Assembly (NCBI RefSeq): GCF_016427565.1
Contig: NZ_JAELXT010000002.1
Span: 1 to 64,000, forward strand
Length of the DNA stretch: 64,000 nucleotides
Reading direction: 5' to 3'
Source: Microvirga splendida
GTDB lineage: Bacteria > Pseudomonadota > Alphaproteobacteria > Rhizobiales > Beijerinckiaceae
The notes beneath the pieces were generated by a model. The model made no database searches. It saw only the letters and a list, made by a program, of their open reading frames with translations, and was not told the DNA's origin. Positions 1-64,000 of the stretch are shown here, in pieces; position 1 is the stretch's first letter, and every line of letters begins with the position of its first letter. A program made the position numbers and the translations under genes.

Positions 1-31
1 CGCGCCCCTCTGAGGAGCAGATCTACGCAAC

Positions 32-60
32 CTTATAGCTAAGATTGAGGTCGTTGTCAA
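32..60 (-). promoter_or_regulatory. sigma70-type promoter reading out of the window
   Basis: On the minus strand TTGACA (55-60) is followed after exactly 17 bases by TATAAG (32-37), close to the consensus for a housekeeping promoter. Transcription would begin near position 24 and run leftwards off the window; no start codon for the target gene is visible in bases 1-24. The LexA box next to it suggests an SOS gene. The gene itself cannot be named from here. Confidence 0.65.
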
Positions 61-75
61 GAACAAAATGAGAAC
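61..75 (-). promoter_or_regulatory. LexA (SOS) box, GTTC-N7-GTTC
   Basis: The minus strand reads GTTCTCATTTTGTTC, a perfect match to the direct-repeat LexA operator GTTC-N7-GTTC known in Alphaproteobacteria. It directly abuts the -35 hexamer of the promoter at 32-60, so bound LexA would block RNA polymerase. The SOS target lies to the left, outside the window. Confidence 0.7.
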
Positions 76-107
76 ATTGATCCTGATGGGCAGGGCCATC
101 CCCTCAC

Positions 108-189
108 CGTCATGGCCTGGCTTGTCCCGGCCATCCACGTCTTACCGCACGCAAAGACGTGGATCCCCAGACCAAGTCCGGGGATGACG
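108..189. repeat. dispersed palindromic repeat, family B
   Basis: Begins CGTCATGGCCTGGCTTGTCC and ends with a complementary GGGGATGACG arm; the centre holds GACGTGGATCC-type sequence. It is one of several related GTCAT...ATGAC elements in the gaps of this window (2777, 18660, 36603, 48744, 56498). Such elements can form long hairpins in RNA. It fills the gap between the leftward promoter and the VOC gene. Confidence 0.6.
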
Positions 190-199
190 CGGAGGGTGA

Positions 200-604
200 T
201 TACGGACGGCCGTCCGTGAATTGAACGAGGTCCCAGAGATTGCCATAGAGATCCCTGAACACGGCAACGATGCCGTAATCCGCCTGCTTGGGTTCCCGGA
301 CGAATGCGATGCCGGCTTCGAGCATGGCGGCATGGTCGCGCCAGAAATCGTATGTCCGCAGAAACAGGAAAACGCGGCCGCCGGCCTGGTTGCCGATGAA
401 GGTCTCCTGATGAGCATTGGACGCGCGGGCCAGCAGCAGCGATGCGCTGCCGCTCCCCTGTGGCCTGACGACGACCCAGCGCTTGTCCTGCTCCGGCTGG
501 TATGTGTCCTGGACCAGTTCGAACCGGAGCTTGTTCACATAGAAGTCGATGGCCTCGTCGTAGTCCCGGACCACAAGGGCGATATGGGCGATGCCTTGAT
601 TCAC
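200..604 (-). CDS. VOC family protein (glyoxalase/bleomycin-resistance fold)
   Basis: A 134-residue protein of the vicinal oxygen chelate superfamily. The N-terminus MNQGIAHIALVVRDYDEAI gives the first beta-alpha-beta module with a potential metal-ligand histidine (H7), and the C-terminal YGNLWDLVQF strand is the usual final module, with Asp where many members have the last Glu ligand. The length fits a single-chain, two-module member that would dimerise. Substrate cannot be read from sequence: members include dioxygenases, lyases and antibiotic-binding proteins. It stands alone, 122 bases from the next gene, with its start in a weak AGGAGACCGCCG context. Confidence 0.85.
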   Translation of the reverse strand: MNQGIAHIALVVRDYDEAIDFYVNKLRFELVQDTYQPEQDKRWVVVRPQGSGSASLLLARASNAHQETFIGNQAGGRVFLFLRTYDFWRDHAAMLEAGIAFVREPKQADYGIVAVFRDLYGNLWDLVQFTDGRP

Positions 605-726
605 GGCGGTCTCCTGCGTGGTCGGATGAGGCGGTCGTCCCGCATAAGGGAAAATTTCCTTGGGGCTGACGACCGACCTTAGGCCACGCGGATCCGATCC
701 GTACAGGTCATGAGCGTCTGGGGCGC

Positions 727-1155
727 TCAGCGATAAGGGTAGCAGCGGCTTCGCTCGAGGGTGAGGCCGAGATGCTCGCCGAGCTTGGCGATGGCGTCCC
801 CATGCGCAGGGTACGGATCGCGGTTCTCGGGGCCCACGATGATGATCCTGAAGGTCGGGTCGAGCCTGCCGGCCGGCGGCAGCATGGCCGTCACGAGCGC
901 CTGCCCTTCCCCGTCGCGCAGGGTCAGGAACAGCGGCATGGTGCGCTGGATGTGATCCTTGAGGCCGATGTTCTGCTCGACGAAGGGGCTCGACGCCGAC
1001 CGGTAGCTCTGCACGGCCGCGTCCCAGGCCTGCCGGAAGTGCTTCTCGACCGCATGCTGCATGGCATCGGACTCGAGCGCAGCCTCGCCTTCGGTCTCAA
1101 TGCGAAACCACGTCGTCGATCCCGGAGCGTCGCAGATGTATTGCATATCCGACAA
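727..1155 (-). CDS. hypothetical protein, 142 aa
   Basis: I do not recognise this family. The protein is soluble, with no signal peptide or membrane segment, and starts MSDMQYICDAPGSTTWFRIE; initiation at the second Met (residue 4) is equally possible. It has a mixed alpha/beta pattern, with a helix around residues 25-55 and a hydrophobic strand FRIIIVGPENRDPYP near residue 100. The gene lies 37 bases upstream of the histidine phosphatase on the same strand and may be co-transcribed with it. Codon use looks like its neighbours and supports a real gene. Confidence 0.65.
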   Translation of the reverse strand: MSDMQYICDAPGSTTWFRIETEGEAALESDAMQHAVEKHFRQAWDAAVQSYRSASSPFVEQNIGLKDHIQRTMPLFLTLRDGEGQALVTAMLPPAGRLDPTFRIIIVGPENRDPYPAHGDAIAKLGEHLGLTLERSRCYPYR

Positions 1156-1192
1156 CGCGGGAGCGCCTGGATGGTTGTGCGGCTCTACGCCC

Positions 1193-1786
1193 TCACACCC
1201 AGCGGTGCTGACGTCCGTCGATCACGAGCACCCGACCCTGCCAGATGTCCATGCTGGCGGCCTGCCGGGAGTTGACCCCGCAGGCGATGGCGAGGAAGGC
1301 GCGGGCGACGCCGCCATGGGCCACCACCACCGTGTCGCGGGTGAGGTCGTCGAGAACGGGGCGAATGCGGTCGACCAGCATGGCGTAGCTCTCGCCGCCG
1401 CCGGGCGGGGCGTAGTGCCACTTGTCCTGCTCGCGCAGCGCCGCCAGAGCCGGCTCCGCCTTGCGGACCTCCTTCCAGGTCATGCCTTCCCACACGCCGA
1501 AGGTCAGCTCCACGAGGCGCTCGTCCAGCCGGTAGGATTCCGGGTGCAGCCCCAGGCTTCCCCGCAGGATCTCCATGGTCTCGCGGGTGCGGGCCATGGG
1601 GCTCGCCACATAGGCGAGGTCTTCCACGTGGGGCGCGAGGGCCTTCAGCTTGCGGCCGGCCTCCTCGGCCTGGACGCGGCCCACATCGTTGAGCGGAATG
1701 TCCTTCTGGCCCTGGAGCCTGCCTTCGAGGTTCCAGTCCGTCTCGCCATGGCGAATGAAGTAGATCGTGGGGCGGGACGGGGTCAC
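1193..1786 (-). CDS. histidine phosphatase family protein (phosphoglycerate mutase-like)
   Basis: A 197-residue member of the histidine phosphatase superfamily. The signature RHGETDWN lies at residues 12-19, with H13 as the phospho-accepting histidine. R66 in SPMARTRET, E93 in LVELTFGVWEG and H157 in VVVAHGG complete the catalytic pocket. Members remove phosphate from small metabolites or, less often, isomerise phosphoglycerate; this cofactor-dependent-like length does not separate these roles. It sits 31 bases downstream of fabI on the same strand, an order found in other Hyphomicrobiales, so probably shares its transcript. Confidence 0.88.
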   Translation of the reverse strand: MTPSRPTIYFIRHGETDWNLEGRLQGQKDIPLNDVGRVQAEEAGRKLKALAPHVEDLAYVASPMARTRETMEILRGSLGLHPESYRLDERLVELTFGVWEGMTWKEVRKAEPALAALREQDKWHYAPPGGGESYAMLVDRIRPVLDDLTRDTVVVAHGGVARAFLAIACGVNSRQAASMDIWQGRVLVIDGRQHRWV

Positions 1787-1817
1787 GGCGGGTTCCGGCT
1801 ACGCGTTGACTTAAGGC

Positions 1818-2642
1818 TCAGTCTTTGTCCAGGGAGAGGTCCGGGGCTTCCGGGTTCTTCATGCCGACCACGTGGTAGCCCGCATCCACATGCAGGATCT
1901 CGCCGGTCATGCCGCGGGACATGTCGGACACGAGATAGGCGGCGGTCTCGCCCACCTCCTCGATGGTGACCGTGCGGCGCAGCGGCGAGTTGTACTCGTT
2001 CCACTTCAGAATATAGCGGAAGTCGCCGATGCCCGAGGCGGCCAGCGTCTTGATCGGGCCCGCCGAGATGGCGTTGACGCGGATGTTCTTGGGGCCGAGA
2101 TCGGCCGCCAGATAGCGCACCGAAGCCTCGAGCGCGGCCTTCGCCACGCCCATGACGTTGTAGTGCGGCATCCACTTCTCGGCGCCGTAATAGGTGAGCG
2201 TGAGCAGCGAGCCGCCCTCGTTCATCAGCTTCTCGGCCCGCTGGGCGATGGCCGTGAAGGAATAGCAGGAGATCAGCAGCGACTTGGTGAAGTTGCCCTC
2301 CGAGGTCTCCACATAGCGGCCGGTGAGCTCGTCCTTGTCCGAGAAGGCGATGCAGTGGACCACGAAGTCGATGGAGCCCCAGAGGCGCTTCACCTCGTCG
2401 AAGACCGCGTCGATGGTGGCGCCGTCCGTCACGTCGCAATGGCCGACAACATGGGCATCCAGCTCCTTCGCCAGGGGCTCGACGCGCTTCTTCAAGGCTT
2501 CGCCCTGATAGGTGAAGGCGAGTTCCGCCCCGTGCTGGCGGGCCGCCTGCGCAATGCCCCAGGCGATCGAACGGTTGTTCGCCACGCCCATGATCAAGCC
2601 GCGCTTGCCGGCCAGAATGCCGGGAGCCTTAGTCTCCGCCAT
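1818..2642 (-). CDS. fabI: enoyl-[acyl-carrier-protein] reductase (NADH)
   Basis: FabI catalyses the last reduction of each fatty-acid elongation cycle, converting trans-2-enoyl-ACP to acyl-ACP in the cytoplasm. The 274-residue protein shows the atypical SDR nucleotide motif GVANNRSIAWGIA (residues 19-31) and the FabI active site with Y151, Y161 and K168 (Y-x6-K in YNVMGVAK). Length and motifs fit the triclosan-target FabI class rather than FabK/FabL/FabV. The histidine phosphatase gene follows after 31 bases and the DnaJ-like gene lies upstream beyond two palindromic repeats, on the same strand. Confidence 0.95.
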   Translation of the reverse strand: MAETKAPGILAGKRGLIMGVANNRSIAWGIAQAARQHGAELAFTYQGEALKKRVEPLAKELDAHVVGHCDVTDGATIDAVFDEVKRLWGSIDFVVHCIAFSDKDELTGRYVETSEGNFTKSLLISCYSFTAIAQRAEKLMNEGGSLLTLTYYGAEKWMPHYNVMGVAKAALEASVRYLAADLGPKNIRVNAISAGPIKTLAASGIGDFRYILKWNEYNSPLRRTVTIEEVGETAAYLVSDMSRGMTGEILHVDAGYHVVGMKNPEAPDLSLDKD

Positions 2643-2776
2643 GGTTCACCTAGATCGTCGCTGGATAGTTTAAATAAGAACGGCCTCTTTAACCGACCCG
2701 TCGCCCACGGGGAAGCCCTCTTGGGAACCGTTTCGCAATCCGGGTGCTTTGGGGCCGCCCCTCCGAACCTTCACCG

Positions 2777-2844
2777 CGTCATCACCGGCCTTGTGCCGGT
2801 GATCTCGATGGATCGGGATGGCCGGGACGAGCCCGGCCATGACG
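2777..2844. repeat. dispersed palindromic repeat, family B
   Basis: Starts CGTCATCACCGGCCTTGTGC and ends GAGCCCGGCCATGACG, with two nested hairpins (ACCGGCCTTGTGCCGGT and GGCCGGGACGAGCCCGGCC). It lies between the start of fabI and the stop of the DnaJ-like gene, only 7 bases from a family C element. Confidence 0.75.
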
Positions 2845-2851
2845 TGGTGGG

Positions 2852-2952
2852 TGTCATTCCCGGCCGGAGCGCAGCGGAGGGGAAGGGAATCCATAACGCA
2901 AAGCCTGGGAGTGGATCCCCTTCCCGGCCCTGCGGGCCGCCGGGGATGACAC
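2852..2952. repeat. dispersed palindromic repeat, family C
   Basis: Begins TGTCATTCCCGGCCGGAGCG and ends CGCCGGGGATGACA, with GGGAAGGGAATCC and GGATCCCCTTCCC as inner arms. Related copies are at 30637, 32712 and 52883. Together with the family B element beside it this gap is almost all repeat. Confidence 0.75.
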
Positions 2953-2966
2953 CGGCGTCGGCAGAT

Positions 2967-3911
2967 CTACTTCGCCTTGGCCGAAAGGCGCCTGCGGGCG
3001 TAGTCCATCAGGTCCTCGTCTACAACCTCGGGCAGCCTGATCTCCGTGGTCACGAAGAGGTCGCCGGGGCCGGTCTTGCCCGGCAGGCCCTTGCCGCGCA
3101 GGCGGAAGGTGCGGCCGGAATTGGTGAGCGGCGGGATCTTCATCTCCACCGAGCCGGTGAGCGTCGGCACGCGCACGGACCCGCCCAGGACGGCCTCCTC
3201 GATCTCGACCGGCAGCCGCAGCCGCAGGTTGGAGCCCTCCGGCGTGAACCGCTCATGGGGCGCGAACGCGATGGTCAGCAGCGCGTCGCCCGGATCGATG
3301 CCGGGGGCGCCCTGCCCTAAGCCGCGCAGGCGGATCACCTGGCCGTCGGCGACGCCTTTGGGGATGACCACGTCCACGTCGCGGCCGGTGGGGAGCCTGA
3401 GCCGCTTCTTCGCCTCGGCCGCGACCTCCTCAAGGGTGACCGTGAGCGTCGCCTCGACGTCCTCGCCTTTCTGGGACCGGGGACGGCCGCGGGCCTGACG
3501 CGGGCTCTCGGCCCCCTGCTGCCGGAACGCGCTCTCGAAGATCTGGGAGAAGAAATCCTCGCCCGGATCGGCCCCGAAACCTCCCCTGTTGCTGCGCCGC
3601 CCGCCGAAGGGATTGCCGCCGCCGAACCCGGCGAAACCCTCAGCCCCGCCCCGGCCGCCGCCGAAACCCTCGAAGCCGGAGAAGCGCGGCTTGCCCTCGG
3701 CGTCGATCTCGCCCCGGTCGAACTGCGCCCGCTTGGCGGCATCGCCGAGGATCTCGTAGGCCGAGTTGGCCTCCGCGAACTTGTCCTTGGCCTTGGGATC
3801 GTCCTTGTTGCTGTCCGGGTGGTAGGTCTTGGCGAGCTTGCGGAACGCCTTCTTGATGTCCGCTTCGCTCGCAGAGCGGGACACGCCGAGAACGTCGTAG
3901 GGGTTGCGCAT
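2967..3911 (-). CDS. DnaJ/CbpA-type J-domain co-chaperone
   Basis: A 314-residue Hsp40. The J-domain spans residues 1-68 with the HPD motif at 31-33 ([10 protein letters not shown]), which stimulates the DnaK ATPase. A Gly/Phe-rich linker (about 75-125) follows, then two DnaJ C-terminal beta-barrel domains (about 145-300) for client binding. The CxxCxGxG zinc repeats of true DnaJ are absent, so this is a class II (CbpA-like) protein. It lies between fabI and the small lipoprotein gene on the minus strand. Its place in a fabI-pdxH neighbourhood is seen in other Hyphomicrobiales. Confidence 0.9.
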
Positions 3912-4011
3912 GGTGAATCCTGAACCGTCGGATTAGGAGCATGAAAGCTCAACGGAGTTGACGGTCATATGGGCGAAGTGTTGCCCCTTTGCAACGCCTG
4001 AACCGATGCGG

Positions 4012-4437
4012 CTAGACCTTGGCCGTGCCTTTCGCCGGCTTGACGTCCTTGAGGGTCCACTCGCCGCCGGAAGGCCGGCAGGCGGTGCCCTGCAGGGCGC
4101 TCGCGGTCGGGCCGCTCAGATGGGCCGAGAAGCTGCGGCAGATCTCGTCGTTCTTCACGAAGGGGGCTCCCATGGGCGTGAAGGTGCCCTTCCGGCTGGT
4201 CGCCGGGTTGTCCCACGAGACCTGGGTGCCGGGTCCCTGCGGGTCGAGGGCGACGGCCAGCGCCGCCTTGGCCCGTCGCCAATCCTCCTCGTCCAGATCG
4301 GCCGGGAGGGTGATGTCGCTCTTGGGGCCGATGGCGCCCGTCGCCTTGGGCCCGTCCTCGTCCAGGGCCGACAATCCAAGGGACATGCCGCAGGCGCTCG
4401 TCGACAGGGCGAGCAGGCCCACGACCAGGATTTTCAT
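4012..4437 (-). CDS. RT0821/Lpp0805-like surface lipoprotein (17-kDa antigen type)
   Basis: A 141-residue exported protein. I start it at the Met followed by KILVVGLLALSTSACG, a short lipoprotein-type signal peptide with Cys at residue 15, although Thr at -3 is not ideal for a lipobox. A longer form reaching 4491 would bury the signal sequence. The C-terminal part has ICRSFSAHL and GTACRPSGGEW, which resemble the conserved C-terminal module of RT0821/Lpp0805 surface proteins related to the rickettsial 17-kDa antigen. Function in this family is unknown. The gene is divergent from pdxH with about 57 bases between them. Confidence 0.7.
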   Translation of the reverse strand: MKILVVGLLALSTSACGMSLGLSALDEDGPKATGAIGPKSDITLPADLDEEDWRRAKAALAVALDPQGPGTQVSWDNPATSRKGTFTPMGAPFVKNDEICRSFSAHLSGPTASALQGTACRPSGGEWTLKDVKPAKGTAKV

Positions 4438-4494
4438 GGCTTCGCCAGCGAAGCCATCTGATCTATAACGGCGCGGATTGATCCACGTCACGCG

Positions 4495-5145
4495 TTGGGT
4501 CCCCCAGAACCAAAAGTCACAGAACGAGATAAAACAGTGAGCGGGTTAATAACTGGTGACTTCACTGAATCGGACGAGCCCTTCGGTCTCTTCCAGGCCT
4601 GGATGAAGGAGGCGGAAGCCTCGGAACCGAACGACCCCAACGCCATGGCGCTCGCCACCGTGGACGAGACCGGGCTGCCGAACGTGCGCATGGTGCTGCT
4701 GAAAGGGTTCGATGAGAACGGCTTCGTGTTCTACACCAACACGGAATCCAACAAGGGCCGCGAGCTTCTGGGCCAGGGGAAGGCCGCGCTCGTGCTGCAT
4801 TGGAAGAGCCTTCGCCGTCAGGTGCGCGCCCGCGGCCCTGTGACGCTGGTGAGCGACCAGGAGGCCGACGCCTATTTCCAGAGCCGCCCCCGCGACAGCC
4901 GCATCGGCGCCTGGGCGAGCCAGCAGTCGCGCCCCCTGGAGAGCCGCTTCGCCCTCGAGAAGGCGGTCGCCCTGAACACCGCCAAATTCGCCGTGGGCGA
5001 AATCCCGCGCCCGCCCCACTGGACGGGCTTCCGCATCGCCCCGACGACAATCGAGTTCTGGCAGGACAAGCCGTTCCGTCTGCACGACCGGGTGGTGTTC
5101 AGCCGCGACGGCGACGGCTGGCGGAAGGTGCGGCTCTACCCGTGA
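4495..5145 (+). CDS. pdxH: pyridoxamine 5'-phosphate oxidase
   Basis: PdxH is the FMN-dependent flavoenzyme that oxidises pyridoxine or pyridoxamine 5'-phosphate to pyridoxal 5'-phosphate, the last step of vitamin B6 synthesis and salvage. The 216-residue protein has the FMN-binding [20 protein letters not shown] segment (residues 61-80), the [16 protein letters not shown] stretch, and the C-terminal dimerisation and substrate segment ending in WRKVRLYP, which is diagnostic. The start is a TTG at 4495; a GTG at 4537 is the alternative. It is a single-gene unit divergent from the lipoprotein gene. Confidence 0.95.
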
Positions 5146-5216
5146 CCGATATTCTTGGCCGTAGACCCTGACCCTGAACAGGTCTAAGGGTCGGCACCCT
5201 CGCACGAGAGATTTTT

Positions 5217-5972
5217 ATGTCCTCTTCGCCCAGCAATTCCCGCCGCATCATGCTGCTCACCGGCGCCAGCCGCGGGATCGGGCATGCCACGGTCAAGCGC
5301 TTCTCCGCGGCCGGGTGGCGGGTCATCACCTGCTCGCGCCACGGCTTTCCCGAGAACTGCCCGTGGGAGATGGGGCCGGAGGATCACCTGCAGGTCGATC
5401 TCGCCGATGCTGAAGACACCCGCCGCGCCATCGCGGAGGTGAAGGAGCGGCTCGCCGCCGAGGGCGGCTGCCTGCACGCACTGGTCAACAATGCGGGCAT
5501 CTCGCCCAAGGGCGAAGGCGGCGCGCGGATGGGCACCCTCGACACCCGCTACGAGGACTGGCTGCGGGTGTTCCAGGTGAACTTCTTCGCCTCAATCATG
5601 CTGGCCCGCGGCCTGCAGGACGAGCTCACCAAGGCCAAGGGCTCGGTGGTCAACGTCACCTCCATCGCGGGCTCGCGCGTCCATCCCTTCGCGGGCGCGG
5701 CCTATGCCACGTCCAAGGCGGCGCTCGCCTCGCTCACCCGCGAGATGGCGGGCGATTTCGGGCCGCTGGGCGTGCGCGTGAACGCGATCTCGCCTGGCGA
5801 GATCGACACCGCGATCCTGTCCCCGGGCACGGAGAAGATCGTCGAGCAGATCCCCATGCGGCGCCTCGGCACGCCGGACGAGGTGGCCAAGGCCATCTAC
5901 TTCCTCTGCACGGATGCGAGTTCCTACGTGAACGGCGCGGAGCTGCACATCAACGGCGGCCAGCACGTCTGA
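5217..5972 (+). CDS. SDR family oxidoreductase
   Basis: A 251-residue classical short-chain dehydrogenase/reductase. The dinucleotide motif TGASRGIG is at residues 15-22, NNAG at 91-94, and the catalytic set is S149, Y163 and K167 (YATSK). The C-terminal SSYVNGAELHINGGQHV is typical of FabG-like enzymes. Substrate is unknown; SDRs of this type act on 3-oxoacyl thioesters, sugars or alcohols. The small exported-protein gene follows after nine bases and is probably co-transcribed. Confidence 0.9.
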   Translation: MSSSPSNSRRIMLLTGASRGIGHATVKRFSAAGWRVITCSRHGFPENCPWEMGPEDHLQVDLADAEDTRRAIAEVKERLAAEGGCLHALVNNAGISPKGEGGARMGTLDTRYEDWLRVFQVNFFASIMLARGLQDELTKAKGSVVNVTSIAGSRVHPFAGAAYATSKAALASLTREMAGDFGPLGVRVNAISPGEIDTAILSPGTEKIVEQIPMRRLGTPDEVAKAIYFLCTDASSYVNGAELHINGGQHV

Positions 5973-5981
5973 AGGCGATCC

Positions 5982-6401
5982 ATGCCCCGACGCCGGATGC
6001 GGAGCCTTTTCATCGCGTCGCTGATGATCGGCTCCGTGACGGGAGCGTCAAGCCAGGAAGGCCCTGACAGAACCCCCTTTGCCGACCCGGACATGCACCC
6101 CTCCTATCGGGCGCAATGCCATGAGGTGCGGGAGCTGACCGAGGGGCGCGAGACTGGCGAGACCCGCGTGGATTTCAGCGTCACGGGCCCCCTCGCCTAC
6201 GTGCATTTCGACGGGACGCTGGCCTATCTCGGCCTGTGCGGCACCGCGCCCGCCCCGAAGGTGCTCTGCGTCACCTACCAGACCAACGACATGAAGGTCG
6301 GCGACGTGGTGACGGTGGCTGGCGGCTACAGCCGCCCGAACCCGGACTTCATCGTCCTCGATCCGTGCTTGGCTCAGCGGCCGGACGAGATGGGGCAGTA
6401 G
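5982..6401 (+). CDS. hypothetical exported protein, 139 aa
   Basis: No family recognised. The N-terminus has an Arg-rich start and a hydrophobic stretch (LFIASLMIGSVTGASSQ, residues 9-25) that looks like a Sec signal peptide; the second Met (residue 6) may be the true start. The mature part has four cysteines (in AQCHE, GLCG, VLCVT and DPCLA), which could form two disulfides in the periplasm. It lies nine bases after the SDR gene and is probably in its operon. Confidence 0.65.
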   Translation: MPRRRMRSLFIASLMIGSVTGASSQEGPDRTPFADPDMHPSYRAQCHEVRELTEGRETGETRVDFSVTGPLAYVHFDGTLAYLGLCGTAPAPKVLCVTYQTNDMKVGDVVTVAGGYSRPNPDFIVLDPCLAQRPDEMGQ

Positions 6402-6464
6402 GGAGCATCACACCGCCCGCGTGGACCAAGCTATGATCCATCACGACGGCAGACCGGGCTGCCC

Positions 6465-6821
6465 TCAGCTCCTGGCCAGGGAGGGGCTGATGGAATGCCC
6501 TTCCCTAACTGCGGAGCTATTAGTCGCATCGAGCACGGTCCACCCGCAGCTGGGCATGTCATCGCCTTTGGCACAAGCCAGCGCCCCGGAGCGGCTTTCC
6601 ACCCACACATTCGTGGCTTTCGGAAGGATCGTGCAGCGATTCTGGGCGGTTTCCGATTTGACCTGTGCTATCCAAGCGCTGTTGTTGCCGCGCAGCTCAT
6701 ACAGGCGGTTTGCCGTGTCCGCTGTCGAGCAAAGGACGTGAAGTCTATGCAACGTAACGCGTTCAGCCTGTGCGGCTGCGGGAGTCGCTGCAAGAGCCAG
6801 GACGAGAACTAGGCTTTTCAT
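6465..6821 (-). CDS. hypothetical exported protein, 118 aa
   Basis: No family recognised. I start it at the Met of MKSLVLVLALAATPAAAQA because this gives a clean Sec signal peptide with an AAA-Q cleavage region and because AGGAAAGG lies at good distance upstream on the minus strand. The mature protein of about 100 residues has four cysteines (VLCST, QNRCT, ALACAK, MPSCGW), again suggesting periplasmic disulfides. It faces the preceding hypothetical gene convergently. Confidence 0.65.
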   Translation of the reverse strand: MKSLVLVLALAATPAAAQAERVTLHRLHVLCSTADTANRLYELRGNNSAWIAQVKSETAQNRCTILPKATNVWVESRSGALACAKGDDMPSCGWTVLDATNSSAVREGHSISPSLARS

Positions 6822-7162
6822 GCGTGGTACCTTTCCTGTGATTGAAACCAGCTGTGTCGGGCTGCCTCGTTCAGGAAACGCATAAGACAAGTTTCCCGAT
6901 GCATACGCCAAAAGAGGGATGCAACCGGTTCCCTGTGATTCTCGGCCTGATTACTGCAGGTTCAGGCCTGACGCCCTTCATGAGAAAGCAATGCAGCGCC
7001 GCAGCAATTAAGCGCTCATCATCTGCTGCCCTACCCTCCCTAAGATCTACTCCCGTGACAGCACAACCGCTCCTTGGGACGATCCCTCGAAAAGGCCCCC
7101 TCGATTAAGCCGCCGTTAATCGGATCAGGCGGAGACTCAGGGATCATCTGGAGGAAACCAGA
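6822..7162. other. 341-base divergent intergenic region
   Basis: This gap separates the minus-strand exported protein and the plus-strand receiver gene. I see no gene and none of the dispersed palindromes here. It holds a TTAA-N7-TTAA motif (7105-7119), listed separately, and a good ribosome binding site (GGAGGA, 7151-7156) for the receiver gene. Both promoters of the divergent pair should lie within it. Confidence 0.5.
7105..7119. promoter_or_regulatory. candidate CtrA box TTAA-N7-TTAA
   Basis: The sequence TTAAGCCGCCGTTAA matches the full CtrA consensus TTAA-N7-TTAA used by alphaproteobacterial cell-cycle regulators. It lies 43 bases upstream of the ATG of the receiver-domain gene, a position suited to activation or repression at -35. 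TTAA tetramers are rare in DNA this GC-rich, which makes a chance pair at exact spacing unlikely, but binding is not shown. Confidence 0.45.
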
Positions 7163-7576
7163 ATGGTTTCCGCTTCCCGTTCCAAGGCTACGGTCCTTGT
7201 TGTCGATGATGATGCGCTCACCCGCGAACTCCTGACTCAACTGCTTTGTGCAGGCGGCTTCGATGTCATCGCTGTACCGGCGGGAGATCGGGCCTTGCTG
7301 GCCCTTTGCCACTTAGGCGAAGAGATCGACTGGCTTGTGAGCAAGGTCAGCCTGCCTGGGCTCGTCTGCGGATGGATCCTCGCTGACGAGTACCACGAGC
7401 ATCACCCCAACCGGCCTGCGCTTCTGCTCTCGGATCTGGACCCGGCGGAGAAGCCGTCTGCACACGCGGTCTTCATTCCGCCGCAAGCGCCCATGAGAGT
7501 CCTCGAGGTGCTGCAGGCTCTGAAGAGCTCTGAACCCGCTCACGTGCTCCCGTTCCCGATAACAAAGGCAGCATGA
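7163..7576 (+). CDS. degenerate response-regulator receiver domain protein
   Basis: A 137-residue stand-alone receiver-like protein. Strand beta1 and the acidic triad are present (TVLVVDDDALTRELL, D15-D17), and the fold pattern continues to the end. At the place of the phospho-accepting Asp it reads DWLVSKVSLPG, so Lys61 replaces the Asp; the conserved Lys near the C-terminus is also missing (FIPPQAP). It is therefore unlikely to be phosphorylated in the ordinary way and may act as a protein-protein adaptor or sink. GGAGGA precedes the ATG. No kinase gene is adjacent; the nearest is the hybrid kinase at 15.9 kb. Confidence 0.8.
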   Translation: MVSASRSKATVLVVDDDALTRELLTQLLCAGGFDVIAVPAGDRALLALCHLGEEIDWLVSKVSLPGLVCGWILADEYHEHHPNRPALLLSDLDPAEKPSAHAVFIPPQAPMRVLEVLQALKSSEPAHVLPFPITKAA

Positions 7577-7710
7577 CTTAATCCCGCGACACCAACGCGA
7601 TCTCCGAACTCACCGCCCTGCCATCCTCCGAAATTGCCCTCTCAAGCCGCGAAGCTCGCGTGCTAGCTTCGCCTGGTCGGCTTCGGATGCCATGAAAACC
7701 AAGAGGCGAG

Positions 7711-8184
7711 ATGATGGAGCAGGGTTCGGGAGACAGGGCACTCGTCCGGCGGGCTGGCGAAGGCACCGACAATCAGGCCTTCGATCTGCCCCGCACCTTC
7801 CTGGTTCGCTCCGATGAATCCAAGGGGGCCTTTTCCCACTGGATTGAAAAGGTCCCGGCCGGGGCCGGTCCGCCGATGCATGTGCATCACAGGGAGCAGG
7901 AGCTGTTCCGCGTCCTCGCCGGCCAATTCCGCTTCTGGTGCATGGGAGAGGCTCAGGACCTGACCGACGGTGACACCGTCCTGATCCCGAAGGGTGCTCC
8001 GCATACCTTCAAGAATATCGGTCCCGGCGAGGGGCAACTGCTGATCACCCTGACCCCTGGCGATGGGGATGGCTTCTTCATCGAGGTCGACAGGCTCGGT
8101 CTCCACCCGTCGCGGGATATGCCTCGCATCGTGGAAATCGCAGGCCGCTACGGTCTCGAGTTCGTCGGACCACCTCCCGCGTGA
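7711..8184 (+). CDS. cupin domain-containing protein
   Basis: A 157-residue single-domain cupin. The first cupin motif appears as PPMHVHHREQELFRVLAG (His, His, Glu ligands, residues about 50-67) and the second as PKGAPHTFKNIG with the third His. These would bind one divalent metal in a beta-barrel. Small cupins include dioxygenases, isomerases and metabolite sensors; nothing here selects among them. It stands alone, followed by a convergent small membrane protein gene 19 bases later. Confidence 0.85.
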   Translation: MMEQGSGDRALVRRAGEGTDNQAFDLPRTFLVRSDESKGAFSHWIEKVPAGAGPPMHVHHREQELFRVLAGQFRFWCMGEAQDLTDGDTVLIPKGAPHTFKNIGPGEGQLLITLTPGDGDGFFIEVDRLGLHPSRDMPRIVEIAGRYGLEFVGPPPA

Positions 8185-8203
8185 GGGAGGGACAGTGGCA
8201 GGA

Positions 8204-8518
8204 TCACTTCAGGACTTGCTGCTGGCCCGCGCTCCATTGGAGTTGTGGATACCGTCCACCGGCAAAGCCACTGGCGAAAATGCCTATTGCAGCAAAGCTC
8301 ACGGCACAGAATACCGTGAAGGCCAGCACGAAGGCTGCCCCTTGTCTCTGCATCCGCCATAAGGACGGGACGAACGGAGCCAAAAGCAGCGATCCAAAGA
8401 TCACGAGCAGCAGGAAGAAGGCCTGGAGATCCGGGTCGCTGTAGATGAGATCGACCTGCACGCCCTTTTCGCGTGGCGGCTCACCCAGGAAGAATCGAGC
8501 CAGTACCTCGAACATCAC
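8204..8518 (-). CDS. hypothetical membrane protein, 104 aa
   Basis: No family recognised. Two strong hydrophobic segments (FFLLLVIFGSLLLAPFVPSL, about residues 34-53, and FVLAFTVFCAVSFAAIGIFA, about 63-82) predict a two-pass inner-membrane protein with a short charged loop (WRMQRQ) between. It is convergent with the cupin gene and appears to stand alone. Confidence 0.6.
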   Translation of the reverse strand: MMFEVLARFFLGEPPREKGVQVDLIYSDPDLQAFFLLLVIFGSLLLAPFVPSLWRMQRQGAAFVLAFTVFCAVSFAAIGIFASGFAGGRYPQLQWSAGQQQVLK

Positions 8519-8687
8519 GCTGCCCCCAAGCGGGGTTCTTTGGGTTTGCTGTCAAAACCGACAGATGTGCACCAGGACCACCCCCGTTGGTCCTAACGCT
8601 AGCCTTACCATGCGGAAAGATTGCAACGCATCTAGCACGGTCGCTTAAAACTTGGCCATATGCTCGTTAGTTGAACGCAACCCGCAC

Positions 8688-8740
8688 AACATCGATGTGG
8701 CGCTGCTTTGACGCCCTTCGCCATCGGGCGCACGGCCGGA
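8688..8740 (+). pseudogene. remnant of a citrate synthase C-terminal region
   Basis: In the plus direction 8688-8705 reads NIDVAL and, in a different frame, 8708-8740 reads LTPFAIGRTAG. These match, in order, SIDVAL and FTLFAIGRTAG of the citrate synthase-like gene at 9909, at roughly 80 percent base identity by eye, with about 40 bases missing between them and a frame change. The fragment lies just after the stop of the minus-strand citrate synthase gene. It looks like a decayed relic of a third copy; short length keeps confidence moderate. Confidence 0.4.
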
Positions 8741-8762
8741 GGCGCCGGCGCAATGGAGCCGA

Positions 8763-9833
8763 TCACGCCGCTTCCGCAGGCCAAGCCCCCACATAGCGCG
8801 ATTGCGGGCGGATGATGCGGCCGGTACGGGTCTGCTCGATGGCGTGGGCCACCCAGCCCGCCGAGCGGCCGGCGGCGAAGAGCGGCGTGAAGCCCTCGCG
8901 CGGGACGCCCAAGGCATCAAGCAGGATGGCGGTGTAGAACTCCACATTGGTGTCGAGCCGGCGTCCGGGCTTGCGGCGCTCCAGCACCTTGAGGGCCGTA
9001 GCTTCGACGGCCTCCGCGAAGGCGATGCGGTTGCTCTTTCCCTTCAGCCGCCCGACGGCGGCCATGAGCACGTCCGCCCGCGGGTCGCGCACCTTGTAGA
9101 TGCGGTGGCCGAAGCCCATGAGGCGCTCGCCACGGGCGATGGCATCGTCGAGCCAGGCCTCCGCATGGTCGATGGAGCCGATGGCATCCAGCATGTCGAG
9201 CACCGGGCCGGGTGCCCCGCCATGGAGCGGACCCTTGAGGGCGCAGAGCCCCGCCACCACCGATGACAGGATGCCGGCTTGCGTCGAGGCGACCACCCGG
9301 GCCGTGAAGGTGGAGGCGTTGAGCCCGTGGTCGATGACGGTCACGAGATAGGTGTCGAGGCCCCGCGCCTCCTCGGCCGAGACCGGCGCGCCGCGCATCA
9401 TGCGCAAGATATCCGCCGCGTGACCCAGCAGGGAATCGGGGGCGACCGGCGCGAGGCCCCGGGCGCCCCGCACCGCCATGGCGGCCGCGACGCCTGCGGC
9501 TCCGACAGCCAGAGCCGCATGGTCCCGCTCCGCATCGGGCAGGCTCGCGAGCAGCAGGCGCATGCCCTCCACGGGCGTGAGGCCGGCAAGCTGGGGGCTG
9601 AGAGGCGCGAGATGGGCATAAGCCCTCTGCCGGGCTGCGCTCAACAGGGCCTTCGGGTCGGAGGCGGCGTCGGGGATAAGGCCGTCCCAGAGCATCGCCG
9701 TCACGTCCTCGAAACTCACCCGACCGGCCAACTCCTCGAGGTCGTGCCCGGCGATGATCAGGCGGCCCGCCTCGCCATCCACATGGCTCAAGCTGGTTTC
9801 TGCCGCCACCACGTCGTCCAATCCGATCGTCAT
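8763..9833 (-). CDS. citrate synthase family protein
   Basis: A 356-residue citrate/2-methylcitrate synthase homologue, condensing acetyl- or propionyl-CoA with oxaloacetate. Active-site motifs are GPLHGGAPG and GFGHRIYKVRDPRAD with the two catalytic histidines, and NVEFYTAILLDALG, where Glu stands in place of the Asp of classical citrate synthase. C-terminal FTPLFAAGRSAGWVAHAIEQ closes the active site. It is shorter than the TCA enzyme GltA of Gram-negatives (about 430 residues), so may be a methylcitrate or accessory citrate synthase. GAAGGAG precedes the start. It is divergent from the HTH-fused paralogue 75 bases away. Confidence 0.85.
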   Translation of the reverse strand: MTIGLDDVVAAETSLSHVDGEAGRLIIAGHDLEELAGRVSFEDVTAMLWDGLIPDAASDPKALLSAARQRAYAHLAPLSPQLAGLTPVEGMRLLLASLPDAERDHAALAVGAAGVAAAMAVRGARGLAPVAPDSLLGHAADILRMMRGAPVSAEEARGLDTYLVTVIDHGLNASTFTARVVASTQAGILSSVVAGLCALKGPLHGGAPGPVLDMLDAIGSIDHAEAWLDDAIARGERLMGFGHRIYKVRDPRADVLMAAVGRLKGKSNRIAFAEAVEATALKVLERRKPGRRLDTNVEFYTAILLDALGVPREGFTPLFAAGRSAGWVAHAIEQTRTGRIIRPQSRYVGAWPAEAA

Positions 9834-9892
9834 GAATGCTCTCCTTCGTTGCAGGGAGCATCGCGCCGGGCTTGCGGAAGCGTCAATCTTGA

Positions 9893-9908
9893 ATCAACAT
9901 ATCAACAT
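9893..9908 (+). promoter_or_regulatory. tandem octamer ATCAACAT x2, candidate operator
   Basis: Two perfect head-to-tail copies of ATCAACAT abut the start codon at 9909, in the 75-base gap between the divergent citrate synthase homologues. No Shine-Dalgarno sequence is present upstream of that start, so the octamers occupy the place where one would lie. They could be the binding site of the DNA-binding domain encoded immediately downstream. This is inference from position only. Confidence 0.4.
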
Positions 9909-11144
9909 ATGGGCACCGCAACCCTTGATCTCACCTCCGCCGAAGAGGCCTCGTCCCGCCTCGGCATCAGCCGGGCGAGCCTCTACGCCTATGTGAGCCG
10001 CGGCCTGATCCGGTCGTTTTCATCGCCGCACGATCCGCGCCAGCGGCTCTACGCCCTGGACGACGTGGAGGCCCTGTTGGAGCGTAAAGCACGCTTCCGC
10101 CGACCGGCGGTTGCGGCCGCTACGGCCCTCGACTGGGGCCTGCCCGTGCTGGAGACGAGCATCACCCAGATCCGCGACGGGCGGCTGTTCTATCGCGGGC
10201 AGGACGCCGTGGCGCTGGCGCGCGCCGCCACCCTCGAGGACGTTGCCCGCCTCCTGATCGGTGCCCTGGACAGGGAGGCGTTTCACCGGCCCTCCCGGAT
10301 CCCCGCCCCTCCCGCCAGACCGGCCTTCGGGCCGCATGCTTTCGTGGCGCAGGCCGTCCGGCTCCTGTCCGAGCCGGCCGCGCGGGAAACCCGGGCGGCC
10401 GAGGTGGCGGCGATCCTGCGCCTCGTCACAATGGCGGGCAGCGGGGCCGATCCCGCCGCCGAGCCCCTGCACCGGCACCTAGCCCAGGCCTGGGCGGTTC
10501 CGCCCCAGGCGGCCGAGGCGATCCGGCGGGCGCTGGTTCTGTGCGCCGATCACGAACTCAGCTCATCGGCCTTTGCCGTGCGGGTCACGGCCTCGACCGG
10601 CGCATCCCTGCGCAACGCGGTGATCGCGGGCCTCGCGGCCCTGAGCGGCCCCTATCACGGGGGCATGACCGAGCGCGTTCGCGCCTTCCTGAACGCGCCC
10701 ACGACGATGCCCCCGCCCGGGTTCCGGCACCGCCTGTATCCGGACGGCGATCCCCGGGCCCGGGCCCTGCTGGAGAACGTGCCCCTGCTCGCCTCGGATG
10801 CCACGACCCTGCGGGCTCTGGCGGATGCCTCGGGCGGCTCGCATCGAGCATCGGACCCAAAAGTGGAATCCACTTTTGGGACTCATCCGATGCTCAATTC
10901 CTTGAGCAGCGCATCGTTCAGCGCGGAAAACCGGGACCACTTTTCGGCACGATGCGCTAGCATCGACGTGGCGCTCGTCATGATGGAGCGGGCCTATGGA
11001 CTGCCGGTGGGCGCCGCCTTTACGCTCTTTGCCATCGGCCGCACGGCCGGGTGGCTCGCCCATGCCATCGAGCAGCGGGGCCAGATGGCCCTCATCCGCC
11101 CACGGGCGCGCTATGTCGCGGCCCAGGAAAAGCATTCTTCATGA
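9909..11144 (+). CDS. citrate synthase-like protein with N-terminal DNA-binding domain
   Basis: A 411-residue fusion. Residues about 8-62 form a MerR/excisionase-type winged helix (LTSAEEASSRLGISRASLYA then a YALDDVEALL end); the rest is a citrate synthase fold with GPYHGGMT, GFRHRLYPDGDPRA and SIDVAL...FTLFAIGRTAGWLAHAIEQ. Two catalytic His are kept and Asp of SIDVAL may be the third residue. About 39 residues just before SIDVAL come from an inserted palindromic repeat (10846-10957). I start it at the ATG that begins the HTH domain, though no ribosome binding site precedes it. The Nudix gene overlaps its stop by ATGA. It may be a metabolite-sensing regulator of the divergent paralogue rather than an enzyme. 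Confidence 0.85.
   Translation: MGTATLDLTSAEEASSRLGISRASLYAYVSRGLIRSFSSPHDPRQRLYALDDVEALLERKARFRRPAVAAATALDWGLPVLETSITQIRDGRLFYRGQDAVALARAATLEDVARLLIGALDREAFHRPSRIPAPPARPAFGPHAFVAQAVRLLSEPAARETRAAEVAAILRLVTMAGSGADPAAEPLHRHLAQAWAVPPQAAEAIRRALVLCADHELSSSAFAVRVTASTGASLRNAVIAGLAALSGPYHGGMTERVRAFLNAPTTMPPPGFRHRLYPDGDPRARALLENVPLLASDATTLRALADASGGSHRASDPKVESTFGTHPMLNSLSSASFSAENRDHFSARCASIDVALVMMERAYGLPVGAAFTLFAIGRTAGWLAHAIEQRGQMALIRPRARYVAAQEKHSS
10846..10957. repeat. palindromic repeat inserted in frame in a coding region
   Basis: Two adjoining palindromes. The first has outer arms GAGCATCGGA (10846-10855) and TCCGATGCTC (10886-10895) and a perfect inner stem CCCAAAAGTGG-AAT-CCACTTTTGGG (10856-10880). 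The second has arms GCGCATCGT (10909-10917) and ACGATGCGC (10949-10957). The structure is that of an intergenic REP-like element, yet the citrate synthase-like frame reads through it without a stop. It encodes a Ser-rich stretch that has no place in the citrate synthase fold pattern. Confidence 0.75.
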
Positions 11145-11590
11145 CGAGCGACCGCTTCTATCCCGTCCGCCCGGTTCTCGCCGCCTCCGTGGCGGTGATC
11201 CGCGAGGGGCGCATCCTTCTCGCCGCCCGGGGCAAGCCGCCGAGCGAGGGGCTGTTCTCCCTGCCGGGCGGCATGGTGGAGACCGGCGAGACCCTGGCGG
11301 AAGCAGCCCTGCGGGAACTTCGCGAGGAGGTGGGGGTTGAGGCCAAGCTTATCGGCCTGATCGCCCCGGTCGAATTCATTGAAAGGGACGAGAAAGGCCA
11401 TATAAGGCATCATGTCGTCATCGCCGCCCATGCGGCCCGCTGGGCTTCGGGCGAACCCCAGACAGGTCCGGAAGCAAAGGAAATCCGTTGGATCACGGAA
11501 CGGGACATCGCCGATCTGCCGCTGACGGCAGGGCTCGCCGGCATTCTGGAGCAGGCCTTCATGATCGCCCGAGAGGAGTCCGCGCCTTGA
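11141..11590 (+). CDS. NUDIX hydrolase
   Basis: A 149-residue Nudix protein that would hydrolyse a nucleoside diphosphate-linked substrate. The Nudix box GX5EX7REUXEEXGU is complete from GGMVETGETLAEAALRELRE to EEVG (about residues 43-65), with the metal-binding REXXEE. I choose the ATG at 11141, which overlaps the previous stop as ATGA, indicating translational coupling. Upstream in-frame Met codons would extend into the preceding gene and add no conserved sequence. The next gene overlaps its stop as TTGA. Substrate unknown. Confidence 0.9.
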   Translation: MTSDRFYPVRPVLAASVAVIREGRILLAARGKPPSEGLFSLPGGMVETGETLAEAALRELREEVGVEAKLIGLIAPVEFIERDEKGHIRHHVVIAAHAARWASGEPQTGPEAKEIRWITERDIADLPLTAGLAGILEQAFMIAREESAP

Positions 11591-12183
11591 GGCATGCCGG
11601 CCTGATCCTTGCCGCCTCCACGATGCTGATGGCCCTGCCCCAGCCGGCCGCGGCCCAGGGCTTCTTCGAGCGTCTGTTCGGCCCTCCCCCGGGCCAGCAG
11701 CCGGGCGTGCCGCCGCAATACCGGCCGCAGCCTCAGTACCGTCCCCAGCCGCAGTACCGCCCGCAGCCTGCCCCTCAGCAGCCGCAGCAACGCCGGCCGC
11801 AATCGCAGCGCCCGGCCGCTCAGCCGCAGCAGCAGGCGCCCCAGCAGCAGGCGGAGCCCGCCCCGGTGGTCGAGCCGCCGCCCGCTCCCTACGAGAAGGA
11901 GCTGCTGCGGCTGGCCGAGATCATGGGGTCGCTGGCCATGCTGCGCCCCCTCTGCAGCGCGCCCGATGCCGCCGAATGGAACCGACGCATGCAGATTCTG
12001 CTCGAGGCCGAGGGCACCACTCCGGGGAGGAAAGAGCGCCTCGCCGGCGCCTACAACAAGGGCTACCAGGCCTATGCCCTCACCTACCGGGTCTGCACGG
12101 CGTCCGCCCAGGAGGCCTCGCTGCGCTTCCTGGCCGAGGGCGAGCAGCTCGCCCGCAACATCACCGGGCGCTACGGCGGGTAG
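11587..12183 (+). CDS. TIGR02301 family exported protein
   Basis: A 198-residue alphaproteobacterial protein of unknown function. The TTG start at 11587 overlaps the Nudix stop (TTGA) and gives a signal peptide ending LPQPAAAQG. Next comes a Gln/Pro-rich linker, about residues 30-95, with repeats of QYRPQP. The conserved domain follows (YEKELLRLAEIMGSLAMLRP to ARNITGR) with two cysteines (RPLCS and RVCT). The mature protein should be periplasmic. It is the third gene of a tightly coupled set with the citrate synthase-like and Nudix genes; no functional link is known. Confidence 0.8.
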   Translation: MRHAGLILAASTMLMALPQPAAAQGFFERLFGPPPGQQPGVPPQYRPQPQYRPQPQYRPQPAPQQPQQRRPQSQRPAAQPQQQAPQQQAEPAPVVEPPPAPYEKELLRLAEIMGSLAMLRPLCSAPDAAEWNRRMQILLEAEGTTPGRKERLAGAYNKGYQAYALTYRVCTASAQEASLRFLAEGEQLARNITGRYGG

Positions 12184-12353
12184 ACGAAAGCGCCTCTCCG
12201 ACGGGGTGTTGCAGCCGCGCCTCTTATCCACATTATTTCGACCGATACCCCCTCGCGTTAACCTCCTTGCAAGGTGATGCTGGCGGCGGGTCGGCGCGAT
12301 GTCTAAGACTAATTCAACCGAACTCGCGCGCCGCCCCTCAAGGGGCCTGGATC

Positions 12354-12617
12354 ATGAACGACAACGACGTCCTTCTCGACGAATCGCCCGACCTCAGCGC
12401 CCTCAAGCAGGCGGCCCTGAGCTATGTGACCGAGGCTTTCGCCGAGGCCGAGCTCGACGGGCTCGACGGCGACTGCATGGCCCAGGCCGCCCTCTTCGCA
12501 GCCTTCACCGAGCTCGTTGCCACCTATGGCGAGGATGCCGTTGCAGAATACGCCGCCACCCTGCCGGACAAGATCCGCACGGGCGCGTTTTCGATGGCGA
12601 TGTCGTTGAAGCATTGA
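12354..12617 (+). CDS. hypothetical acidic protein, 87 aa
   Basis: No family recognised. A small, strongly acidic, largely helical cytoplasmic protein (MNDNDVLLDESPDLSALKQA at the start) with a hydrophobic centre AALFAAFTELVATYGEDAV. I start it at this Met because the sequence upstream in frame is arginine-rich and reads like noncoding DNA; a TTAACC half-site lies about 95 bases upstream. It ends 35 bases before the first repeat of the GIY-YIG cassette. Confidence 0.65.
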   Translation: MNDNDVLLDESPDLSALKQAALSYVTEAFAEAELDGLDGDCMAQAALFAAFTELVATYGEDAVAEYAATLPDKIRTGAFSMAMSLKH

Positions 12618-12652
12618 GCACGGTTTCCGCCGATCAGCTTGTATCCCCGTAG

Positions 12653-12750
12653 CCTCATCCTGAGGAGCGTAGCGTCTCGAAGGACGAGGCGTCTCCAGAG
12701 ACCACTGGATCCTCCTTCGAGACGCCGCTGCGCGGCTCCTCAGGATGAGG
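12653..12750. repeat. dispersed palindromic repeat, family A (copy 1, left of GIY-YIG gene)
   Basis: Ends are CCTCATCCTGAGGAGC (left) and GCTCCTCAGGATGAGG (right), exact reverse complements. Inner arms GCGTCTCGAAGGA and TCCTTCGAGACGC are also complementary, so each half is REP-like and the pair forms one long hairpin. Bases 12674-12709 recur exactly, inverted, in copy 2 at 13169-13204. The first 46 bases are identical to copy 4 at 39525. Confidence 0.9.
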
Positions 12751-12778
12751 CTCCGTTGTTTGTCTTAGAGGTGCACAA

Positions 12779-13102
12779 ATGGACGGCTGCTGGTTCTATA
12801 TCCTGCGCTGTGCCGACGGAAGCTACTACACCGGCACGAGCCGGTCGGAGGATTTGGAAACGCGCGTCAGTCAGCACAACCAGGGCATCTTTGGCGGCTA
12901 TACGGCGAAGCGACGGCCCGTTGCCCTCGTCTACTCAATCCAGTTCGGCAGCATCACCGATGCGATTGCCTACGAGAGACAGGTCAAAGGATGGTCGAGA
13001 GCCAAGAAAGAAGCCTTGATCAGAGGCGATTTCGACGCTCTTCAAAGCCTGTCGAAAAGCCGTCGCTCGGGCCTCAAGGCGGGTGAAGCGGACCAGACTT
13101 AG
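12779..13102 (+). CDS. GIY-YIG nuclease family protein
   Basis: A 107-residue single-domain GIY-YIG protein. The GIY half is CWFYILRCADGSYYTG with YIL and YTG as the two signature tripeptides (residues about 7-18), followed by the conserved Arg in LETRVSQHN, and the metal-binding Glu in IAYERQVKGWSRAKKEALI (about 70-85). The family cleaves DNA in recombination, repair and mobile introns; the free-standing YhbQ-like type has no firm role. It stands between two inverted palindromic repeats, which is the key context. RBS is weak (TTAGAGGTG). Confidence 0.9.
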   Translation: MDGCWFYILRCADGSYYTGTSRSEDLETRVSQHNQGIFGGYTAKRRPVALVYSIQFGSITDAIAYERQVKGWSRAKKEALIRGDFDALQSLSKSRRSGLKAGEADQT

Positions 13103-13125
13103 ACATCCAAACATTACAAACTCAA

Positions 13126-13235
13126 CCTCATCCTGCGGAGCCTGCGGAGCAGGCGTCTCGAAGGATGGTCCAGTGGTCTCTGGAGACGCCTCGTCCTTCG
13201 AGACGGATTGCTCCGCAATCCTCCTCAGGATGAGG
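13126..13235. repeat. dispersed palindromic repeat, family A (copy 2, right of GIY-YIG gene)
   Basis: Ends CCTCATCCTGCGGAGC and CTCCTCAGGATGAGG. Contains TGCGGAGC...GCTCCGCA and TCTCGAAGGA...TCCTTCGAGA arms. Bases 13169-13204 are the exact reverse complement of 12674-12709 in copy 1. Its last 11 bases are the 3' end of the minus-strand gene at 13225-13497. Confidence 0.9.
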
Positions 13236-13497
13236 CTGTGGTATTGTCGCTGACCTTCCGGGCTCGTGGTAGAAGGTCTGCTTTAGCCTTTTGAGTCAGC
13301 CACTCGACAAGCTCCAATGGAATATTCTCGCGGTAGGCCGTGAACACCATGTCGTTGCTTTGATCTGAATAGAAGACATCAGCTACGGCATGCTCTCCTT
13401 CATCGGTCATTTCTCTAATTTCGAGATACATGCCATCAGCGATGACATCGCTGCAAAGTAGACTGGTGTAGCGTCTATCACGGATCTCTATAGCCAT
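13225..13497 (-). CDS. hypothetical protein, 90 aa
   Basis: No family recognised. A small soluble protein starting MAIEIRDRRYTSLLCSDVIA with a good GGCGGAGG ribosome binding site. It contains mostly predicted beta strands in the first 60 residues and a helix (ELVEWLTQKAKADLL) after. Its last codons and its TGA stop lie inside the palindromic repeat at 13126-13235, so its natural C-terminus may have been replaced. Base composition is less GC-rich than its neighbours. It follows dihydroorotase on the same strand after 14 bases and may share that transcript. Confidence 0.6.
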   Translation of the reverse strand: MAIEIRDRRYTSLLCSDVIADGMYLEIREMTDEGEHAVADVFYSDQSNDMVFTAYRENIPLELVEWLTQKAKADLLPRARKVSDNTTASS

Positions 13498-13511
13498 CGT
13501 GCACCTCCGCC

Positions 13512-14846
13512 TTAGGAGTTAAACGTCTCCTCGAACCGCACCACCTCGCCCTGCGCCGGCGTCTCCAGCGCGCCGTCCCACATCACCACGTTGCCGCGCA
13601 CGACCGTGCCGACGGGCCAGCCGGTGACTTGTCTGCCGTCATAGGGCGTCCACTGCGATTTCGAGGCGATCCAGTCGTTGCGGATGGTCTCGATGCGCTT
13701 GAGGTCGGCCACGGTGAAATCCGCGTCGTAGCCCACGGCGATGCGGCCCTTGCCGGCGATGCCGAACAGGCGCTTGGGGCCGGCGCTCGTCATGTCGACG
13801 AAGCGCTCGAGCGTCAGCCTGCTTGCATTCACGTGATCGAGCATGATCGGAACCAGCGTCTGCACGCCGGTCATGCCGGAGGGCGTGTTGGGATACGTCT
13901 TATCCTTCTCCTCGCGGGTGTGCGGCGCGTGGTCGGAGCCGAGGATGTCGGCGATGCCCTCATCGAGCCCCTGCCAGAGCGCGGCGCGGTGGAGTTCGTC
14001 GCGCACGGGCGGGTTCATCTGGATGTAGGTGCCGAGGCGCTCGTAATCCTCCGGACCCGCCAGGGTCAGGTGATGTGGCGTCACCTCCACCGACACGAGA
14101 TCCTTGTGCTCCCTCAACAGCGCCATCTCTTCCGCCGTGGTGATGTGGAGCACGTGGATGCGCGCGCCGGTGTCCCGCGCGATGCGCACGAGGCGCTGCG
14201 TGCAGGCGAGCGCCACTTCGGCCGAGCGCCACACCGGATGCGAGCTTGGATCGCCCTCGACGCGCAGATCCTTGCGCGCCCGCAGCATCGCCTCGTCCTC
14301 GGAATGGAAGGCGGCGCGGCGGCGGGTGCGGCGGAGGATGTTGGCGATGCCCTCGTCGTCCTCCACCAGCAGCGAGCCGGTGGACGAGCCCATGAACACC
14401 TTGATGCCGGCAGCCCCCGGCAGGCGCTCCAGCTCCGGCACGGCAGCGGCATTCTCGTGCGTGCCGCCGACCCAGAAGGCGAAGTCGCAATGCATGCGGT
14501 GGTGGCCGCGCCGCACCTTGTCGGCGAGGGTCTCGGGCGTCGTGGTCTGCGGGTCGGTGTTGGGCATCTCGAACACGGTCGTGACGCCGCCCATGACGGC
14601 CGCGCGCGAGCCCGATTCGAGATCCTCCTTGTGATCGAGGCCGGGCTCGCGGAAATGCACCTGGGTGTCGATCACGCCCGGCAGGATGTGCAGGCCCCGG
14701 CAATCGACCTCGCGCGCGGCGGAGGCCTGCGACAGGTCGCCGATGGCGGCGATCTTTCCGCCGCGCACGCCGACATCGCGCTCCGCGCGCCCGTCGTGGT
14801 TCACCACGATGCCGCCTTTGAGGATCAGGTCGAAGGTCTGGGGCAT
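13512..14846 (-). CDS. pyrC: dihydroorotase
   Basis: A 444-residue cyclic amidohydrolase catalysing the reversible ring closure of carbamoyl aspartate to dihydroorotate in pyrimidine synthesis. The metal site shows VHFREPGLDHKED (HxR), HVLHITTAEE and the catalytic ILGSDHAPHT Asp. Length and motifs fit type I (PyrC/AllB-like) dihydroorotase; an allantoinase or hydantoinase role is the alternative, since pyrB is not adjacent. I start at MPQTFDLILKGG; an upstream in-frame Met would add 21 unconserved residues. It is divergent from ygfZ. Confidence 0.85.
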   Translation of the reverse strand: MPQTFDLILKGGIVVNHDGRAERDVGVRGGKIAAIGDLSQASAAREVDCRGLHILPGVIDTQVHFREPGLDHKEDLESGSRAAVMGGVTTVFEMPNTDPQTTTPETLADKVRRGHHRMHCDFAFWVGGTHENAAAVPELERLPGAAGIKVFMGSSTGSLLVEDDEGIANILRRTRRRAAFHSEDEAMLRARKDLRVEGDPSSHPVWRSAEVALACTQRLVRIARDTGARIHVLHITTAEEMALLREHKDLVSVEVTPHHLTLAGPEDYERLGTYIQMNPPVRDELHRAALWQGLDEGIADILGSDHAPHTREEKDKTYPNTPSGMTGVQTLVPIMLDHVNASRLTLERFVDMTSAGPKRLFGIAGKGRIAVGYDADFTVADLKRIETIRNDWIASKSQWTPYDGRQVTGWPVGTVVRGNVVMWDGALETPAQGEVVRFEETFNS

Positions 14847-14923
14847 GGCAATCTCATCCCTTGAGGCCGCTGCGGAAGGGGCATATGTCAAGTTCGACAC
14901 AGAGAGCAACTGGAGCGGGGCAT

Positions 14924-15802
14924 ATGCCGTCAGTCCATCTGGCCGACCGGGGCGTGGTAAGGGTTTCGGGCGAGGACGCCAAGACTTTTCTCGACAACCT
15001 CATCACCTGCGACCTGGACCGGATCTCTCCGCAAGCCGCGCGCTTCGGCGCCCTGCTGACGCCCCAGGGCAAGATCCTGTTCGACTTCCTGGTCTTCCAG
15101 GCGCCCGAAGAGATCGGCGGCGCCTACTACCTCGACGTGCTGAAGGTCTACGCGCCCGATCTCGCCAAGCGCCTCGGCTTCTACAAGCTGCGGGCGAAGG
15201 TGGCCGTCGAGGACCTGTCCGATTCTCTCGGCCTTGTGGCCGGGTGGGACGCACCGCGGCCGGATGACGAGGCAGGGCTGGTCGTGGAAGACCCGCGGGT
15301 GCCGGCGCTCGGATGGCGCGCCATCGTGGCGGCCGAGGACGTTGCGGAGTTCGCCGGCGATCCGGCCGAGGCGTATCACGCCCACCGCATCGCGCTCGGC
15401 GTGCCGGAGGGCGGGCGCGACTTCCTGTTCGGGGACGCCTTCCCGCATGAAGCCCTGATGGACCAGCTGAACGGGGTCGATTTCGACAAGGGCTGCTATG
15501 TGGGCCAGGAGGTGGTCTCCCGCATGCAGCATCGGGGCACGGCCCGCACCCGGATCGTGCCGGCCCTCTACGAGGGCGGCTTCGCGGCGGATCTCGGCGT
15601 CGAGGTCACGGCCGGAGACAAGCTTCTCGGCAAGACCGGCACCGGCGCCGGTGGGCGCGGGCTCCTGATGATCCGCCTCGACCGGGCGGAGGACGCCCTC
15701 AGGGCCGGCGAGGCGATCAGGGCCGGGGGCATTCCCGTGACGCTGGAAAAGCCGTCCTGGATGGGGTTTGCCGTTCCGGGAGAGAAAGGCACTGTTTCCT
15801 GA
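14924..15802 (+). CDS. ygfZ: folate-binding YgfZ/GcvT-like protein
   Basis: A 292-residue protein of the YgfZ (IBA57) family, which binds tetrahydrofolate and helps maturation or repair of iron-sulfur enzymes. The family signature KGCYVGQEVVSRMQHRG is present around residue 190, and the N-terminal part SGEDAKTFLDNLITCDL is the GcvT-like fold start. I choose the Met at 14924 with GGAGCGGGG upstream; starts at 14861 or 14885 are possible. It is divergent from dihydroorotase, a pairing found in related genomes. Confidence 0.85.
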   Translation: MPSVHLADRGVVRVSGEDAKTFLDNLITCDLDRISPQAARFGALLTPQGKILFDFLVFQAPEEIGGAYYLDVLKVYAPDLAKRLGFYKLRAKVAVEDLSDSLGLVAGWDAPRPDDEAGLVVEDPRVPALGWRAIVAAEDVAEFAGDPAEAYHAHRIALGVPEGGRDFLFGDAFPHEALMDQLNGVDFDKGCYVGQEVVSRMQHRGTARTRIVPALYEGGFAADLGVEVTAGDKLLGKTGTGAGGRGLLMIRLDRAEDALRAGEAIRAGGIPVTLEKPSWMGFAVPGEKGTVS

Positions 15803-15916
15803 GCTGGCAAAAAAGCCTAGCTTGCGACGGAACGAAGCCCTCACGAAAACGTTACGGGTAATCGACTTGGGAGCGGCCCGACGCAAGAGCCGCCCCGGGT
15901 CTGCTGGGGAATCCTG

Positions 15917-17857
15917 ATGAACGCCATGCAAGGGACCGGCTCGACGTCGCAGGAAGGACGCTTTCAGCTCCTGGTCGACGCGGTCACCGATTATGCCATC
16001 TACATGCTCGATCCCAAGGGCATCGTCTCCAGCTGGAATGCTGGCGCCCAGCGATTCAAGGGCTATACCCAGGACGAGATCCTGGGCGAGCATTTCTCCC
16101 GGTTCTATACGGACGAGGATAAAGCCACCGAGCTGCCCCGGCGGGCGCTGGAGACGGCAATCCGCGAGGGCAAGTTCGAGGCCGAGGGCTGGCGCCTGCG
16201 CAAGGACGGCACGCGCTTCTGGGCCCATGTGGTCATCGACCCGATCCGCGATTCCGGCGGCACCCTGATCGGCTTCGCCAAGATCACCCGCGATCTGACT
16301 GAGCGGAAGAGAGATCAGGAAGCCCTGAGGGAAAGCGAGCAGCGCTTCAGCCTCCTGGTCCAGGGCGTCACCGACTACGCCATCTACATGCTTGATCCGC
16401 AGGGCTGCGTGACCAACTGGAACGCCGGCGCGCAGCGCATCAAGGGCTACACGCAGGACGAGATCCTGGGCGAGCACTTCTCCCGCTTCTACACCGACGA
16501 GGACAAGGCGACCGAGCTGCCGCGGCGCGCCCTGGAAACCGCAGCGCGCGAAGGCAGGTTCGAATCTGAGGGCTGGCGCCTGCGCAAGGATGGAACCCGG
16601 TTCTGGGCGAGCGTCGTCATCGACCGGATCCGGAACGACCTGGGCGAGATCATCGGCTTTGCCAAGATCACCCGCGACATCACCGAGCGCCGGCAGGCGC
16701 AGGAGGCCCTGGCTCAGGCTCAGGCAGCCCTGTTCCAGTCGCAGAAGATGGAGGCCGTCGGGCAGCTCACGGGCGGGGTGGCGCACGACTTCAATAATCT
16801 GCTGACGATCATCGTCAACAGCCTGGATCTTCTCACCCGCAACGCCCGCGATGCGCGCGACATGCGGCTGATCGAGAGCGCCCAGCGCGCGGCCGAACGC
16901 GGCGCGAAGCTGACGCAGCAGCTGCTGGCCTTTTCCCGCCGTCAGCCCCTTCAGCCGGCCCTGCACAATCCGAACACCCTGATCGGCGGCTTCGAGGCGA
17001 TCCTGCGCCGGGCCTGCGGCGAGCTCATCAAGCTGCAGCTTGCGCTTGCCCCACACATTCGGTCGATCTCGGTCGACGCGCCGCAATTCGAGGCGGCCCT
17101 CCTCAATCTCATCGTCAATGCCCGCGATGCGATGCCGAGCGGCGGGTCGCTGAGGATCGCGACCGGCAATGTGACCGTGGGCGAGAACGATCCGGCTCTC
17201 GCCGACTTGAAACCCGGCCCCTACGTCTCGGTCACGGTGACGGACACCGGCTCGGGCATGGCGCCCGAGGTTCTCGACCGCGTCTTCGAGCCTTTCTTCA
17301 CCACCAAGGAGATCGGCAAGGGCACGGGCCTGGGGTTGAGCCAGGTCTATGGCTTCGTCACCCAGTCGGGCGGGCACGTGAAGGTGGACAGCGCTCCCGA
17401 CCGAGGAACGACGATCACCATGCTGCTGCCGGCTCAGAGTAGCGGGAGCGAGGCCGTGGAGGACGAGGACGGAACGGAACGTCCGGCCCAGGACACCGCC
17501 GGCACCGTGCTGATCGTCGAGGACGAGCCCGCCGTGCTGGAAGTGGCGAGCGACATCTTCGACAGCCTCGGCTACGATGTGCTGACCGCCACCCATGCCC
17601 AGGAGGCCGTGGCGGTTCTGGAAAGCGATGCCGCCATCGACGTGATGTTCAGCGACGTGATCATGCCCAACGGCATGAACGGTGTCGAACTCTCCCGCAA
17701 GGCCCGCGAGATGCGCCCTCACCTCAAGATCCTATTGGCGTCGGGCTATCCCATGTCGGCCCTTCCCTCCGAGGGCTTGGGCGAAGGCGTCTCCTTCATC
17801 AGCAAGCCGTACCGCTGGACGGAGCTTGCCGACAAGCTGCGGATGCTCCGCTCCTGA
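15917..17857 (+). CDS. PAS-PAS hybrid histidine kinase/response regulator
   Basis: A 646-residue soluble sensor kinase with no membrane segment. Two PAS domains (about residues 14-125 and 140-252) are nearly identical copies, each with [21 protein letters not shown] HisKA dimerisation helix follows with phospho-accepting H290 (GGVAHDFNN), then an HATPase_c domain with [16 protein letters not shown] and [10 protein letters not shown] boxes (about 390-510), and a C-terminal receiver with phospho-acceptor D580 ([10 protein letters not shown]) and the conserved Lys in ISKPY. PAS domains suggest sensing of redox, light or a small ligand. No partner regulator is adjacent. Confidence 0.92.
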
Positions 17858-17961
17858 GAACCAGCGCTATCGCCGTGCGTAATGGACCGCATCGGCAATT
17901 TTGATTGGTGCCGGCAAAGGCTTCCCGCTAGCATCCCGGCCGAAATCAATCCGGGAATGCC

Positions 17962-18624
17962 ATGTATCAGCCGCCCCACTTCCGTGAGGACAATCTCGAG
18001 GTTCAGCACGCCCTCATCAGGGCCCATCCGCTCGGGCTCCTGGTGACCCTGGGCGGCGCGGGGCTCGTGGCCAATCCCATTCCCTTCGCGCTCGACGGCT
18101 CGGCGCCGCCTCTGGGAACCCTCAGGGCCCACCTCTCGCGGGCGAACGGCCAGTGGCAGGATTTCGACCCTGACGTCGAAGCCCTCGTGGTCTTCCAGGG
18201 GCCGGAGACCTACATCACCCCATCCTGGTATGCGGCCAAGCGCGAGCACGGCAAGGTCGTGCCGACCTGGAACTACGCCATCGTTCAGGCCTATGGCCGC
18301 ATGCGCGTGGTCGACGATCCGGACTGGCTCCTCCGGCAGATCACCGCCGTCACCGACGTGCAGGAGGCTGCCCGACCGGAGCCCTGGACGGTCGGCGATG
18401 CGCCGGCGCCCTTCGTGGCGGCGCAGCTCAAGGGAATCATCGGCGTGGAGATCGAGATCACCCGGATCGAGGGCAAGTGGAAGGTGAGCCAGAACCGTTC
18501 GGAGGCCGACCGCCAGGGCGTGGCGGCGGGCCTGCGCCTCGGGCAGGACGATGCCTCGCGGCACATGGCGGATCTGGTCGATGCACGAGGAGCCCTGCGC
18601 GGTGGCGGACGCTCCGCATCCTGA
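17962..18624 (+). CDS. FMN-binding negative transcriptional regulator (PaiB-like)
   Basis: A 220-residue protein of the PaiB family, with a split-barrel FMN-binding fold. The start MYQPPHFREDN, the ANPIPF segment, YITPSWYAAKREHGKVVPTW and the C-terminal KWKVSQNRSEADRQGV are typical of the family. PaiB of Bacillus was described as a repressor of sporulation and protease genes; in Proteobacteria the role is unproven and a flavin enzyme activity is possible. It is a single gene followed by a palindromic repeat. Confidence 0.88.
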   Translation: MYQPPHFREDNLEVQHALIRAHPLGLLVTLGGAGLVANPIPFALDGSAPPLGTLRAHLSRANGQWQDFDPDVEALVVFQGPETYITPSWYAAKREHGKVVPTWNYAIVQAYGRMRVVDDPDWLLRQITAVTDVQEAARPEPWTVGDAPAPFVAAQLKGIIGVEIEITRIEGKWKVSQNRSEADRQGVAAGLRLGQDDASRHMADLVDARGALRGGGRSAS

Positions 18625-18659
18625 GTGACTGGTTCATAAAGGACCGGCAGCCCTCCTCA

Positions 18660-18769
18660 CGTCATCACCGGCCTTGTGCCGGTGATCCCGATGCGGTGAG
18701 GTGCTGCTCTTTTCGGCATCGGGATGGCCGGGACTGATCCCCGGATCAAGTCCGGGGACGGCCATGACG
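18660..18769. repeat. dispersed palindromic repeat, family B
   Basis: Begins CGTCATCACCGGCCTTGTGC and ends GGACGGCCATGACG, with ATCCCCGGATCAAGTCCGGG as an inner hairpin. It fills most of the 269-base gap between the PaiB-like gene and tag. The remainder of the gap shows no gene. Confidence 0.7.
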
Positions 18770-18893
18770 GAAACCGAGGCGTATTCCTCTTCATGAGCAA
18801 GCCTCTCACGATGAGAACAGAGGTTGATGGGGCCTGCTCCTGACGTCGGAAGCGCATCTTCCCGTTTCCCCACACTCCCGCTACACAGGCTGC

Positions 18894-19502
18894 ATGAGCG
18901 ACGGACTGATCCTGCACCCCGACAACAAAACCCGCTGCTGGTGGCCCGGCACCGACCCCCTCTACGTGGACTACCACGACACCGAATGGGGCGTGCCCGA
19001 ATACGACGACAGGGCGCTGTTCGAAAAGCTCATTCTCGACGGCTTTCAGGCGGGCCTGTCGTGGATCACGATCCTGCGCAAGCGCGAGAACTTTCGCCGC
19101 GCCTTCGCGGGCTTCGACCCGGCCGTGATCGCCCGGTTCGATCAGGCGCAGGTGGAGGCGCTGATGCTCGACCCCGGCATCGTGCGCAACCGCGCCAAGA
19201 TCGAGGCGACGATTGCCGGCGCCCGCGCCTGGCTCGTCATTCAGGAGCGCGGCGGCTTCTCGCGCTTCCTGTGGGATTTCGTCGACGGCAGGCCGTTGCA
19301 GCCGAATCTCAAAACCCGCAAGGATGTGCCGACCGAGACCGAGGTGTCCCGCAGGATCTCGAAGGCGTTGAAGGCGGAAGGCTTCAACTTCGTCGGGCCC
19401 ACCATCGTCTATGCCTTCATGCAGGCCGTGGGCATGACGAACGACCATCTCACCGGCTGCTATCGCCACGCCGAGTGCGCGGCGCTGGCCGAGACCCGCT
19501 GA
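18894..19502 (+). CDS. tag: DNA-3-methyladenine glycosylase I
   Basis: A 202-residue Tag protein, which excises 3-methyladenine from alkylated DNA as the first step of base excision repair. The family hallmarks are DPLYVDYHDTEWGVP (residues about 22-36), GFQAGLSWITILRKRENFR with the base-recognition Glu in this stretch, and the C-terminal zinc-ligand region GCYRHAEC. The HD-domain gene starts within its stop codon (TGATG), so the two are translationally coupled. Confidence 0.93.
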   Translation: MSDGLILHPDNKTRCWWPGTDPLYVDYHDTEWGVPEYDDRALFEKLILDGFQAGLSWITILRKRENFRRAFAGFDPAVIARFDQAQVEALMLDPGIVRNRAKIEATIAGARAWLVIQERGGFSRFLWDFVDGRPLQPNLKTRKDVPTETEVSRRISKALKAEGFNFVGPTIVYAFMQAVGMTNDHLTGCYRHAECAALAETR

Positions 19503-20095
19503 TGGCAAAGGAACCCCGCGTCTGGCAGCGGATGCTTTCCGGCCGCCGCCTCAACCTGCTTGACCCGTCGCCCCTCGACGTGGAGCTCGACGACATCGCC
19601 CATGGCCTTGCCCGCGTGGCGCGATGGAACGGTCAGACGGCAGGCGGGCACATCTTCTCCGTTGCGCAGCATTCGCTGCTCGTCGAGGCGATTGCCATTC
19701 ATCTCGATCCGGCCATGTCCCGCGAGTGGCGCCTGGCGGTGCTCCTGCACGACGCGCCCGAATACGTGATCGGGGACATCATCTCGCCGTTCAAGGCGGT
19801 GATCGGCGATGCCTACAAGTCCATCGAGGCGGGCCTGCTGGCTGCCATCCACCTGCATTTCGGCCTGCCCGCGCAGCCAAGCGCCGCCCTCAAGCGCTTC
19901 ATCAAGCAGGCGGACCGGCAGGCGGCCTTCCTCGAGGCGACGCACCTTGCGGGCTTTTCCCGCGAAGAGGCGATCAAGCTGTTCGGCCGCCCCGAGCCCC
20001 TGCCCCGCCCGGTGCTGGCCCTTCTGGAGCCCTGGCCGGTGGCGCAGGCCGAGGAGCGCTACCACGAGAAGGTGACGGCGGCGCTAGCGGGTTGA
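19502..20095 (+). CDS. HD domain-containing phosphohydrolase (YfbR-like)
   Basis: A 197-residue HD-superfamily hydrolase. Metal-binding motifs are HIFSVAQHSLLV with two His near residues 52 and 59, then LLHDAPEYVIGDI with the HD pair around residue 84. It resembles YfbR-type nucleotidases that dephosphorylate deoxynucleoside monophosphates, which would fit with its coupling to the repair gene tag, but substrate is inferred. Start at 19502 overlaps the tag stop. Confidence 0.82.
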   Translation: MAKEPRVWQRMLSGRRLNLLDPSPLDVELDDIAHGLARVARWNGQTAGGHIFSVAQHSLLVEAIAIHLDPAMSREWRLAVLLHDAPEYVIGDIISPFKAVIGDAYKSIEAGLLAAIHLHFGLPAQPSAALKRFIKQADRQAAFLEATHLAGFSREEAIKLFGRPEPLPRPVLALLEPWPVAQAEERYHEKVTAALAG

Positions 20096-20117
20096 AACGC
20101 AAGATCAAGCATAGCGC

Positions 20118-20270
20118 ATCCCCTCTCCCGGGCGGGAGAGGGGCAGGGGTGAGGGCGTGGCGCTGGACCAGCCAAGCGCTGCCATCTCCGCTGCAGAACG
20201 CCACCCGCAGCACCTCCTCCGGCACCGGCCTTCCCTCACCCCAACCCTCTCCCACACGGGAGAGGGAGCA
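20118..20270. repeat. dispersed palindromic repeat, family E
   Basis: The left arm has CCCCTCTCCCGGGCGGGAGAGGGG then GGGGTGAGGG; the right arm has CCCTCACCCC then CCCTCTCCCACACGGGAGAGGG. Each arm is itself a hairpin and the arms are mutually complementary. It fills the gap between the HD gene and the tyrosine phosphatase gene. Only one copy occurs in this window. Confidence 0.7.
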
Positions 20271-20317
20271 TCGTGCTCACCGTCTCCATCCGAATCGTGT
20301 AGGACGAGCCGGACTCA

Positions 20318-20851
20318 ATGAACTCAAGATCCATGCCAACTCTGCACGTCTGCTCCCTCTCCCGCCTGCACGACACCGTGGCCGAGACCCGTGCCAGCCA
20401 CGTGGTGAGCCTGCTCGGAGCCGGTGCCGAGGTGCCGCGCCTCACCGGGGTTGCGGCGGAGCGGCATCTCTTCATCGGCGTCAGCGACATCGTGGAGCCG
20501 CGCGAGGGATACGTGCTCGCGGGCGCGGAGCATATGGAGCAACTGCTCGCCTTCGTCGGCGCCTGGGGCCGGGAGAGCCCTCTCGTGCTCCATTGCTGGG
20601 CCGGGATCAGCCGCTCGACCGCGGCCGCCTATATCGCGGCCTGCGCCCTGGCGCCGGAGCGGGACGAGGCCTCCATCGCCCTGAGCCTTCGCGCAGCCGC
20701 CCCCAGCGCCACCCCGAACGCCCGGTTCGTCGCGCTCGCCGACGATCTTCTCGGCCGCCGGGGCCGGATGGTCGATGCGATCCGGTCGATCGGGCGCGGA
20801 GCCGACGCTATGGAGGGCACGCCCTTCATGTTACAGCTTAACGGTCGCTAA
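20318..20851 (+). CDS. tyrosine/dual-specificity protein phosphatase-like protein
   Basis: A 177-residue protein with the cysteine phosphatase P-loop HCWAGISRSTAAAY (CX5R, Cys about residue 93), and a general-acid region upstream around VSDIVEP. This is the type of small bacterial PTP/DSP often annotated only as a tyrosine phosphatase; substrates may be phosphoproteins or phosphoinositide-like compounds. An alternative start is the Met at 20333. AGGACGAG lies upstream of the chosen ATG. The next gene begins 48 bases downstream. Confidence 0.82.
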   Translation: MNSRSMPTLHVCSLSRLHDTVAETRASHVVSLLGAGAEVPRLTGVAAERHLFIGVSDIVEPREGYVLAGAEHMEQLLAFVGAWGRESPLVLHCWAGISRSTAAAYIAACALAPERDEASIALSLRAAAPSATPNARFVALADDLLGRRGRMVDAIRSIGRGADAMEGTPFMLQLNGR

Positions 20852-20899
20852 CCGATTCCGCCCGGACGGTCAGCCTGTCGCGAACACTGAGGCCGTCCC

Positions 20900-23605
20900 T
20901 TGGAGATCCCCTTCCTCGTCCTGCTGGCCCTCAGCATTCCGGTCTGTGCCATCGCGGGCCTTGTTCTCGGCCTCTCGGCCCGCAGCAAGCTGACGCTCCT
21001 GCAGGGACGCGTCGCGACCCTGGAGAGCGAGTTGCGGCTGGCCCGGGCACAGGCGGGACCGGCAACCTCCCCGGCGGAGCAGCAGGACCCAGCACCCGTG
21101 CCGGAAGCTCCTGCCACAGAGGCTCCGGCACCGGACTTGCTCCCGGAGCCGGAAGCCGAGGCGCCGCAGTCGGCCGGATCGGTCCCGGCCATTCAGCCGC
21201 CAGCCCCGCAGCCAGCTCCTCGGGGCCGGGACTTCGAAGAAACTCTCGGCTCTCGCTGGGCCGTCTGGGTCGGCGGCGTGGCTCTCGCCCTCGGGGGCAT
21301 CTTCCTCGTCCGCTACTCCATCGAGCAGAACCTGCTGAGCCCTGCCACCCGGATCGCGCTCGGCGGACTCTTCGCCCTCGCGCTCATCGGAGCCGGCGAA
21401 TGGCTGCGCCGGCGGGAGAGCAGCATCGCCCTGCCCGGCGTTCCCGACGCGAACGTGCCCAGCATCCTGACGGCGGCGGGAACCTGCGGGGCCTTTGCGG
21501 CCGCCTATGCGGCCTACGCACTCTACGGCCTGATCGGCCCGGCCGCCGCCTTCGTAACCTTGGGCCTGATCGCGGTCCTCACCATGGTCGCGTCCACCCT
21601 GCACGGCCCGGTCCTGGCCGCTCTCGGCCTACTCGGCGCCATGGGAAGCCCGCTCCTCGTCTCGTCGGACGAGCCCCAGCCCTGGGCGCTCGTGATCTAC
21701 CTCGCCTTCGTGGTGCTGCCCGCCTACGGGGTCGCGCGCCTGCGCCTGTGGCGCTGGCTGGCGCTCGCGGCGGCAATCGGCGTGCTGATCTGGACGCTCC
21801 TGATCTTCATCCTGGACGCGCAGGATGCCCTGCCGGCCATGATGCATCTGGTGCTCCAGGCCGGCCTGGCAGCCCTCTTCCTGGTGGTTCTGCCTTACCG
21901 TGCAATCCCCGATGCCGAGAGCGGGATCGACCGGGCCGCCAGTGGCGTCCTCTTGGCCTTCGCGGTGGCCGCTGTCGCGGTGTCGGGCACGGTTGCGGCG
22001 GGCGACGGGCGCGCGGTCTTCGTTGCCGCCATCGCGCTCGTCCTGCTGGCGACGGGCATCCGCTTCGCCCCGGCGGCCCCGGCTGCCGCCTGGGCGGCCC
22101 TGACCACGTTCGGCGCTCTCCTGATCTGGCCCATCCGGGCCGATCTCGGCGGGGTTCCTGAAAACCTCTTCTACCAGAGCGGCGATCTCTTCGCCGTGCG
22201 GCCGTACGCGCTCGAAGTCTATCTCGGCCTCGCGCTCCTTGCTTCCGCGGCCATCGCCGGCGGCGCCCTCGTCCGGCTGGCGCGCTCACCGGACCTACGC
22301 CTCTCTGCGGCCGCCTGGTACGCGGGAGCCGCCACCATCGGCCCGCTTCTGGCTCTCGTGGCGGCCTATTGGCGGGTTGCAGCCCTGGAGCGGAGCCTGT
22401 CCTTTGCCCTCATCGCCGGCGGACTGGCCTTGGCCTTCATCGCCGCCACCCGCTGGCTCAGCCGCCGGGACGGCGTGGAAGGCGCTCCGATCCGGCTGGC
22501 CCTCGGGGCCGCGGCCTCGGCCGCTCTGGCGGCGCTTGCCCTCGGCCTGACCTTCGCCTTCGACAAGGGCATGCTGACGGTGGCCTTCGCCCTGACGGCC
22601 TTAGGCACGGCCTGGGTTTCCGAGCGGACGAGCCTGCCCGCCCTGCGCTACGCCGTCGGCGCCATCGGGTTGATCGTCCTGGGGCGGCTGATCGCCAACC
22701 CGACCATCGTGGACGGCGATCCCGGCCCGATCCTGATCAACTGGCTGCTCTGGGGCTACGGCGTCCCAGCCGTGGCGTTTCTCGCGGCGAGCCGGCTGCT
22801 GGAGCGCTCCGGCCGCGACAGGATCGTCCAACTGACCGAGAGCCTGGGCATCGTCTTTGCGGCCTTTCTGGTTTTCTTCGAGATCCGCCATGCCCTCCGG
22901 GCCGGAGATCCGATGGCACTCACGACGGATCTCCTTGAGGTTGGACTGATCGCAACGGAGAGCCTCGTCTTCGCCATCCTCCTGACGCGCCTGGACCTGA
23001 GGCGCGGAGACCCGGTCTATCGCTGGGGCTCGCTCATCTTCAAGGCTCTGTCCCTGACGCTTTGCGCCGGAGGACTCCTCCTCGTCGAGAACCCGCTGCT
23101 GACGGACGATGCAATCTTGGGCGGGCCGGTGTTCAATGCCCTGACCCTGGCCTATCTGCTGCCCTCCCTTCTGGCCGCAGGACTGGCTCTTGTCGAGCGG
23201 CGGGCCCGCCCCCGCTTCTACAGCCTGTCCTCGGCGATCTTGAGCCTGCTCCTGTTCTCCGCCTATGTGGGTCTGGAGATCCGGCGGCTCTTTGCCGGGC
23301 CGGAGCTGGCCCTCTGGCGCGGCTTCACCCAGGGCGAGCAATGGGCCTACTCGGTTGCCCTGCTGGTCACGGGCATCCTGCTCCTCGGCCTGGGTCTCAT
23401 CCGCAACAACCGCTTTGCGCGTCTCGCCTCGGCGGCCTATCTCGTGCTGGCGGTGCTGAAGGTGTTCATCGTCGACCTGGCCAATCTGGAGGGCGTCATG
23501 CGCGCCCTGTCATTTATTGCCCTCGGCCTTGTTCTCATCGGCATCGGTCTCGTCTATCAGAGACTCCTCGCCCATCGACCCGGCAATGCCGCAATCCCAG
23601 TGTGA
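20900..23605 (+). CDS. DUF2339 domain-containing multi-pass membrane protein
   Basis: A 901-residue integral membrane protein starting with TTG. Residues 1-25 form a first membrane helix, followed by a short coiled coil ([19 protein letters not shown]), a Pro/Ala/Glu-rich cytoplasmic or periplasmic linker (about 50-112), and then more than twenty hydrophobic segments to the C-terminus. [20 protein letters not shown] is typical of the start of DUF2339. Function of this family is unknown; its size and many helices recall transporters or polymer-processing enzymes. It precedes xseB by 35 bases. Confidence 0.85.
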
Positions 23606-23640
23606 TATTGCCCCAAGCAGATAATTTGACGGACAGCCGC

Positions 23641-23889
23641 ATGACCGACACCGCCTCCATCAAGACCCTCCCCTTCGAGAAGGCCCTGGCCGAGCTCGAG
23701 GAGATCGTGCGGCGCCTCGAGCGCGGCGACGTGCCCCTGGAGGATTCGATTGCGATCTATGAGCGCGGCGAGGCCCTGAAGAAGCATTGCGAGCAACTGC
23801 TGAAGAAGGCCGAGGCCCGGATCGAGAAGATCACCATCGGGCCCGATGGCGCCGCCTCGGGCACGGCCCCGCTGGACGTGGATAACTAA
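23641..23889 (+). CDS. xseB: exodeoxyribonuclease VII small subunit
   Basis: An 82-residue XseB, which binds several per XseA and forms the single-strand-specific nuclease that trims DNA in repair. The signature [20 protein letters not shown] followed by [20 protein letters not shown] is complete. I use the Met at 23641; a longer upstream frame reads through the end of the DUF2339 gene and is not conserved. In many related genomes xseB stands alone or close to dxs, which here follows 2.8 kb later beyond two surface-polysaccharide genes, suggesting those were inserted. Confidence 0.93.
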
Positions 23890-23901
23890 GTCAGCGAAGG
23901 A

Positions 23902-25104
23902 TCAGGCGGCGCGGCTCCGCTCGATGGCCGCGTCGACCTCCCGGAGCACGGCATCGGGATCGATGGCGAAGGCCTGCTTCTGTCCCTCGGCTCCGCCGGT
24001 CACCGGCTCGTAGTCGGCCCCGGCCTCGGCGGCCCAATGCAGGCCGGTGCTCTTGCGCCCGTTCTGCGCCATCAGCTCGATGAGCAGAGGCTGGCGCTGG
24101 GCCCAGAGGATGTTGGCAAGGCCCGCCCCGTGGACTCCCATGACGATCTGAGCTTCGCCGAACCACTGCATCTGCTCGTGGTGGTTCGACCAGGATGCCT
24201 GGACGATCTGGAACCCGCGCTGGCGCAGCCCCTCCATGAGGGCGGCTTCCCCATCCACCCGGCGCAGGCGCGTCTCGCCCCGGGTGAGGTAGATCCGTGG
24301 TGCAGGCTCGGGGAGCTTGCGCTCCCGGTATGCGGCCTCGAAGACCGAGCGGGCGAACCCGATCGCCTCGGGCGTCGCGAAAAGCCTCTCGATGTTGCTG
24401 CAATGGGTGCGCGCGTAGAGGTAGGAATCCGCCTCGATCCGCTCCCAGGGCGCGAGCCTCACATGGTCGATGGAGAGGCCCTTGCGGCGCAGGCCCTCGA
24501 TGAAGCTCATGACCAGCGGATTGACCGAGCGTGCCGTGGCCAGGGTGAGGGTTTCGCCTGGAGCCACCGCGCCCCTGTCGAGCGCATGGCACAGGGGCAT
24601 CAGGACATCGGTGAGCAGATGGCCGTAATGGGAGTAAGGGGGGATCGCGGCAACGATCCCGCCCACCCGGCGCGTCCGGAACGCGGCAGGAGCCGGATGG
24701 GCGAAGTTCCAGTTGCTGTCCGCATTCGTGTCGAACGACAGCTGCCGTCCCGTGGCCGCATCGACGGGCGTCAGAGTGTGGCCCGGAACCAGGATGTCTG
24801 AGAGCAGGGCAACCACCCGGTGAGCGGAGTTCTGGTCCGTGAACCGGCAGGCTGGCTTCATCACGTCGACATTGTGCTGGCTGACGAAGCCGCGCTGCCG
24901 GTCGTAGCGGCTCTGCATCAGGCGGAACGGGTGAACGCTGTCCTCGAGGAGCCTGACCTTGCGCTCATCAGGCCAGCCGAAATCGGGGAAGAACGAGACG
25001 GCCTTCCGCAGCATCGGACTGGAGCCCGTGAGCCCCTTCATGACGCGGAACGCGATGGGCTTCAGGTCGAAGGCCCGGCGAAGGGCGGTATGGTGTCGGG
25101 CCAT
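23902..25104 (-). CDS. glycosyltransferase family 61 protein (DUF563)
   Basis: A 400-residue GT61-type glycosyltransferase. The C-terminal half holds the family pattern: RIYLTRGETRLRRVDGEAAL around residue 270, then IVMGVHGAGLANILWAQ and LLIELMAQNGRK around 330-350. GT61 enzymes add sugars such as xylose or GlcNAc to glycans; in bacteria they usually work on capsule or O-chain polysaccharide. No signal peptide. It is 9 bases downstream of the O-antigen ligase-like gene on the same strand, so the two form one operon for a surface glycan. Confidence 0.85.
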   Translation of the reverse strand: MARHHTALRRAFDLKPIAFRVMKGLTGSSPMLRKAVSFFPDFGWPDERKVRLLEDSVHPFRLMQSRYDRQRGFVSQHNVDVMKPACRFTDQNSAHRVVALLSDILVPGHTLTPVDAATGRQLSFDTNADSNWNFAHPAPAAFRTRRVGGIVAAIPPYSHYGHLLTDVLMPLCHALDRGAVAPGETLTLATARSVNPLVMSFIEGLRRKGLSIDHVRLAPWERIEADSYLYARTHCSNIERLFATPEAIGFARSVFEAAYRERKLPEPAPRIYLTRGETRLRRVDGEAALMEGLRQRGFQIVQASWSNHHEQMQWFGEAQIVMGVHGAGLANILWAQRQPLLIELMAQNGRKSTGLHWAAEAGADYEPVTGGAEGQKQAFAIDPDAVLREVDAAIERSRAA

Positions 25105-25113
25105 CGCGATCCG

Positions 25114-26367
25114 CTAAATCCGCTGGGCGACGCCTGGCATGGACCGCGCAGGCACCGCCTTGACGTTGAACGAGAACCTATCGCGCGCCAAGACGAGCAG
25201 GATAGGGAACCACATGAAGAGGTAGTGCGTGTTGAAGAACGCGAAGGGATTCGGCAGGTCGGCCCCCATATAGCCGAACGTGAAGATGAGCGAAGCCAAG
25301 CCGAAGAAGCGCAGGGTATCGTCCGTCCCGCGGCTCAGGCACCGGGCATAGCCTGCAGCCATGAGGGCGGATGCTGCAAGCCCGACGAGGCCGAAATACA
25401 GGGCAATGCCGAAAAGCCCGTTATGGGCATGGCTCAGCCACTCATAGGGAAACCGGAAGTCCGGTCCGCTGCCCAGGATGGGATGACGCTCGATCTGGTC
25501 GCGAACCAGTTCCCATACCGCATTGCGGTTTGAGGGACGGCACCAATCAGTCTCGCTGCCGCAGATCATGGCCTTGATGCTCGGCTCGAAGACGACGAGG
25601 CCCGTCACGAGAAGCCAGCACGCCAGGCAGACCGCGAGCACGATGAGCATGCCGCGCCGGTCGATCAGGACGGCGAGCGGCAAGGCCAGGCCAAGGGCAA
25701 CGAGCGGCCCGCGGCTTTGGGTCAGCAGGAGGGCGGCCACCAATGGCACCGCCAGCATCAGGAGGATGGCCGTGCTCCTCCGGCTCCTGCCCTCCTCGTC
25801 CATCCACAGGGCGACCGTGGCGATCAGGGCACTGGCGAGCGCTCCCGCACCGGGAATGGGATTGCCGCCCCGTCCGAGGGGGATCATGCGGTCCAGGATA
25901 TCGGGTTCTCTCAGAACATGAACGACGATCGACAGGAAGGCGCTGGCCGCGCCGACGCCCGCAATGATCCAGAGGATTCGTCTGGTGCTCAGGACCTGGG
26001 ACGTCTGCGCGACGAACAGGAAGAACGCGGCCAGCAATCCGATCTTGAGAAAGTCGGAGCCCGGCCGCGGCATGTCCCCGAACAGGGCGCCAGCTGCCTG
26101 CCACGCCAGCAGGAAGCCGAGCGAGAGCCAGAGCCACAGGTTTTTCCGGAACGTCTCCGCGGCCACCCCGCTGGCGAATGCCAGCCCCGCGCCGAGGAAG
26201 ATGGGGGAAACGGAGAGACCCGGAGCCTTGCCGCCCCTGGCGAAGAAGATGGCAACGACGAACAGGACGAAAGCCGCCACGCTCCACACATGAACGCGGC
26301 CATGCTCCGCAACCTGCTTGCGGATCAGGGAGGCCGGCGAGGTCAGGCGTGAAAGGTCGAAGGTCAT
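25114..26367 (-). CDS. O-antigen ligase/polymerase family membrane protein
   Basis: A 417-residue polytopic membrane protein with about ten to twelve hydrophobic segments. The Wzy/WaaL-type core is visible as LLTQSRGPLVALGLALPLAV in the middle and the large periplasmic loop with HPILGSGPDFRFPYEWLSHA followed by HNGLFG, matching the conserved loop with a catalytic His. Such proteins polymerise or transfer O-antigen or exopolysaccharide on undecaprenyl carriers. I start at MTFDLSRLTSPAS; an upstream Met gives 48 implausible residues. It is the first gene of a two-gene operon with the GT61 gene. Confidence 0.82.
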   Translation of the reverse strand: MTFDLSRLTSPASLIRKQVAEHGRVHVWSVAAFVLFVVAIFFARGGKAPGLSVSPIFLGAGLAFASGVAAETFRKNLWLWLSLGFLLAWQAAGALFGDMPRPGSDFLKIGLLAAFFLFVAQTSQVLSTRRILWIIAGVGAASAFLSIVVHVLREPDILDRMIPLGRGGNPIPGAGALASALIATVALWMDEEGRSRRSTAILLMLAVPLVAALLLTQSRGPLVALGLALPLAVLIDRRGMLIVLAVCLACWLLVTGLVVFEPSIKAMICGSETDWCRPSNRNAVWELVRDQIERHPILGSGPDFRFPYEWLSHAHNGLFGIALYFGLVGLAASALMAAGYARCLSRGTDDTLRFFGLASLIFTFGYMGADLPNPFAFFNTHYLFMWFPILLVLARDRFSFNVKAVPARSMPGVAQRI

Positions 26368-26735
26368 AGAAGCCGGCGGACTCTGCCCGTGTAGGAGGCA
26401 GGAACAATATTTCGGGAACGCTCGCCGTCTACCATTTCGATTCCGCGTTTTCAACCAAGTGTGATCCGGTGGCGGCCGGAAAGGAAAGACGCAGAGGCTT
26501 TCGAACCTCAACGGGCGCCTGGCCCCTTGGAAAGCATGCGCTCCCTTATCGGAGTCTGGCAGGATTGAGGAATTTGCCGGCTCCGTTCACGCACGGTGCG
26601 ACAGGTTGCCTCGACCTGGGCGGGTGGGTGACCCGTCTGCCCGCAGGGATGGGACAAGGTTTCCGATTTGACCCTCCCCCGTTAAGCCCCTATCTCCTTT
26701 GTCTGACCTCCGGTCGAAGCTTGGCGAGTAAAACG
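26368..26735. other. divergent intergenic region before dxs
   Basis: A gap of about 370 bases between the starts I prefer for the O-antigen ligase-like gene and dxs. I see no palindromic repeat and no convincing gene. The dxs reading frame stays open upstream to 26469, so a longer Dxs cannot be excluded, but the upstream part does not look like Dxs. I could not identify a consensus promoter with confidence. Confidence 0.4.
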
Positions 26736-28643
26736 TTGTCCACACCCCTCCTCGACACCCTCAAGACCCCCGACGATCTGCGCCAGCTGCCCGAGAGCCA
26801 GCTCCGCCAGGTGGCGGATGAGCTGCGGACGGAGACGATCAGCGCGGTTTCCGTCACGGGCGGACACCTCGGAGCGGGACTGGGCGTGGTCGAGCTCACG
26901 GTGGCGCTGCACTACGTCTTCGACACCCCCCGCGACCGGCTGATCTGGGACGTGGGCCACCAGGCCTATCCCCATAAGATCCTGACCGGACGGCGCGACC
27001 GGATCCGGACGCTCCGCCAGGCGGACGGCCTGTCGGGCTTCACCAAGCGCCAGGAGAGCGAATACGACCCCTTCGGCGCGGCCCATTCCTCCACGTCGAT
27101 CTCGGCGGGCCTCGGCATGGCCGTGGCGCGGGATCTCGAGGGCGGCAAGAACAACGTGATCGCCGTGATCGGCGACGGCGCCATGTCGGCCGGCATGGCC
27201 TATGAGGCCATGAACAATGCCGGCGCCATGCATTCGCGCCTCATCGTCATCCTCAACGACAACGACATGTCGATTGCGCCGCCCACCGGCGCCATGTCGT
27301 CCTATCTCGCTCGCCTCGTCTCCGGCGGCGCCTATCGGGGCCTGCGCGAGACCGCCAAGCAGCTGGCCAGGAAGCTCCCGAAGTTCATCTACGAGAAGGC
27401 ACAGCGCGCCGAGGAATTCGCCCGCGGCTTCTGGACCGGCGGCACCATGTTCGAGGAGCTGGGCTTCTATTATGTGGGCCCCATCGACGGCCACAACCTC
27501 GACCACCTGCTGCCGATCCTGAAGAACGTGCGCGATTCCGAGACCGGCCCGATCCTCGTCCACGTGGTGACGAAGAAGGGCAAGGGCTATGCGCCCGCCG
27601 AGGAAGCGGCCGACAAGTACCACGGCGTCGTCACCTTCGACGTGGTGACGGGCGCCCAGACCAAGGCGAAGGCCAATGCGCCCGCCTACACCAGGGTCTT
27701 CGGCGAGAGCCTGATCGCGGAGGCGCGGCGCGACGACAAGATCGTGGCCGTCACGGCCGCCATGCCCACCGGCACGGGCGTCGATCTCTTCGGCAAGGAA
27801 TTCCCGACCCGCACCTTCGATGTCGGCATCGCCGAGCAGCATGCGGTGACGTTCGCGGCCGGCATGGCCACGGAAGGCTACAAGCCGTTCTGCGCCATCT
27901 ATTCCACCTTCCTGCAGCGCGCCTACGACCAGGTCGTGCACGACGTGGCGATCCAGAACCTGCCCGTGCGCTTCGCCCTCGACCGAGCCGGCCTCGTCGG
28001 CGCGGACGGGCCGACCCATGCGGGATCCTTCGACATCGCCTATCTCGGCTGCCTGCCGAACATGGTGGTGATGGCGGCGGCCGACGAGGCGGAACTCGTC
28101 CACATGGTGGCGACCGCCGCAGCCTACGATGCAGGCCCCATCGCCTTCCGCTATCCGCGCGGCGAAGGCGTGGGCGTCGACATGCCCGAACAGGGCGTGC
28201 CGCTCGCCATCGGCAAAGGCCGTGTGGTGAAGGAAGGCAGCCGCATCGCCCTCCTGTCCCTCGGCACGCGCCTTGGCGAGGCCCTGAAGGCGGCCGAAGA
28301 GCTGGAGGCGCGCGGCCTCTCCACCACGGTGGCCGATGCCCGCTTTGCCAAGCCCCTCGACGAGGAGCTGATCCTGCGCCTTGCCCGCGACCACGAGGTG
28401 CTGATCACCATCGAGGAAGGCTCCGTCGGCGGCTTCGGCTCCTATGTGCTCCAGCTCCTCGCGGACAAGGGAGCGCTGGACCGTGGCACCCTGAAAGTGC
28501 GCTCCACGGTCCTGCCCGACACCTACCAGGACCAGGACAAGCCGGAGCGCATGTATGCCAAGGCCGGACTCGACGCGGCCGGCATCGTGACGCGGGTGTT
28601 CGAGGCGCTCGGGAAGGAAGAGACCCGCAAGGTGCGGGCGTAA
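26736..28643 (+). CDS. dxs: 1-deoxy-D-xylulose-5-phosphate synthase
   Basis: Dxs condenses pyruvate and glyceraldehyde 3-phosphate with thiamine diphosphate, the entry step of the MEP isoprenoid pathway. Visible landmarks are [37 protein letters not shown], the ThDP motif beginning [32 protein letters not shown] with the conserved Glu, and [19 protein letters not shown]. From my TTG start the length is 635 residues, normal for the family. The start is uncertain (26649 ATG or 26721 TTG also possible). tlyA follows after 15 bases. Confidence 0.93.
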
Positions 28644-28658
28644 TCGCCTGAGTCTCCC

Positions 28659-29387
28659 ATGACCCGCAAGCGCGCCGATGTGGTTCTGGTCGAGCGCGGC
28701 TTCTTCGCAAGCCGCGCCCGGGCCCAGGAGGCGATTTCCGCCGGTCTCGTCACCGTGAACGGCGCAGTGATCAAGAAGGCATCGGATGCGGTCCCAGCGG
28801 AGGCCGTGATCACGGCCGAGCAGCCGCATCCTTACGTCTCCCGCGGCGGGGTGAAGCTCGCGGCCGCGCTCGATGCTTTCCGCATCGACCCCAAGGACAA
28901 GATCTGCCTCGATGTCGGGGCCTCCACGGGAGGCTTCACGGACGTGCTGCTCACGCGCGGCGCCGCGCATGTGTATGCGGTGGATGTCGGCCACGGCCAG
29001 CTCCATCCCACCATCGCCGGCCATGCGCGCGTGACCAATCTGGAAGGGACGGATGCCCGCGCGCTGAACGACGAGCTCGTTCCGCAGAAGGCGGATCTTC
29101 TCGTCTCCGACGTGAGCTTCATCTCGCTCAAGCTCGTTCTGCCGGCGGCTGTCGCCCTGCTGAAGCCGCGCGCCGAACTGGCCGTGCTCGTGAAGCCGCA
29201 ATTCGAGGCCGGGCGCGATCACGTGAAGAAGGGCATCGTGCGCGATGAGGCCGTGCATCGCGCGGTCTGCGAGGATATGACGGCCTTCGTCGCGTCGCTC
29301 GGTTTCGAGGTTATCGGGCTCGTCCCCTCGCCCATCGAGGGCGGGGACGGAAACCGTGAGTTTTTGTTGGGAGCCCGCCTTGGCTGA
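28659..29387 (+). CDS. tlyA: TlyA family RNA 2'-O-methyltransferase
   Basis: A 242-residue TlyA-type protein. Residues 3-62 are an S4 RNA-binding domain (RADVVLVERGFFASRARAQE), followed by an FtsJ-like Rossmann methyltransferase domain with the SAM motif CLDVGASTGGFTDVLLTRGA around residue 85. TlyA methylates ribose in 16S and/or 23S rRNA in bacteria such as mycobacteria; here only the family is certain. It lies 15 bases after dxs and overlaps the next gene by 8 bases, as in related genomes. Confidence 0.9.
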   Translation: MTRKRADVVLVERGFFASRARAQEAISAGLVTVNGAVIKKASDAVPAEAVITAEQPHPYVSRGGVKLAAALDAFRIDPKDKICLDVGASTGGFTDVLLTRGAAHVYAVDVGHGQLHPTIAGHARVTNLEGTDARALNDELVPQKADLLVSDVSFISLKLVLPAAVALLKPRAELAVLVKPQFEAGRDHVKKGIVRDEAVHRAVCEDMTAFVASLGFEVIGLVPSPIEGGDGNREFLLGARLG

Positions 29388-30630
29388 ACAGGTCATCATC
29401 AAGCGCCTCGGCGCGAAAGCCGACGGCGTTGCGGACACGGAATCCGGCCCGGTCTTCGTGCCGAAGGTGCTGCCGGGCGAGAACGTGACGGTGGAGCGCG
29501 ACGGATCGCACGCGCGGCTTGTGAGCGTCGATGTTCCTTCGCCCGAGCGCGAGACGCCGTTCTGCCCTTACTTCGATGCGTGCGGCGGCTGCGCCACGCA
29601 GCATATGCAGCACGGCTTCTATCAGACCTGGAAGCAGGAGATCCTCGCATACACCCTGCGGCAGGCGCGGATCGAGGCGCCCATCGCGCCGCTGGTGGAT
29701 GCCCATGGCGAGGGCCGCCGGCGCGTGACGCTGCACGTGCGCTTTCCCGACCGCGCCATGCATGTGGGCTACATGGCCCCGCGCAGCCACCAAATCGTCG
29801 AGATCGCCTTCTGTCCCATCGCGGAGCCCGGCCTGAAGGAGCAGGCGCCAGGCATCGCCCGCGCGATCGGCGAGCATCTCAAGGGCCCGCGCAAGCCGCT
29901 CGACATCCAGATCACGCAGACGCAGACCGGGTTCGACGTGGATGTGCGCGGTCACGGACCGATGAAGGATGCGGAACGCCTGAGCCTCATCGACCTTGCG
30001 AGCAGGCTCGATCTCTCGCGCCTGTCGATCCACGGCGACGTGGTCGTCGAGCGCCGCCCGCCCGCGATCCTCATGGGCCGCGCCTCCGTGGTGCCGCCAG
30101 CCGGCTCGTTCCTGCAGGCGACGCGCCTCGGCGAGGAGGTTCTCGCCGGACTCGTGACGGAGGCCTGCGCGAAGGCCAAGCGCGTGGCCGATCTGTTTGC
30201 CGGATCGGGACCCTTCTCCATGCGCCTTGCGGAGAAGGCGGAGGTGCATGCGGTCGAGTTCGACAAGGGTTCGATGGCGGCGCTCGACAAGGCGTTCCGC
30301 GCCACGCCGGGTCTTCGCCGGATCTCGACGGAAGCGCGCGATCTCTTCCGCCGGCCGCTGCTCACGCCGGAACTGAACGCCTTCGACGCAGTGGTGCTCG
30401 ATCCGCCTCGCGCCGGTGCGGAGGCACAGGTGAAGCAGATCGCCGTGTCGAAGGTCCCGCTCGTGGTCAGCGTCTCCTGCGACCCGGCCACCTTCGCCCG
30501 CGATGCGGCCATCCTGATCGCCAGCGGCTACCGGCTGGAGCGCGTGGTTCCCGTCGATCAGTTCAAGCACTCGCCGCATCTCGAAGTCGTCGGCATCCTG
30601 CGCCGGGATGTTGCGAAGAAGCGGCGGTAA
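29380..30630 (+). CDS. class I SAM-dependent RNA methyltransferase (TrmA/RumA family)
   Basis: A 416-residue RNA uracil-5 methyltransferase. It has the iron-sulfur cysteine cluster in CPYFDACGGCATQHMQHG (residues about 58-75), the SAM domain motif VADLFAGSGPFSMRLAEKA and the catalytic loop VSVSCDPATFARD with the nucleophilic Cys. Members methylate U1939 or U747 of 23S rRNA or U54 of tRNA; the iron-sulfur site favours an rRNA (RumA-like) role. The TTG start at 29380 has GGGAG upstream and overlaps tlyA by 8 bases; a GTG at 29356 is the alternative. Confidence 0.9.
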   Translation: MAEQVIIKRLGAKADGVADTESGPVFVPKVLPGENVTVERDGSHARLVSVDVPSPERETPFCPYFDACGGCATQHMQHGFYQTWKQEILAYTLRQARIEAPIAPLVDAHGEGRRRVTLHVRFPDRAMHVGYMAPRSHQIVEIAFCPIAEPGLKEQAPGIARAIGEHLKGPRKPLDIQITQTQTGFDVDVRGHGPMKDAERLSLIDLASRLDLSRLSIHGDVVVERRPPAILMGRASVVPPAGSFLQATRLGEEVLAGLVTEACAKAKRVADLFAGSGPFSMRLAEKAEVHAVEFDKGSMAALDKAFRATPGLRRISTEARDLFRRPLLTPELNAFDAVVLDPPRAGAEAQVKQIAVSKVPLVVSVSCDPATFARDAAILIASGYRLERVVPVDQFKHSPHLEVVGILRRDVAKKRR

Positions 30631-30636
30631 TTGGGA

Positions 30637-30737
30637 GTATCATTCCCGGCCGGAGCGCAGCGGAGGGGAAGGGAATCCATAGCACTGAGCGTGTGGGTGG
30701 ATCCCCTTCCCTCGCCTGCGGCTCCCCGGGGATGACA
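30637..30737. repeat. dispersed palindromic repeat, family C
   Basis: Left arm TATCATTCCCGGCCGGAGCG and right arm CTCCCCGGGGATGACATC, with GGGAAGGGAATCC and GGATCCCCTTCCC inside. It lies between two convergent genes and could serve as a bidirectional transcription barrier. Confidence 0.7.
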
Positions 30738-30750
30738 TCAACGGGACAGA

Positions 30751-31500
30751 CTAAAACAAGCTCCCCTGCTCGTCCTCGTCGCTGGAGAGCGGCTTCTTGG
30801 CCTTGGGCTTCGTCGCCTTGACCGGCGCGGGCTCCGGCTTTGACAGAGGCTCCAGCAGTCCCGGATCGTCGTTCTCCACCTTGTTGACGCGGCTCGAGAC
30901 CGGCACCATGTCGAGCCACTCGTCCGGGCATGGCCGCACGAGGCGCATCACGTCGGCGCGCTCGTCGCGCACGTCGAGCCAGGCTCCGATGTCATCGGGC
31001 GACAGGATCACCGGCATGCGGTCGTGCACGGCGGACAGGGTGCCGTTGGCGTCCGTGGTGACGATGGCGGCGGTGTCGATCTCAGCCCCGTCCGGGCTGC
31101 TGTAGGTTTCCCACAATCCGGCAAGAGGCATCGGCCTGCGGTCGCGCGGGCGGATCAGGAACGGTGTTTTCTCACGCCCCTCCCGCCGCCACTCGTAGAA
31201 ACCGTCCGCGAGAAAGATGCAGCGGCGGCGCTTCAGGGCATTCCTGAAGGTCGGCTTCGTCTCCAGCGTTTCGCCCCGGGCATTGATGACCAGCGGAAAG
31301 TCCTTCGGGTCCTTGACCCAGGACGGCAGGAAGCCCCAGCGCACCAGCATGAAACGCCGCTCGCCCCGATCCTCCAGCACGATGGGCACCGGCTGGGTGG
31401 GCGCCACGTTGTAGCGCGCAGGAAAGTTCGGTTGCTCCGAATAGCCGTAGAACTCCCGGTAGGTGTCGGGAGGCAGGGTGATCGCATAGCGCCCGCACAT
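30751..31500 (-). CDS. SOS response-associated peptidase (SRAP/YedK)
   Basis: A 249-residue SRAP-domain protein. The mature N-terminus MCGRYAIT provides the catalytic Cys2 that forms a thiazolidine crosslink with abasic sites in single-stranded DNA. Other conserved parts are NVAPTQPVPIV, RWGFLPSW, NARGETLETKPTFRNALKRR, CIFLADGFYEWRREG with the active Glu, and the ITTDANGTLSAVHDRMPVIL-like TTDANGTLSAVHDRMPVIL. The C-terminal 30 residues are a Lys/Pro-rich tail. It protects DNA replication from abasic-site breaks. No LexA box was found upstream. Confidence 0.93.
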   Translation of the reverse strand: MCGRYAITLPPDTYREFYGYSEQPNFPARYNVAPTQPVPIVLEDRGERRFMLVRWGFLPSWVKDPKDFPLVINARGETLETKPTFRNALKRRRCIFLADGFYEWRREGREKTPFLIRPRDRRPMPLAGLWETYSSPDGAEIDTAAIVTTDANGTLSAVHDRMPVILSPDDIGAWLDVRDERADVMRLVRPCPDEWLDMVPVSSRVNKVENDDPGLLEPLSKPEPAPVKATKPKAKKPLSSDEDEQGSLF

Positions 31501-31531
31501 GGCGGTTTCTCCAAAGGTTTATCCTTCTCGA

Positions 31532-31641
31532 CCTCATCCTGAGGAGCAGACGCAGTCTGCGTCTCGAAGGATCGTCCAGAGGGCACTGGAAACGCCCTGA
31601 TCCTTCGAGACGGTCACTGACGCGACCTCCTCAGGATGAGG
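31532..31641. repeat. dispersed palindromic repeat, family A (copy 3)
   Basis: Ends CCTCATCCTGAGGAGC and CTCCTCAGGATGAGG. It carries AGACGCAGTCTGCGTCT, a nested hairpin shared with copy 5, and TCTCGAAGGATC and GATCCTTCGAGA arms. It lies between SRAP and CorA genes on the same strand. Confidence 0.88.
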
Positions 31642-31667
31642 GCTCATGTAGAGTTTTTCTCAAAACC

Positions 31668-32663
31668 TCACAGCCAGCGCTTCCAGCGGAAGAAGAGGTA
31701 GGGCAGCGCGGCGGCAAGAACGATGAGTCCTATCGCCCATAGATAGCCGTAGTCCCACTGGAGTTCCGGCATGATCTCGAAGTTCATGCCGTAGACGGAC
31801 GAGACCAGGGTCGGCGGCAGGAAGATCACGGACATGACCGAGAAGATCTTGATGATGTCGTTCTGCTCGATGGTGACGAGGCCGAGCGTGGCGTCGAGCA
31901 GGAACTGGATCTTGTTGGAGAGAAACGTCGCGTGCTCCTCGATGGACTGCACGTCGCGCAGGGCCGTGCGCCACTCCGCCTGGTAGCCCGCGGTCTTCTG
32001 CGGCCGGGGCATGCTGGCCGAGAGGAACAGCAGCATGCGCTCCACCGACACCATGCTCTCGCGCACATTGGAGATGATGTCGCCCTTGCGGCCGATGGAT
32101 TTCAGGGCAGCGCGGTAGGACGCCGCGCGCTTGGCCCCCTGTCGCTCGTTCTCGAAAATCGCCTGCGACAGGCGGTCGATGCGCGAACCCACGGTGCCGA
32201 GAATTTCGGCCGCGCGGTCGATGATGGTCTCCACGAGCCCGTCGAGCACGGCCTCCGGCTGATGCCGGCACCCTCCGGGCTTCCCGGCACGGGCCATGAA
32301 CATGCTGAACGAGCGCGGCTCGCCGTAGCGCACGGTCACGAGCGCCTTCTCAGTGAGGATGAACGACACGTCGATGAGCTTCGGCGTGTCGGTCTCGGAG
32401 CTGCACAGGACGCGCACGGTCATGTAGCGCGCGTTGTTCTCGTGGTAGAGGATCTCGGACGGCTCGATATCGGCCATCTCCTCCCGGGTCGGGATCTCGA
32501 TGTTGAGATGGGCCTCGACGAGCTTGTCCTCCTCGCGAGTCGGTTCGATCAGGTCGATCCACAGGGCATCGCCGGGAATGGGCGTTCCCGGCGGCAGGAC
32601 GTAGCGGTCGAGGGACTGACCTGCCAGTCCCGTCGCCTGTGTTGGCCTGTGGATCAAAATCAT
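31668..32663 (-). CDS. corA: CorA family magnesium transporter
   Basis: A 331-residue CorA/2-TM-GxN channel that lets Mg2+ (or Co2+, Ni2+, Zn2+ in relatives) into the cell. The large N-terminal cytoplasmic domain is followed by the first C-terminal helix IFSVMSVIFLPPTLVSSVYG and the selectivity motif GMN (YGMNFEIMPEL), then the second helix GLIVLAAALPYLFFRW and a basic end. I start at MILIHRPTQATG; the longer frame reads back through repeat sequence. Ion preference cannot be told from the motif alone. Confidence 0.93.
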   Translation of the reverse strand: MILIHRPTQATGLAGQSLDRYVLPPGTPIPGDALWIDLIEPTREEDKLVEAHLNIEIPTREEMADIEPSEILYHENNARYMTVRVLCSSETDTPKLIDVSFILTEKALVTVRYGEPRSFSMFMARAGKPGGCRHQPEAVLDGLVETIIDRAAEILGTVGSRIDRLSQAIFENERQGAKRAASYRAALKSIGRKGDIISNVRESMVSVERMLLFLSASMPRPQKTAGYQAEWRTALRDVQSIEEHATFLSNKIQFLLDATLGLVTIEQNDIIKIFSVMSVIFLPPTLVSSVYGMNFEIMPELQWDYGYLWAIGLIVLAAALPYLFFRWKRWL

Positions 32664-32711
32664 GCGCGTTCTCGCCCCTCGGCAATATGTATTTTCGGAC
32701 CGGGAGGCCCT

Positions 32712-32812
32712 TGTCATCCCCGGCCGGAGCGTAGCGAAGGGGAAGGGGATCCACAATCATGCTCAGCGCTATGGATCCCCTTCCCTCGCCTAAAGGCTCG
32801 CCGGGGATGACA
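32712..32812. repeat. dispersed palindromic repeat, family C
   Basis: Left end TGTCATCCCCGGCCGGAGCG, right end CTCGCCGGGGATGACA, inner GGGGAAGGGGATCC and GGATCCCCTTCCC. It lies 48 bases upstream of the CorA start and 34 bases past the SDR stop. Confidence 0.75.
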
Positions 32813-32846
32813 CGGCGAGCGAGTGGATCAAGAGCCGAAGTGTTTG

Positions 32847-33695
32847 TCAGAGCGATGACAGAGGCGGCGTGTCGTCGGGCACAAAGAAGTCGGGTATCAG
32901 CGATTTGGATGGATCCACGCGGTACTTCTCGAAATCCGTCACGCCCTCACCGTGCAGAAAGACATCGTCGATGAGGAAGTGGCCCGAGAAACTTCTCGAG
33001 GGCTTCTGGAAGACCGCATAAGCCGCGTCAGCCAGGATCTCGGGCGTGCGGCTTGCCTGCACGATCTCATCCCCGCCGAGCATGTTCCTGACCGCACTCG
33101 TGGCGATGGTCGTCCTCGGCCAGAGGGCGTTCACCGCAATGCCCTTGGGCCGCAGCTCGCCAGCCAGTCCCAGCACGCAGATGCTCATCCCGTATTTCGC
33201 GAGCGAATACGCCACATGCGGCGCAAACCACTTCTCCTGCATGTCGAGCGGCGGCGAGAGCATGAGGATGTGCGGGTTCTCGGCTTTTTCGAGATGCGGA
33301 ATGGCATACTTCGACACCATGAAGGTGCCGCGCGTGTTGATCTGGTGCATCAGATCGAAGCGCTTCATATCGGTGATCGAGGTGGGCGTCAGGCTGATGG
33401 CGCTCGCATTGTTGACCACGATGTCGAGGCCGCCGAAGGTCTCGACCGTGTTTGCGATCGCACCCTTCACCGCCTCCTCGTCGCGCACGTCGACCACCAG
33501 CGGCAGCGCCTTGCCGCCCGCCGCCTCGATCTCCTCGGCGGCCGTGTAGATCGTGCCGGGGAGCTTGGGATGCGGCTCGGCGGTCTTCGCCGCGATGACC
33601 ACGTTTGCGCCGTCCTTCGCCGCGCGCAACCCGATGGCAAGGCCGATGCCCCGCGAGGCGCCGGTGATGAAGAGGGTTTTACCTTTAAGGCTCAT
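32847..33695 (-). CDS. SDR family NAD(P)-dependent oxidoreductase
   Basis: A 282-residue short-chain dehydrogenase. The N-terminus MSLKGKTLFITGASRGIG gives the cofactor motif; NNASA and the YSLAKYG catalytic pair follow. It resembles the SDR domain of HSDL2-like proteins but lacks the SCP2 lipid-binding domain. The C-terminus (FSGHFLIDDVFLHGEGV) is typical of that group. It follows the acyl-CoA dehydrogenase gene on the same strand with only 4 bases between, so a role in fatty-acid or related acyl-CoA degradation is likely. Confidence 0.87.
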   Translation of the reverse strand: MSLKGKTLFITGASRGIGLAIGLRAAKDGANVVIAAKTAEPHPKLPGTIYTAAEEIEAAGGKALPLVVDVRDEEAVKGAIANTVETFGGLDIVVNNASAISLTPTSITDMKRFDLMHQINTRGTFMVSKYAIPHLEKAENPHILMLSPPLDMQEKWFAPHVAYSLAKYGMSICVLGLAGELRPKGIAVNALWPRTTIATSAVRNMLGGDEIVQASRTPEILADAAYAVFQKPSRSFSGHFLIDDVFLHGEGVTDFEKYRVDPSKSLIPDFFVPDDTPPLSSL

Positions 33696-33699
33696 GGGA

Positions 33700-35478
33700 T
33701 CAGCTCGCGAGTGCCAGGGTTGCGTCCTGCAGGAAGCCTGCACCGTTCATCACCGTTTCCTCAAGCCCCTTCGCGCCGACGGCGATGTTTTCGGCAAAGA
33801 AGCGGCAGAGCGCGATGCGGCCGGCATGCGCCGGATCGCCATCGCCCGCAGAGGCCTGCGCATTGGCAGCCAGCGCCATCTCGGCGAGCGCCGCGCCGCC
33901 CTGCGCGAGGGCGAAGAGTCGAAGATACGGCGACGCCCCGGCCAGCGCCTCGCCTTGCGCGTTTGAGGACAGGGACTGCAGCATGTGGCTCGTCGCCCGG
34001 TCCAGGCTCTCGACCGCATCGCGCAGGCGCGGCGCGGTCGCGCCGAAGGCCGGCGTGCTCTCCTTCAGCAGGCGCGCGACGGTGGCGCGCATGGCAGCGA
34101 TCTGCGCCCGCACGGTCTCGCCGCCGGAGAGCGGCAGCTTGCGGGTGACGAGGTCGATGGCCTGGATGCCGTTGGTGCCCTCGTAGATCGGCGCGATGCG
34201 CGCATCGCGGAAATGCTGCGCCGCGCCGGTCTCCTCGATGAAGCCCATGCCGCCATGCACCTGCACGCCGATGGAGGCCACCTCCATGCCGATATCGGTG
34301 GAGAAGGCCTTCGCCACCGGGGTCAGCAGCGAGGCGCGCTCATGCGCCTTCTTCCGTCGCGCAGGATCCTCCTCGAGATGCGCGCGGTCGATGGCTTCCG
34401 CGGTCATGTAGCAGATGGCGCGCGCGGCAGCGGTCAGTGCCTTCATGGTCAGCAGATTGCGCTGCACGTCCGGATGCACGGCGATGGGGCTCATGCCCTC
34501 GACCGCTCCAATGGCGCGACCCTGCTTGCGCTCGTTGGCGTAGCCGAGCGCCTGCTGGTAGGCGCGCTCGGCAATGGCCACGCCCTGCAGGCCGACCGCG
34601 AGGCGGGCGTTGTTCATCATCGTGAACATGCAATTGAGGCCGCGGTTTTCTTCTCCGACGAGCCAGCCGACCGCGCCGCCATTGTCGCCGAAGATCATGG
34701 TGCAGGTGGGCGAGGCATGGATGCCGAGCTTGTGCTCGATGGAATGGCAGCGCACGTCGTTGCGCGTGCCGTCAGGCAGGAACTTCGGCACGAGGAACAG
34801 CGAGATGCCGCGGGTGCCGGCCGGCGCATCCGGCAGGCGCGCGAGCACGAGATGAATGATGTTGTCGGTGAGGTCGTGCTCGCCGTAGGTGATGAAGATC
34901 TTTTGGCCGGTGACCTTGTACGTGCCGTCGCCCGCGGGCTCGGCGCGCGAGCGCAGGGCCGCGAGATCGGAGCCCGCGTGAGGCTCCGTGAGGTTCATGG
35001 TGGCGGTCCACTCGCCGGAGACGAGCTTTTCGAGGTAGCGGCCCTTAAGATCGTCGGAACCGTGCTGGACCAGCGCCTCGATGGCACCCATGGTGAGCAC
35101 GGGTCCGATCCCGAAGGCCATGGAGGCGGCGTTCCACATCTCGACGCAGGCCGAGTTGAGGAGCGTCGGCAGCCCCTGTCCGCCATATTCCACCGGACCT
35201 GGAAGCGCGTTCCACCCAGCTTCCGACCACGCCTTGTAGGCCTCCTTCCAGCCGGGGGCCGTGGTCACGACGCCGTCCTTGAGGACCGCGCCATGCTTGT
35301 CGCCCTCGCGGTTGAGGGGCGCGATGACGTCGTTGGCGAAGCGGCCCGCCTCGTCCAGGATCGTCTCGGCCAGATCGACGGACAGGTCGCCATAAACCCC
35401 GTCGGCCACGGCGCGGTCGAGGCCGGCCACGTGCCTCATGGTGAAGACGATGTCCGGCACGGGCGCGCGATAGGTCAT
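33700..35478 (-). CDS. acyl-CoA dehydrogenase (DmdC-like, with C-terminal domain)
   Basis: A 592-residue FAD enzyme of the long acyl-CoA dehydrogenase type, which has an extra C-terminal domain after the usual 380-residue core. Landmarks are MNLTEPHAGSDLAALRSRAE, GQKIFITYGEHDL, and YEGTNGIQAIDLVTRKLPL with the catalytic Glu. It resembles 3-methylmercaptopropionyl-CoA dehydrogenase (DmdC) in length and motifs; many paralogues act on other acyl-CoAs. Electrons would go through ETF to the ETF-QO encoded at 59.8 kb. It is in an operon with the SDR gene. Confidence 0.9.
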   Translation of the reverse strand: MTYRAPVPDIVFTMRHVAGLDRAVADGVYGDLSVDLAETILDEAGRFANDVIAPLNREGDKHGAVLKDGVVTTAPGWKEAYKAWSEAGWNALPGPVEYGGQGLPTLLNSACVEMWNAASMAFGIGPVLTMGAIEALVQHGSDDLKGRYLEKLVSGEWTATMNLTEPHAGSDLAALRSRAEPAGDGTYKVTGQKIFITYGEHDLTDNIIHLVLARLPDAPAGTRGISLFLVPKFLPDGTRNDVRCHSIEHKLGIHASPTCTMIFGDNGGAVGWLVGEENRGLNCMFTMMNNARLAVGLQGVAIAERAYQQALGYANERKQGRAIGAVEGMSPIAVHPDVQRNLLTMKALTAAARAICYMTAEAIDRAHLEEDPARRKKAHERASLLTPVAKAFSTDIGMEVASIGVQVHGGMGFIEETGAAQHFRDARIAPIYEGTNGIQAIDLVTRKLPLSGGETVRAQIAAMRATVARLLKESTPAFGATAPRLRDAVESLDRATSHMLQSLSSNAQGEALAGASPYLRLFALAQGGAALAEMALAANAQASAGDGDPAHAGRIALCRFFAENIAVGAKGLEETVMNGAGFLQDATLALAS

Positions 35479-35582
35479 GGCAATTCCTCTCAGCAGGATG
35501 GGCTTTTGATGTTGACGCGCTTCGGTGCGCCGTTAAACCCCCCAGGAAGTTCAATGCTCCCCGGGCGAAGGATAGTTTAGAC

Positions 35583-36572
35583 GTGAACGATCGCGGGTCA
35601 ATGCGCCAAACGCAGCGTCTGACGGCCAATGAGGCCGGCCTTGCAGACGCGGCGGAGATCCTGCGGCGGGGCGGGCTCGTGGCCTTCCCGACGGAAACGG
35701 TCTACGGCCTCGGCGCCGACGCCACGGATGCACAGGCCGTCGCCGGCATCTATGCCGCCAAGGAGCGCCCGAGCTTCAACCCGCTGATCTCCCACCTGGA
35801 CAGCTTCGAGTCCGCTCAAGAACAGGGCGTGTTCGACGAGACGGCCCGGCGCCTCGCCGAAGCCTTCTGGCCCGGGCCGCTGACCCTCGTGGTGCCGGTG
35901 GCGCCCGGCTGCACGATTTCGGACCTCGCCCGCGCCGGGCTCGACAGCGTGGGCCTGCGCGTGCCGGCCCATCCTCTCGCCCATGCGCTGCTGCAGAAGA
36001 TCGGCCGCCCGGTCGCCGCGCCCTCGGCCAACCGTTCGGGGCGCGTGAGCCCCACGGATGCGGATCATGTGCTGGGCGATCTCGACGGGCGCATCGATGC
36101 GGTGCTCGACGGGGGACCGTCGCAGGTCGGCGTCGAATCGACCATCGTGGCGTGCATCAGTGGCACGCCCCGCCTGCTGCGGCCTGGCGGCATTCCCCGT
36201 GAGGCTATCGAGACGCTGATCGGGATGAGGCTGGAGGGCGGGCCGGAAGGCGGCAAGAGCCCGCTCGCGCCAGGAATGCTGGCGTCGCATTACGCGCCCC
36301 GCGCAAAGGTGCGCCTGAATGCGGCACGCGTCGAGGCGGATGAAGCGGTCCTGCTGTTCGGTGAGAAGGCTCCGGTGGGCACCGAGACGGCGCGTATCGC
36401 CCTGAACCTCAGCAAAAACGGCGACCTCGTGGAGGCCGCCGCTCATCTGTTTTCCTATCTGAGGCAGCTCGACGCCTCGGGGGCCGCGACCATTGCCGTG
36501 AGCCCGATCCCGGAGACGGGCTTGGGCGAGGCCATCACCGACCGCCTGAGGCGCGCTGCGGCGGAGCGGTAG
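35583..36572 (+). CDS. L-threonylcarbamoyladenylate synthase (Sua5/YwlC)
   Basis: Makes threonylcarbamoyl-AMP from threonine, bicarbonate and ATP, the precursor of the t6A37 modification in ANN-decoding tRNAs. The 329-residue protein has an N-terminal YrdC domain with GGLVAFPTETVYGLGADA, KERPSFNPLISH and PSANRSGRVSPT, and a C-terminal Sua5 domain of about 120 residues, so it is the long form. GTG at 35583 with GAAGGA upstream is my start; ATG at 35601 is the alternative. It is divergent from the acyl-CoA dehydrogenase gene. Confidence 0.92.
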   Translation: MNDRGSMRQTQRLTANEAGLADAAEILRRGGLVAFPTETVYGLGADATDAQAVAGIYAAKERPSFNPLISHLDSFESAQEQGVFDETARRLAEAFWPGPLTLVVPVAPGCTISDLARAGLDSVGLRVPAHPLAHALLQKIGRPVAAPSANRSGRVSPTDADHVLGDLDGRIDAVLDGGPSQVGVESTIVACISGTPRLLRPGGIPREAIETLIGMRLEGGPEGGKSPLAPGMLASHYAPRAKVRLNAARVEADEAVLLFGEKAPVGTETARIALNLSKNGDLVEAAAHLFSYLRQLDASGAATIAVSPIPETGLGEAITDRLRRAAAER

Positions 36573-36602
36573 TTCGTTCCCACGGACATACTGAAACACA
36601 GC

Positions 36603-36694
36603 GTGTCATCACCGGCCTTGTGCCGGTGATCTCGACTGGAAGAGTGCCGAGCCTCACAGCATCGGGATGGCCGGGACAAGCCCGGCCATGACGT
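36603..36694. repeat. dispersed palindromic repeat, family B
   Basis: Starts GTGTCATCACCGGCCTTGTG and ends ACAAGCCCGGCCATGACG with two nested hairpins. It separates the convergent sua5-like and wrbA genes and could act as a terminator for both. Confidence 0.72.
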
Positions 36695-36706
36695 GAGAGA
36701 GAGGCC

Positions 36707-37309
36707 TTACTTCGCGGCCAGCTTCGCGGCGATCTGGGCCACGTGACGGCCCTGGAAGCGGGCGCCGTCGAGGTCGATCTCGGTCGGCTGGCGCGAGCCG
36801 TCTCCGCCGGCGATCGTGGAGGCGCCGTAGGGCGAGCCGCCGCGGATCTGGTCGACGCCCGACTGCCCTGCGAAGGAGTAAGGCAGGCCGACCAACACCA
36901 TGCCGTGGTGCAGGAGCACGGGCAGCGTGGTGAGGATGGTGGCTTCCTGACCGCCGTGCTGGGTGGCCGTGGAGGTGAAGACCGAGCCGACCTTGCCGAT
37001 GAGCGCGCCCTTAGCCCAGAGGGCGCCGGTCTGGTCGAGGAAGTTCTTCATCTGGGCCGTCATGGTGCCGTAGCGGGTCGGCGTGCCGAAGATGATGGCG
37101 TCGTATTCGGGCAGCTCCTCGACCGTGGCGATGGGCGCCTTCTGGTCGGTCTTGTAGTGAGCCGCCTGGGCCACGGCCTCGGGCACGAGCTCCGGCACGC
37201 GCTTCACCACGACCTCGGCGCCGGCCTCGCGGGCGCCTTCGGCCGCCGCATAGGCCATCTGCTCGATATGCCCCCAGGACGAATAATACAGAACCAGAAC
37301 CTTGGTCAT
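36707..37309 (-). CDS. wrbA: NAD(P)H:quinone oxidoreductase
   Basis: A 200-residue WrbA flavoprotein that reduces quinones by two electrons with NAD(P)H, avoiding semiquinone radicals. The FMN-binding start [19 protein letters not shown] is followed by [35 protein letters not shown] and [20 protein letters not shown], all diagnostic. The frame stays open far upstream, but only this Met fits the family. It is divergent from a LysR-type gene, which may control it, with an inverted repeat between them. Confidence 0.94.
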
Positions 37310-37426
37310 TGGAACTCCGATGCATTGGATTGAGACGCAGGCCGGACCCTTCCCAAGCCCCTCTCGACGAGCGGCAGGACCCGCGCCGGTCTGCGATTGA
37401 TGACGCTCAGGAGGATAAGCTTTCTT

Positions 37427-37456
37427 CCCTGCAAAACCAGTGCTAGATATGCAGGG
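37427..37456. promoter_or_regulatory. inverted repeat, candidate LysR operator
   Basis: CCCTGCA (37427-37433) and TGCAGGG (37450-37456) form a perfect 7-base inverted repeat with 16 bases between, and the inside reads TGCA...TGCA, consistent with the T-N11-A type sites of LysR regulators. It sits 25 bases upstream of the LysR-family start, between that gene and wrbA, where a self-regulating LysR protein would bind. Confidence 0.45.
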
Positions 37457-37480
37457 GTTCTCTTGCGTGAATGCAAACCC

Positions 37481-38428
37481 ATGGCCAAACAGCAGCATCT
37501 CGACTGGGACGATTTCCGGCTCGTGAAGATCATCGCAGAGGCCAATGGCCTCGCCGGCGCCGCCGAGCGCCTCGGGGTCAATCATTCGACGGTGTTCCGA
37601 CGGCTCGGCCAGATGGAGGAGAGCCTCGGGGTCAAGCTCTTCGAGCGGCATCGGACCGGCTACGTGCTCACCACGGCCGGCGAGGAAATGATGGCGCTGG
37701 CCGAGCAGATGGACGAGAACGTCACCGCCTTCACCCGCAAGCTGGTGGGCCAGGCCGTCGCGCCCGCCGGTGAACTGCGCGTCACCACCAACGACACCCT
37801 GCTCGTCCACCTGCTGACGCCGATCTTCGCCCGCTTCATCACGGCATGCCCCGAGATGCGGCTCGACGTGGTTCTCGCCAACCAGGCCCTGAACCTGTCG
37901 AAGCGCGACGCGGACGTGGCGATCCGCGCGACCGACGACCCGCCCGAGACCCTGGTGGGACGGCGGGTGGCGACCATTGCCTGGGCGATCTATGGCCGGA
38001 AGGCGGACTTTCCCGATGTCCAGGGGCCGGAGGATGTCGCCCTGGCCGATCTCTTCGACCGGCACTGGGTTGCGCTGGGGGACAACCTGGCGACCCTGAA
38101 GGTCGCCCGCTTCGTGCGCGAGCACGTGGCTGCGGAGAACATCGTCTACAAGGTCAACACGGTGCTCGGCCTCTCCGAGGCGGTGGAGGCCGGAACGGGC
38201 ATCGGCCCCCTGCCCTGCTTCATCGCCGATGCGAGCCCCAACCTCGTGCGGCTGTCGGACATCGATGCGAATTTCGCGGCCGGCCTGTGGCTCCTCACCC
38301 ATCCGGACCTGCGCCAGTCCGCCCGGGTGCGGGCCTTCATGGACTTCATGGCCACCGAGATCGCCAAGCAGAAGAAGCGGATCGAAGGGGGCGGAGCCAA
38401 AGCCGCCGTGCTCAGCGAAGCGAGCTAA
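37481..38428 (+). CDS. LysR family transcriptional regulator
   Basis: A 315-residue LTTR. The N-terminal winged helix-turn-helix covers about residues 8-65 ([20 protein letters not shown] is the HTH), followed by a linker helix and a periplasmic-binding-like effector domain from about residue 95. I start at [16 protein letters not shown], which matches the usual LTTR beginning; a longer upstream frame adds nothing. It is divergent from wrbA and likely controls it; the inducer may be a quinone or electrophile. It ends four bases into the convergent oxidoreductase gene's stop. Confidence 0.92.
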
Positions 38429-39411
38429 CCGATCTCCACCACCACCCGGCCCTTGATCCGCCCGGCCACGATCTCGCGGCCTGCCTCCAGCACCCCGTCG
38501 AGCGGGATCGTCGTGGTCATGGCGGCGAGCTTGTCGTGATCGAGCTCGCGGGCGATGCGGCTCCAGGCTTCCAGCCGCAGCGCCTTGGGGGCCATCACCG
38601 AATCGACGCCGAGCAGGGACACGTTGCGCAGGATGAAGGGCGCGACGGTGCTGGGCAGGTCCATCCCGCCCGCAAGCCCGCAGGCCGCGACGGCGCCGCC
38701 ATACTTCGTCATGGACAGGACATTGGCGAGCGTCGTGGACCCGACCGTGTCGACGCCCGCCGCCCAGCGCTCCTTGGCGAGCGGCTTTGCGGGACCGGCG
38801 AGTTCGCTGCGGTCGAGGATCTCGGACGCGCCGAGGCCCTTCAGGTAATCGGCTTCCTCGGGCCTCCCCGTGGAGGCGATCACGTGCCACCCCGCCTTGG
38901 CGAGGAGCGCCACCGCCACCGAGCCCACGCCGCCGACCGCGCCCGTGACGATGGCCGGACCGCGATCGGGATTCAGGCCGTGCCGCTCCAGGGCCATCAG
39001 GCAGAGCATCGCCGTATAGCCCGCCGTGCCGACCGCCATGGCCTGCTTGGCTGAAAGTCCTTCGGGCAGCGGGATGAGCCAGTCACCCTTCACGCGCACC
39101 TTCTCGGCATAGGCGCCCAGATGCGTCTCGCCCAGACCCCAGCCATTGAGCACGACGGCGTCGCCGGGCTTGAAATCGGAATTCGACGAGGCTTCCACCG
39201 TGCCCGCGAGATCGACGCCGGGGATCATCGGGAAGCGCCGCACCACCGGGGCCTTGCCGGTGAGCGCTAAGCCATCCTTGTAGTTCAGGGTCGAATGCGA
39301 GACGCGGACGGTCACGTCGCCGTCCATCAGATCCGCCTCGTCGAAGGCGCGGATGCCGACATTCTGACCGGCCTCCGTCTTGTCGATGACCATAGCCTTG
39401 AATGCGCTCAT
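38425..39411 (-). CDS. acuI: MDR-type oxidoreductase (acrylyl-CoA reductase family, AcuI/YhdH)
   Basis: A 328-residue zinc-independent medium-chain reductase. [19 protein letters not shown] at the start, [20 protein letters not shown], the cofactor motif [20 protein letters not shown] and [19 protein letters not shown] are characteristic of AcuI/YhdH, which reduce acryloyl-CoA to propionyl-CoA with NADPH. This detoxifies acryloyl-CoA formed from 3-hydroxypropionate or DMSP. A DmdC-like acyl-CoA dehydrogenase in the same window makes DMSP or thioether breakdown worth considering, but the genes are not linked in one operon. Confidence 0.85.
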
Positions 39412-39524
39412 GCCGATTCCTCCCCGCACCCATTTGTGGCGCGGCGGAGGATCAGGGCAAGCGCCGAGGAATCATCCCTTCGCAGCACTGAGGGGCTTCA
39501 GATGCCTCATAAAGCCAACCTGAG

Positions 39525-39622
39525 CCTCATCCTGAGGAGCGTAGCGTCTCGAAGGACGAGGCGTCTCCAGCATGCACTGGACGCTCCTTCGAGACGCCGC
39601 TGCGCGGGTCCCCAGGATGAGG
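39525..39622. repeat. dispersed palindromic repeat, family A (copy 4)
   Basis: Its first 46 bases are identical to those of copy 1 at 12653. The right end (GGGTCCCCAGGATGAGG) has decayed from the usual GGCTCCTCAGGATGAGG. It lies between the acrylyl-CoA reductase start and the MFS gene's stop. Confidence 0.88.
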
Positions 39623-39643
39623 TGGGTTGGTGGTTAGATGCTC

Positions 39644-40891
39644 TTATTCCGCCGGCTGCAGGGCCGGAGCGCGATCGACCGGCTGCTCCTTGATCGGCAG
39701 GTTGATCAGGGCCGACAGAAGGCCGAGCAGGACGGAGAGCCACCAGACCATGCTGTAATTGCCGTTGATCTCGTAGAGCAGGCCGCCGAGCCACACGCCG
39801 AGGAAGCCGCCGACTTGGTGCGAGAAAAACGCGAAGCCGTAGAGCATGGCCATGTAGCGCGTGCCGAACATCAGCATCACGAGGGAGGACGTGGGCGGCA
39901 CGGTGGAGAGCCACAGCAGCCCGATGGAGATGCCGAACAGGATCGACGTCACGGGCGTGGCCGGGATCAGGATGAAGGCGGCAATGGCCACCGAGCGGCC
40001 GAGATAGATCCAGGCGAGCAGCCAGCGCTTCGACATGCGGGTGGAAAGCCAGCCCGAGCCCAGGGAGCCCGCCGCATTGGCAAGGCCGATCACGGCGAGC
40101 GTCCAGCCGCCGACGGCGGCCGAGAGCCCCGCATCCTTCAGGTAGGCCGGCAGATGCACGGTGATGAAGGCGAGCTGGAAGCCACAGGTAAAGAAGCCGA
40201 GCACGAGCAGCACATAGGAGCGATGCTTGAAGGCCTCCGACAGGGCCTGGGCGATGGACTGGTTCGGAGCCGCCGCCGGCCCGGACTGCGCCGTATCGCC
40301 GGTGGGCCGGGTCGCAAGCGCCAGCGCCAGGGGCATGACGATGAGCACGCTACCGGCGAAGACCAGAAGGGTGTGCTGCCAGCCGAAGGACTCGATCAGC
40401 ACGTTGCCGATAGGCGGGAACAGGAACTGGCCGAAGGAGCCCGCCGCTGTGCCCGCCCCGAAGGCCATGGGGCGCCACTTCTCCGGCAGGATCTTGCCGA
40501 AGGCGCCGAGCACCAGGTTGAACGAGCAGCCGGAGAGGCCGAACCCGATGAGCACGCCGGCGCCGATATGCAGGACGCCGGGCGTGGTCGCATAGGCCAT
40601 GACCACGAGGCCAAGGGCATAGAGCAGAGCGCCCACGCAGAGCACCCGGAAGGCGCCGAACCGGTCCGCCACCGCGCCGGCGAAGGGCTGGCCGACGCCC
40701 CAGAGGAGGTTCTGGATCGCGATGGCGAAGCCGAAGGTGTCCCGGCCCCAGCCGTATTCCGTGATCATCGGAAGCTGGAACAGCCCCGCGGAGGCCCGGG
40801 GCCCGAACGTGATCAGGGCGATGAGGCAGCCGCAGACGACGATGATTTCCGGGGAGACGCGGGGGCGGACGGTCGATGCAGGCATGGGCAT
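39644..40891 (-). CDS. MFS transporter
   Basis: A 415-residue major facilitator with about twelve predicted membrane helices. The ITEYGWGRDTFGFAIAIQNL start and WGVGQPFAGAVADRFGAFRV, the loop motif between helices 2 and 3, are typical of the oxalate/formate antiporter-like and monocarboxylate MFS group. ARPTGDTAQSGPAAAPNQ marks the central cytoplasmic loop. Substrate is not predictable; organic acids are likely for this group. It is preceded by a small GCCCGA-G-TCGGGC hairpin at 40927-40939. Confidence 0.87.
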   Translation of the reverse strand: MPMPASTVRPRVSPEIIVVCGCLIALITFGPRASAGLFQLPMITEYGWGRDTFGFAIAIQNLLWGVGQPFAGAVADRFGAFRVLCVGALLYALGLVVMAYATTPGVLHIGAGVLIGFGLSGCSFNLVLGAFGKILPEKWRPMAFGAGTAAGSFGQFLFPPIGNVLIESFGWQHTLLVFAGSVLIVMPLALALATRPTGDTAQSGPAAAPNQSIAQALSEAFKHRSYVLLVLGFFTCGFQLAFITVHLPAYLKDAGLSAAVGGWTLAVIGLANAAGSLGSGWLSTRMSKRWLLAWIYLGRSVAIAAFILIPATPVTSILFGISIGLLWLSTVPPTSSLVMLMFGTRYMAMLYGFAFFSHQVGGFLGVWLGGLLYEINGNYSMVWWLSVLLGLLSALINLPIKEQPVDRAPALQPAE

Positions 40892-41017
40892 GGCCTCAAG
40901 GCACGAAACGGAGACGGCACCCTAGCCCGAGTCGGGCATCAGCAGAATTGAAAGTTTGTCGCGTTTGGTATGACGCTTTGTGATGGATGAGCGCTCGCCG
41001 ATCCTTCAGTCCAGGCT

Positions 41018-42430
41018 TCAGATGACGATGATATCGGCCGCAGTCATCTTGGCCTTGTTCGACAGTATGGCGATCTCGACCGCCCGGGCTTTTCCCGACC
41101 CATCGGCATCGTAGTACAGGATGCCTTTGGACTTGTTGTAGACGAGATAATCGTCCCCATCGCCGGCCTTGCTGCCAATCTCGAAGTGCTTGCTCTTCAG
41201 AGGCCCGCTTTTACCGATCTTCTTGAAGACGGAGTTCTCCAGGCGGATGGCGTCATAGCGGGCATTGAAGTCGGAGATCCGATCCAGGTTGGATGCCTTG
41301 CTGGGCTTGGTATTGAAGACGAACGCGTCGCTGCCGGTGCCACCGCTCAGGATGTCGTTTCCCACACCGCCCATGAGGATGTCGTTTCCGGAACCACCGT
41401 ACAGGCTGTCCTTTCCGCCATTGCCCTTGAGCGTATTGGCTGCGCCGTTGCCGGTGAGCTTGTCGTTGGAGCGACCGCCCGTGGCGTTCTCGATCACCAC
41501 GCCGTTCGCAATCGTGAAACCGCCGGCGACGCCCGACTCGCGGGAGACGAACCCTCCCGCGTTACGGTCGCCGGTCCGCAAGGTCGCGGCCCTCAGGTCG
41601 ATCTGCACACCGGCCGATGCATTGGCGGCCGTGATCGTGTCCGTCCCACCCGCATCCCAGAGACAGAACCACCCCTGTTCCTCGGTGAACAGGTTCCATG
41701 TCGGCAGGGTGTAGACGTTTTTCCCCGCACCCGTCGCCATGTTCTTTCCATACAGAGCCTGCAGGGCCGCGATATCGAAGGCGCCGAGCCCAGCCTGGTT
41801 GCCATAGGTGACGTCGTAGCCGGCCCGATCCCAGCCGGTATTGTACGACATGACCGTCCAGATCCCCTGGTTCAGGCCGTAGGTGCCGGTCGGAGACGCG
41901 TCGGTGACACCGGGGAACGTGGTTCCTCCCGCGTCCCCGCCATCGTGCGGATGCGCCAGTCCCAGGCCATGCCCCAGTTCATGCAGCACGGTGTTGAGGC
42001 CGTCGCCACCGAAATGCATGTTTCTCCATGAGGTGGTGGAGGGGTCGAAATATCCCCAGGCCTGGTCGCCGCTGGGCAGTTCGTGGATGCCGAGCGCGTC
42101 GCCGCCGATCGTCGTCTTCCACCAGACGATATCGGCCGCGCCTGCTGAACTGGCGAGCTCGAATCGGAGGCCGCAGACGCTCTCGTAGACGGCGGTTGCG
42201 TAGTCGAACACGTCCTTCTCAGCGGCGGTCCAGTTCTGCGCCTGGGCCGCACTGGTCAGGACCTCGCTCGACCCGTGGCGGGCGCTGGCTTCCGCGAAGT
42301 CGCCGCTCCGGCCGAAATAGACCTTGATCGGCTCAGCGGTCGTGTCCCAGGCCTTTCCACCCCAGATCAGGGAATCCACAAAGACATTCCCGTAGCCGGA
42401 GCCCGGCACAGCGTTTCGGATCGTCGCCAT
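41018..42430 (-). CDS. serralysin-like M10 metalloprotease with RTX repeats
   Basis: A 470-residue secreted metzincin. Zinc ligands are H150, H154 and H160 in HELGHGLGLAHP with catalytic E151; the Met-turn is VMSYN (M194). A serralysin C-terminal part follows from about residue 205, with RTX calcium-binding nonapeptides (GGSGNDILMGGVGNDILSGG) at about 315-365. There is no N-terminal signal peptide and the C-terminus ends in ADIIVI, which fits type I secretion. No ABC exporter, membrane-fusion protein or inhibitor gene is adjacent. The start has no strong ribosome binding site. Confidence 0.9.
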   Translation of the reverse strand: MATIRNAVPGSGYGNVFVDSLIWGGKAWDTTAEPIKVYFGRSGDFAEASARHGSSEVLTSAAQAQNWTAAEKDVFDYATAVYESVCGLRFELASSAGAADIVWWKTTIGGDALGIHELPSGDQAWGYFDPSTTSWRNMHFGGDGLNTVLHELGHGLGLAHPHDGGDAGGTTFPGVTDASPTGTYGLNQGIWTVMSYNTGWDRAGYDVTYGNQAGLGAFDIAALQALYGKNMATGAGKNVYTLPTWNLFTEEQGWFCLWDAGGTDTITAANASAGVQIDLRAATLRTGDRNAGGFVSRESGVAGGFTIANGVVIENATGGRSNDKLTGNGAANTLKGNGGKDSLYGGSGNDILMGGVGNDILSGGTGSDAFVFNTKPSKASNLDRISDFNARYDAIRLENSVFKKIGKSGPLKSKHFEIGSKAGDGDDYLVYNKSKGILYYDADGSGKARAVEIAILSNKAKMTAADIIVI

Positions 42431-42519
42431 TATTCACCCGTCTCGAGACCGCGAGCCTCAAGCCTTTACGACTCTCTGCCGTTTCTCCTAGTGCCGAAAC
42501 GCACAGGCGAGGGATTTTC

Positions 42520-43782
42520 TCAGGTCTGTCCCGGCTTGAGCTTGTAGAAGATATGACGGCCGATCACGTCCATCTTCTTCAGGCGGCGCGACCAGGAGGG
42601 GCGGACGTAGTCAGCATGGTAGTGCGTCGCCCCGCCCACATCGGCCAGATAGGTCCTGCCTTCGAGCACGGCGCTCGCCACCTGCCTGGCCCGGTCCCAG
42701 GACTCGGTGTCGCGGATGCGAAGCGCCTTGCCCTCGCAGGCGAAGGTGAACTGGCAGGCAAGATGGCGGTGGCGGTTCTGGTAGACCACGCCGCAGATGG
42801 ACGAGGGATAAAGCCCGCTCTTGACGCGGTTCAGCACCACCTGGGCCACCGCCGCCTGACCTTCCACGGGCTCGCTGCGCGCCTCGAAATAGACCGCCTC
42901 GGCCAGGCAGCGCTGTTCCTTGCTCGTGTTGTCGGGATCGATCAGGTCGGCATAGCGCGGGCGGTCGGGATCGTCGCTCTTCGGCAGGATCGTCACGTCG
43001 CCCCGGTCGAGGCGCGGCGACTGCAGGGACACGGGAGCGGCGGCGATCTCCATGGGGGTGGCATCGACGGGCGCGGGCGTGGCCGAGGACAGGGTGACGG
43101 CGCGCTTCACCATGGGCGTGGTCGGGCTTGCCGAGGCTCCGGTCGAGCCCGCCGCCGCGGCCGCCGGCGACTGCACCGAGGTGGCCTGCCGGGTCGTGGT
43201 GTATTCGGGCGCCTGCCAGGGCTCGAAGGCCTGCTCCATCTCGAATTCTTCGAGTTGGCCTTCCATGAGCACGGTCGGCGGCAGGAGGTCCTCGTCGCGG
43301 CTGTAGAGCAGACGGGCGCTGCCGGCCTGGTTGAGCACGGGGCGGAGCTGCTTGGCCCGGCGGGAGAGGGTCGCGTGCGGGGGGACCAGCGGGTTGCCCT
43401 TCATGGAGCGGTTGATGACGGCATCGGGACCCGCATCGGCCTTGCGGTCGGCCTTTAGGGGCTCGGAATCGGCCGTCTCGTCCGGCAGGTCATAGCGCGG
43501 CAGGGAGCGGAGGATGTCGCGCTCGATCCCGAGCTTTCCGTCGGCGATGGAGGCGCCGGTCGGCGGCACGAGCGCGGTATCGACAAGGCGGGCGGCGGAG
43601 CTGCGCGGGGCGAAGCTCACGCCGGAATGGAGGTCGTTGCTGGCCGAGGCGGTGAACGAGATCAGCAGGCCGGTCGCCAGCGCCCAGGGAGCCGTGGTGG
43701 CGCAGATCCATTTCACCCGAGACCGTCGATATGGAAGACGCACGCGCAACACCCTGCAAAAACTAAGCACAATCCGGAGCAT
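42520..43782 (-). CDS. cell wall hydrolase, SleB family
   Basis: A 420-residue envelope protein. A membrane anchor or signal (APWALATGLLISFTASASN) lies at residues 32-50, followed by about 230 residues of low-complexity Pro/Ala/Ser/Glu sequence. The C-terminal Hydrolase_2 (SleB) domain begins near residue 282: CLAEAVYFEARSEPVEGQAA with the catalytic Glu, VAQVVLNRV, CGVVYQ and GGATHYHADYVRPSW. It would cleave peptidoglycan glycan strands. The first 20 residues are Arg-rich and the start may be further downstream. TTAACC motifs lie upstream. Confidence 0.87.
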   Translation of the reverse strand: MLRIVLSFCRVLRVRLPYRRSRVKWICATTAPWALATGLLISFTASASNDLHSGVSFAPRSSAARLVDTALVPPTGASIADGKLGIERDILRSLPRYDLPDETADSEPLKADRKADAGPDAVINRSMKGNPLVPPHATLSRRAKQLRPVLNQAGSARLLYSRDEDLLPPTVLMEGQLEEFEMEQAFEPWQAPEYTTTRQATSVQSPAAAAAGSTGASASPTTPMVKRAVTLSSATPAPVDATPMEIAAAPVSLQSPRLDRGDVTILPKSDDPDRPRYADLIDPDNTSKEQRCLAEAVYFEARSEPVEGQAAVAQVVLNRVKSGLYPSSICGVVYQNRHRHLACQFTFACEGKALRIRDTESWDRARQVASAVLEGRTYLADVGGATHYHADYVRPSWSRRLKKMDVIGRHIFYKLKPGQT

Positions 43783-43818
43783 CCAGCAGGAGGGCTCCGA
43801 TGGCTTAAAGTTATCGCG

Positions 43819-43843
43819 GGTTAAGGTTGATGGGTGGTTAAGG
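43819..43843 (-). promoter_or_regulatory. two CtrA-type TTAACC half-sites upstream of the SleB gene
   Basis: GGTTAAGG occurs twice as a direct repeat (43819-43826 and 43836-43843), read as CCTTAACC on the minus strand, 37-61 bases upstream of the SleB gene start. TTAACC is the core of CtrA half-sites. The spacing is not the TTAA-N7-TTAA consensus, so the assignment is tentative. Confidence 0.3.
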
Positions 43844-43854
43844 CGGGATTGGCC

Positions 43855-44700
43855 CTACCCGGCCGCACCTGCGGCAGCCTGACGCTTATCGGCCAGACGC
43901 CGCAAGGCATCGGCGGTTTCCGCGTCGGCGGGGAAGAAGGCCTCGATGGCGAGTTCCGACAGGGTCACGTCCACCGGCGTGCCGAAGATCGTGATGGTGC
44001 TGAACAGGGTCAGCACGCCCTCTTCCGTCAAGAGCTGGAGCGGCACGACGATGCCGGCATAATCGTGGCTCTCCTTGGGAGCGCGTGCCGCCGCATCGGG
44101 CGTCGGATAGGCGCGCAGTTCATCGACGAAACTGGCCAGGACCGCGTCGCCGGTCGCGTCCACCTGCCGCTGCAGGCGATGGACCAGATGGCTGCGCCAC
44201 TCGGTGAAGTTGACGATGCGGCGGGCGAGGCCTGCCGGATGAATGCTCAGGCGCAGCACGTTCACCGGGGGCTTCATCAGCGCCGGGTCCACATCGCCGA
44301 TGAGCGACACGAGAGCGTCGTTGGCGGAAACCAGCGACCAGTGCCGGTCGACGGCGAGCGCCGGATAGGGATCGTGCCCCTTGAGCACGAGATCGACCGC
44401 CTGACGCATGCCCGCCAGCGCCGGATCGTCCAGGGAGCGCTCCGAATAGACCGGCGCGTAGCCGGCCGAGACCAGCATGATGTTGCGCTCGCGCAGGGGC
44501 ATGTCGAGTTTTTCCGCCAGCAGCAGCACCATCTCGCGGCTCGGCTGCGAGCGGCCGGTCTCGAGGAAGCTCAGGTGCCGCGTGGAGATCTCGGCCTCCA
44601 ACGCCAGATCCATCTGGCTCATGCGCCGGCGCTGGCGCCATTCACGAAGATAGTCGCCCACAGGCAGGGTGCTGTTCACGGGTGCGGTCGTGGTTCTCAT
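43855..44700 (-). CDS. helix-turn-helix transcriptional regulator (MmyB-like ligand domain)
   Basis: A 281-residue XRE-type regulator. The HTH lies at about residues 12-70 (YLREWRQRRRMSQMDLALEA then ISTRHLSFLETGRSQPSREM), followed by a C-terminal MmyB-type PAS-like domain of about 175 residues typical of small-ligand or fatty-acid binding regulators. I start at MRTTTAPVNSTLPVG; the longer frame adds sequence without the family pattern. It is divergent from a small membrane protein gene, its most likely target. Confidence 0.88.
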   Translation of the reverse strand: MRTTTAPVNSTLPVGDYLREWRQRRRMSQMDLALEAEISTRHLSFLETGRSQPSREMVLLLAEKLDMPLRERNIMLVSAGYAPVYSERSLDDPALAGMRQAVDLVLKGHDPYPALAVDRHWSLVSANDALVSLIGDVDPALMKPPVNVLRLSIHPAGLARRIVNFTEWRSHLVHRLQRQVDATGDAVLASFVDELRAYPTPDAAARAPKESHDYAGIVVPLQLLTEEGVLTLFSTITIFGTPVDVTLSELAIEAFFPADAETADALRRLADKRQAAAGAAG

Positions 44701-44825
44701 GAGCGCACCATAACGCGAGGCAGGCCGGTGTTCCATGACCTCCGAGGTAATCGACGGCGCTCCCTCCCGGCGCAATCCTGCCTTCACGGTTGAGGCCTTC
44801 AATCGCTGAACCACAGGAGACAGCC

Positions 44826-45227
44826 ATGATGAACATCCACTCCTCCCCGCTTCTTCGCCAAGCTCTCGTGGCCGACGCCGCCACCAGCGCCGCCTTCGGG
44901 CTGCTGATGCTGATCGGTGCTGGGCCGTTGAGCGGCGTGCTCGGGCTGCCAGAGATGCTGCTGCGTGTCGCAGGTCTCATCCTCCTGCCTTACGCCGGCT
45001 TCATCGGCTGGCTCGGCGTACGCGAGACGATCCACAAGTCCGTCGCCTGGGCGGTAGTGCTGGGCAACGCGCTATGGGTCGCCGACAGCCTCTTGCTCCT
45101 GGTGAGCGGCTGGGTTGCGCCGACGAGCGCCGGCTATGCCTTCGTGATCGCCCAGGCGCTGGTGGTGCTGATGTATGCCGAGTTTCAATACGTGGGATTG
45201 CGGCGGTCGCAGGAAGCCGTGGCGTGA
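44826..45227 (+). CDS. small membrane protein, 133 aa
   Basis: No named family recognised with confidence. Four hydrophobic segments (SAAFGLLMLIGAGPLSGVLG, VAGLILLPYAGFIGWLGV, VAWAVVLGNALWVADSLLLL, AYGFVIAQALVVLMYAEFQY-like end AFVIAQALVVLMYAEFQYVG) predict a four-helix inner-membrane protein. A good AGGAG site precedes the double Met at 44826/44829. It is divergent from the MmyB-like regulator and probably under its control. Confidence 0.75.
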   Translation: MMNIHSSPLLRQALVADAATSAAFGLLMLIGAGPLSGVLGLPEMLLRVAGLILLPYAGFIGWLGVRETIHKSVAWAVVLGNALWVADSLLLLVSGWVAPTSAGYAFVIAQALVVLMYAEFQYVGLRRSQEAVA

Positions 45228-45244
45228 GACGCCGAGCAACCACT

Positions 45245-45281
45245 CGTCATCCCGGACGGCGTCAGCCGATCCGGGATGACG
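45245..45281. terminator. long hairpin between convergent genes (family D repeat)
   Basis: CGTCATCCCGGA (45245-45256) pairs exactly with TCCGGGATGACG (45270-45281), with 13 bases of loop that also pair partly (CGGC/GCCG). It lies between the stop codons of two convergent genes. The related two-armed element is at 59664. It lacks a T-run, so a role as an intrinsic terminator is only probable. Confidence 0.55.
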
Positions 45282-45288
45282 ATACAGG

Positions 45289-45645
45289 TCAGCCCCTCGC
45301 ATCCCGTCCGTTGAACGGGATCGGCGTGATCTCCGACAATTCCACCGTCTCAAGACAGCGCACGTTGATCGCCGCCGTCGCCTCACCGGTGGGTTGCTTG
45401 CCTTCGCCGAAGGTGGCCGTGCCGCAGGTGGAGCAGAAGCGGTGCTGGATCGTGTGCGTGTTGAAGGTGTAGGTGGCAAGATCCTCCTCGCCGCGGATCA
45501 CGTTCAGGGCGCTGCGTGGCACGAAGGTCAGGAGATAGCCCTTGCGGCGGCAGATCGAGCAGTTGCACTCGATCACCTGCGCGAGATCCGTCTCGACCTC
45601 GTACGCGACCTTGCCGCAATGGCACGAGCCCGTGTGAAGCGCCAT
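45289..45645 (-). CDS. GFA family protein (glutathione-dependent formaldehyde-activating type)
   Basis: A 118-residue single-domain zinc protein. Cysteine pairs are SCHCG, CNCSICRRKG and RFCSTCGTATF, matching the CxC/CxxC pattern of the GFA fold that binds two zinc ions. Only one GFA enzyme of Paracoccus was claimed to link glutathione and formaldehyde; most members have unknown roles. I start at MALHTGSCHCG, which gives the domain exactly; the upstream frame has no conserved features. Confidence 0.88.
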   Translation of the reverse strand: MALHTGSCHCGKVAYEVETDLAQVIECNCSICRRKGYLLTFVPRSALNVIRGEEDLATYTFNTHTIQHRFCSTCGTATFGEGKQPTGEATAAINVRCLETVELSEITPIPFNGRDARG

Positions 45646-45662
45646 CTCTTCCCCCTTCGCTT

Positions 45663-45938
45663 TTACTGTGCCATCGCCACCATGACCGTGACGATGAGCC
45701 CTGCGCCGAGCACTGCGATGAAGCGGTCGCCCATGGTGAGCGGCTCCGCCCTGCCCTGCGCGGCCATCTGGCCGATGATCATATCGAGCACAAGGGACAC
45801 GGCGAAGGGCCATGCGGCTGGCGGCACGACCAGTTCCTGCAGATGCGGCCGTGGCGCCACGACGAGGCCGATCACGATGCCGGAGAGCAGCACCGTGGCG
45901 ATGTAGAGCAGGCGCCCGCGCGACAGGGACATCGGCAT
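45663..45938 (-). CDS. hypothetical membrane protein, 91 aa
   Basis: No family recognised. Two or three hydrophobic segments (LLYIATVLLSGIVIGLVV, WPFAVSLVLDMIIGQMAA, FIAVLGAGLIVTVMVAMA) predict a small inner-membrane protein. Its ATG overlaps the ppdK stop (TGATG), with a GTG one codon earlier as alternative, so it is translationally coupled to ppdK. The GFA gene follows after 17 bases. Confidence 0.65.
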   Translation of the reverse strand: MPMSLSRGRLLYIATVLLSGIVIGLVVAPRPHLQELVVPPAAWPFAVSLVLDMIIGQMAAQGRAEPLTMGDRFIAVLGAGLIVTVMVAMAQ

Positions 45939-48616
45939 CACGCCTGACTCGCGGCTTTGGCGCCGAGCGCCGCTTGGGCTGCCGCAAGGCGCGCGATCGG
46001 CACGCGGTAGGGCGAGCAGGACACGTAGTCGAGCCCAGTTGACTCGCAGAAGTGGATCGACGCCGGATCGCCGCCGTGCTCGCCGCAGATCCCGAGCTTG
46101 ATGTCGGCGCGGGTCTTCTTGCCGCGTTCCACCGCGAGCTTCACCAGTTCGCCCACGCCTTCCTGATCGATGGTCACGAACGGATCGGCCGGCAGCAGGC
46201 CCTTTTGCGTGTAGGGCCCCAGGAACGAGGCCGCGTCGTCGCGTGAGATGCCGAGCGTGGTCTGGGTCAGATCGTTGGTGCCGAAGGAGAAGAACTCCGC
46301 CGATTCCGCAATTTCGCCGGCGCGCAGGGCCGCGCGCGGCAGCTCGATCATCGTGCCGACCTGATACTCGATGGCGACGCCGCTTTCCGCCTTCACGGCT
46401 TCCGCCATGGCGACGATGCGCTCCTTCACCAGATCGAGCTCCGGCTTCGTCATCACGAGCGGCACCATAATCTCGGGCACCACGGGCTGGCCGGTCGTCT
46501 TGCCGGCCTCGACCGCCGCCTCGAAGATGGCGCGTGCCTGCATCTCGGCGATTTCCGGATAGGCCACCGCCAGGCGGCAGCCGCGGAAGCCGAGCATCGG
46601 GTTGAACTCGTGCAGCTCGCGGGCGCGGTGCCGGAGCTTGTCGATGGGCGCATTCATCGACTTCGCCACTTCCTGCATCTCTTCTTCCGAGTGCGGCAGG
46701 AACTCGTGCAGCGGCGGATCGAGCAGGCGGATCGTGACGGGCAGGCCGCTCATGATCGAGAACAGTTCGGCAAAGTCCTTGCGCTGCATGGGCAGCAGCT
46801 TGGAGAGCGCGGCGCGGCGGCCCGCCTCGTCGTCGGAGAGGATCATCTCGCGCACAGCCACGATGCGGTCGCCCTCGAAGAACATGTGCTCCGTGCGGCA
46901 GAGTCCGATGCCCTCGGCACCGAAATTGCGCGCGGTCTTGGCGTCGAGCGGCGTTTCCGCATTGGCGCGCACCTTCATGCGGCGCACCTTGTCGGCCCAG
47001 CCCATCAGGGTGGCGAACTCGCCCGACAGCTCGGGCTCCAGCATCTTCACCTGGCCCAGCAGCACCTGGCCGTTGGAGCCGTCGATGGTGATGATCTCGC
47101 CCTTCCTGAGAGTCTGGCCGGCGACCGTGAGGGTCTGGGTGGCATAATCCACGCGGATCTGGCCCGCGCCCGACACGCAGGGCTTGCCCATGCCGCGGGC
47201 GACCACCGCCGCGTGGGAGGTCATGCCGCCACGGGTGGTGAGAATGCCTTCCGCCGCATGCATGCCGTGGATGTCCTCAGGCGAGGTCTCGACGCGCACG
47301 AGAATGACCTTGTGGCCCGCCTTCTTGGCGGCCTCCGCGTCGTCCGAGTTGAACACGATCGCACCCGAGGCCGCGCCCGGCGAAGCCGGCAGGCCGGTGG
47401 CCAGGATCTTGCGCTCGGCCTTGGGGTCGATGGTGGGGTGCAGCAGCTGGTCGAGGGCTGCGGGCTCCACGCGGGTGACGGCCTCCTCCTGCGTGATCAG
47501 GCCCTCGGACGCCAGCTCCACGGCGATGCGGAGCGCGGCCTTCGCCGTGCGCTTGCCGTTGCGGGTCTGGAGCATCCAGAGCTTGCCGGTCTCCACCGTG
47601 AATTCCATGTCCTGCATGTCACGGTAGTGCTTTTCCAGGATGCCGTAGATGCGCACCAGCTCGTTGTAGGCGTCGGGCATGGCGCGTTCCATGGAGGGCT
47701 TGTCGGAGCCCGATGCGACGCGCGCCTTCTCGGTGATGTCCTGCGGGGTGCGGATGCCCGCCACCACGTCCTCGCCCTGGGCGTTGATGAGGAACTCGCC
47801 GTAGAGCTCGCTCTCGCCGGTGGAGGGGTTGCGGGTGAAGGCGACGCCCGTGGCCGAGGTCTCGCCCATGTTGCCGAACACCATGGCCTGCACGTTCACG
47901 GCCGTGCCCCAGCTCGCCGGAATGCCGTGCAGCTCGCGGTACTTGATGGCGCGGTTGTTCATCCAGGAGCCGAACACGGCCCCGATGGCGCCCCAGAGCT
48001 GCGCCTCGGGCTCCTGCGGGAAGGGCTTTCCGAGCTCCTTCTCGACCAGCGCCTTGTAGCGCGGGAGAATGGCCTTCCAGTCCTGGGCGGTCATGTCCGT
48101 GTCGAGCGAGTAGCCCTTGCGGTCCTTGTACTCGTCGAGGATCTCCTCGAAGTGGTGGTGCTCGATGCCCAGCACCACGTTGGAATACATGGTGATGAAC
48201 CGGCGATAGGAGTCATAAGCGAAGCGCTCGTCGCCCGCGCCCCTGGCCAGGGCCTCGACGGTCACGTCGTTGAGACCGAGGTTCAGCACCGTGTCCATCA
48301 TGCCGGGCATCGAGGCCCGGGCGCCGGAGCGGACGGAGACCAGAAGCGGGTTCTCGGGATCGCCGAAGGTGCGGCCGGTGAGCTTGCCGACGAAGTCCAG
48401 GGCCTTCTCGACCTGGGTCTTCAGTTCCTCCGGATAGGCGCGGCCGTGGTCGTAGTAATAGGTGCAGAGTTCCGTCGTGATGGTGAAGCCCGGGGGCACC
48501 GGCAACCCTAAGTTGGACATCTCGGCGAGATTGGCCCCCTTGCCGCCCAGCAGGTTCTTCATCCCCGCCTGGCCTTCGGCCCGACCGTCCCCGAAGGTAT
48601 AGACCCACTGCGTCAT
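45938..48616 (-). CDS. ppdK: pyruvate, phosphate dikinase
   Basis: An 892-residue PPDK, interconverting pyruvate + ATP + Pi and phosphoenolpyruvate + AMP + PPi. The N-terminal ATP-grasp domain starts MTQWVYTFGDGRAEG; the swivelling domain has TRGGMTSHAAVVARGMGKPC with the phosphorylated His around residue 455; the PEP/pyruvate TIM barrel ends with KLGICGEHGGDP, which carries the active-site Cys. Length is normal. In Hyphomicrobiales PPDK serves gluconeogenesis from C2-C4 acids. The next small gene overlaps its stop. Confidence 0.96.
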   Translation of the reverse strand: MTQWVYTFGDGRAEGQAGMKNLLGGKGANLAEMSNLGLPVPPGFTITTELCTYYYDHGRAYPEELKTQVEKALDFVGKLTGRTFGDPENPLLVSVRSGARASMPGMMDTVLNLGLNDVTVEALARGAGDERFAYDSYRRFITMYSNVVLGIEHHHFEEILDEYKDRKGYSLDTDMTAQDWKAILPRYKALVEKELGKPFPQEPEAQLWGAIGAVFGSWMNNRAIKYRELHGIPASWGTAVNVQAMVFGNMGETSATGVAFTRNPSTGESELYGEFLINAQGEDVVAGIRTPQDITEKARVASGSDKPSMERAMPDAYNELVRIYGILEKHYRDMQDMEFTVETGKLWMLQTRNGKRTAKAALRIAVELASEGLITQEEAVTRVEPAALDQLLHPTIDPKAERKILATGLPASPGAASGAIVFNSDDAEAAKKAGHKVILVRVETSPEDIHGMHAAEGILTTRGGMTSHAAVVARGMGKPCVSGAGQIRVDYATQTLTVAGQTLRKGEIITIDGSNGQVLLGQVKMLEPELSGEFATLMGWADKVRRMKVRANAETPLDAKTARNFGAEGIGLCRTEHMFFEGDRIVAVREMILSDDEAGRRAALSKLLPMQRKDFAELFSIMSGLPVTIRLLDPPLHEFLPHSEEEMQEVAKSMNAPIDKLRHRARELHEFNPMLGFRGCRLAVAYPEIAEMQARAIFEAAVEAGKTTGQPVVPEIMVPLVMTKPELDLVKERIVAMAEAVKAESGVAIEYQVGTMIELPRAALRAGEIAESAEFFSFGTNDLTQTTLGISRDDAASFLGPYTQKGLLPADPFVTIDQEGVGELVKLAVERGKKTRADIKLGICGEHGGDPASIHFCESTGLDYVSCSPYRVPIARLAAAQAALGAKAASQA

Positions 48617-48743
48617 CACTCGATCCCTTGGCTTAAGAAACGCCCTGCTGCCGCGCAGGTGTTGGCTTGAAACATGTGGAACCCAAACGCAAGCTGAACA
48701 GCCACGGTTCCGGGAAAATTCAGGGGGTGGACGCTGCCCTCCC

Positions 48744-48826
48744 CGTCATCCCCGGACTTGTTCCGGGGATCTACGTCTTGAACCCGGCCCAAAGCGTGGA
48801 TGGCCGGGACGAGCCCGGCCATGACG
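48744..48826. repeat. dispersed palindromic repeat, family B, with an extra half element
   Basis: Begins CGTCATCCCCGGACTTGTTC and ends GAGCCCGGCCATGACG. A further half copy, AATGGCCGGGACATGCCCGGCC, lies at 48842-48864. Together they fill most of the 272-base gap between ppdK and the L,D-transpeptidase gene. No gene is seen in the gap. Confidence 0.7.
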
Positions 48827-48888
48827 CTGAGAACAAACAAAAATGGCCGGGACATGCCCGGCCACCGTAATCGTCCATGAACTCGGGA

Positions 48889-49527
48889 TCAAACCCGGTA
48901 GCGCCCGTTGCGCTTCACGTAGACCGTGGTGCCCACGGGCACCCGCTCGTAGAGGTCGGCCACATCCTCGTTGAGCATGCGCACGCAGCCCGAGGAGACC
49001 TGCTCGCCGATGCTCCAGGGCTCGTTGGTGCCGTGGATGCGGAAGAGCGTGTCGGCGCCGTTCTGGTGCAGGTAGAGGGCGCGGGCGCCGAGCGGGTTGT
49101 CGAGGCCGGCTTCCATGTAGCGCGGGAGGTCCGGCTTGATGCCGACCATGGTCTTGGTGGGCGACCAGGCGGGCCAGACGCCCTTGCGGCCGACGGACGC
49201 GACGCCGCGCCAGGAGAAGCCCTGCTTGCCGACGCCGACGCCGTAGCGGATCGCCTTGCCCTCGGGCTGGACGAGATAGAGCATGCGCTCGTCGATATCG
49301 ACCACGATGGAGCCCGGCTTCTCAGGGCCCTTGTACTCCACCGTCTGGCGGGCATACTTCGGGTCCATCTTGCGGCGGTCGACCAGCGGGATGTTGTGCG
49401 GCTGATCCGGGATCGAGCCCACATACCAGTTGTCGTCGTCCGCCGTGGCGACGGGCTGTTGGGCGGTCTGGCAGGCAGCCAGAGGCACGCTCAGGAGAGC
49501 GGCGATCAGGAGGCGTCGAATCATCAT
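48889..49527 (-). CDS. L,D-transpeptidase (YkuD family), lipoprotein
   Basis: A 212-residue envelope enzyme. The start MMIRRLLIAALLSVPLAACQ carries a lipobox LAAC, so the mature protein is a lipid-anchored periplasmic protein. The YkuD catalytic domain shows HGTNEP and GEQVSSGCVRMLNEDV with catalytic Cys in SSGCVR and the His upstream. Such enzymes make 3-3 crosslinks in peptidoglycan or attach outer-membrane proteins to it, both found in Hyphomicrobiales. The frame is open further upstream, but only this start gives the signal. Confidence 0.92.
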   Translation of the reverse strand: MMIRRLLIAALLSVPLAACQTAQQPVATADDDNWYVGSIPDQPHNIPLVDRRKMDPKYARQTVEYKGPEKPGSIVVDIDERMLYLVQPEGKAIRYGVGVGKQGFSWRGVASVGRKGVWPAWSPTKTMVGIKPDLPRYMEAGLDNPLGARALYLHQNGADTLFRIHGTNEPWSIGEQVSSGCVRMLNEDVADLYERVPVGTTVYVKRNGRYRV

Positions 49528-49603
49528 CGGTCTTCTGAACTGAATCGGTTGTCGCCTACCTAGGGCCTCATGGGCCGATTGGCTGTGCCTCCCAGGCAAC
49601 ACC

Positions 49604-49619
49604 TTAACCCGAATTAACC
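49604..49619 (-). promoter_or_regulatory. TTAA-N6-TTAA pair upstream of the L,D-transpeptidase gene
   Basis: TTAACCCGAATTAACC contains two TTAACC half-sites; the TTAA cores are 6 bases apart instead of the 7 of the CtrA consensus. It lies about 77-92 bases upstream of the transpeptidase start. Tentative, but similar motifs precede the SleB and receiver genes. Confidence 0.3.
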
Positions 49620-49673
49620 GGCGAGAGCTGGCCCATGCGCTTGGCGCAACCCTCACTGTTTGCCGGGTCCCGA

Positions 49674-51815
49674 TTACCCCTCGATCCGGGAGAAATCCGC
49701 CACCGTGCGGGTCGCCTCGCGGATGCTGTTGAGGAGCCGCAGGCGGTTGGCCCGAAGCGCCGGATCCTCCGCGTTCACCGTCACCTTGTCGAAGAAGGCG
49801 TCCACGGGCTGGCGCAGGCGGGACAGGGCCCGCATTGCGCCCTCGAAATCCTCCGCCTCGACGGCGGCGGCCTCGCGTTTCGCTCCATCGAGCACCACAG
49901 CCAGGGCTTTTTCCTCGATCTGGCCCTGATCGTTGACGATCTGGAGATCGGGCGCCTCGTTGTAGGCCCACCCGTCCTTCTTCTCCTCGATCCGCAGGAT
50001 ATTGGCCGCGCGGCGATAACCGGCGAGCAGGTTCTTGCCGTCCTCGGTGTCGAGGAAGCGACCGAGCGCCTCCACGCGGCGGACGATCATGAGCAGGTCA
50101 TCCCACAACGAATGTGCTGCCGTACCGACCGTCGCATCGATGAGATCGTGACGAATACCTCTGTCGCGGAGGCTTACCTTGAGGCGGTCGAAGAAGAATT
50201 CCTGAACCAAATCGAGCAGGATCAATTCAGCCTTCTCAGGATCGCCCTCACCGGCATGACCTTGGGCGGTCAGGATGCCCAATGATTGTTTTGCAACGTC
50301 GTAAAGCTTGAGGCGCAGGTTGTTCTCCAGCACCAACCGGATCACACCCAACGCCGCACGACGCAGCGCATATGGATCCTTCGATCCAGTCGGTTTCTCA
50401 TCAATCGCCCAGAAGCCAACGAGGGTATCAATCTTGTCGGCAAGCGCCACAGCAATCGAGACCGGATCGGTGGGCACGCGGTCAGAGGGACCGAGCGGCT
50501 TGTAGTGCTCCTCGATGGCGGCGGCGACGGAGGTGTGCTCGCCCTGCAGCGTCGCGTAGTAGCGGCCCATGAGGCCCTGCAGCTCGGGGAACTCGCCCAC
50601 CATCTCGGTGACGAGATCGGCCTTGGCGAGACGGGCTGCGCGCTCTGCGAGTTCGGGATCGGCGCCGACGATGAGAGCCAGTTCCTTAGCCAGCGCCGCG
50701 ATGCGCTCCACGCGCTCGTATTGCGTGCCGAGCTTCTCGTGGAACACGATGGATTTCAGCTTCTCCAGTCTTTCTTCCAGCTTCACCTGCTGGTCCGTCT
50801 TCCAGAAGAAGTTGGCATCGGAGAGGCGCGCGCGCACCACGCGCTCGTTGCCGCCGACAATCGTCTTGCCGCCGTCGCTGGCGATGAGATTGGACGTCAG
50901 CAGGAATTTGTTGGCGAGCTTGCCGGTGTTGGGATCGCGCAGCACGAAGCATTTCTGGTTCGCCCGGATCGTGGTGCGGATCACCTCCGGGGGGATGTCG
51001 AGAAACGCCTCATCGAAGGAGCCCATGAGCACCACGGGCCATTCCACGAGGCCCGCAACCTCTTCCAGCAGACCTTCGTCCTCGACGAGTTCGAGCCCCT
51101 GCGCGAAGGCGAGATCCTTGGCGTCGTGCAGGATCATGTCCTTGCGGCGGTCGGTGTCGATCACGACCTTGGCGCGCTCGAGCGCCGGCGCGTAATCGTC
51201 GAAGCGCTTCACGCGGATCTCGCCCGGCGCGAGGAAGCGGTGGCCCTTCGTGACGTCGCCCGAGCCGATCCCGTCCACATCGAAGCGCACCACCTCCGGG
51301 TCCTCGGTCTCAGGACCGAAGGTGCACACGATGGAATGGAGCGGACGCACCCAGCGGAGCGAGCCCGGCTCGCGGGAGGCCGCGCCCCAGCGCATGGATT
51401 TCGGCCAGGGGAAATTCTTGACGATGCCGGGCAGGATCTCCGCCAGCACGTCCGGCGTCGAGCGGCCGGGCTTCTCGATGACGGCGACGTAGAACTCGCC
51501 CTTCTTCGGATCGCTCTCGATCTTCGCCTGGTCGATGGAGGCGAGTCCCGCCCCTTTCAGGAAGCCCTGGATGGCCGCATCGGGCGAGCCGACGCGCGGG
51601 CCCTTGCGCTCCTCGCACACGTCCTGCCCCTTCACGGGCAGGCCCGCGACGTGCAGCGCGAGCCGCCGCGGCGTCGCAAAGGCCTTGGCGCCCTCGTAGA
51701 GGAAGCCGCGCTCCACGAGCGCATCGGTGACGAGCTTCCTCAGATCCTCCGCGGCACGGCGCTGCATGCGGGCCGGGATTTCTTCGGAAAAGAGTTCGAG
51801 GAGGAGATCGGGCAT
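49674..51815 (-). CDS. glyS: glycine--tRNA ligase, beta subunit
   Basis: A 713-residue GlyS, the tRNA-binding subunit of the bacterial heterotetrameric (alpha2beta2) glycyl-tRNA synthetase. The start [20 protein letters not shown] and the segments [34 protein letters not shown] are diagnostic; an anticodon-binding region is near the C-terminus. It is 47 bases downstream of glyQ on the same strand. Confidence 0.96.
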
Positions 51816-51862
51816 GGGAGAACTTTTTGATCAGAGAAGAGGGAGGTGGAAGAGTGCCGCGG

Positions 51863-52801
51863 TCAAGCCGCCACGCCTCCGCCCTCGGTCTTCAGCCATG
51901 CGGCGCCGCAGGCTTTCGCCAGTTCGCGGACGCGCAGGATGTAGCTCTGGCGCTCGGTGACGGAGATCACGCCGCGGGCATCGAGCAGGTTGAACATGTG
52001 GCTGGCCTTGATGCACTGGTCGTAGGCCGGCAGGGCCATCAGGTGGCGCTGGTCGTTGGCGTCAGCCTCCGGCTCGCCGGCTTCCAGGTATTTGCGGCAG
52101 GCCGCCTCCGCGTCGCGGAAGTGCCGGAACAGCATCTCGGTATCGGCATGCTCGAAGTTGTGGCGGGAATATTCCTGCTCGGCCTGCAGGAACACGTCGC
52201 CGTAGGTGACCTTCTCGACGCCCTCGAGCCCGTTGAAGTTGAGGTCGTAGATCGACTCCACACCCTGCAGGTACATGGCGAGACGCTCGAGCCCGTAGGT
52301 CAGCTCGCCCGCAACCGGCGAGCACTCGAAGCCCGCCACCTGCTGGAAATAGGTGAACTGCGACACCTCCATGCCGTCGCACCAGCATTCCCACCCGAGG
52401 CCCCAGGCGCCGAGCGTCGGGCTCTCCCAGTCGTCCTCGACGAAGCGGATGTCGTGGAGGGCGGTGTCGATGCCGATGGCCTTGAGCGAGCCGAGATAGA
52501 GCTCCTGCAGGTTCGGCGGGTTCGGCTTCAGGATCACCTGGAACTGGTAATAGTGCTGGAGCCGGTTCGGGTTCTCGCCGTAGCGCCCGTCCTTGGGGCG
52601 GCGGGAGGGCTGCACATAGGCCGCACGCCAGGACTTGGGACCGAGCGCCCGCAGGGTGGTGGCCGGGTGGAAGGTGCCGGCACCCATCTCCATGTCGTAG
52701 GGCTGAAGGATCAGGCAGCCCTGTTCGGCCCAATAGCGCTGGAGCGTGAGGATCAGGCCCTGGAAAGAGCGCGCAGGGTTCATATGCGCGGGTTCGCTCA
52801 T
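51863..52801 (-). CDS. glyQ: glycine--tRNA ligase, alpha subunit
   Basis: A 312-residue GlyQ, the class II catalytic subunit that forms glycyl-adenylate. It starts [60 protein letters not shown] and [10 protein letters not shown] are the expected conserved blocks. A Met six codons earlier is possible. It lies between the S49 peptidase gene (upstream, beyond a palindromic repeat) and glyS (downstream). Confidence 0.96.
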
Positions 52802-52882
52802 ACTAAAGCATCCAATCAATGCGAAATCAGGCGAACCCTTGGGATGACGGGCGGCTCAAGTCAAGCGTTGGGCTGCCCCCGG

Positions 52883-52984
52883 TGTCATTCCCGGAAGGAC
52901 GCGCAGCGGAGGGGAAGGGAATCCATGGCGCAGCGCGTGAGACTGGATCCCCTTCCCTCGCCTGCGGCTCGCCGGGGATGACAC
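52883..52984. repeat. dispersed palindromic repeat, family C
   Basis: Left end TGTCATTCCCGGAAGGACGC, right end CTCGCCGGGGATGACACT. Its right edge runs into the stop codon of the S49 peptidase gene (52984-52986), so the repeat marks the very end of that gene. It lies in the glyQ upstream region. Confidence 0.75.
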
Positions 52985-53868
52985 TAAAGCCCCAGCCGTG
53001 CCCAGGCAGCCCTCTCTTCCAGGACACCGACGATCTCACCGGGGTCGATGAGGCTGATGTCGCCGATGGGGCGGCGGCCGAGCAGTCGCCCCAGCAGCGG
53101 CGAGCGGGCGGGCTCGATCATGCGGAACCGCACCTTGTCGCCGAAGCGCCGGCGCATGACGGAGCGGATGTCGCCCAGTCCGTCCACGAGGCCGAGATCG
53201 ACCGCCTCCGCCCCGACCCAGAATGCGCCGGAGAAGAGATCGTCGTAGGAATCGTTGAGCTTTTCGCCCCGGCGGGTGCGGACGAGATCGACGAAGACAT
53301 CATGGATCTTCACCTGGAGCCCCTTCAGGCGGATCACGTCATCCGGGTTCTCGGGCCGGAACGGATCGAGCATGGCCTTGCTCTTGCCGGCGGTATGCAC
53401 CCGCCGCTCGATGCCGAGGCGCTCGATCAACTCATGGAAGCCGAAGCTCGCGGAAACCACCCCGATGGAGCCCACGATGGAGGCCGGATCGGCATAGATC
53501 TCGTCCGCCGCGCAGGCGATCATGTAGCCGCCGGAGGCCGCTGCATCCTCCACGAAGGCGATGACGGGAAGCTTCTTCTCCTCGGAGAGGGTGCGGATCC
53601 GCCGGAAGATCAGGTGCGATTGCGCCGCCGAGCCGCCCGGCGAATTGATCACCAGGGCCACCGCCTTGGCGCCCGGCACGGAGAAGGCGCGCTCCAGGAG
53701 CGGCGCCACGCTCGCCATGGCGAGCCCTGCCCGAAACGGCATCACGGCACCGATCGGGCCGGACAGGCGCACCACGGGCACGACCGGATGCGAGTAGGCG
53801 CGGTACTTGGCCGGAAGGAGAAACTGAAGGCGAGCGGGGAGCATGGAGGAGAAGGATGTTTGAGCCAT
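52984..53868 (-). CDS. S49 family peptidase (SppA-like)
   Basis: A 294-residue Ser-Lys protease related to signal-peptide peptidase SppA (short form). INSPGGSAAQSHLIFRRI is the first conserved block, EDAAASGGYMIACAADEIYA carries the nucleophilic Ser, and the general-base Lys is in HTAGKSKAMLDPFRP. There is no clear N-terminal membrane helix, only a weak hydrophobic part (PVVPVVRLSGPIGAV), so it may be soluble or peripheral. It would degrade cleaved signal peptides or membrane-bound fragments. It is upstream of glyQ in the order common to related genomes. Confidence 0.9.
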   Translation of the reverse strand: MAQTSFSSMLPARLQFLLPAKYRAYSHPVVPVVRLSGPIGAVMPFRAGLAMASVAPLLERAFSVPGAKAVALVINSPGGSAAQSHLIFRRIRTLSEEKKLPVIAFVEDAAASGGYMIACAADEIYADPASIVGSIGVVSASFGFHELIERLGIERRVHTAGKSKAMLDPFRPENPDDVIRLKGLQVKIHDVFVDLVRTRRGEKLNDSYDDLFSGAFWVGAEAVDLGLVDGLGDIRSVMRRRFGDKVRFRMIEPARSPLLGRLLGRRPIGDISLIDPGEIVGVLEERAAWARLGL

Positions 53869-54014
53869 AGCGTCTATGTAGGGTGCACGGCCCGGCTTCC
53901 CAAGATGAACGTCCCGTTAGGGAATTCGTCGGAGTTCGTTCAGGTGCGAACGCCTAAAACCTCACCATGGAGAACAGCCCTGCCCCGACGCCGGGCAGAG
54001 GTGAGGAGAAAACA

Positions 54015-54374
54015 ATGCGTAAGCTGATGTTCGGCCTTCTTGGCCTTGCGACCCTCGGGCTAGGTGCCTTCTCGGCGCAACCGGTCGAGGCCCAGCCCTA
54101 TTATCGGGATTACGGTTACGGGTATCGTCCCGTGATCGAGCGCCGCTATGTCCGCCCCCGTCCGGTGATCAGCGTCCAGATCGGCACTCCCTACCGGGCC
54201 TACCGCCCCTACCGGGCTTACCGTCCTGCCCCGATCTACCGCCCGGTCCGCACGGTTCGGCGCTGCTGGGTCGAGCGCCGGCGGGTGTGGACCAATTACG
54301 GCTGGACCCGTCGTCCGGTCGAGGTCTGCCGCACGGTGCAGCGCCCCGTCCGAAGGCATGTCTATCGCTACTGA
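54015..54374 (+). CDS. Tyr/Arg-rich exported protein, 119 aa
   Basis: No family recognised. A Sec signal (KLMFGLLGLATLGLGAFSA, residues 3-21) with a cleavage region VEAQP is followed by a highly basic mature part with many YR, RP and YRP units (YRAYRPYRAYRPAPIYRPVR), and two cysteines in RRCWVERRR and VEVCRTV. The pI must be very high. GAGGAG precedes the Met at 54015. It is followed at once by a strong intrinsic terminator, so it is a single-gene transcript. Such proteins may bind the negatively charged envelope or nucleic acid. Confidence 0.72.
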   Translation: MRKLMFGLLGLATLGLGAFSAQPVEAQPYYRDYGYGYRPVIERRYVRPRPVISVQIGTPYRAYRPYRAYRPAPIYRPVRTVRRCWVERRRVWTNYGWTRRPVEVCRTVQRPVRRHVYRY

Positions 54375-54380
54375 CCCTAA

Positions 54381-54403
54381 GGGCGCCGAAAGGCGCCCTT
54401 TTT
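54381..54403 (+). terminator. intrinsic terminator
   Basis: GGGCGCC (54381-54387), loop GAAA, GGCGCCC (54392-54398), then TTTTT: a textbook rho-independent terminator 7 bases after the stop of the Tyr/Arg-rich gene. The stem also lies at the very end of the convergent methyltransferase gene. Confidence 0.9.
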
Positions 54404-55143
54404 CATAGGAGATCGGTCTCGCCCCGGTGCAGCGCCTCGGCTTCCGGCGTGAAGCGCCCATCGGGGCCGTTCAGAATCAGGGGCGGCAGGATGCTCATCG
54501 GCGCCCGGCTGCCCTTGATCCCACGGAGCAGGAGCCGAATCGCGGGCCTGTCGGCGGATGGGTGAACGAAGCAAAGCTCCATCCCGCCTAGCCATTTACC
54601 CAGGATCTCCAGGCACTCGGCTGTCCGGTCGGCCCTGTGAATCAGCGCCAGCCGTCCCTTGGGCTTGAGCAGCCCCGTGCAGGCCTTGAGCCACGCCTCC
54701 AGGCCGCCCGCCGGGAGGGCATGAGCCGCCGCCCGGCCGAGGTCCGGCGAGATCCGGGCCTGCCCCTCCTCCAGGAAAGGCGGGTTGGTCAGGACGAGGT
54801 CTGCGCTCTCCGGACTGAGGCCCGCGGCTTGGCGTGAGGCCTTGTCGAGCACGTCCGCAACCGCGACCTCGCCCTGAATCCCGTTGTCCCGGAGGTTGCG
54901 GCGGCAGAGTTCGGTGAGATCCGGATCGCGCTCCACGAAGACGAGACGGGCATCCTTCTCCCGGGCGGCGACCATCAGCCCGACCGCCCCGGTGGCGGCG
55001 CCGACGTCCACGACCCCGTCCCCGGGCCTCACGGGAGCAGCGGCGGCGAGCAGCACCGCATCGGTGCCGGCACGGTGGCCCCGGACGGGCTGAACCAGGC
55101 GCACGCGCCCGCCGAGCAGTAAATCCTGCGTGACCTCAAGCAT
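54403..55143 (-). CDS. tRNA1(Val) (adenine(37)-N6)-methyltransferase family (TrmN6/YfiC)
   Basis: A 246-residue class I methyltransferase. LLGGRVRLVQPVRGHRAGTD at the start, the SAM motif VVDVGAATGAVGLMVAAR, and LVLTNPPFLEEGQ with the NPPF catalytic motif for N6-adenine methylation are typical of YfiC/TrmN6. The target is probably A37 of a tRNA, but the family also contains other nucleic-acid or protein methylases. The start at 55143 overlaps the DUF2007 stop by 8 bases. Confidence 0.85.
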   Translation of the reverse strand: MLEVTQDLLLGGRVRLVQPVRGHRAGTDAVLLAAAAPVRPGDGVVDVGAATGAVGLMVAAREKDARLVFVERDPDLTELCRRNLRDNGIQGEVAVADVLDKASRQAAGLSPESADLVLTNPPFLEEGQARISPDLGRAAAHALPAGGLEAWLKACTGLLKPKGRLALIHRADRTAECLEILGKWLGGMELCFVHPSADRPAIRLLLRGIKGSRAPMSILPPLILNGPDGRFTPEAEALHRGETDLL

Positions 55144-55360
55144 GCCGCAGCTCGGTCTCCAGCCCCGCATCGGTGATCAGGCGGCGGGCCTGCGCCGCGT
55201 GATCCTCAGGCACAAGGATCCGGCGCGGGAAGACGCCGATCATGCCCTCCAGGGCGCTCATGTGCGTATCCGCCACCAGAACGGGGATATTGGCGTTTTC
55301 CAAGAGAGATTGTAGGAAGCCGACCAGAACGAGATCGCTGCTTCGGACGATTTCGACCAT
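55136..55360 (-). CDS. DUF2007 domain-containing protein
   Basis: A 74-residue protein of the DUF2007 (putative signal-transducing) family. The pattern is MVEIVRSSDLVLVGFLQSLL followed by ANIPVLVADTHMSALEG and RRILVPEDHAAQARRL, a small alpha-beta ferredoxin-like unit related to PII-like proteins. Function is unknown. It overlaps the TrmN6-like gene and is divergent from the polyprenyl synthetase gene, as in other Hyphomicrobiales. Confidence 0.85.
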   Translation of the reverse strand: MVEIVRSSDLVLVGFLQSLLENANIPVLVADTHMSALEGMIGVFPRRILVPEDHAAQARRLITDAGLETELRHA

Positions 55361-55463
55361 CGGCCTGAGACCCTTTCCTCTGCGGTAAGCGTTTGCATTG
55401 CAGCATGGAAAGTGCCATGCCAGTTCATATTCCTACCGGCTTTTCCCGCCGGCAACCCGGGTC

Positions 55464-56489
55464 GTGACAGTGGGCGTCGTCGTTCCGTTCGAAGACAAGC
55501 ATCCCGAGAAGAATGCGAGCATCGAGAAGCTCGTGTCCCTTGTGGCCTCCGATATGGAACGGGTCAATGCGATGATCCTGTCGCGCACGGGCTCCGAGGT
55601 CACGATGATCCCGGAGGTGGCGAACCACCTCATCTCCTCGGGCGGCAAGCGCCTGCGCCCCATGCTGACGCTGGCCACGGCGGGCCTCTCCGGCTACCAG
55701 GGCGACGGGCATGTGAAGCTCGCGGCCTCCGTGGAGTTCATGCACACCGCCACCCTCCTCCACGACGACGTGGTGGACGAGAGCGACATGCGCCGGGGCA
55801 GGATCGCGGCCCGCATCAAGTGGGGCAACGAGGCCAGCGTGCTGGTCGGCGACTTCCTGCTCGGCCAGGCCTTCCGCATGATGGTGGAGGTGGGCTCGCT
55901 CCGGGCGCTGGACATCCTCTCCGCCGCCGCGACCGTGATCGCCGAGGGCGAGGTGATGCAGCTCGCCGCCGCCAAGAACACCGAGACGACGGAAGACGAG
56001 TATCTGGCCGTGATCCGCGGCAAGACCGCGGAGCTGTTCGCCGCCGCCTGCGAGGTCGGCCCCGTGATCGCCGGACGCCCCAAGGCCGAGCAGGCCGCCT
56101 GCCGCTCCTATGGAATGAATCTCGGCATCGCCTTCCAGCTCGTGGACGATGCCCTCGATTACGGCGGCAAGGCCGCAACCCTGGGCAAGAACGTGGGCGA
56201 CGATTTCCGCGAGGGCAAGATCACCCTTCCCGTGGTTCTTTCGTTCCGTCGCGGCACGGACGAGGAGCGCGCCTTCTGGAAACGGGTGCTCGAGCAGGGC
56301 GAAATCGAAGACGCCGACCTGGAGAAGGCTGTGGCGATCATGCGCCGCCACCGGGCTCTCGAGGACACGGTCGAGCGCGCCCGCCATTACGGCGCCATGG
56401 CCCGCGACGCGCTGGCGCTGTTCCCGTCGAGCCCCATGAAGCAGGCGCTGCTCGACACGGTCGATTTCTGCATCGCCCGCGCCCACTGA
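55464..56489 (+). CDS. polyprenyl diphosphate synthase (octaprenyl/decaprenyl type)
   Basis: A 341-residue trans-prenyltransferase making the long isoprenoid chain of ubiquinone. The two Asp-rich motifs are LLHDDVVDESDMRRG (first DDxxD-type) and LVDDALDYGG (second), with GGKRLRPML and KTAELFAAACEVG between or before. The GTG at 55464 gives the usual length; a more distant ATG adds 22 unconserved residues. Chain length (C40-C50) cannot be told from the motifs, though Hyphomicrobiales mostly make Q-10. It is divergent from DUF2007 and convergent with ispE. Confidence 0.93.
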   Translation: MTVGVVVPFEDKHPEKNASIEKLVSLVASDMERVNAMILSRTGSEVTMIPEVANHLISSGGKRLRPMLTLATAGLSGYQGDGHVKLAASVEFMHTATLLHDDVVDESDMRRGRIAARIKWGNEASVLVGDFLLGQAFRMMVEVGSLRALDILSAAATVIAEGEVMQLAAAKNTETTEDEYLAVIRGKTAELFAAACEVGPVIAGRPKAEQAACRSYGMNLGIAFQLVDDALDYGGKAATLGKNVGDDFREGKITLPVVLSFRRGTDEERAFWKRVLEQGEIEDADLEKAVAIMRRHRALEDTVERARHYGAMARDALALFPSSPMKQALLDTVDFCIARAH

Positions 56490-56497
56490 TCTGAACG

Positions 56498-56588
56498 CGT
56501 CATGGCCGGCCTTGTGCCGGCCATCCCGATCCTGAAAAGCACTGTGCCTCATCGCGTCGGGATCACCGGCACAAGGCCGGTGATGACG
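56498..56588. repeat. dispersed palindromic repeat, family B
   Basis: CGTCATGGCCGGCCTTGTGC at the left and ATCACCGGCACAAGGCCGGT followed by GATGACG at the right. It lies between the convergent polyprenyl synthetase and ispE genes, beginning 8 bases after the stop codon of the first and ending 10 before that of the second. Confidence 0.75.
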
Positions 56589-56598
56589 CGCGGTTGGA

Positions 56599-57471
56599 TT
56601 ACCGCAGGCTCGTCGCCTTGACCCACCAGTGCGGGCGCAGGCTGCGAATCTGTCGAGCCCCTTCGGCGGCGGCTTCGCAATCGTCATAGAGCCCGAACAC
56701 CGTCGCGCCCGAGCCGGACATGCGCGCCAAGCGGCAGCAATCCGTCTCGGCGATCAGGCCGAGCGCCTCGCCGATCAGCGGCTGGACCTTGAGGGCGGGC
56801 GGTTCGAGATCGTTGCGGGCCTTGTTCAGCAGGGTGAGAAGCGCGTCCGGCGAGGATGCTTCATGAGCGGGATGGGCTGCAACGGACAGTCCCTGCCCCG
56901 GCTGCAGGCCCAGGGCCTTGAACACGGCCGGCGTCTCCACCGGCACACGCGGGTTCACCAGCACGCCGAAGAGGCGCGGCAGGATCAGCGCAGGTCCCAG
57001 TTCCTCCCCCGCCCCCCGCATCATGCGGGCTCTCGGCTCCAGGCAGACCGGCACATCGGCTCCGGTGAGCCGGGCGGCCTCCCTCACGGCTGGGTGCGAA
57101 ACCGGCAAGCCATTGAGGCGGGCCAGAAGCCGCAGGGCGGCGGCGGCATCCGATGACCCGCCGCCGATCCCGGCCGCTACGGGCAGGCGCTTCGTGAGAT
57201 GAAAGGTGCCGACCTTCAGGCCGTCCACGCGATCCGCGAGAAGGCGGGCCGCCTTCATGACGAGGTTGTCGGCATCGCTCCCCGCGAGTGGGGCCGTCGG
57301 GCCGTCCACATGGAGCGCCAGCCCGGTGCCGGGCTCGAGCCGGAGATCGTCGCCCGTTCCGGCGAAGGCCACAAGGCTTTCCAGGTCGTGATAGCCGTCG
57401 GCCCGGCGCCCGAGCACATGGAGCGTCAGGTTGATCTTGGCGGGCGCACGGGTGGCGAGCGGCTGGGGCAT
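56599..57471 (-). CDS. ispE: 4-diphosphocytidyl-2-C-methyl-D-erythritol kinase
   Basis: A 290-residue GHMP kinase that phosphorylates CDP-methylerythritol in the MEP pathway. It starts [20 protein letters not shown] (AKINL is diagnostic), has the ATP-binding [20 protein letters not shown] and the end with [15 protein letters not shown]. An upstream Met at 57543 would add 24 residues with no family pattern. It lies beside the polyprenyl synthetase gene, which uses the pathway's product. Confidence 0.95.
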
Positions 57472-57537
57472 GGCGCCTCCATGCCTGAGTGCGGGGCGGA
57501 TGGGAAGAGTGTCTGGCAGCACGTCCATCGCCTTACC

Positions 57538-57638
57538 CCTCATCCTGAGGAGCAGACGCAGTCTGCGTCTCGAAGGAGGCTCCAGTGCTCTCTGGACGAT
57601 CCTTCGAGACGCCGCTGATGCGGCTCCTCAGGATGAGG
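57538..57638. repeat. dispersed palindromic repeat, family A (copy 5)
   Basis: Ends CCTCATCCTGAGGAGC and GGCTCCTCAGGATGAGG. It shares with copy 3 the first part up to TCTGCGTCTCGAAGGA. It lies between the ispE start and the TPR protein gene's stop. Confidence 0.88.
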
Positions 57639-57660
57639 CTACGGGGACGTGGTTCAAAAT

Positions 57661-57692
57661 AGAAATGGCCGGGACGAGCCCGGCCATGACGT
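57661..57692. repeat. half of a family B palindromic repeat
   Basis: AGAAATGGCCGGGACGAGCC followed by CGGCCATGACGTG matches the right half of family B elements; the left half is missing. It follows a family A element by about 20 bases in the same gap. Confidence 0.6.
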
Positions 57693-57714
57693 GAAACATA
57701 GAGCTTGGTGAGCT

Positions 57715-59520
57715 TTACCCGCCATTCTGCTTGGGCGCCTCGGCCTGAGGCGCCGGCGTATTCTCCGCCGCGGCCGGCTTCGGCTCCTCTTCGAGGCCGT
57801 TGTCGATCTTCTTGAGGATCTTCACCAGTTCCTCGTGCTCCGGATCCGAGTTCTTGGCGTGATCCCACTGGAACTTCGCCTCGAGCTTGCGGCCGACCTT
57901 CCAGTAGGCGTCGCCCAGGTGGTCGTTGATGGTCGCGTCGCCCGGCTTCAGCTCGACGGCCTTTTCCAGCTCGCGCACGGCATCCTCATAGCGGCCCATG
58001 CGGTAATAGGCCCAGCCCAGCGAATCGATGATCATGCCGTCGCGGGGTGCGAGCTCCACCGCCTTGGTGAGCATCTTGAACGCCTCGTCGATGTTCAAAT
58101 TACGATCGACCCAGGAATAGGCGAGGTAGTTCATCACCTGCGCCCGGGCGGCGTTCAGGTTCTCCGGAACGAGTTCCAGGGCCTTCTTCAGATCGGCCTC
58201 GGCCTTGTCCCACTGCTTCGAGCGCTCATAGGACGAGCCACGGTAGAAGAACAGGAGCCAGTGACCGCGCTCGAGCTGGCCGATGAGGTTGATGGCCTTG
58301 GTGTAGGTTTCCGCGGCTTCCTCGAACTTCTTGCGCGAACGCTGCACGTTGCCCAGCGCCATGACCACATCCACGTCCTCGGGATGCTCCTTCATGAGCT
58401 TCTCGAGGTAGGTGCTGGCATCCTCGCCACGGCCCATCAGTTCGTAGTTGTGCCCGATGGAGATATCGGCGCTCGTGCGGATGGGCGAATCCTTGGGGAT
58501 CCGCGCAAAGACCGCGTTGGCGTTGTCGTACTGCTTGAGGCGCTCGTAGACGTCGCCGAGGGTGACGAGGGCCAGCGCATGATCCGGCTTGAGCTCCAGG
58601 CCGAGGCGCAGATAGATGATGGCCGTCAGCTCGTCGCCCTGGGAATTGCCGACGACGCCGAGGCCGTAGAGCAGCTCCGCCGCGCCTTCCTGCGCATTGG
58701 TGACGAGCGGCATGAGGGGCTTGCCCTCCTCCAGCGTCTTGATGGCGGTGCGCACGATGGGGTGGCGCGGCGCCACCTCGTCGAAGGCCCGGTAGATCTT
58801 CAGGGCCTCGTCCTTGCGACCGCGCTTGGCGAGGAAGCGGCCATAGGCGTCCACCACCTGCAGGGTGTTGCGCTCGCCCTCATAGGCCGCCTTGAAGCGC
58901 TTCTCCGCCTCGGCCGTATTGCCGGTCACGTCGGCGATGAGAGCTGCATGGTACTCGCGGAATTGATCGAAGGCCCGCTCGTTCTTGAGCTTGTCGACAG
59001 TCGCGAGCGCCTGCTTGCCATCCTTGGAGCCCGCCTGGGTCCAGGCGGTGAGAAGCGTTGCCGTGAGATCCGCCTGGCGGCCGCGGATGCTCTTCGAGAG
59101 CCTGTTCCGGGCGTCGGCATATTTCTGGTTCTTAATAGCGCGGACGCCGAGCGCGAACTGGGCCAGGTTGTTCGACCCGTCCCGGGCCGAGAGGCGCTCC
59201 GCCGCCCGAACCGCGTCCGGCATGGAGCCATTGGCCAGGAAGGCCACGAAAGCCCGCTCCAGAAGCTCCAGGTTGCGGGGATCATCCTGGATGGCCTGCC
59301 GGAAGAAGAGGGTCGCGGCCTCCGTATCCCGCGCGGAACCCGCCACATAGGCCGAGAGGAAATTGCCCTCGAGGCTCTGGGCCGGCTGCAGAATGTCGTC
59401 CTCGGCGGCATTCGCCACGGCAGCGGGGGACACCAGCACGGTGGCGGCCAGCAACATCAGGGCAGTCAAGCCCTTGCGGGACTTATGAAATTTCAAGGTG
59501 GGCACGAAGCGCGGCTCCAA
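57715..59520 (-). CDS. tetratricopeptide repeat protein, exported
   Basis: A 601-residue helical-repeat protein. The N-terminus has a signal peptide (GLTALMLLAATVLVSPAAVA, residues about 18-37) followed by ANAAEDD. From about residue 60 to 570 the sequence is a chain of TPR units, clear in DHALALVTLGDVYERLKQYD and ATINDHLGDAYWKVGRKLEA. The C-terminal tail is Pro/Ala/Glu-rich (PKPAAAENTPAPQAEAPKQN). TPRs mediate protein-protein contacts; here probably in the periplasm. Its place between ispE and ETF-QO is conserved in related genomes, but no function is assigned. Confidence 0.88.
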   Translation of the reverse strand: MEPRFVPTLKFHKSRKGLTALMLLAATVLVSPAAVANAAEDDILQPAQSLEGNFLSAYVAGSARDTEAATLFFRQAIQDDPRNLELLERAFVAFLANGSMPDAVRAAERLSARDGSNNLAQFALGVRAIKNQKYADARNRLSKSIRGRQADLTATLLTAWTQAGSKDGKQALATVDKLKNERAFDQFREYHAALIADVTGNTAEAEKRFKAAYEGERNTLQVVDAYGRFLAKRGRKDEALKIYRAFDEVAPRHPIVRTAIKTLEEGKPLMPLVTNAQEGAAELLYGLGVVGNSQGDELTAIIYLRLGLELKPDHALALVTLGDVYERLKQYDNANAVFARIPKDSPIRTSADISIGHNYELMGRGEDASTYLEKLMKEHPEDVDVVMALGNVQRSRKKFEEAAETYTKAINLIGQLERGHWLLFFYRGSSYERSKQWDKAEADLKKALELVPENLNAARAQVMNYLAYSWVDRNLNIDEAFKMLTKAVELAPRDGMIIDSLGWAYYRMGRYEDAVRELEKAVELKPGDATINDHLGDAYWKVGRKLEAKFQWDHAKNSDPEHEELVKILKKIDNGLEEEPKPAAAENTPAPQAEAPKQNGG

Positions 59521-59663
59521 TCATCGCAGCATCTCATCGGAGGGAGATGTGCGCCAAATCAGGCCGGAGAATGGCGCCTCCCTCTAAGAGCCGCAAGGGG
59601 ACAATTGACGCTGGGGCGTAAAAGCCTCGTGAGGGGGGTGGGATATGGCGGAAACGAGAGAGC

Positions 59664-59763
59664 CGTCATCCCGGGGCTGCGCAGCAGAACCCGGGATCGC
59701 TGGACGAGAGTGGCGCCTTGTTCTGCAAGCGATCCCGGATCGCCTGCGGCGTCCGGGATGACG
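59664..59763. repeat. dispersed palindromic repeat, family D
   Basis: Left CGTCATCCCGGGGCTGCGCA with GAACCCGGGATCGC; right GCGATCCCGGATCGCCTGCG with GTCCGGGATGACG. Related to the short hairpin at 45245. It lies in the 260-base gap between the TPR gene and ETF-QO; nothing else is seen in that gap. Confidence 0.7.
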
Positions 59764-59780
59764 GCTGAAGGGGCAAACCC

Positions 59781-61445
59781 TCACATATTGACGTAGTTGG
59801 GCCCGCCGCCGCCTTCGGGGGTCGTCCAGACGATGTTCTGGTTCGGGTCCTTGATGTCGCAGGTCTTGCAGTGGACGCAGTTCTGGGCGTTGATCTGGAA
59901 GCGCACGCCCCCCTCGCCCTCGACCCATTCATAGACGCCCGCCGGGCAGTAGCGCTGCGAGGGGCCGCCATAGACGTCGTGCTCGGAGGCCTTCTGCAGG
60001 CCCATGTCCCTGACCTTGAGGTGAGCCGGCTGGTCCTCCTCGTGGTTGGTGTTGGACAGGAACACCGAGGACAGCCGGTCGAAGGTCAGGACCCCGTCGG
60101 GCCTGTCGTACTTGATCGGCTTCACCTGATCGAGCGGCAGCAGGCACTCGTGGTCCGGCTTGCCGTGGCTCATGGTGCCGAAGGGCGACCAGTTGAAGAT
60201 CTCGGTCAGCCACATGTCGAGGCCGCCCAGCGCCACGCCGGCCGTGGTGCCGTATTTCGACCAGAGCGGCTTCACGTTGCGCACGCGCTTGAGGTCGTAG
60301 CCGATGGGCGAGGAGCGCCAGGCCTCCTCGTAGGATGCGACCTCGTCATGGGCCCGGCCAGCCTGCAGGGCGGCGAAGAGATGGTCGGCGCAGAGCATGC
60401 CGGACAGGATGGCGTTGTGGCTGCCCTTGATGCGCGGCACGTTCACGAAGCCCGCCGAGTCGCCCACGAGGCAGCCGCCCGGGAACGACAGGCGCGGCAC
60501 CGACTGCCAGCCGCCCTCCATGATGGCGCGCGCCCCGTAGCCGATGCGCTTTGCGCCCTCGAACACGTCGCGCACCATCGGGTGCGTCTTGAAGCGCTGG
60601 AACTCGTCGAAGGGCGACAGGGTCGGGTTCTTGTAGTTGAGGTGCACCACGAAGCCGACGGACACGAGGTTGTCGTCGAAGTGGTAGAGCCAGGAGCCGC
60701 CGCCGGAATTGTTGGGCAGCGGCCAGCCCATGGAATGGCGCACGAGGCCCGGACGGAAGTGCTCAGGCTTGACCTGCCACAGCTCCTTGATGCCGATGCC
60801 GTATTTCTGGTGATCGCGGCCCTGATTGAGGCCGAAGCGCTCGACCATCTGCTTCGTCAGGTTGCCACGGGCGCCCTCGCCGAAGATCGTGTACTTGGCG
60901 CGCAGCTCCATGCCGCGGGTGAAGTTGGCGTTGGGCTCGCCGTTGCGGCTGATGCCCATATCGCCGGTGGCGACGCCCACCACCTTGCCGTCCTCGATCA
61001 ACACTTCCGCGGCCGGGAAGCCGGGATAGATCTCGACGCCGAGCTCCTCCGCCTTGCGGCCGAGATAGCGGGCGACGTTGCCCAGCGAGCCGACGAAGTT
61101 GCCGTGGTTGTTCATGAGCTTGGGCATGAACATGTTGGGCAGCTTCACGCCGCCGGCATGGCCCAGATACATGAACTCGTCGGCCGTGACTTCCGTCTTG
61201 AGCGGCCGATCCGGATCCGAGCGCCACTCCGGCAGGAGGCCGTCGAGGCCGATCGGGTCGATCACCGCGCCGGACAGGATATGCGCCCCGACCTCGGAGC
61301 CCTTCTCGACCACGACCACGGAAATGTCGGCGCCTGCCTCGGCGGCCTGCTGCTTGAGCCGGATGGCGGTGGCGAGCCCTGCAGGACCCGCGCCCACGAC
61401 GACGACGTCGAACTCCATCGATTCACGGGCGGGCAGATCAGCCAT
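59781..61445 (-). CDS. electron transfer flavoprotein-ubiquinone oxidoreductase
   Basis: A 554-residue membrane-associated FAD and [4Fe-4S] enzyme that passes electrons from ETF to ubiquinone, linking acyl-CoA and amino-acid oxidation to respiration. The FAD-binding start is MEFDVVVVGAGPAGLATAIR; the quinone-binding middle has GWQSVPRLSFPGGCLVGDSA; the iron-sulfur ligands are in RYCPAGVYEW and NAQNCVHCKTCDIKDPNQN. I start at MADLPARESMEF; upstream residues are unconserved. Confidence 0.95.
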   Translation of the reverse strand: MADLPARESMEFDVVVVGAGPAGLATAIRLKQQAAEAGADISVVVVEKGSEVGAHILSGAVIDPIGLDGLLPEWRSDPDRPLKTEVTADEFMYLGHAGGVKLPNMFMPKLMNNHGNFVGSLGNVARYLGRKAEELGVEIYPGFPAAEVLIEDGKVVGVATGDMGISRNGEPNANFTRGMELRAKYTIFGEGARGNLTKQMVERFGLNQGRDHQKYGIGIKELWQVKPEHFRPGLVRHSMGWPLPNNSGGGSWLYHFDDNLVSVGFVVHLNYKNPTLSPFDEFQRFKTHPMVRDVFEGAKRIGYGARAIMEGGWQSVPRLSFPGGCLVGDSAGFVNVPRIKGSHNAILSGMLCADHLFAALQAGRAHDEVASYEEAWRSSPIGYDLKRVRNVKPLWSKYGTTAGVALGGLDMWLTEIFNWSPFGTMSHGKPDHECLLPLDQVKPIKYDRPDGVLTFDRLSSVFLSNTNHEEDQPAHLKVRDMGLQKASEHDVYGGPSQRYCPAGVYEWVEGEGGVRFQINAQNCVHCKTCDIKDPNQNIVWTTPEGGGGPNYVNM

Positions 61446-61565
61446 GGGCTTCCTCCTGATACGCAGCTTCGGTGCTTGAGAAGACAGATGGTTTAGATAT
61501 GAACAATCCGCCCAGTTTCTCAAGTCATTCTCATCGAGACATTGTCCTAACTTCATTGAGGCAAG

Positions 61566-61624
61566 GCGGAAAGTTCTCTTTCCGCATAAGGTTATGCCGA
61601 AATCCAATGATCATCATCGGATTT
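61566..61624. promoter_or_regulatory. two hairpins in the ETF-QO/ogt divergent region
   Basis: A perfect 8-base inverted repeat GCGGAAAG-TTCT-CTTTCCGC is at 61566-61585, and AAATCC...GGATTT, with 13 bases between, at 61600-61624. They lie in the 276-base gap between divergent ETF-QO and ogt genes, where promoters are expected. They may be operators; no family signature was recognised. Confidence 0.35.
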
Positions 61625-61721
61625 GAGAGGGAATCCGTAAGCTCAAGGAGGCGGGGCAATCGCCGCAGTGGACAGGACCGTCCCGAGTTGTTCAACCAGG
61701 GTGAGAGGTTTACAAAGGATC

Positions 61722-62288
61722 ATGCAGGATCGTCCGTCCACCCATCCGGTGTTCTACACGCTGTTCGACACATCCATCGGCCCCTGCGGGCTGGCTTGGC
61801 ACGAGCGCGGCGTGATCGGCTTTCAGCTCCCCGAGGACGATGCTTCCAAGACCCGCAGCCGCATCGCTAGGCGCTTCCCTGGAATCGTCGAGGCCCCGCC
61901 CCCGCCGGACATCCAGCGCATCGTCGCCGATGTGACGGCTCTGCTGCAGGGTGAAGCGCGCGACCTATCCGCCGTGCCGCTGGACATGGAAGCCGTGTCC
62001 GAGTTCGACCGCCGCGTCTACGAAGTTGCCCGCAGCATTCCACCGGGCCGCGTGCTGACCTACGGCGACGTTGCCTCCCGCCTCGGCATCGACAATGCCC
62101 GGGCCATCGGCCAATCCCTCGGGCGCAATCCGTTTGCCGTGATCGTGCCCTGCCACCGGGTCGTTGCGGCGGACGGCAGGCTCGGCGGCTTCTCGGCCGG
62201 TGGCGGCGCCACGACCAAGCGCCGCCTCCTCGCCATCGAGGACGCCCGGCGCGACGAGACCCCGACCCTGTTCGACCTGATCTCGTAA
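61722..62288 (+). CDS. ogt: methylated-DNA--[protein]-cysteine S-methyltransferase
   Basis: A 188-residue suicide repair protein that takes the methyl group from O6-methylguanine to its own Cys. IPPGRVLTYGDVASRLG is the DNA-binding helix-turn-helix part, and VIVPCHRVVAADGRLGGFSA has the active PCHRV with the acceptor Cys and the GGFSAG loop. The N-terminal domain is of the Ogt rather than Ada type (no Zn/AraC part). AAAGGA lies upstream of the ATG at 61722. Confidence 0.93.
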   Translation: MQDRPSTHPVFYTLFDTSIGPCGLAWHERGVIGFQLPEDDASKTRSRIARRFPGIVEAPPPPDIQRIVADVTALLQGEARDLSAVPLDMEAVSEFDRRVYEVARSIPPGRVLTYGDVASRLGIDNARAIGQSLGRNPFAVIVPCHRVVAADGRLGGFSAGGGATTKRRLLAIEDARRDETPTLFDLIS

Positions 62289-62294
62289 GCCCCC

Positions 62295-62312
62295 AAGAAC
62301 CCTTGGGTTCTT
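62295..62312 (+). terminator. hairpin after ogt
   Basis: AAGAACC-CTTG-GGTTCTT follows the ogt stop codon by six bases and is followed by TGTG, not a T-run. It could end the ogt transcript or be a regulatory site of the uracil-DNA glycosylase gene 48 bases further on. Confidence 0.35.
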
Positions 62313-62359
62313 TGTGAGCCTGAGTTGTCCACAGCCCCCGGAATGCTTACATACGGCTC

Positions 62360-63178
62360 ATGCAGGATCTCCCCTCCGATCGCGACGCTCTCCAGGCGCT
62401 CCTCGACTTTCATGTCGAGGCGGGGGTCGATCTCGCGCTCGACGAGACCCCGCACGACCGCTTCGCGGAACGCAAGCCCGAGGTTGCCAAGCCTCAGCCT
62501 CCCAAAGCCTCTCCAGCCCAGCCGGCGCCCTCCCCCCGCGCTTTGCCGAAGGCCGCCGCAAGCGCGCCCGAGGAGGTTGCCGGCATGGCCCGCGAGCAGG
62601 CCCGTCATGCGCAGTCGCTGGAGGAACTCGAGGCGATCCTGGCCGGCTTCGACGGCTGCGCCCTGAAGTTCTCCGCCAAGAACCTGGCCTTCGCGGACGG
62701 CAACCCGGAAGGCCGCGTGATGCTGGTGGGAGAAGCTCCCGGGGCGGATGAGGACCGGATCGGCAAGCCCTTCATGGGCCGCTCCGGCCAGTTGCTCGAC
62801 CGGATGCTCGCCACCATCGGGCTCGACCGCTCCCAGGTTTATGTCGCCAACATCGTGCCCTGGCGACCGCCGGGCAACCGCACGCCGACGCCCCAGGAAA
62901 TCGCCATCTGCAAGCCTTTCATCGCGCGGCAGATTGAACTGGCGAGCCCTGAATTCGTGCTCTGCCTCGGCGGCCCCGCCGCCCAGAACCTGCTCGGCAT
63001 CAAGGAGGGAATCCTGCGCAGCCGCGGCCGCTGGTTCACCTACAAGACCGAGGACGGGCGCGAGATCAAAGCTCTGCCGACCCTGCACCCGGCCTATCTC
63101 CTGCGCCAGCCCCTGCAGAAGCGCCTCGGCTGGCGCGATTTCCAAGCCCTCAAGCGGGCTCTGGACGGCCGCGAGTAA
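62360..63178 (+). CDS. uracil-DNA glycosylase family protein (family 4-like, incomplete Fe-S site)
   Basis: A 272-residue protein of the UDG superfamily. An extended N-terminal region (about 1-90), Pro/Ala-rich at 41-70, precedes the UDG core: VGEAPGADEDRIGKPFMGRS (motif A, about 123-142), YVANIVPWRPPGNRTPTPQE and the C-terminal LPTLHPAYLLRQPLQKR (motif with His). In classical family 4 enzymes four cysteines hold an iron-sulfur cluster. Here two remain (C100, C184) and two are replaced by F97 and W168, so the cluster is probably absent or altered. It removes uracil from DNA in base excision repair. Confidence 0.85.
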   Translation: MQDLPSDRDALQALLDFHVEAGVDLALDETPHDRFAERKPEVAKPQPPKASPAQPAPSPRALPKAAASAPEEVAGMAREQARHAQSLEELEAILAGFDGCALKFSAKNLAFADGNPEGRVMLVGEAPGADEDRIGKPFMGRSGQLLDRMLATIGLDRSQVYVANIVPWRPPGNRTPTPQEIAICKPFIARQIELASPEFVLCLGGPAAQNLLGIKEGILRSRGRWFTYKTEDGREIKALPTLHPAYLLRQPLQKRLGWRDFQALKRALDGRE

Positions 63179-63256
63179 GGCGCCCTTTCGGAACCGGTTC
63201 ATATGCTTACGCCTTAAGCCCCTGCGGTATCCCGTGCTGCGGCTGGAAGGTGATTC

Positions 63257-64000
63257 ATGCGCTGGGACAACTTTCGAACCTCGTCCAATGTTGAAGACCG
63301 TCGCGGCATGGGCATGGCGGGCGGCGGCGGGCTCGGAATAGGAGCGATCGTCATCCTCGGCCTCGTGGGCTGGGCGCTCGGCATCGACCCCCGCTTGCTG
63401 ATCGGCGGCGCCGAGATGATCGCGGGCGGCGGCTCCGGCTACCAGCAGCAGCAGGGCCGCCAGGGCACGCCCCAGGATGAGATGGGCCGCTTCGTCGCCG
63501 CCGTGCTCGGCAACACGGAAGACGTCTGGAACACGGTGCTGCCCCAGCAGGCGAACCGACAATACCAGGAGCCCAAGCTCGTGCTGTTCTCCGGCGCCAC
63601 CCGGTCCGGCTGCGGCGGCGCGCAATCGGCCATGGGGCCGTTCTACTGCCCGCTCGACCAGACCGTCTATATTGACCTGTCCTTCTTCGAGGAGATGCAG
63701 AGCCGCTTCCGCGCCGGCGGCGACTTCGCCTATGCCTATGTGCTCGCCCACGAGGTCGGCCACCATGTGGAGAACGTCCTCGGCATCCTGCCCCGCGTCC
63801 AGGAGCGCCAGCAGCAGGTCAGCCGGACGGAGGCCAACCAGCTCTCCGTTCGCGTCGAGCTGATGGCCGATTGCCTTGCCGGCGTGTGGGCGCACCACTC
63901 CAACCAGCGTTGGCAGTCCCTCGAGCAGGGCGACATCGAGGAGGCGATCCGCGCGGCGGAAGCCATCGGCGACGACCGGCTCCAGAAGCAGTCGCAAGGC
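63257..64000 (+). CDS. neutral zinc metallopeptidase (YpfJ-like), partial at window edge
   Basis: The reading frame starts at ATG 63257 and stays open to the last base (248 codons), so the C-terminus is outside the window. The protein begins MRWDNFRTSSNVEDRRGMGM, has one membrane helix (GIGAIVILGLVGWALGI, about 27-43), a Gln/Gly linker and then a zinc-protease domain of the YpfJ/DUF1738-unrelated 'putative neutral zinc metallopeptidase' type. The zinc motif VLAHEVGHHVENVLG (HEVGHH) is near residue 170 and ELMADCLAGVWAH gives the third ligand. Cysteines in RSGCGGAQ and FYCPLDQT are typical of the family. It follows the glycosylase gene after 78 bases. Confidence 0.9.
   Translation, partial: MRWDNFRTSSNVEDRRGMGMAGGGGLGIGAIVILGLVGWALGIDPRLLIGGAEMIAGGGSGYQQQQGRQGTPQDEMGRFVAAVLGNTEDVWNTVLPQQANRQYQEPKLVLFSGATRSGCGGAQSAMGPFYCPLDQTVYIDLSFFEEMQSRFRAGGDFAYAYVLAHEVGHHVENVLGILPRVQERQQQVSRTEANQLSVRVELMADCLAGVWAHHSNQRWQSLEQGDIEEAIRAAEAIGDDRLQKQSQG

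Follow-up and report, generated by a model that had tools for sequence, protein, structure and literature searches.

Does a small nuclease gene that lies between two inverted palindromic repeats form one system with those repeats, and could it account for their dispersal? The question is raised by the window analyzed here, a 64,000-nucleotide stretch of a Microvirga splendida contig in which a GIY-YIG nuclease gene is flanked on both sides by copies of one repeat, family A. The repeats resemble the CGTC-tagged REPs defined by Di Nocera et al. in 2013, which were found in five phyla, mainly Alphaproteobacteria, carry the tag CGTC, TGTC, or CCTC followed by AT, and occur predominantly as head-to-head dimers (PMC3733652). 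Members of this superfamily include dRS3 of Neisseria and RPE-4/RPE-6 of Rickettsia; in the words of that survey, CGTC REPs "apparently lack a dedicated transposase," no tyrosine transposase was found between them, and other transposases were suggested as possible mobilizers (PMC3733652). Family A has the tag CCTCAT, the repeats of the other gene subtypes described below mostly have CGTCAT or TGTCAT, and head-to-head dimers are likewise the rule.

All five family A copies in the window are head-to-head dimers (Table 1), and as single-stranded DNA each folds much more strongly than its 200 shuffled versions (z = −6.4 to −8.9). The motif CCTCATCCTGAGGAGC, allowing up to three mismatches, matches the window 12 times, with 10 matches inside the five dimers, whereas 100 shuffles averaged 1.5 matches and never exceeded 6. 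An earlier reading made from the letters of the window (here, the sequence-only reading) had reported the bracketed gene, its distances to the two flanking copies, and three solo copies elsewhere, all of which we re-found at the same coordinates; its exact 36-nt reverse complement (12674-12709 versus 13169-13204) was also recovered. That reading had further described each copy as two REP-like hairpins in inverted order. A more accurate description is of one REP unit (CCTCATCCTGAGGAGC..GCGTCTCGAAGGA..) present twice, head to head, and able to fold into a single long hairpin. The 8- to 9-bp stem, 4- to 5-nt loop, and CCA tail of CGTC-tagged REPs were seen by eye in CGTCATTCCCGC-type units; family A units are longer and imperfect. 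Rfam gave no match in the window at the gathering score. The first solo dimer separates two minus-strand ORFs, at 30751-31500 (starting MCGRYAITLP) and 31668-32756.

Table 1. The GIY-YIG gene and the family A REP dimers of the window
Feature	Position	Strand	Evidence
5′ family A REP dimer, 28 nt upstream of the GIY-YIG start codon	12653-12750		Motif; hairpin z −7.7
Single-domain GIY-YIG nuclease gene, subtype T1, 107 aa	12779-13102	+	PF01541
3′ family A REP dimer, 23 nt downstream of the GIY-YIG stop codon, inverted relative to the 5′ copy	13126-13235		Hairpin z −8.9
Solo family A dimer	31532-31641		Hairpin z −7.8
Solo family A dimer	39525-39622		Hairpin z −6.4
Solo family A dimer	57538-57638		Hairpin z −8.1

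A Pfam search with the window protein returned its GIY-YIG domain as the sole domain match (E = 1.7e-15). The closest solved folds to its AF2 model (13 sequences; pLDDT 81.1, pTM 0.72) are the UPF0213 structures 1zg2 (E = 6.6e-6) and 1ywl (E = 4.6e-4), with TM-scores of about 0.5; these two are also nearest by sequence, and Slx1 structures rank after them in the fold search, at E = 0.01 and above. Tyr7, Tyr17, Gly19, Arg29, His33, and Glu66 are unchanged across 13 aligned members; the two Tyr residues, the Arg, and the Glu have a catalytic role in GIY-YIG enzymes. With one GIY-YIG domain and these conserved residues, the window protein belongs to the standalone UPF0213/Slx1-like GIY-YIG family. 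NCBIfam gave no match to the window protein; for seven A2 members its best match was a group I intron endonuclease (E = 7.8e-4; six of the seven matching at E up to 1), which probably reflects the common GIY-YIG domain. The best PADLOC match (PDC-S14, E = 5.4e-4) concerned one of the seven, and neither database provided a specific family name.

To score flanking repeats, we took the best inverted repeat between the 300 nt 5′ and the 300 nt 3′ of a gene, with a score of at least 30 counted as positive. Among 55 window ORFs scored for an inverted repeat between their two flanks, the GIY-YIG gene reached 139 and the runner-up 28. Family A is dispersed, and if REP-rich intergenic DNA brackets many small ORFs, any one window might by chance have two copies beside a gene; we give this reading practically no credence. 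In a sample of named loci (the best 80 of 311 relatives), 64 of 79 measurable GIY-YIG genes were positive. Of 221 control ORFs at these loci, only 3 were positive (two of them scoring 104 and 74), as were 1 of 83 control ORFs shorter than 500 nt and, with shuffled downstream flanks, 0 of 79. These controls, the low runner-up score in the window, and the flank-pair test described below refute chance bracketing.

The association extends well beyond the window. Across 41 Microvirga genomes, each genome has one long-frame match to PF01541 (660 to 749 aa), which we take to be UvrC, and between zero and five small GIY-YIG matches; 40 of the 69 small-gene loci are positive. Best matches from the Alphaproteobacteria were positive in 17 of 30 cases (one, L083, being the same genome's second copy [L002]), phylum-level best matches, Alphaproteobacteria included, in 20 of 25 measurable cases (sample of 26), and members of a plasmid collection in 10 of 12 cases picked from 34 matching records. 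The T1-like clade outside Microvirga yielded 11 of 18 measurable (sample of 20), usually with a core like TCATCCTGAG..CGAAGGATGA, and a second sample, from the other, non-T1-like clade, 11 of 19 (sample of 20). Positive loci of the plasmid-collection sample include those of Neisseria gonorrhoeae (score 106, with dRS3-like CGTCATTCCCGC units) and Aeromonas caviae (46), and two weaker cases, Spirosoma oryzicola of the Bacteroidota (37) and Planktothrix agardhii of the Cyanobacteriota (36); Photobacterium (16) and Rhizobium tumorigenes (15) fall below the flank threshold of 30. Flanked GIY-YIG genes thus occur in Proteobacteria and in two further phyla, with one example each. In the Planktothrix locus (L280, plasmid p1), the gene lies between an MmeI-type restriction-modification gene and drmA of a DISARM system. 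A close relative on a Dehalococcoidia MAG contig (L192; 68% identity) has no evident flanking repeat, and contamination or transfer are both possible there.

The sequence-only reading had named homologous genes without flanking repeats as evidence that would count against it. Pooling all samples, an inverted flank repeat scoring at least 30 is present at 166 of 239 distinct measurable loci and missing at 73 by this strict two-sided score, in a set that is nonrandom, consisting mostly of best matches taken first and including broken copies and a few unrelated GIY-YIG genes (L077 to L079). The location of small Slx1/UPF0213-like GIY-YIG genes between inverted CGTC-type REPs is a broad pattern. 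The same data bear on the idea that the gene is a passenger among REPs, which we consider very improbable. Repeats without the gene exist, and such a reading could draw on the suggestion of Di Nocera et al. that other transposases may mobilize CGTC REPs, but that survey reports no tyrosine transposase between the repeats (PMC3733652). Moreover, one protein family recurs between repeats across phyla while control ORFs seldom do so, and a match between protein type and repeat type would be unexpected of a passenger.

Such a match is what we observed. Microvirga genes were assigned by eye to subtypes T1 through T6, T3b, and T7, and their flanks were compared pairwise in a motif-free test, in which a score of at least 40 between flanks defined a common repeat and same-site pairs were excluded by site grouping. 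Genes of the same subtype in different genomes and at different sites had a common flank repeat in 199 of 204 pairs, versus 4 of 47 pairs of different subtypes within the same genome and 179 of 1,719 pairs differing in both subtype and genome. In Microvirga, repeat type tracks gene subtype, not genome. Subtype motif cores, picked after inspection of the same loci and searched up to 260 nt from the gene, placed the cognate core near 14/14 T1, 10/10 T2, 12/13 T3, 7/8 T4, 8/8 T5, and 8/8 T6 genes, with one off-type occurrence; two of four T3b genes have the T3 core. The core CATCCTGAG accompanies 16 of 18 T1-like genes in and outside Microvirga, versus 2 of 148 others. On a FastTree phylogeny of 121 proteins to which a repeat type could be assigned, which left out 45 loci labeled "other" and used label cores picked after the loci had been seen, repeat type changed 20 times, whereas 500 label shuffles averaged 57.2 changes and never went below 52; the 33 Microvirga rows of the tree had 7 changes (shuffle mean, 19.7; minimum, 15). 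We regard both the gene-repeat association and its type specificity as firm.

Type specificity also bears on a role in host maintenance, in which an Slx1-like nuclease removes or resolves REP hairpins or acts on REP transcripts, nearby REPs regulate the gene, and the spread of the repeats has another cause. Slx1 is a structure-specific endonuclease, and its prokaryotic homologues are predicted to act in DNA repair (PMC1564403). The strong folding of REPs and the inheritance of T4 at one stable site in eight genomes would also suit such a role. However, one genome can hold up to three subtypes, and G003 holds five, each with its own repeat type, whereas a general hairpin nuclease needs no matching. 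Some GIY-YIG gene copies are interrupted by stops, unlike a needed repair gene, and more gene goes with more repeats, the reverse of clearance. We therefore judge host maintenance unlikely. The family as described consists of predicted DNA repair nucleases, unlike the repeat-associated genes reported here, and no word starting with "palindrom" occurs in the main text of that description (PMC1564403).

The sequence-only reading had also proposed to test whether the number of family A copies depends on presence of the gene. We counted six exact repeat patterns in the 41 Microvirga genomes, with broken gene copies treated as present and T3b not scored as T3; a reversed-pattern control found no sites, save single matches in two genomes for one pattern run. 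T1 (family A) sites had a median of 43 in the 13 genomes with the gene versus 7 in the 28 without it (AUC = 0.87, p = 7.7e-5). Gene and repeat were likewise linked for T3 (AUC = 0.86, p = 5e-5), T4 (AUC = 0.77, p = 0.01), and T2 (AUC = 0.75, p = 0.009), and not significantly for T6 (AUC = 0.65, p = 0.10) or T5 (AUC = 0.59, p = 0.23) across the same 41 genomes. A copy-number link therefore holds for four of six subtypes at p < 0.05, with p values uncorrected for phylogeny or multiple testing and patterns chosen after loci of the same genus had been seen. The T2 gene tracks T6 repeats equally well (AUC = 0.75 for each); across all subtypes, own-repeat pairing has the top summed AUC (trace) among 720 subtype-repeat assignments. 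Strict dependence of copy number on the gene is rejected: repeats outlast the gene in some genomes, and they are abundant, with no cognate small GIY-YIG gene found, in G037 (152 T6 sites), G026 (190 T2 sites), G036 (58 T5 sites; 2 contigs), and G025 (51 T5 and 32 T1 sites; a 780-contig draft). The window's own genome (G000) has 132 T6 and 41 T2 pattern sites, and no T6 or T2 gene was found there. Other REP sites in the window are of types T6 (2880-2925, 30666-30711, 32740-32785, and 52912-52957), T2 (18679-18731), and T5 (129-168).

How gene and repeats are put together is clearest in the commonest plan, seen at 26 of the 80 named loci (the T3-type pattern), in which the gene has one inward-pointing REP unit on each side and thus occupies the spacer of a head-to-head dimer. 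These 80 loci (L113 to L192) hold 42 solo T3-type head-to-head dimers, in at least 25 of which the gap measures 64 to 72 nt. Gene-bearing T3-type dimers number 29, and in 15 of them the gap is 318 to 320 nt. Long and short T3 forms agree in their commonest inner tail, ATAACCAC, which was found at the left end of 8 solo dimers (of 42) and 11 gene-bearing ones (of 29). Four compact gene-bearing forms measured 392 to 397 bp, and the compact form is approximately 0.4 kb in Bradyrhizobium. A compact element has room only for the GIY-YIG gene and therefore for no DDE, HUH, serine, or tyrosine recombinase. At several Microvirga loci, that of the window included, full dimers flank the gene instead. 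Beside groEL in Bradyrhizobium, the gene is found in both orientations relative to groEL (L163 versus L164 and L176; the gene on the far side was taken, by eye, to be lepB), and the gene-bearing element therefore seems to invert between its repeats.

Evidence for movement comes from comparing filled and empty sites. A joined-flank query for the first solo dimer of the window matched in 41 of 41 genomes, with the halves on different contigs in G007. Among 30 fetched Microvirga loci of this site, the window's included, 11 are clean empty sites of 11 to 12 nt; by pattern and by eye, T1 dimers occupy 4 and T3 dimers 6, a T3/T6 hybrid and a T5-type dimer occupy one locus each, and the remaining 7 hold other or fragmentary DNA. 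Gene-bearing elements show presence and absence too. In Azospirillum lipoferum, a GIY-YIG gene lies between two REP dimers in the sufB-sufC gap, and both this gene and the REP are missing between sufB and sufC in A. oryzae, A. ramasamyi, and strain B510 (94.5 to 95.6% identity over matched parts). In Sphingobium, an element of approximately 0.35 kb has fnrL on one side and a response-regulator gene on the other in plasmids of, for example, TomTYG46 and TomTYG73, the gene being present and unannotated in the latter; TomTYG72 and TomTYG65 have different short DNA at this site, and one palindrome of the element's type remains in TomTYG64 and TomTYG74. The single palindrome of TomTYG64 (L335, approximately 920-955), situated where relatives have REP-gene-REP, has the appearance of two outer halves joined once the gene was lost. 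Comparison of filled and empty sites, whose flanks are too diverged to place the insertion boundary, revealed no target duplication or cut point.

At the window's own locus, the empty counterpart that the sequence-only reading had proposed to look for was not found. The gene lies beside pyrC in seven Microvirga genomes, G031 retains a repeat and an apparent gene remnant, and the other genomes have different DNA, some with another coding sequence; because non-carriers hold different DNA, the Microvirga genomes compared provide no clean empty site for the cassette (12653-13235), and it is the solo-dimer site, Azospirillum, and Sphingobium that supply such sites. A search of plasmid DNA with the window cassette gave just short repeat matches, in two records. 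Adjoining the cassette, a 90-aa ORF (13225-13497, minus strand) runs with its last codons into the 3′ repeat dimer; it has no convincing family match in Pfam, and related DNA adjoins pyrC in G012 and G033.

In Microvirga, the 14 T1 loci fall into 6 site groups, the 10 T2 loci into 5, the 13 T3 loci into 5, the 8 T5 loci into 3, and the 8 T6 loci into 4. T4 occupies one site in 8 of 8 genomes and is therefore not moving there. A frequently jumping cassette is unsupported for T4 and only moderately supported for T1, T2, T3, T5, and T6. The gene seems to relocate seldom while the repeats multiply.

Presence and absence of gene-bearing elements at orthologous sites is also what a homing-type process would produce, in which the nuclease cuts the element-less allele or site, the gene and its repeats are copied in by break repair, and solo dimers are decay products rather than substrates. 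GIY-YIG domains are common in homing endonucleases (PMC1564403), and the genes described here resemble I-TevI-type enzymes in their catalytic domain and mobile context. In Shinella sp. PSBB067, as in Azospirillum, the sufB-sufC gap contains a REP-flanked GIY-YIG gene, a coincidence of site that would fit homing; by eye, however, the Shinella repeats are of another REP type. (sufB-sufC matches in two other records have annotated DUF559 and metal-binding-domain genes there.) Unlike homing endonucleases, the window gene is free-standing and intergenic, with no intron or intein seen and no second Pfam domain, and its nearest folds are UPF0213 and Slx1. Tens to hundreds of repeats of one subtype per genome are no product of allelic homing, which acts at a single site. 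On this balance, homing is an improbable account.

Taken together, the results suggest that GIY-YIG genes of this kind are probably dedicated nucleases of their own CGTC REP types, the window gene being the family A nuclease and representing one subtype within a large family. The core proposal of the sequence-only reading, that a GIY-YIG protein of a single domain serves palindromes much as RAYTs serve REPs, is strongly supported, and well beyond this locus, by the control ORFs, the flank-pair test, the copy numbers, the protein tree, and the pooled loci. Gene and repeats would constitute a single system. Its compact version has the gene in the spacer of a head-to-head REP dimer, in Microvirga the gene often lies between two full dimers, and the scattered solo dimers would be the short, gene-less form. 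We infer from these patterns that the enzyme binds and cuts its REP and thereby drives dispersal: it would recognize the folded form of its own REP, a hairpin or cruciform, and cut beside the tag, after which replication or repair might place REP dimers, and occasionally the gene-bearing form, into new intergenic sites. The broader proposal, which we favor with somewhat more reserve, is a GIY-YIG-based class of mobile repeats in which an enzyme of approximately 95 aa, encoded inside a palindrome pair, disperses its cognate palindromes and accounts for CGTC-type REPs, the dRS3 type of Neisseria included, in several phyla.

The nearest parallel is the REP-RAYT system, in which a small gene likewise lies between inverted REP units and short head-to-head dimers are dispersed in the genome (PMC3733652). 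The enzyme here is a GIY-YIG nuclease, unlike the HUH tyrosine transposase of that system (IS200/IS605-type TnpA-REP), and the units typically start with CCTCAT, CGTCAT, or TGTCAT, unlike the GTAG tag. RAYT genes have a low copy number and are often inherited in place while their repeats are many, and the same is true here. As with IS elements and their MITE derivatives, long gene-bearing and short gene-less forms have similar ends, but the compact form is without any of the recombinases of IS elements. If it is a self-encoded mobile element, the compact form of approximately 0.4 kb is, to our knowledge, among the smallest such elements. The proposed system would work in a REP-RAYT-like manner without the defining enzyme and tag of REP-RAYT. 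The words transposase, nuclease, and GIY are missing from the main text of the RepRanger paper of 2025 (PMC12306157), and a literature search outside preprints and most subscription journals found no paper linking GIY-YIG genes to REPs; priority is uncertain.

In contrast to CGTC REPs as published, with no dedicated enzyme, the repeats described here are accompanied by a matched nuclease gene, which points to these enzymes as the hitherto missing partner of a widespread class of bacterial repeats. The 2013 survey left the spread of CGTC REPs open (PMC3733652), and a cognate nuclease makes the question directly testable. If the proposal is true, REP-like populations had at least two origins, and the enzymes involved are unrelated; many proteins annotated merely as "GIY-YIG nuclease family protein" acquire a suggested role; and matched enzyme-palindrome pairs, several per genome, constitute a natural specificity set. 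Among the Microvirga genomes, G008 has 704 T2-pattern sites and a T2 gene as its only small GIY-YIG match, and it is a good model for a repeat burst.
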